From the NCBI RefSeq assembly GCF_025791835.1, contig NZ_JAOXLP010000063.1:1-12760 (forward strand): 12,760 nt of DNA, in the 5' to 3' direction. Position numbers and translations under genes: made by a program. The stretch's first letter is position 1, and each line of letters opens with the position of its first letter. Below are positions 1 to 12,760 of this stretch, in pieces. This DNA is from Roseomonas xinghualingensis (GTDB taxonomy: Bacteria; Pseudomonadota; Alphaproteobacteria; Acetobacterales; Acetobacteraceae). The notes beneath the pieces are model-generated. The model was not told where the DNA came from and searched no databases. It saw nothing but the letters and a program-made list of their open reading frames with translations.

Positions 1-373
1 TCAGGCGGGTGCCGGCCAGCGGCCGGCTGTCGGCCCGGATCCGGCGCATAACCACGTTGCCGCCGTCCAGCTGCTCCCCGAGCGCCTCCAGCCGGGCACG
101 GGTCTCGGGCTTCAGCCCGCCATAGGCGAGCTCCTGAATGCGGTAGGCCAGGCGGCTGACGATGTAGGCGCGGTTGAACGGTGGCGGCTCCTTGCCGAAC
201 AGCTCCCGCCATTGCTGCTTCAGCCCTGCGATGGGCGTGCCCTGGAGGGCGGCCAGGCGGCCCAGCACGTCGGCCGGTGGAATGGCCGGGAAGGTCACTG
301 GTGGCGGTGGCTGGGCAGTTCGGCTCCGGCTGATACCCCTCCCCTGCTGTGCAGTAGTGCCTCGCTGCGTCAT
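1..373 (-). CDS. DUF2924 family protein (3' end outside window)
   Basis: The reading frame starts at an ATG (373-371) and stays open to the window edge, giving the first 124 residues; the C-terminus lies outside. A good ribosome site (GGGAG, about 7 nt upstream) supports this start. After a low-complexity N-terminus with a PPPP run, the protein contains WRELFGKEPPPFNRAY, then RLAYRIQELAYGGL and RARLEALGEQLDG, which I recognise as the core of the DUF2924 family. The biochemical role of the family is unknown. From memory, its genes often sit beside serine recombinase genes in alphaproteobacterial mobile elements, so a recombinase just beyond the left edge is plausible but not seen. The start overlaps the stop of the upstream small gene by 4 bp (ATGA), so the two are probably translationally coupled. 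Confidence 0.85.
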   Translation of the reverse strand, partial: MTQRGTTAQQGRGISRSRTAQPPPPVTFPAIPPADVLGRLAALQGTPIAGLKQQWRELFGKEPPPFNRAYIVSRLAYRIQELAYGGLKPETRARLEALGEQLDGGNVVMRRIRADSRPLAGTRL

Positions 374-600
374 GCGTGTCTCCCTATTTGGGGACCCGCA
401 CGACCGCTCTGTTCCGGCCGGAAGTGTAGCGAACTCTCTCCCCTTTCCCGGGGCTGTTCGGCATCTCGGGCGAGATCCTCGGTACTGTGGGCACGAAGCC
501 GCACCACCCCGGCGGCCAGGATGGCGCACACCTCCCGCAGGTGCGGGGGGAGGTGGAGGTTCGGCTCACGGTGGTGTTGGGTGGCTCGGAGGTCGTGCAC
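370..600 (-). CDS. Small conserved partner protein of DUF2924
   Basis: A short protein of about 76 residues contains LPPHLREVCAILAAG, then RLRAHSTEDLARDAE and GESSLHF. I recognise this pattern from unannotated small proteins encoded directly before DUF2924 genes in alphaproteobacteria; no function is known. Its TGA overlaps the ATG of the DUF2924 gene by 4 bp, which argues strongly that it is real. The start is uncertain. The GTG at 600 is chosen because codons further upstream have lower third-position GC, and because the alternative ATG at 675 would lie only 20 bp from the divergent start at 696, leaving no promoter space. Neither start has a convincing ribosome site. The family assignment is from memory and was not checked by a search. 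Confidence 0.7.
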   Translation of the reverse strand: MHDLRATQHHREPNLHLPPHLREVCAILAAGVVRLRAHSTEDLARDAEQPRERGESSLHFRPEQSGRAGPQIGRHA

Positions 601-695
601 TGGATTGGAGGGCTCGACCGGCTGGCGGTTGCTGGATAGAACAAACGGGCAACAGTCCCTTGGAGTCGACCTCATGACCGGAGCCCCCGCCCCTC
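601..695. promoter_or_regulatory. Divergent intergenic region with a repeated start-site motif
   Basis: This gap separates the leftward DUF2924 pair from the rightward gene at 696 and must hold promoters for one or both. I see no convincing -35/-10 pair. The 10-mer CCTCATGACC occurs twice 22 bp apart (670-679 and 692-701), each centred on the palindrome TCATGA. The second copy covers the start codon at 696. It could be an operator or coincidence. Confidence 0.3.
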
Positions 696-1910
696 ATGAC
701 CCCTGAGCAGCCGGTCGCTCTGCCGCTCGGGAAGGTGCTGGATGGGCTGTGCGAGCGCGATCTGGCCCGTGATCTGCGAGAGGCCAATCAGCTCGTTCAA
801 AGGCTGACAGCTCGGCGGGACGCCTTGAGCGAGGAAATCCTGGCTGTTGAGGGGGAGGCCGACAGGCGCGAGGCCGAAATCCGCCGCGCACAGTCGCGAA
901 CGGCTGGTCTGCTCTTTGCCTTGCAATGCGACCTCGCATTTCGGATCAGGCGCGGTGAGTTCCACCTCAGGGGTCGACCAACGCGCCCCGGATCTCCTGC
1001 TGCTCCCCTCGTGCTCTCGATCACCGCCTCGCCGGTGCTCTCTGTCGTCCCTGAGGCTCGCACGATCAGCATGACTGACGGCGACTTTGCCGAGGTAGAG
1101 GCAGTGCTCGGGCCGGCGCCCTCCTCCGATGCGACCGCGTTGCGCAGCTTGCCCCTTTGGGACGCGCTGGTGACCTGGTGCGAACCCAAGATCCTTTGTG
1201 ACATCCGCCGACACGAGGGATGGTTCAGGCCTGAGGAAATCCGAGGTTTTGAGCACCCTACCCTCGGTGCTGCCGGGGACGGCAGGCAAGTGCTCCGCAG
1301 GGACGCCTACCCGCGGGTGCGCGAAAAGCTCGAACACCTCTGGGAGGAGCTGACGCGGGATCTTCAGCGGCGCATCGAACGCGGCGAAATCTTTCTTCGA
1401 GGCGTGCAAACGCATCCCGAGCTGCGCGAGACGCACGAGGCCATCCCATCTCCCTGGGCCGCCGACTTCCGTTTCGACTGTGTAGCCGGTGCCGTCACGG
1501 TCGCGGGGCGTCGCTACATCTCGGTCATCTGCTCGCTCGACCCACCCGTCGTAGACGCGACGCGCGTCAGCGCTGATGAGCATCCGGTAATCGAAGCGGT
1601 TACCGAGCCGGAGGGGGCAAGTCCGTCCCTCAATGACGAGTCCATCTCGAACAAGCCCTCGCGCGGGCGACCCGCCTACGAGCCATTGATGGTGCAGGAC
1701 CTTCGGGCAAACTGGGATGACGTTCAGCAGCGTGCCGCGAAGAATAGTAACCGGCTGCCGGTCTGGAGTGAACTCGCAAGACAGATGCACAAGCGGATGG
1801 CGGCGGCGTGTCGAAAGGCAGGTCATCGCAATGCCCCGGCAGTAGGAACGGTCCGAAAGAACCTGCCGGTGATCTACACACGCCTGTTGGAGGAAAAGAC
1901 TGCGCGATAG
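696..1910 (+). CDS. Unknown 404-aa protein with coiled-coil N-terminus and internal duplication
   Basis: I do not recognise a named family. Residues about 20-70 are rich in Leu, Glu and Arg and look like a coiled coil. Two similar segments follow: DLAFRIRRGEFHLRG (79-93) and DLQRRIERGEIFLRG (222-236), each followed by a Pro-rich stretch and hydrophobic strands, which suggests an internally duplicated domain. The C-terminal 80 residues begin GRPAYEPLMV (about 324-333), are rich in Arg and Lys, and could bind nucleic acid. The ATG is the first in-frame start after a stop at 675-677. Position just before the primase gene is where element regulators or replication accessories often lie, so such a role is possible. 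A long frame exists on the opposite strand (672-1826), but its composition is unlike a real protein. Confidence 0.75.
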   Translation: MTPEQPVALPLGKVLDGLCERDLARDLREANQLVQRLTARRDALSEEILAVEGEADRREAEIRRAQSRTAGLLFALQCDLAFRIRRGEFHLRGRPTRPGSPAAPLVLSITASPVLSVVPEARTISMTDGDFAEVEAVLGPAPSSDATALRSLPLWDALVTWCEPKILCDIRRHEGWFRPEEIRGFEHPTLGAAGDGRQVLRRDAYPRVREKLEHLWEELTRDLQRRIERGEIFLRGVQTHPELRETHEAIPSPWAADFRFDCVAGAVTVAGRRYISVICSLDPPVVDATRVSADEHPVIEAVTEPEGASPSLNDESISNKPSRGRPAYEPLMVQDLRANWDDVQQRAAKNSNRLPVWSELARQMHKRMAAACRKAGHRNAPAVGTVRKNLPVIYTRLLEEKTAR

Positions 1911-2001
1911 TCATCAGTCCAAATGGATTTAGCGCACCCGATTATCGCGCAACGGAGGGCCCTAACTTCATCGCGTCACGCCCACTCACAAGGCGATACG
2001 C

Positions 2002-2112
2002 ATGGCCGCTCTGCATACCGACTGTCCCGCTCCGCGCCAGCCTGAGCGCCACGTCCGCTTACCCCTTGTCGGCCAGCTCCATGTCTGCGGGCTGGAGGAC
2101 GACCAGCCATGA
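2002..2112 (+). CDS. 36-aa ORF translationally coupled to the primase gene
   Basis: A short frame, MAALHTDCPAPRQPE onward, ends in DDQP. Its TGA overlaps the ATG of the primase-helicase gene by 4 bp (ATGA at 2109-2112), and an AAGG lies about 8-11 nt before its start. That coupling is the main reason to call it. It has two Cys (residues 8 and 30) and three His but no recognised domain. It may be a small accessory protein or simply a leader peptide that tunes primase translation. The remainder of the 1911-2001 gap shows no clear promoter. Confidence 0.45.
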   Translation: MAALHTDCPAPRQPERHVRLPLVGQLHVCGLEDDQP

Positions 2113-4889
2113 ACGCCTTCACGGACGCCGTACCGGACGAGCCAGAAGTCACGGCCCGCACCCTCAGCTGCACCTTTGGCCACTACGCCGACGCCGTCTG
2201 GACGGACCGGCGGAACCTGACCTGGGACGCCTTGGCCGCGATCCTCACTGACCATCAGGTCGGCCCCAAGAACGGCACCTGCTTCGTCCCGGCCACCTTC
2301 ACCGGTGAACGCCGGCATAAGAACGACGCTGCTCGCATCGACGTGGTCGTGCTCGACAGCGACGCCGGCTTCACGCTGGCCGAGATCCGCACCGCCATCA
2401 TCGAGCAGGGCTGGGCGGCCGTCATCTCCTCCACCCATTCCCACCTGACCACCCGGACGAGGATCGGCCGGGGGAACTGGGACAAGTTCCTCCTCACGGC
2501 CGAGGATCCTGATCGGGCCCCGACCGACATCCTGCTGCAGAAAGGGTATCTCAGCCGGGTCGTGGACGGCGCCACGCTGGCGGAGACCACCGACGAGTTC
2601 GCCTTCGTCGAACACCAGCCCTGCCCGAAGTTCCGGATCGCTATCCCGCTGCTGCGGCCCTGGCTCGCCGCCAGCTATGACAAGCAGGCCGAGGCGAACG
2701 CGGCCTGGAAGGAGCGCATCGAGGCGCTGGCGGCGGTGCTCCACCTCGACCATGACCAGGCCTGCACCGACACGTCCCGGCTGTTCTTTCTTCCCCGTCA
2801 TCCTGCGGATGGCCCGCCGCCCGAGACCGCGGTGTTAGAGGGTGACCCCTGCGACCTGTTCAGCCTGCCCGCGGCGCCGCGGCCTGAACCCAAGGAGCGC
2901 ACCGGTAAGGCCAGGGGGCGTGGCCGCCAGCGTCAGGCTGCCCCCGACGACAGCCTGACCTTCACCGACCAGGAGACCGGGGAGGTTCTCGACCTCCGGG
3001 ATTGGTCCCGAAAGCACGCCGGGCAGTTCGAGATCGTTGCCGCCCTTCGGGCGCGTCGGCCGGACGTGTTCACCGGCAAGGTCGCCGAGAGCACTAGGCA
3101 CCACCTCCGCTGTGTCAACGAGGAGGCGCACACTCATGCTGGGGCGGATGCCGCCACCTTCGTGGTGAACGCCAGCGAGAGCACCAGCCGCGGCTTCGTC
3201 CATCACTGCCGTCACGCCCACTGCGATGGCAGGGACCGCCTGCTGTTCCTGCACCAGATGTTGCAGCAGGGCTGGCTCAGGGTGGCGGATCTGACGGATC
3301 CCGCCTTCCTGGCCGACAACATCCTGGCCCGACCGCTGATCCGCTTCGTCGGGGGCGAGATCGCCGCGATCGTGGATCGCGCCGAGGATGCCCTGATCGG
3401 GGCCGAGCTCGCCATCTACCAGCGCGGCGGCTTTGTTGTCCGTCCCGGCATTGTTTCGGTCAGCATCGCCCAGGGCCAGGAGGTCTCGGCCCAGCGCATC
3501 ATCGAGGTGGGTGACCACGCCCTGGTGGAGGCGATGACGGTCGCAGCCGACTGGGAGAAGTTCGACGCGCGATCCGAAGGCTGGGTGCGGATCGACGCTC
3601 CCCTCAAGGTCGCGGCCACCTACAAGCAGCGCATCGGGCATTGGCGGCTGCCGATCCTCACCGGGATCGTCAACGCCCCCACGCTTCGCGCCGACGGCAG
3701 CATCCTTGCCGAGCCCGGCTATGACCGAGCGACCGGCCTGCTGCTCGACACAAGGGGAGAGACCTTCCCACCCCTTCCCGAGAGGCCGTCTCAGATCGAG
3801 GCGATCCGCGCGATCTCCGTGCTCGACACGCTGGTCGACACCTTCCCCTTCGTGGACCGCCCGAGCCGGGCCGTCGCGCTCTCTGCCATCCTCACCGCCT
3901 GCATCCGCCGGTCTCTGCCGACTGCACCCATGCATGCCTTTACAGCCCCGACCGCCGGGTCCGGCAAATCCATGCTGGTGGACTTGGCCAGCGTGATCGC
4001 CTCCGGCCGGGAGGCCGGTGTCATCGCCCAGGGAAAGACCGAGGAGGAACTAGAGAAACGTCTCGGTGCCCTGCTCCTTGCAGGCGACCAGGTGATCGCC
4101 ATCGACAACTGCGAGGCCCCGCTCGGGGGTGAGTTCCTCTGCTCCATGCTGACCCAGACCGTGGTCCGCCCACGGATCCTCGGCCGGTCGGAAGCGCCAG
4201 AGCTGCCGGCTAACGCCATGGTCACGGCCACCGGCAACAATCTCGTCCTCGTCGGTGACATGACCCGCCGGGCCGTGCTCTGCCAACTCGACCCCAAGGA
4301 GGAGCGCCCAGAGCTCCGTACCTTTGCCACCGACCCGATTGCCGCGGTCAAGGCCGATCGTGGCCGCTACCTGGTCGCGGCACTCACCGTGCTGCGCGCC
4401 TACCACGTGGCCGGCCGCCCCAGCGCGCCGGATCCGCTCGGCTCCTTCGCGGCCTGGAGCAACTGGGTCCGCGGCGCCCTGATCTGGGTTGGCCAGGCCG
4501 ATCCCGTCGACACGATCGAGGAGGCCCGCGACCTCGACCCCAAGCTCGACATGCTGATCGCCGTGCTCACCCAGTGGAGCAAGGTGGTCGGGAACACCAA
4601 CGTTTCCGTCCGTGACCTGATCGAGGCTGCGACGGCGCAGCGCTCAAGCAGCCTCGGGGCGTTCCAGCACACGAAGCCGGAGTTTCTCCATCCCGACTTC
4701 CGGGAAGCGCTTCTCGCGGTCGCGGGCGATGGTGGCGCGGTGAACAGCCGTCGGCTCGGCAAGTGGCTGGCGTCGCATCAGAACCGAGTCGTGCAGGGCG
4801 TGAAGATCACGCGCCTCGGCCTCAGTGCCGGGATCATGCAGTGGCGGCTTGAGGGCAGGATCGAGGAGACCGCCCATGCTGCGCCGTGA
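2109..4889 (+). CDS. Phage/satellite-type primase-polymerase and helicase
   Basis: The 926-residue protein combines three modules. The N-terminal third matches the archaeo-eukaryotic primase fold by motifs: VVVLDSD (DxD at D83/D85), STHSH in the sxH position, FRIAIPLLRPW, and DTSRLFFLPRHP. In the middle is a probable zinc finger: C335, H341, then HHCRHAHC (C367, C372), like those in other phage primase-helicases. The C-terminal part is a helicase ATPase: Walker A AGSGKS (K620, S621), Walker B VIAIDN (D666), sensor TATGNN (706-711) and an Arg-finger-like MTRR (718-721). It should synthesise primers and unwind DNA at the element's own origin. GGAGG lies about 11 nt before the ATG. The stop is followed two bases later by a large inverted repeat, the likely origin. 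Confidence 0.9.
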   Translation: MNAFTDAVPDEPEVTARTLSCTFGHYADAVWTDRRNLTWDALAAILTDHQVGPKNGTCFVPATFTGERRHKNDAARIDVVVLDSDAGFTLAEIRTAIIEQGWAAVISSTHSHLTTRTRIGRGNWDKFLLTAEDPDRAPTDILLQKGYLSRVVDGATLAETTDEFAFVEHQPCPKFRIAIPLLRPWLAASYDKQAEANAAWKERIEALAAVLHLDHDQACTDTSRLFFLPRHPADGPPPETAVLEGDPCDLFSLPAAPRPEPKERTGKARGRGRQRQAAPDDSLTFTDQETGEVLDLRDWSRKHAGQFEIVAALRARRPDVFTGKVAESTRHHLRCVNEEAHTHAGADAATFVVNASESTSRGFVHHCRHAHCDGRDRLLFLHQMLQQGWLRVADLTDPAFLADNILARPLIRFVGGEIAAIVDRAEDALIGAELAIYQRGGFVVRPGIVSVSIAQGQEVSAQRIIEVGDHALVEAMTVAADWEKFDARSEGWVRIDAPLKVAATYKQRIGHWRLPILTGIVNAPTLRADGSILAEPGYDRATGLLLDTRGETFPPLPERPSQIEAIRAISVLDTLVDTFPFVDRPSRAVALSAILTACIRRSLPTAPMHAFTAPTAGSGKSMLVDLASVIASGREAGVIAQGKTEEELEKRLGALLLAGDQVIAIDNCEAPLGGEFLCSMLTQTVVRPRILGRSEAPELPANAMVTATGNNLVLVGDMTRRAVLCQLDPKEERPELRTFATDPIAAVKADRGRYLVAALTVLRAYHVAGRPSAPDPLGSFAAWSNWVRGALIWVGQADPVDTIEEARDLDPKLDMLIAVLTQWSKVVGNTNVSVRDLIEAATAQRSSSLGAFQHTKPEFLHPDFREALLAVAGDGGAVNSRRLGKWLASHQNRVVQGVKITRLGLSAGIMQWRLEGRIEETAHAAP

Positions 4890-4891
4890 TG

Positions 4892-5050
4892 GATCTGGTG
4901 GGTTTGGTGGGTTCCATGGGTTTGCCAGCCCTACCCCGCGAGAAGTGTCGGAACAGCTTTATGACTGTGTATGTGACGTATGTATGTGTTCTGACAGTTA
5001 TAGGGGTAGGACCGGGCCAAACCCATCACATCCACCAAACCCACCAGATC
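4892..5050. repeat. 159-bp dyad-symmetric repeat region; candidate replication origin
   Basis: Four pairs of inverted blocks share one centre at about 4971. They are GATCTGGTGGGTTTGGTGG (4892-4910) with its perfect complement at 5032-5050 (19/19); ATGGGTTTG at 4916-4924 with 5018-5026 (9/9); CCTACCCC at 4930-4937 with 5003-5010 (8/8); and GTCGGAAC at 4947-4954 with 4988-4995 (7/8). The outer arms also read as three tandem 9-mers of GGTGGGTTT type on each side (4897-4923; 5019-5045, inverted). The central 33 bp (4955-4987) hold only 12 G or C, very AT-rich for this window. Iterons flanking an AT-rich core next to a primase-helicase gene resemble origins such as that of satellite phage P4. A regulatory hairpin is the alternative. 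Confidence 0.6.
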
Positions 5051-5130
5051 GCAGCCCGTGTCAGGCGCGCGCGCCACCACGTCGGTCAGCTCCCAACTGC
5101 TGCCGAACGGTGCCCGAACTGGAGGTCCTG

Positions 5131-6408
5131 ATGACGACAATATCTGCGGGCAGCACTTCGCCTGCCGCGTTCCCTCCTTACAAGCCGGCGCTCGTCTCCG
5201 AGCTGATTCCTTATTCCAGGAACGCCAGGACGCACTCGCCGGCGCAGGTCGCGCAGATCGCCGCGTCGATCCGCGAGTTTGGCTTCACCAACCCCATCCT
5301 CGTTGACGGCGAGCGAGGTGTCATCGCGGGCCACGGCCGCCTGCTCGCGGCACGGCAGCTCGGGATGCAGGAGGTGCCGACGCTGGAGCTGTCTCACCTG
5401 ACCCCGGCCCAGCGCCGCGCTTACGTGCTGACTGACAACCGTCTGGCGCTCTCCGCCGGGTGGGATGAGGATCTGCTCCGGGTGGAGCTGGCCGAGCTTT
5501 CCACCGAGGGCTTTGACCTGGCGCTCACCGGCTTCGACGAGTTGGAAATCGCCTCCTTCCTCGCCGAACCGATGTCGGGGCTGACCGACCCGTATGCGGT
5601 GCCGGCCGCGCCCGAGACTCCCGTATCCACCGTGGGTGATATCTGGCTCCTCGGCCGCCACCGCCTAATCTGCGGCGACTGCACGGATGCAGCGGTGGTC
5701 GAGGCAGTGCTCGCCGGGGTGCGCCCGCACCTGATGGTCACGGATCCACCCTATGGCGTCGACTACGACCCGGCCTGGCGCAACGAGACGTTAGAGGGCA
5801 GCCGAACGGCCCGCACGGGCAAGGTCCTGAATGACGACCGCGCCGACTGGACAGAGGCCTGGGCCCTGTTCCCGGGAGACGTTTGCTACATTTGGCATGG
5901 CGCGTTGCACGCCGGCACCGTGGCGGACAGCCTGATAGCATCCGGCTTCTCCATTCGGGCGCAGATCATCTGGGCCAAGGAGCGCCTCGTGTTGGGCCGG
6001 GGCCATTACCATTGGCAGCATGAGCCTTGCTGGTACGCGGTCCGGGAGAAAGGCACGGGCCACTGGTCCGGCGACCGTAAGCAAACAACGCTCTGGTCCA
6101 TCCCGTCCCGTGACCAGGACGCCGACACGGTCCACGGCACGCAGAAGCCCGTGGAATGCATGCGCCGGCCGATCGAGAACAACTCCTCCCCGGGCCAGGC
6201 CGTCTACGAGCCCTTCTCCGGATCCGGCACCACCCTGATCGCGGCCGAGATATCGGGCCGGGCCTGCCACGCGGTGGAGCTGTCCCCAGCCTATGTCGAC
6301 GTGGCGGTGCTGCGTTGGCAGGCCTTCACAGGGCAGGAGGCAAGGCTGGAGAGCAGTGGCGCCACCTTCGCGGAGGTCACCGCCACCCGCGCCGGGGAGG
6401 GTGCCTGA
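5131..6408 (+). CDS. ParB-domain DNA methyltransferase (probable N6-adenine, beta class)
   Basis: The 425-residue protein starts at an ATG with GGAGGT 4 nt upstream; the frame is open further 5' but that part overlaps the primase gene and the repeat region. Residues about 15-110 form a ParB-like N-terminal domain (SIREFGFTNPILVD, then GVIAGHGRLLAARQLGM). The catalytic motif DPPY is at 205-208 and the AdoMet-binding motif FSGSGTT at 362-368. The order, DPPY before FxGxG, is that of beta-class amino methyltransferases, and DPPY favours adenine N6. No restriction endonuclease gene is next to it, so it looks like an orphan phage enzyme that modifies element DNA, for protection or to control replication or packaging. 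It ends 1 bp before the next gene. Confidence 0.9.
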   Translation: MTTISAGSTSPAAFPPYKPALVSELIPYSRNARTHSPAQVAQIAASIREFGFTNPILVDGERGVIAGHGRLLAARQLGMQEVPTLELSHLTPAQRRAYVLTDNRLALSAGWDEDLLRVELAELSTEGFDLALTGFDELEIASFLAEPMSGLTDPYAVPAAPETPVSTVGDIWLLGRHRLICGDCTDAAVVEAVLAGVRPHLMVTDPPYGVDYDPAWRNETLEGSRTARTGKVLNDDRADWTEAWALFPGDVCYIWHGALHAGTVADSLIASGFSIRAQIIWAKERLVLGRGHYHWQHEPCWYAVREKGTGHWSGDRKQTTLWSIPSRDQDADTVHGTQKPVECMRRPIENNSSPGQAVYEPFSGSGTTLIAAEISGRACHAVELSPAYVDVAVLRWQAFTGQEARLESSGATFAEVTATRAGEGA

Positions 6409-6409
6409 C

Positions 6410-6838
6410 ATGGCCAAGGGAGGTCTGTTCGTGCCCACCGACGAGCAGCGCAAGACGGTCCGCGTGATGTCCGGCTTTGGCATCCCGCAGGCCGACATCG
6501 CGACCCTGCTGGAGATCGACCCCAAAACGCTGCGTCTGCATTTCCGCCCCGAGCTCGACCGCGGCTCCGTCGAGGCGACCGTCAAGGTCGCCCAGACCCT
6601 GTTTCAGATGGCGACCTCCGGCCAGAACACCGCGGCCTCAATCTTTTGGATGAAGGCGAGGGCAGGGTGGCGGGAGAAGCATGAGGTGGTGCTCTCGGCC
6701 AAGCCGGCCGGCGAGATGAGTGACGCCGAGCTGGAGGAGGAGATCGCCCGTGCCCGGGCAGCGAGGCTGGTGCTCAACCGCGAGCCGTCCGAGGCAGGAG
6801 ATGAGGGCGACCGAGCAGGGGGCAGCGATGGAGACTGA
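6410..6838 (+). CDS. HTH protein, probable terminase small subunit
   Basis: The 142-residue protein begins 1 bp after the methyltransferase stop, with GGGGAGGG upstream. Residues about 18-45 look like a helix-turn-helix: GFGIPQADIATLLEIDPKTL. This is followed by LHFRPELDRG, VKVAQTLFQMAT and IFWMKARAGWREK, a pattern I know from small phage proteins encoded just before TerL. The C-terminus is acidic and rich in Glu and Asp. The likely role is recognising packaging-site DNA and recruiting the large subunit. It overlaps the TerL gene by 11 bp or more. Similar proteins are often left as hypothetical, so the small-terminase call depends on position as well as on the HTH. Confidence 0.7.
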   Translation: MAKGGLFVPTDEQRKTVRVMSGFGIPQADIATLLEIDPKTLRLHFRPELDRGSVEATVKVAQTLFQMATSGQNTAASIFWMKARAGWREKHEVVLSAKPAGEMSDAELEEEIARARAARLVLNREPSEAGDEGDRAGGSDGD

Positions 6839-8291
6839 CCCTGCCTGGGAGTTGGGCCAGCGCCGAGCCATCCGCCGCGAGTTTGGCTTGTGGTGCGAGC
6901 ACGCCCTCGCTCCTCAGGGCATGGTGCCCGCCGCTCACCATCGTCTGCTCATCCGTGAGCTCCAAGCGGTGGCGGACGGGGTGCACGACCGGCTGATGGT
7001 GTTCATGCCCCCGGGCTCGGCCAAGAGCACCTACACGTCGGACCTGTTCCCGGCCTGGTTCCTCGCCCAGGCGCGCGATCGCCGGGTCATCGCGACCTCC
7101 AACACCGCCGAACTGGCCGGCACTTTCTCCCGCCGTGTGCGGGGCAGGATTCGGACGCACGGCCCGACCCTGGGCTATCGCCTGGACCGAGAGGCCGAGG
7201 ACCTCTGGACCACCAGCAATGGGGGCGAGTACCGCGCCGCCGGCATCGGGGGCGTGATCACCGGCCTCCGGGCGGACCTCGCCTTGATCGATGACCCCGT
7301 GAAGTCGCGGGAGGAGGCGGACAGCGCCGCTCGTCGCAGCCGGGTCTGGGAGTGGTTCGGAGACGACCTCCGGACCCGCCTCAGGCCCGGGGCCGCCATC
7401 GTGGTGGTGCAGACCCGCTGGCATGAGGACGACCTCTCTGGGCGGCTGTTGCAGGCCCAGGGTGACCAGTGGCGGGTGGTGTCCCTGCCGGCCGAGGCGG
7501 AGGGGGACGACCCGCTGGGCAGGAAGCCCGGGGAGATGCTGTGGGGGGATGACCGCTACGGCTACGCGGCGTCCCTGGCGCGGGTGAAGGCGGAGGCGAG
7601 CACAAGGAGCTGGTCGGCGCTGTATCAGCAGCGGCCGGTGCCTGACACGGGGGACTACTTCCAGGCCGAGTGGCTCACCGCCACCGACAGTCTCCCCGAC
7701 CGCGTCACCCTCCGGGTCTACGGGGGATCGGACTACGCGGTGACGGCCGGCGGGGGCGACTGGACGGTGCACGTGGTGGTGGGCATGGACCCGGAGGGGA
7801 AGCTCTGGCTCCTGGATCTGTGGCGCGGGCAGGCCGCGGCGGATGCCTGGATCGAGGCGTTCTGTGACCTGGTGCTGCGCTGGCGCCCGATCGGCTGGGC
7901 GGAGGAGACCGGGCAGATCCGGGCCGGTGTCGGGCCGTTCCTGGAGCGGCGTATGCGAGAGCGGCGGGCCTACGTGGCACGGCACCCCTTTCCCACCCGG
8001 GGTGACAAGGCGGTGCGGGCGCAGTCGATCCGCGGGAGGATGGCGCTGGATGGGCTGCGGGTGCCGAGGACGGCAGCGTGGCGTCAGGCGCTCGAGGCGG
8101 AGCTCCTCACGTTCCCGGCGGGGAAGCATGACGACCAGGTGGATGCGCTGGGGCTGGTGGGGCAGCTGCTGGACAAGATGGTCGTGGGGACCGCGCCGAA
8201 GCGGGAGAGGGCTGAGCGGCGGGACGGGTACGGGCAGTGGTTTGGTAGGGACGAGTACGACCGAGAGGGCGTGAATTGGAAGACGGCGTGA
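6828..8291 (+). CDS. terL: Phage terminase large subunit (packaging ATPase-nuclease)
   Basis: The 487-residue protein has the two TerL modules. In the ATPase, Walker A is PPGSAKST (61-68), Walker B is LALIDDP (D155/D156), and the coupling region is VVVQTRWHEDD. In the RNaseH-like nuclease, a first acidic residue is in YGGSDYAVT (D302), with a later acidic cluster, KHDDQVDAL (D435, D436, D439). It should translocate and cut DNA into preformed heads. Length and motif spacing are normal, so it looks intact. The start at 6828 has AGGGGG about 5 nt upstream; the ATG at 6801 is an alternative. Unusually, no portal, protease or capsid gene follows: the next gene faces the opposite way 30 bp later. 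Confidence 0.92.
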   Translation: METDPAWELGQRRAIRREFGLWCEHALAPQGMVPAAHHRLLIRELQAVADGVHDRLMVFMPPGSAKSTYTSDLFPAWFLAQARDRRVIATSNTAELAGTFSRRVRGRIRTHGPTLGYRLDREAEDLWTTSNGGEYRAAGIGGVITGLRADLALIDDPVKSREEADSAARRSRVWEWFGDDLRTRLRPGAAIVVVQTRWHEDDLSGRLLQAQGDQWRVVSLPAEAEGDDPLGRKPGEMLWGDDRYGYAASLARVKAEASTRSWSALYQQRPVPDTGDYFQAEWLTATDSLPDRVTLRVYGGSDYAVTAGGGDWTVHVVVGMDPEGKLWLLDLWRGQAAADAWIEAFCDLVLRWRPIGWAEETGQIRAGVGPFLERRMRERRAYVARHPFPTRGDKAVRAQSIRGRMALDGLRVPRTAAWRQALEAELLTFPAGKHDDQVDALGLVGQLLDKMVVGTAPKRERAERRDGYGQWFGRDEYDREGVNWKTA

Positions 8292-8305
8292 GGCGCAGCA
8301 GCGCC
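8292..8305. terminator. Small hairpin between convergent genes
   Basis: GGCGC and GCGCC form a 5-bp stem around AGCA, starting directly after the terL stop codon. It lies between convergent genes and could slow transcription from either side, but there is no T-tract, so it is at best a weak terminator. Confidence 0.25.
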
Positions 8306-8320
8306 ATCGAAAGACTAACG

Positions 8321-9319
8321 TCACCTACGGCGGTCGATGATCTTGATTACATCTGGCAACGGAAGTAGTTCGTCACGTGCGAGGATGCGGGATGCGTTGT
8401 CCACTAAACTTGCTTTCTCGGCCGGTGTGAGTCGGAGGTGCGTACCGAAACCCGGCACTCGAACCATGCCAGGTAATGCGATCGTCAGATGGCTCTCGCC
8501 ATCAACTTCGAGCTGCAGCCCTGTTACCCTCGCCGAGCCCCGGCATCGCGGCCTGTCCGGCTTAGTGCAATCTAGATCGATCAGCCAATCACCCTCGTGA
8601 ATGCCGTCGAACTGATAACCCCAGGCTTTGCGAAAGTCCGAAGCAGACAGTCCAGGCTTAGCTGGCAAAGCCCCGCTCCTCACCTGTCCAAGTAACCGGT
8701 TTCCAGCTTCACTGAGGTCCTCGCGGTAAGAGGCCACGAACACGGACCCAAAATCGTCCGGTCTCTCCCTACACGCCGCTAAAAGCGTTTTTGGTGCGGA
8801 TGCAGGCCGTGGTGCCAGCCAAAGGCCCGGGACTGAAGAAGGCCAGCTTTTACGCGCTTCAATTGCTGCCTTGATGTCCGAGTTGCGAACGTGACGGGAC
8901 TCGGGATCGCTCCACAGTGCCTCGAAGAGGTCGAGCACCTCTGCAACGAAGTCCGGATCGTCGCTGGATGCATTCGCCTCAACCCAGCCTTTTGGCATAC
9001 CCGCAGCTGCTGGAAGCCCGAAGCGCGAGGCATTCGATGATCCCACGACGGCCAGGTTCTCAGTTGCGTAGATCTTGGCATGGAGTCGCGGGTGGGTCCT
9101 GACCTTTATCCGGAGGTCCCGTATTTCGGATATTGAATTCGGATTGCAGCCTGGGTGATCGAGGTTGCACAAGATCCGGACGGGGCTGCCTGCGACCAGC
9201 CCCAGCAAGGCGGCGGCACCTTCACCCCAGAATGGGACTGCCACGACGGAACTTGCGGACCTCTTCATCGCTCGGCGGAAGTGCGGCGCGACATCAGTTT
9301 CACGCAGCAACTTCAGCAC
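8321..9319 (-). CDS. Phospholipase D-superfamily nuclease-like protein
   Basis: The 332-residue protein starts at a GTG with AAGGA about 7 nt upstream. Its N-terminal 130 residues match a PLD-like domain: strand VVAVPFWGEGAAALLG, then the catalytic-type motif LHAKIY...VVGSSNAS (H80, K82, G93-N96). The usual Asp after HxK is Glu (E87). EANASSDDPDFVAEV follows. Only one such motif is present, so an active enzyme would need to dimerise, as single-motif PLD nucleases do. The C-terminal 200 residues are unrecognised; they include KAWGYQFDGIHEGDWL and may sense or bind a ligand. Base composition is visibly lower in GC than the phage module, suggesting separate acquisition. A defence or DNA-processing role is inferred only. 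Confidence 0.75.
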   Translation of the reverse strand: MLKLLRETDVAPHFRRAMKRSASSVVAVPFWGEGAAALLGLVAGSPVRILCNLDHPGCNPNSISEIRDLRIKVRTHPRLHAKIYATENLAVVGSSNASRFGLPAAAGMPKGWVEANASSDDPDFVAEVLDLFEALWSDPESRHVRNSDIKAAIEARKSWPSSVPGLWLAPRPASAPKTLLAACRERPDDFGSVFVASYREDLSEAGNRLLGQVRSGALPAKPGLSASDFRKAWGYQFDGIHEGDWLIDLDCTKPDRPRCRGSARVTGLQLEVDGESHLTIALPGMVRVPGFGTHLRLTPAEKASLVDNASRILARDELLPLPDVIKIIDRRR

Positions 9320-9921
9320 ACGAGTTCCTTGCCATAATCAGCAGGAACGCACATCCGCTGCAACACCGTTGCAATCCGTGGATTGGGCTCGAGTCCACAG
9401 GGTCTTTCGTTTGTGCTGGGCCTCATAAGGGACTCGCTCCCCAACTAAGCCGTCATTTCACCAGTCGAGCATCCATCCCTCGTTCCATGTTCACCACCCA
9501 GCAACGACCGTTGCTGGGTGGTGAACACCCCCAGACAGAGGTCAGAGCCTGGCGGCCGGCGACGGCTGCTAAGCGCCCATCTTGAACAGACGGCGTCGTT
9601 GCCCTCCGTCCCGGAAGCGGACACTCCCTTTGCGAGCCTCCACTATAGCATTTCCGCCTCGCACGGATACGGGTGACCTGATTCGATGCTGCCGGTAGAC
9701 GGCGAGGCTGGTGATGACGGCCCGTTGTCGCGGGGTCTGCGGCGTCGGCTGATGGAGACAGTGGACACGGAAGAGTGCTTCGGCATCCACTGTGTTGGGC
9801 AGTCGCGAATGACCATCTAGAGATTGCCTTCCCGCCAATTTTCTCTCCATCTGTGAGCCCTGGGCAAGGCACCGGCACTGTGATTCATGCAGCCAAGCGA
9901 TTTCCCGAAAGGAGATCCGTA
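9320..9921. other. 602-bp stretch without a supported gene
   Basis: The part nearest 9319 must hold the promoter of the PLD-like gene. Two abutting palindromes lie there: GCAAC-ACC-GTTGC (9360-9372) and CAATCC-GT-GGATTG (9372-9385). Further right is the perfect inverted repeat 9489-9526. Frames on the minus strand between about 9450 and 9880 are open for 90-140 codons, but I recognise nothing in them and see no good ribosome site, so I do not call them. The last 70 bp lead into the small gene at 9922. Confidence 0.5.
9489..9526. repeat. Perfect 18-bp inverted repeat with 2-nt centre
   Basis: GTTCACCACCCAGCAACG (9489-9506) is followed by AC and then its exact complement (9509-9526). No T-run follows on either strand, so it is not a typical intrinsic terminator. 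It could be a protein-binding palindrome, a REP-like element, or a transcript-end hairpin. Its inner part, GCAACGACCGTTGC, resembles the palindrome at 9360-9372. Confidence 0.8.
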
Positions 9922-10053
9922 ATGGGACGAGACCATGAAGCCGAAATGGCCGATCGCATCGCGGAGGAGCGCAGCGAGAACGAGGGTATGAATGAGCACC
10001 GCTCCAAGGCTCTGAATCCGGTGCGCTGGGAGGCGAGCGGGTCCGGAGGGTAG
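9922..10053 (+). CDS. 43-aa charged small protein
   Basis: The ATG has a strong ribosome site (AAAGGAG, about 7 nt upstream), which is the best evidence for translation. The peptide begins MGRDHEAEMADRIAEERSE and ends WEASGSGG; it is hydrophilic, rich in Glu, Arg and Asp, and probably partly helical. It has no signal peptide, membrane segment or Cys. I do not recognise a family. It stands alone, with about 500 bp to the next gene. The frame is open upstream of 9922, but the ribosome site fixes this start. Confidence 0.6.
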   Translation: MGRDHEAEMADRIAEERSENEGMNEHRSKALNPVRWEASGSGG

Positions 10054-10559
10054 CCCGGAGCGCGGCGCTTCGTCAGGACTTGGCCGGAGATAAGGGCTCA
10101 GTGTCGAATTCGCCTCGTGGAAGAAATACTACTTCCTCGCAGGAAGAATAAGGCGACCGGGATAGCCAGGCTTTAGACTTAAAGCTACGAGCCCGCCCCC
10201 TAAGCGCTAGCGCTCCTGCCCCTCTGATTGGCAGTTCGGGCTTAGCAGCCCTGAACCTTGACCGGTAGGACAAACCGTGAGGGCCGCTCCGCAAGCCTTT
10301 GGCTCTCAGCTATTCGCGACGCAGCCTCAGTACCTACTCCCAGCCTCCTTTGCGGCTGCCACGCCCACACAACCGCGTACAGCGAGCAATTGAGTGCGAA
10401 GTGGCTGCCGTGGCTGATCAGTTTTCAAGCTGACCAAGGATGCGGTGCCTTCGATCGCCGCAGATGCGATCTGTGTTCACGACACAAGCGAAATCCGGGC
10501 CAGCAGCATGTGCCGTGCGGAGACCATCTGGTCTGCCGAACCAAGAGAGGAACAGAGTC
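10054..10559. other. 506-bp stretch without a supported gene
   Basis: No reading frame here has both a ribosome site and recognisable content. The stretch contains a hairpin, CTTCCT-CGC-AGGAAG (10132-10146), in a patch richer in A and T, and a 12-bp perfect palindrome, AGCGCTAGCGCT (10203-10214). It should include the promoter for the gene at 10560, but I cannot point to clear -35/-10 boxes. Confidence 0.4.
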
Positions 10560-11015
10560 ATGTCCGAGCGCCTTATCGACGTACTCGATGAATACGGACT
10601 GGTTAAGCATACCTATCCAGTCACCGTCGGAAGACCGGAGGCCCCCGCCACGAACGAGAGCTATGAAGCAAAGGCTCTGGAGGCCGCAGCACACAGTGAA
10701 CTGGCTTCGGATGAGGAGCTCCGGAAGTTCACTGCGAAGTCCCATGCTAGTCGGAGTGGCCCGCTGCAGCCGTATGGCGATCAGCTCAGCAGCAGTTCGG
10801 AGACGAAGCATGGCCTTGAGCAGGCCGTGCGTGAACGGGCCCACTTCCTTTGGATTGAGGCAGGGCGACCGGTAGGTCATGACGACGATCACTGGAGGCA
10901 AGCGCTAGAGCAACATTTTCGCCTGCGCGCTTACGTGCTTTGGCGTCAGGAGGGCTGCCCCGAGGGTCGTGCCGAAGAGCACTGGAGCCGTGTGTGTGAA
11001 TTTCAGGAGCACTGA
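10560..11015 (+). CDS. Protein with two DUF2934 repeats
   Basis: The 151-residue protein starts at an ATG preceded by AGAGGA about 8 nt upstream. The C-terminal third has two copies of the DUF2934 motif: VRERAHFLWIEAGRP...DDHW (about 90-117) and LRAYVLWRQEGCPEG...EEHW (about 121-148). The two HW pairs are exactly 30 residues apart. DUF2934 is a short domain of unknown function common in alphaproteobacteria, usually recognised by this RAY-LW-G-P-G-HW pattern. The N-terminal 85 residues are hydrophilic, rich in Ser, Ala and Glu, and unrecognised. It has no membrane segment, so it is probably cytoplasmic. It leads a run of three close rightward genes. Confidence 0.8.
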   Translation: MSERLIDVLDEYGLVKHTYPVTVGRPEAPATNESYEAKALEAAAHSELASDEELRKFTAKSHASRSGPLQPYGDQLSSSSETKHGLEQAVRERAHFLWIEAGRPVGHDDDHWRQALEQHFRLRAYVLWRQEGCPEGRAEEHWSRVCEFQEH

Positions 11016-11075
11016 GCGACGACGAACGCGGTCTACAGATCTGATCTGCCGGAAGTCCGGCTGCAGGAGCATCCG

Positions 11076-11441
11076 ATGAGTAAGCTGATGTGGCGTCCAG
11101 CCAGCAACATTGAACCCGCCGGAAGTTCCTTTCGGAAGGCTGACAGTCCAGAGAAATGGAAGGTCTCCTGGGAACTGCACCGAGGCTCCACTCGCATCGC
11201 GACGGCAGGTGTAGATCTTCAGAGTCAGTTCTGCATGCGTCCTGCGGCAGGAACCACGTGGACTCCCGGTTCCGCTTCCGCAGCTGAGATCGCTGACGCG
11301 GGTGCGAAGCTGTTCCTCATGCTCGGCATCCCGACTTGGTCGTGCGACAGTGTGCCGGACCAGCATGGCGTCTCAGCGCTTATGGCTGAGCGCTTAGCAG
11401 ACGCCGAGTTGCACGACACAACAGCCTTCGCGAGGAGGTAG
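11076..11441 (+). CDS. Unknown 121-aa protein
   Basis: The ATG follows CAGGAG with about 7 nt spacing, a good start. The protein begins MSKLMWRPASNIEPAG and is soluble with mixed composition, including two Cys and four Trp. I recognise no family. It starts 60 bp after the DUF2934 gene and its stop lies 3 bp before the small membrane gene, inside that gene's ribosome site (GAGGAGG overlaps the last codons). The two are therefore probably co-transcribed and translationally coupled. A joint function with a membrane partner is possible but unproven. Confidence 0.65.
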   Translation: MSKLMWRPASNIEPAGSSFRKADSPEKWKVSWELHRGSTRIATAGVDLQSQFCMRPAAGTTWTPGSASAAEIADAGAKLFLMLGIPTWSCDSVPDQHGVSALMAERLADAELHDTTAFARR

Positions 11442-11444
11442 GCG

Positions 11445-11594
11445 ATGGCTGGCGCAGCTTTTTATTGGTGGGCTGCGGCGCTGCTTGCACTCGGCGCCGT
11501 TGCCCTGATCTGGACGCATCTGGGACTTGGCCTTGCGGTTCTCGTCCTGGGCGCCGTAGTGATGTTGGGTTGCCGCGTTATGGCGGTGGGCTGA
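11445..11594 (+). CDS. 49-aa small membrane protein
   Basis: MAGAAFYWWAAALLALG onward has two hydrophobic stretches, about residues 5-23 and 27-43, joined by a short WTHLG turn, as expected for a small helical-hairpin inner-membrane protein. GGAGG lies about 9 nt before the ATG and overlaps the end of the preceding gene. It has one Cys near the C-terminus. I recognise no family. Size and topology also fit small stress-linked membrane peptides or toxin-like peptides, but no antitoxin signature is visible. Confidence 0.6.
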   Translation: MAGAAFYWWAAALLALGAVALIWTHLGLGLAVLVLGAVVMLGCRVMAVG

Positions 11595-11674
11595 TTCTTG
11601 CCATTGCCGTCTAACCAGTCACCCGTAGTAGGCAGACCGATAGCGCGTCCGAGTTGGTTGAGCGAGTGATACAG

Positions 11675-11856
11675 TCAGGGCGTTAGCTGCCCCGTCTCCA
11701 GCCTGACCTGCCGCAGTTCAGGTGCGTGCCGGCGGAGCGCCGTGGCCAGCACCTCCGGCTCGCCCGCTTGCCCTTCCACACCAGCCGCCCCTGCTCGTCG
11801 AGCACGTGGATGGTCGTGTCCCTGTCCGAAACATCTGGGGCCGCGTACTGCACCAT
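11675..11856 (-). pseudogene. IS110-family transposase remnant (frameshifted, truncated)
   Basis: From the ATG at 11856, MVQYAAPDVSDRDTTIHVLD and GRLVWKGKRA match the N-terminal DEDD-type region of IS110 transposases, in which DVS carries the first catalytic Asp. The frame then shifts near 11770: EPEVLATALRRHAPEL and VRLETGQLTP continue in another frame and stop at 11675. Intact relatives are several hundred residues long, so most of the catalytic domain and the Ser-containing C-terminal domain are gone. GGGGAGGG before the ATG shows that the original start region survives. The fragment cannot encode an active transposase. The family call rests on motif recognition. Confidence 0.75.
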
Positions 11857-11983
11857 GATGCCCTCCCCGGGGTGGCCGCGGGCAGCCTCTCCGCCCGCCT
11901 CGCACCCCCCGAGCTTGCCATCCCGGCCAATCGGGTCGCGATCAGCGCGTGTGGAGCGCACCTTCGCTTGGCAGCCCGGTTCC

Positions 11984-12033
11984 GGCGCCTGACTATCCGC
12001 TACGAACGGGCGCCTGACTGTCCGCTACGAACG
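11984..12033. repeat. 25-bp tandem direct repeat, two copies
   Basis: Two head-to-tail copies (11984-12008 and 12009-12033) beginning GGCGCCTGACT and ending TCCGCTACGAACG differ at one base (A or G after GACT). They lie between the recombinase stop and the IS110 remnant. They may be a mobile-element end, a recombinase core or accessory site, or a local duplication. Confidence 0.85.
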
Positions 12034-12077
12034 TCGCGCCGACGTCCATCTTGCCCTGACAACCCTCGCCTGCGCCG

Positions 12078-12760
12078 TCATCTGCCTGCACCAGCTCCGA
12101 AGGTTTTGTCCTTTGCTATTTGTGCCGGAAGCCGCTCCAGGATCCGCGCCACCGACGTGTGGGTCCATGCAGACCCACCCCGCGGCGTCGGTACCCCTCT
12201 CTCCGTGAGTGCTCGCGCTAAGCCTTGGTGCGTGGTGATCCCCTCCGCTCGCAGCACCTCTAGCTCCAACGCGAGCCGGTGCGCCGTTCGGGTCGCCTGC
12301 TCTACCCGAGATATGGCCGCAGCAGCGGCACAGGGCGGCTTGGACGGCCTCCACCCCCGATCCCCACCCAACACCGCCCCCCTCGCCCGTGCCGCCGCTA
12401 GCGCCGCCCGGGTCCGCTCCGAGATGATCTCCCGCTCCTTCTGCGCCATGGCGGCATAGACCCGCATCATGAGGTCATCCGCCCCGGGCATGTCCGCCGC
12501 TCGGATAGAGATACCCTCCTCCAGCAGCTGCGAGAGGGTGTGAGCCCGGCGGGTGATCCGATCGAGGCGGGCGGCCACCAGCACCGCCCCGAGCTGCCGG
12601 CAGCGGGTCAGGGCGGCCTGGAACCCGGGCCGGCGGTCGTCCTTCCCCGAGGCGATATCCTGGTGCTCGGCGACCAGCGTCCAGCCCTCGCGCTCGACGA
12701 AGGCACGGACGCTGGCCTGCTGCGCCTCAAGGCCCAGGCCAGAGTGCCCCTGCTCGGCGG
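12078..12760 (-). CDS. Serine recombinase (resolvase/invertase type), 5' end outside window
   Basis: The frame is open from the right edge to the stop at 12078, giving about 226 residues. The visible N-terminus, EQGHSGLGLEAQQASVRAFV, normally follows the YxRVS motif with the catalytic Ser, which lies just outside. The resolvase fold continues with DIASGKDDRRPGFQAAL, VAARLDRITRRAHTL (conserved Arg residues) and MMRVYAAMAQKEREIISERT, the start of the long helix. The C-terminal part, GLARALTERGVPTPRGGSAW and TSVARILERL, is a short recombinase DNA-binding region. The size suits a resolvase/invertase rather than a large serine integrase. It could resolve or invert DNA of a mobile element. The catalytic Ser cannot be confirmed here. 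Confidence 0.88.
   Translation of the reverse strand, partial: AEQGHSGLGLEAQQASVRAFVEREGWTLVAEHQDIASGKDDRRPGFQAALTRCRQLGAVLVAARLDRITRRAHTLSQLLEEGISIRAADMPGADDLMMRVYAAMAQKEREIISERTRAALAAARARGAVLGGDRGWRPSKPPCAAAAAISRVEQATRTAHRLALELEVLRAEGITTHQGLARALTERGVPTPRGGSAWTHTSVARILERLPAQIAKDKTFGAGAGR

Follow-up and report, generated by a model that had tools for sequence, protein, structure and literature searches.

PICI origins lie directly 3' of the replication initiator gene, carry two iteron sets around an A+T-rich stretch, and can support a plasmid (PMC6092414). In the available part of that survey, the paired-iteron origin is reported for the PICIs it identified and for no other known bacterial replicon (PMC6092414). 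The SaPI Rep is described as recognising repeats downstream of its own gene via its C-terminal domain (as cited in PMC7581432). SCCmec Cch2 binds a site of this kind with its C-terminal domain, and there the direct repeats mattered but the inverted ones did not (PMC7581432). Iterons are not mentioned in the accessible sections of PMC10061031. The essential origin stem-loop of the archaeal plasmid pRN1 is described, in the excerpted report, as being without iteron structure, and a compensatory mirror change rescues a change in the stem, which favours a stem (PMC4234260). In the Streptomyces plasmid pWTY27, RepA shifts a 300-bp non-coding stretch and protects positions 405–447 and 462–509, while the middle stays open (PMC3583192). 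Deletion of the stretch abolishes replication and adding back the 300 bp restores it, whereas a 149-bp core spanning the footprint fails to do so (PMC3583192). Bidirectional replication of pWTY27 was inferred from its propagation in linear form (PMC3583192).

We analysed a 12,760-nt stretch of DNA from Roseomonas xinghualingensis (the window), which represents a 12.8-kb element contig with genes for both terminase subunits, TerS and TerL (6410–8291, + strand; phrog_309, phrog_38 and Pfam Terminase_6N/6C). A primase-helicase (Rep) of 926 amino acids is encoded at 2109–4889 on the + strand, and a long dyad at 4892–5050 follows it. On the basis of the arm statistics and the comparison of loci described below, we propose that this dyad is a replication origin and that its reader is the primase-helicase whose gene lies immediately upstream, with a probability of about 0.87. 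A Pfam scan of eight ORFs revealed no tyrosine integrase and no AlpA. Near the contig end (12078–12584, − strand) there is a serine recombinase fragment that is N-terminally incomplete, matching the Resolvase profile from position 66. Among the relatives are plasmids, a region that combines integrase and terminase genes (L037), and a viral contig with TerS/TerL (L065). The position immediately after TerL, where a phage portal gene is expected, is taken by a PLD-nuclease-like gene on the opposite strand (8321–9319, − strand; PLDc_2, just under the curated cut-off). The element could be a satellite, or a prophage that has decayed.

The stop codon of the primase-helicase gene is a TGA at 4887–4889, and the dyad starts two bases past it, just as the earlier note had claimed. 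Its outer arms (4892–4924 and 5018–5050) are 88% complementary over 33 nt and include the perfect runs of 19/19 (4892–4910) and 9/9 (4916–4924) listed in that note. The block list was correct overall. Its inner 8/8 block (CCTACCCC/GGGGTAGG) was also confirmed, with a centre at 4970 instead of 4971, about 1 bp off. When the two halves of the dyad are aligned in exact register, 49 of 79 positions match, compared with a mean of 20.6 and a maximum of 35 in 1000 shuffles. The best-arm score of the dyad is 23.0, whereas the highest of 1000 dinucleotide shuffles reached 13.5, and it is the top score among 193 intervals scanned on the contig, the next unrelated one scoring 11.5. The dyad is therefore far above chance expectation. 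The 159-bp sequence occurs at a single location in the host genome.

Three 9-mers per side in opposite orientation had been described, and all six were located. On the left they run head to tail on the + strand as GGTGGGTTT (L1, 4897–4905), GGTGGGTTC (L2, 4906–4914), and CATGGGTTT (L3, 4915–4923). The inverted set on the right, read on the − strand, comprises GGTGGGTTT (R1, 5037–5045), the degenerate GGTGGATGT (R2, 5028–5036), and GATGGGTTT (R3, 5019–5027). Farther inside, the inner sites TGTCG (4946–4950, + strand) and TGACA (4992–4996, − strand) are each 54 bp from the edge and are separated by a gap of 41 bp. The left half-origin (4892–4950, + strand) would thus consist of three iterons, a spacer, and the inner TGTCG, with the right half-origin (4992–5050, − strand) as its counterpart and an A+T-rich centre of 41 bp (4951–4991) between them. 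The A+T-rich core that had been noted was found at 4956–4987, where the A+T content is 62.5% compared with 34% in the whole contig. The next gene (5131–6408, + strand; Pfam PF01555, PHROG phrog_498) encodes a ParB-like/DNA methyltransferase fusion and lies outside the proposed origin.

The predicted structure of the 926-residue protein has an N-terminal archaeo-eukaryotic-primase (AEP)-like domain, an SF3/D5-like helicase, and a winged-helix-like C-terminus, the last assigned from the model's secondary structure. A structural search returned the SaPI5 primase-helicase and poxvirus D5 as its best matches, which were tied. The pRN1-type combination of an AEP primase, an SF3-like helicase, and a winged helix with a dyad 3' of the gene is present here, the folds being predicted. 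In partial Mantel tests of iteron sequence against domain, r was 0.18 for the last domain (p = 0.001) and 0.18 for the helicase (p = 0.004); therefore, the last domain is not singled out over the helicase as the part that tracks the iteron sequence.

Homologous loci were compared in a set of 128, including the window, with the family helicase present and at least 200 bp behind the gene; they were drawn from whole genomes, IMG/VR contigs, and annotated plasmids. A locus was regarded as core (n = 112) if it matched the profile at least as far as position 480 and its protein ended within 30 residues of the match. A dyad was called if none of 100 dinucleotide shuffles reached the spaced dyad present within 260 bp after the stop codon. 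A dyad was found behind the gene in 84 of the 112 core loci (window included), which are mutually related and not independent of one another. It was found in none of 13 loci with proteins that extend at least 80 residues past the family profile, and in one of the remaining three loci, neither core nor long. The dyad is thus conserved beside homologous primase genes and associated with the core form of the helicase. The 13 dyad-less loci (L143, L147–L152, L155–L157, L006, L007, and L012) encode proteins ending 80–139 residues past the profile and may use another type of origin. Among control regions behind other ORFs (400 sampled from 2364), nine reached a score of 12, and three of the five listed resemble the same kind of dyad. 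Of 24 later loci from the phylum, 20 were scorable; nine of their 15 core loci had a dyad, two of these with arms of 12–13 bp in which iterons are not clear, and the one positive among five non-core loci (L182) matches just a small piece of the profile.

At the threshold used, 28 of the 112 core loci were without a dyad. In about 11 of these, a degenerate or partial dyad can be seen by eye (L043, L128, L074, L092, and L115 among them), L030, L101, and L129 have a dyad further downstream, and in about 14 none was visible on inspection. No dyad was found in L003, a homologue with 60% identity, or in the plasmids of Legionella (L038) and Cereibacter (L041), and no significant one follows the primase gene of phage BPP-1. 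Seven of nine annotated plasmid records that were scored carry the dyad. It is present in circular plasmids such as pA32H2 (6.5 kb), for which this Rep is the sole replication gene listed in an incomplete gene table. Because a methyltransferase gene is downstream in only 10 of the 71 dyad loci having at least 900 bp behind, the dyad accompanies rep rather than the gene that comes after it. Carriers of the layout are terminase-bearing elements as well as plasmids from at least two phyla (Pseudomonadota and Actinomycetota). The distant homologue L008 (G027:C40) has a similar dyad, in which the 9-bp repeats are reversed in orientation (CGCAACCTA-type on the left).

The arms are built from short repeats whose sequence differs between elements and matches within them. 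In 65 representatives, the identity within an arm was 0.56 for a 9-bp lag and did not exceed 0.40 for any other lag tested (5–15 bp); the preferred lag was 9 bp in 46 and 10 bp in 15 of them. In different loci the iterons read, among others, GGTGGGTTT, TAGGGGTTT, GAAGGAGAT, TTGCAGGAT, CGGGTATTG, and AAAGGTCTT, and simple clustering of the repeats gave 41 classes for 64 representatives. The score between left and right arms averaged 18.9 within the same locus and 6.6 between different loci, and the best partner of the left arm was its own right arm in 80% of the 65 representatives. A search for 9-bp triples that assumed no symmetry found them in 47 of 86 core representatives, and in 46 of these 47 an inverted alignment of the second triple gave a better match than a direct one. 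In 28 of 131 cases, a deviation from the iteron consensus had its mirror image in the partner iteron, against 22 of 262 for non-partners, which suggests some constraint on the symmetry itself. A second element in the genome of the window (L016/L162, G000:C99; 3903–6668 and downstream) has the same order of primase, dyad, and methyltransferase; its iterons (GTGGCTTA) differ from those of the window and are spaced, on each side, by 8 and then 10 bp.

An inverted pair, AAAnTGTCA ... TGACAnTTT, is located inside the iteron sets. Exact TGTCA and TGACA sites lie 44–58 bp from the outer edges on both sides in 29 of the 65 representatives, whereas shuffled centres gave a mean of 3.0 and a maximum of 4; the exact pair is absent from the other 36. 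On the left, TGTCA occurs at this distance in 32 of the 65. In 26 of the 29, the inner pair shares the exact register of the outer dyad, and the gap between its two sites ranges from 1 to 64 bp. Since the distance to the edge is fixed and the inner gap varies, the origin would consist of two half-origins, each rigid and about 55 bp long, around an elastic centre. In L110, L102, and L119, the inner sites are almost merged into a single palindrome (AACTGTCAGTGACAGTT in L110), and the centre can therefore shrink to 1 bp. A looser form of the motif was found in 27 of 41 representatives with ORFs of at least 750 amino acids and in 12 of 23 with shorter ORFs, some of which are cut at contig edges, while those of L037, L096, L103, L109, and L119 start well inside their loci. 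Because the pair also occurs without a fused primase, its reader may be the helicase or a host factor.

The origin reading is supported because the dyad follows core homologues of the gene and because pWTY27 RepA binds such a repeat. The earlier note had proposed an origin bound by its own primase-helicase, and the homologous loci and pWTY27 argue for this, although binding in the present element is inferred. In the mechanism that we envisage, the winged-helix-like C-terminus would recognise the 9-bp iterons, three per side and in opposite orientation, and two helicase assemblies would thereby be set head to head on the two half-origins. The inner site of each half is of the TGTCA type and recurs across many elements whose iterons differ; we propose that opening or loading takes place there, through either the conserved core of the helicase or a host factor. 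The A+T-rich centre of variable length would then melt, and the fused primase would prime both forks, which corresponds to bidirectional initiation.

An origin of this kind might also be read in another form, with Rep recognising an extruded cruciform or stem-loop instead of duplex iterons. This has been proposed for pRN1, where a stem-loop of about 100 bp 3' of rep restores replication and a stem change needed its mirror change (PMC4234260), and a folded-back repeat was suggested by the authors of pWTY27 (PMC3583192). The mirrored iteron deviations described above fit a cruciform. However, the arms contain strong 9-bp direct repeats that are superfluous for a stem, and in four loci the centre is only 1–2 bp, which leaves no loop for the inner stem. 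Moreover, the pWTY27 footprint was made on a linear PCR duplex (PMC3583192), and Cch2 of SCCmec kept its binding without inverted repeats and lost it without direct repeats (PMC7581432). We therefore regard exclusive reading of a cruciform as unlikely, although the cruciform and duplex-iteron readings are mutually compatible.

Two further explanations assign the dyad no role in initiation. It may act in the primase transcript as a terminator, attenuator, or stability hairpin, in agreement with its position directly behind the stop codon and with the folding energy of the + strand (−92 kcal/mol, z = −9.1). However, no terminator-like site was found in the dyad, its sole Rfam match scored 25 bits where the gathering score is 150, and the arm mismatches have no G-U bias (47 G.T versus 39 A.C). 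Such an RNA structure leaves the 9-bp repeats and the divergence of the iterons unaccounted for, and the pWTY27 stretch was functional when re-added at a different cloning site (PMC3583192); this explanation is very improbable. Even less credible is a function as operator or partition site of the downstream ParB-methyltransferase, or as packaging site of the terminase. Both genes lie near the dyad in the window, whereas the scarcity of methyltransferase genes behind the other dyads speaks against the former, and no terminase gene is listed, in an incomplete gene table, for pA32H2 (whole), pMNOD06 (nearly whole), or a 9.5-kb stretch of pMt-1.

If the dyad is an origin read through duplex iterons, the half-origin geometry predicts the footprint length, the order of sites, and the tolerance of the centre to changes in length, and it makes the loading of a double hexamer testable. 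The matched Rep/iteron pairs, with their 41 repeat classes, provide a natural data set for DNA recognition. Since the layout extends to elements with terminase genes and to plasmids from at least two phyla, it would be a general replication start for mobile elements. Tentatively, and with the odds somewhat against it, the D5/SF3 primase-helicase origins of archaeal plasmids, PICIs, actinobacterial plasmids, and proteobacterial prophages may form one ancient class, in which inverted rigid half-origins (9-bp iterons read by a winged helix plus an inner loading site) surround an elastic centre. In that case, the iterons would be a fast-evolving, element-specific code that could allow several such elements to share a cell, and the pRN1 "stem-loop" would be two 9-bp iterons per side and not a hairpin.

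The earlier note could not name a symmetric origin of this type. It has named relatives in the PICI/SaPI origins, pWTY27, and possibly pRN1. Similar to the window, pRN1 has an AEP primase-helicase with a winged helix and an essential dyad behind its gene. It differs in being archaeal (Sulfolobus) and in its published description, as excerpted, as a stem-loop without iterons (PMC4234260). ORF904 of pRN1 had no match to the family profile at E 10 (one profile), and the window is not classed as a pRN1 member. By our own reading of the pRN1 sequence (L163, 5084–5183), each arm of the proven origin stem contains TGTCCA twice at a spacing of 9 bp.

The arrangement of PICI origins, with two iteron sets around an A+T-rich stretch immediately 3' of pri-rep, is present in the window, and the SaPI5 primase-helicase is a structural relative of its helicase. 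In the CFT073 PICI origin, the left side carries CTGTCTACC twice with a 9-bp spacing and the right side carries inverted copies with the same spacing; several additional internal iterons are present there, unlike in the window. The CFT073 primase gave no match to the family profile (A2) at E 10. The window element further differs from PICIs in having both TerS and TerL, in that other carriers are plasmids, and in the inner TGTCA pair.

A likeness in sequence was seen with pWTY27, whose RepA matched the A2 profile, which includes two actinobacterial relatives, with an E value of 1.5e-92 in an hmmsearch among three sequences (profile positions 99–518). Both have a homologous helicase with a long, iteron-bearing inverted repeat in non-coding DNA directly behind the rep gene, and pWTY27 adds two footprints, an open centre, and a stretch required for replication (PMC3583192). 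In the pWTY27 record, copies of GTGGGAA lie 9 bp apart in the protected blocks on each side, inverted. The pWTY27 primase is a separate protein, its footprint covers two iterons per side compared with three in the window, with extra iterons outside, and a TGTCA-type inner pair like that of the window was not seen by eye. The kind of layout is therefore already known from pWTY27 and the PICIs; by sequence comparison, it is found here beyond PICIs and with an inner TGTCA-type pair.
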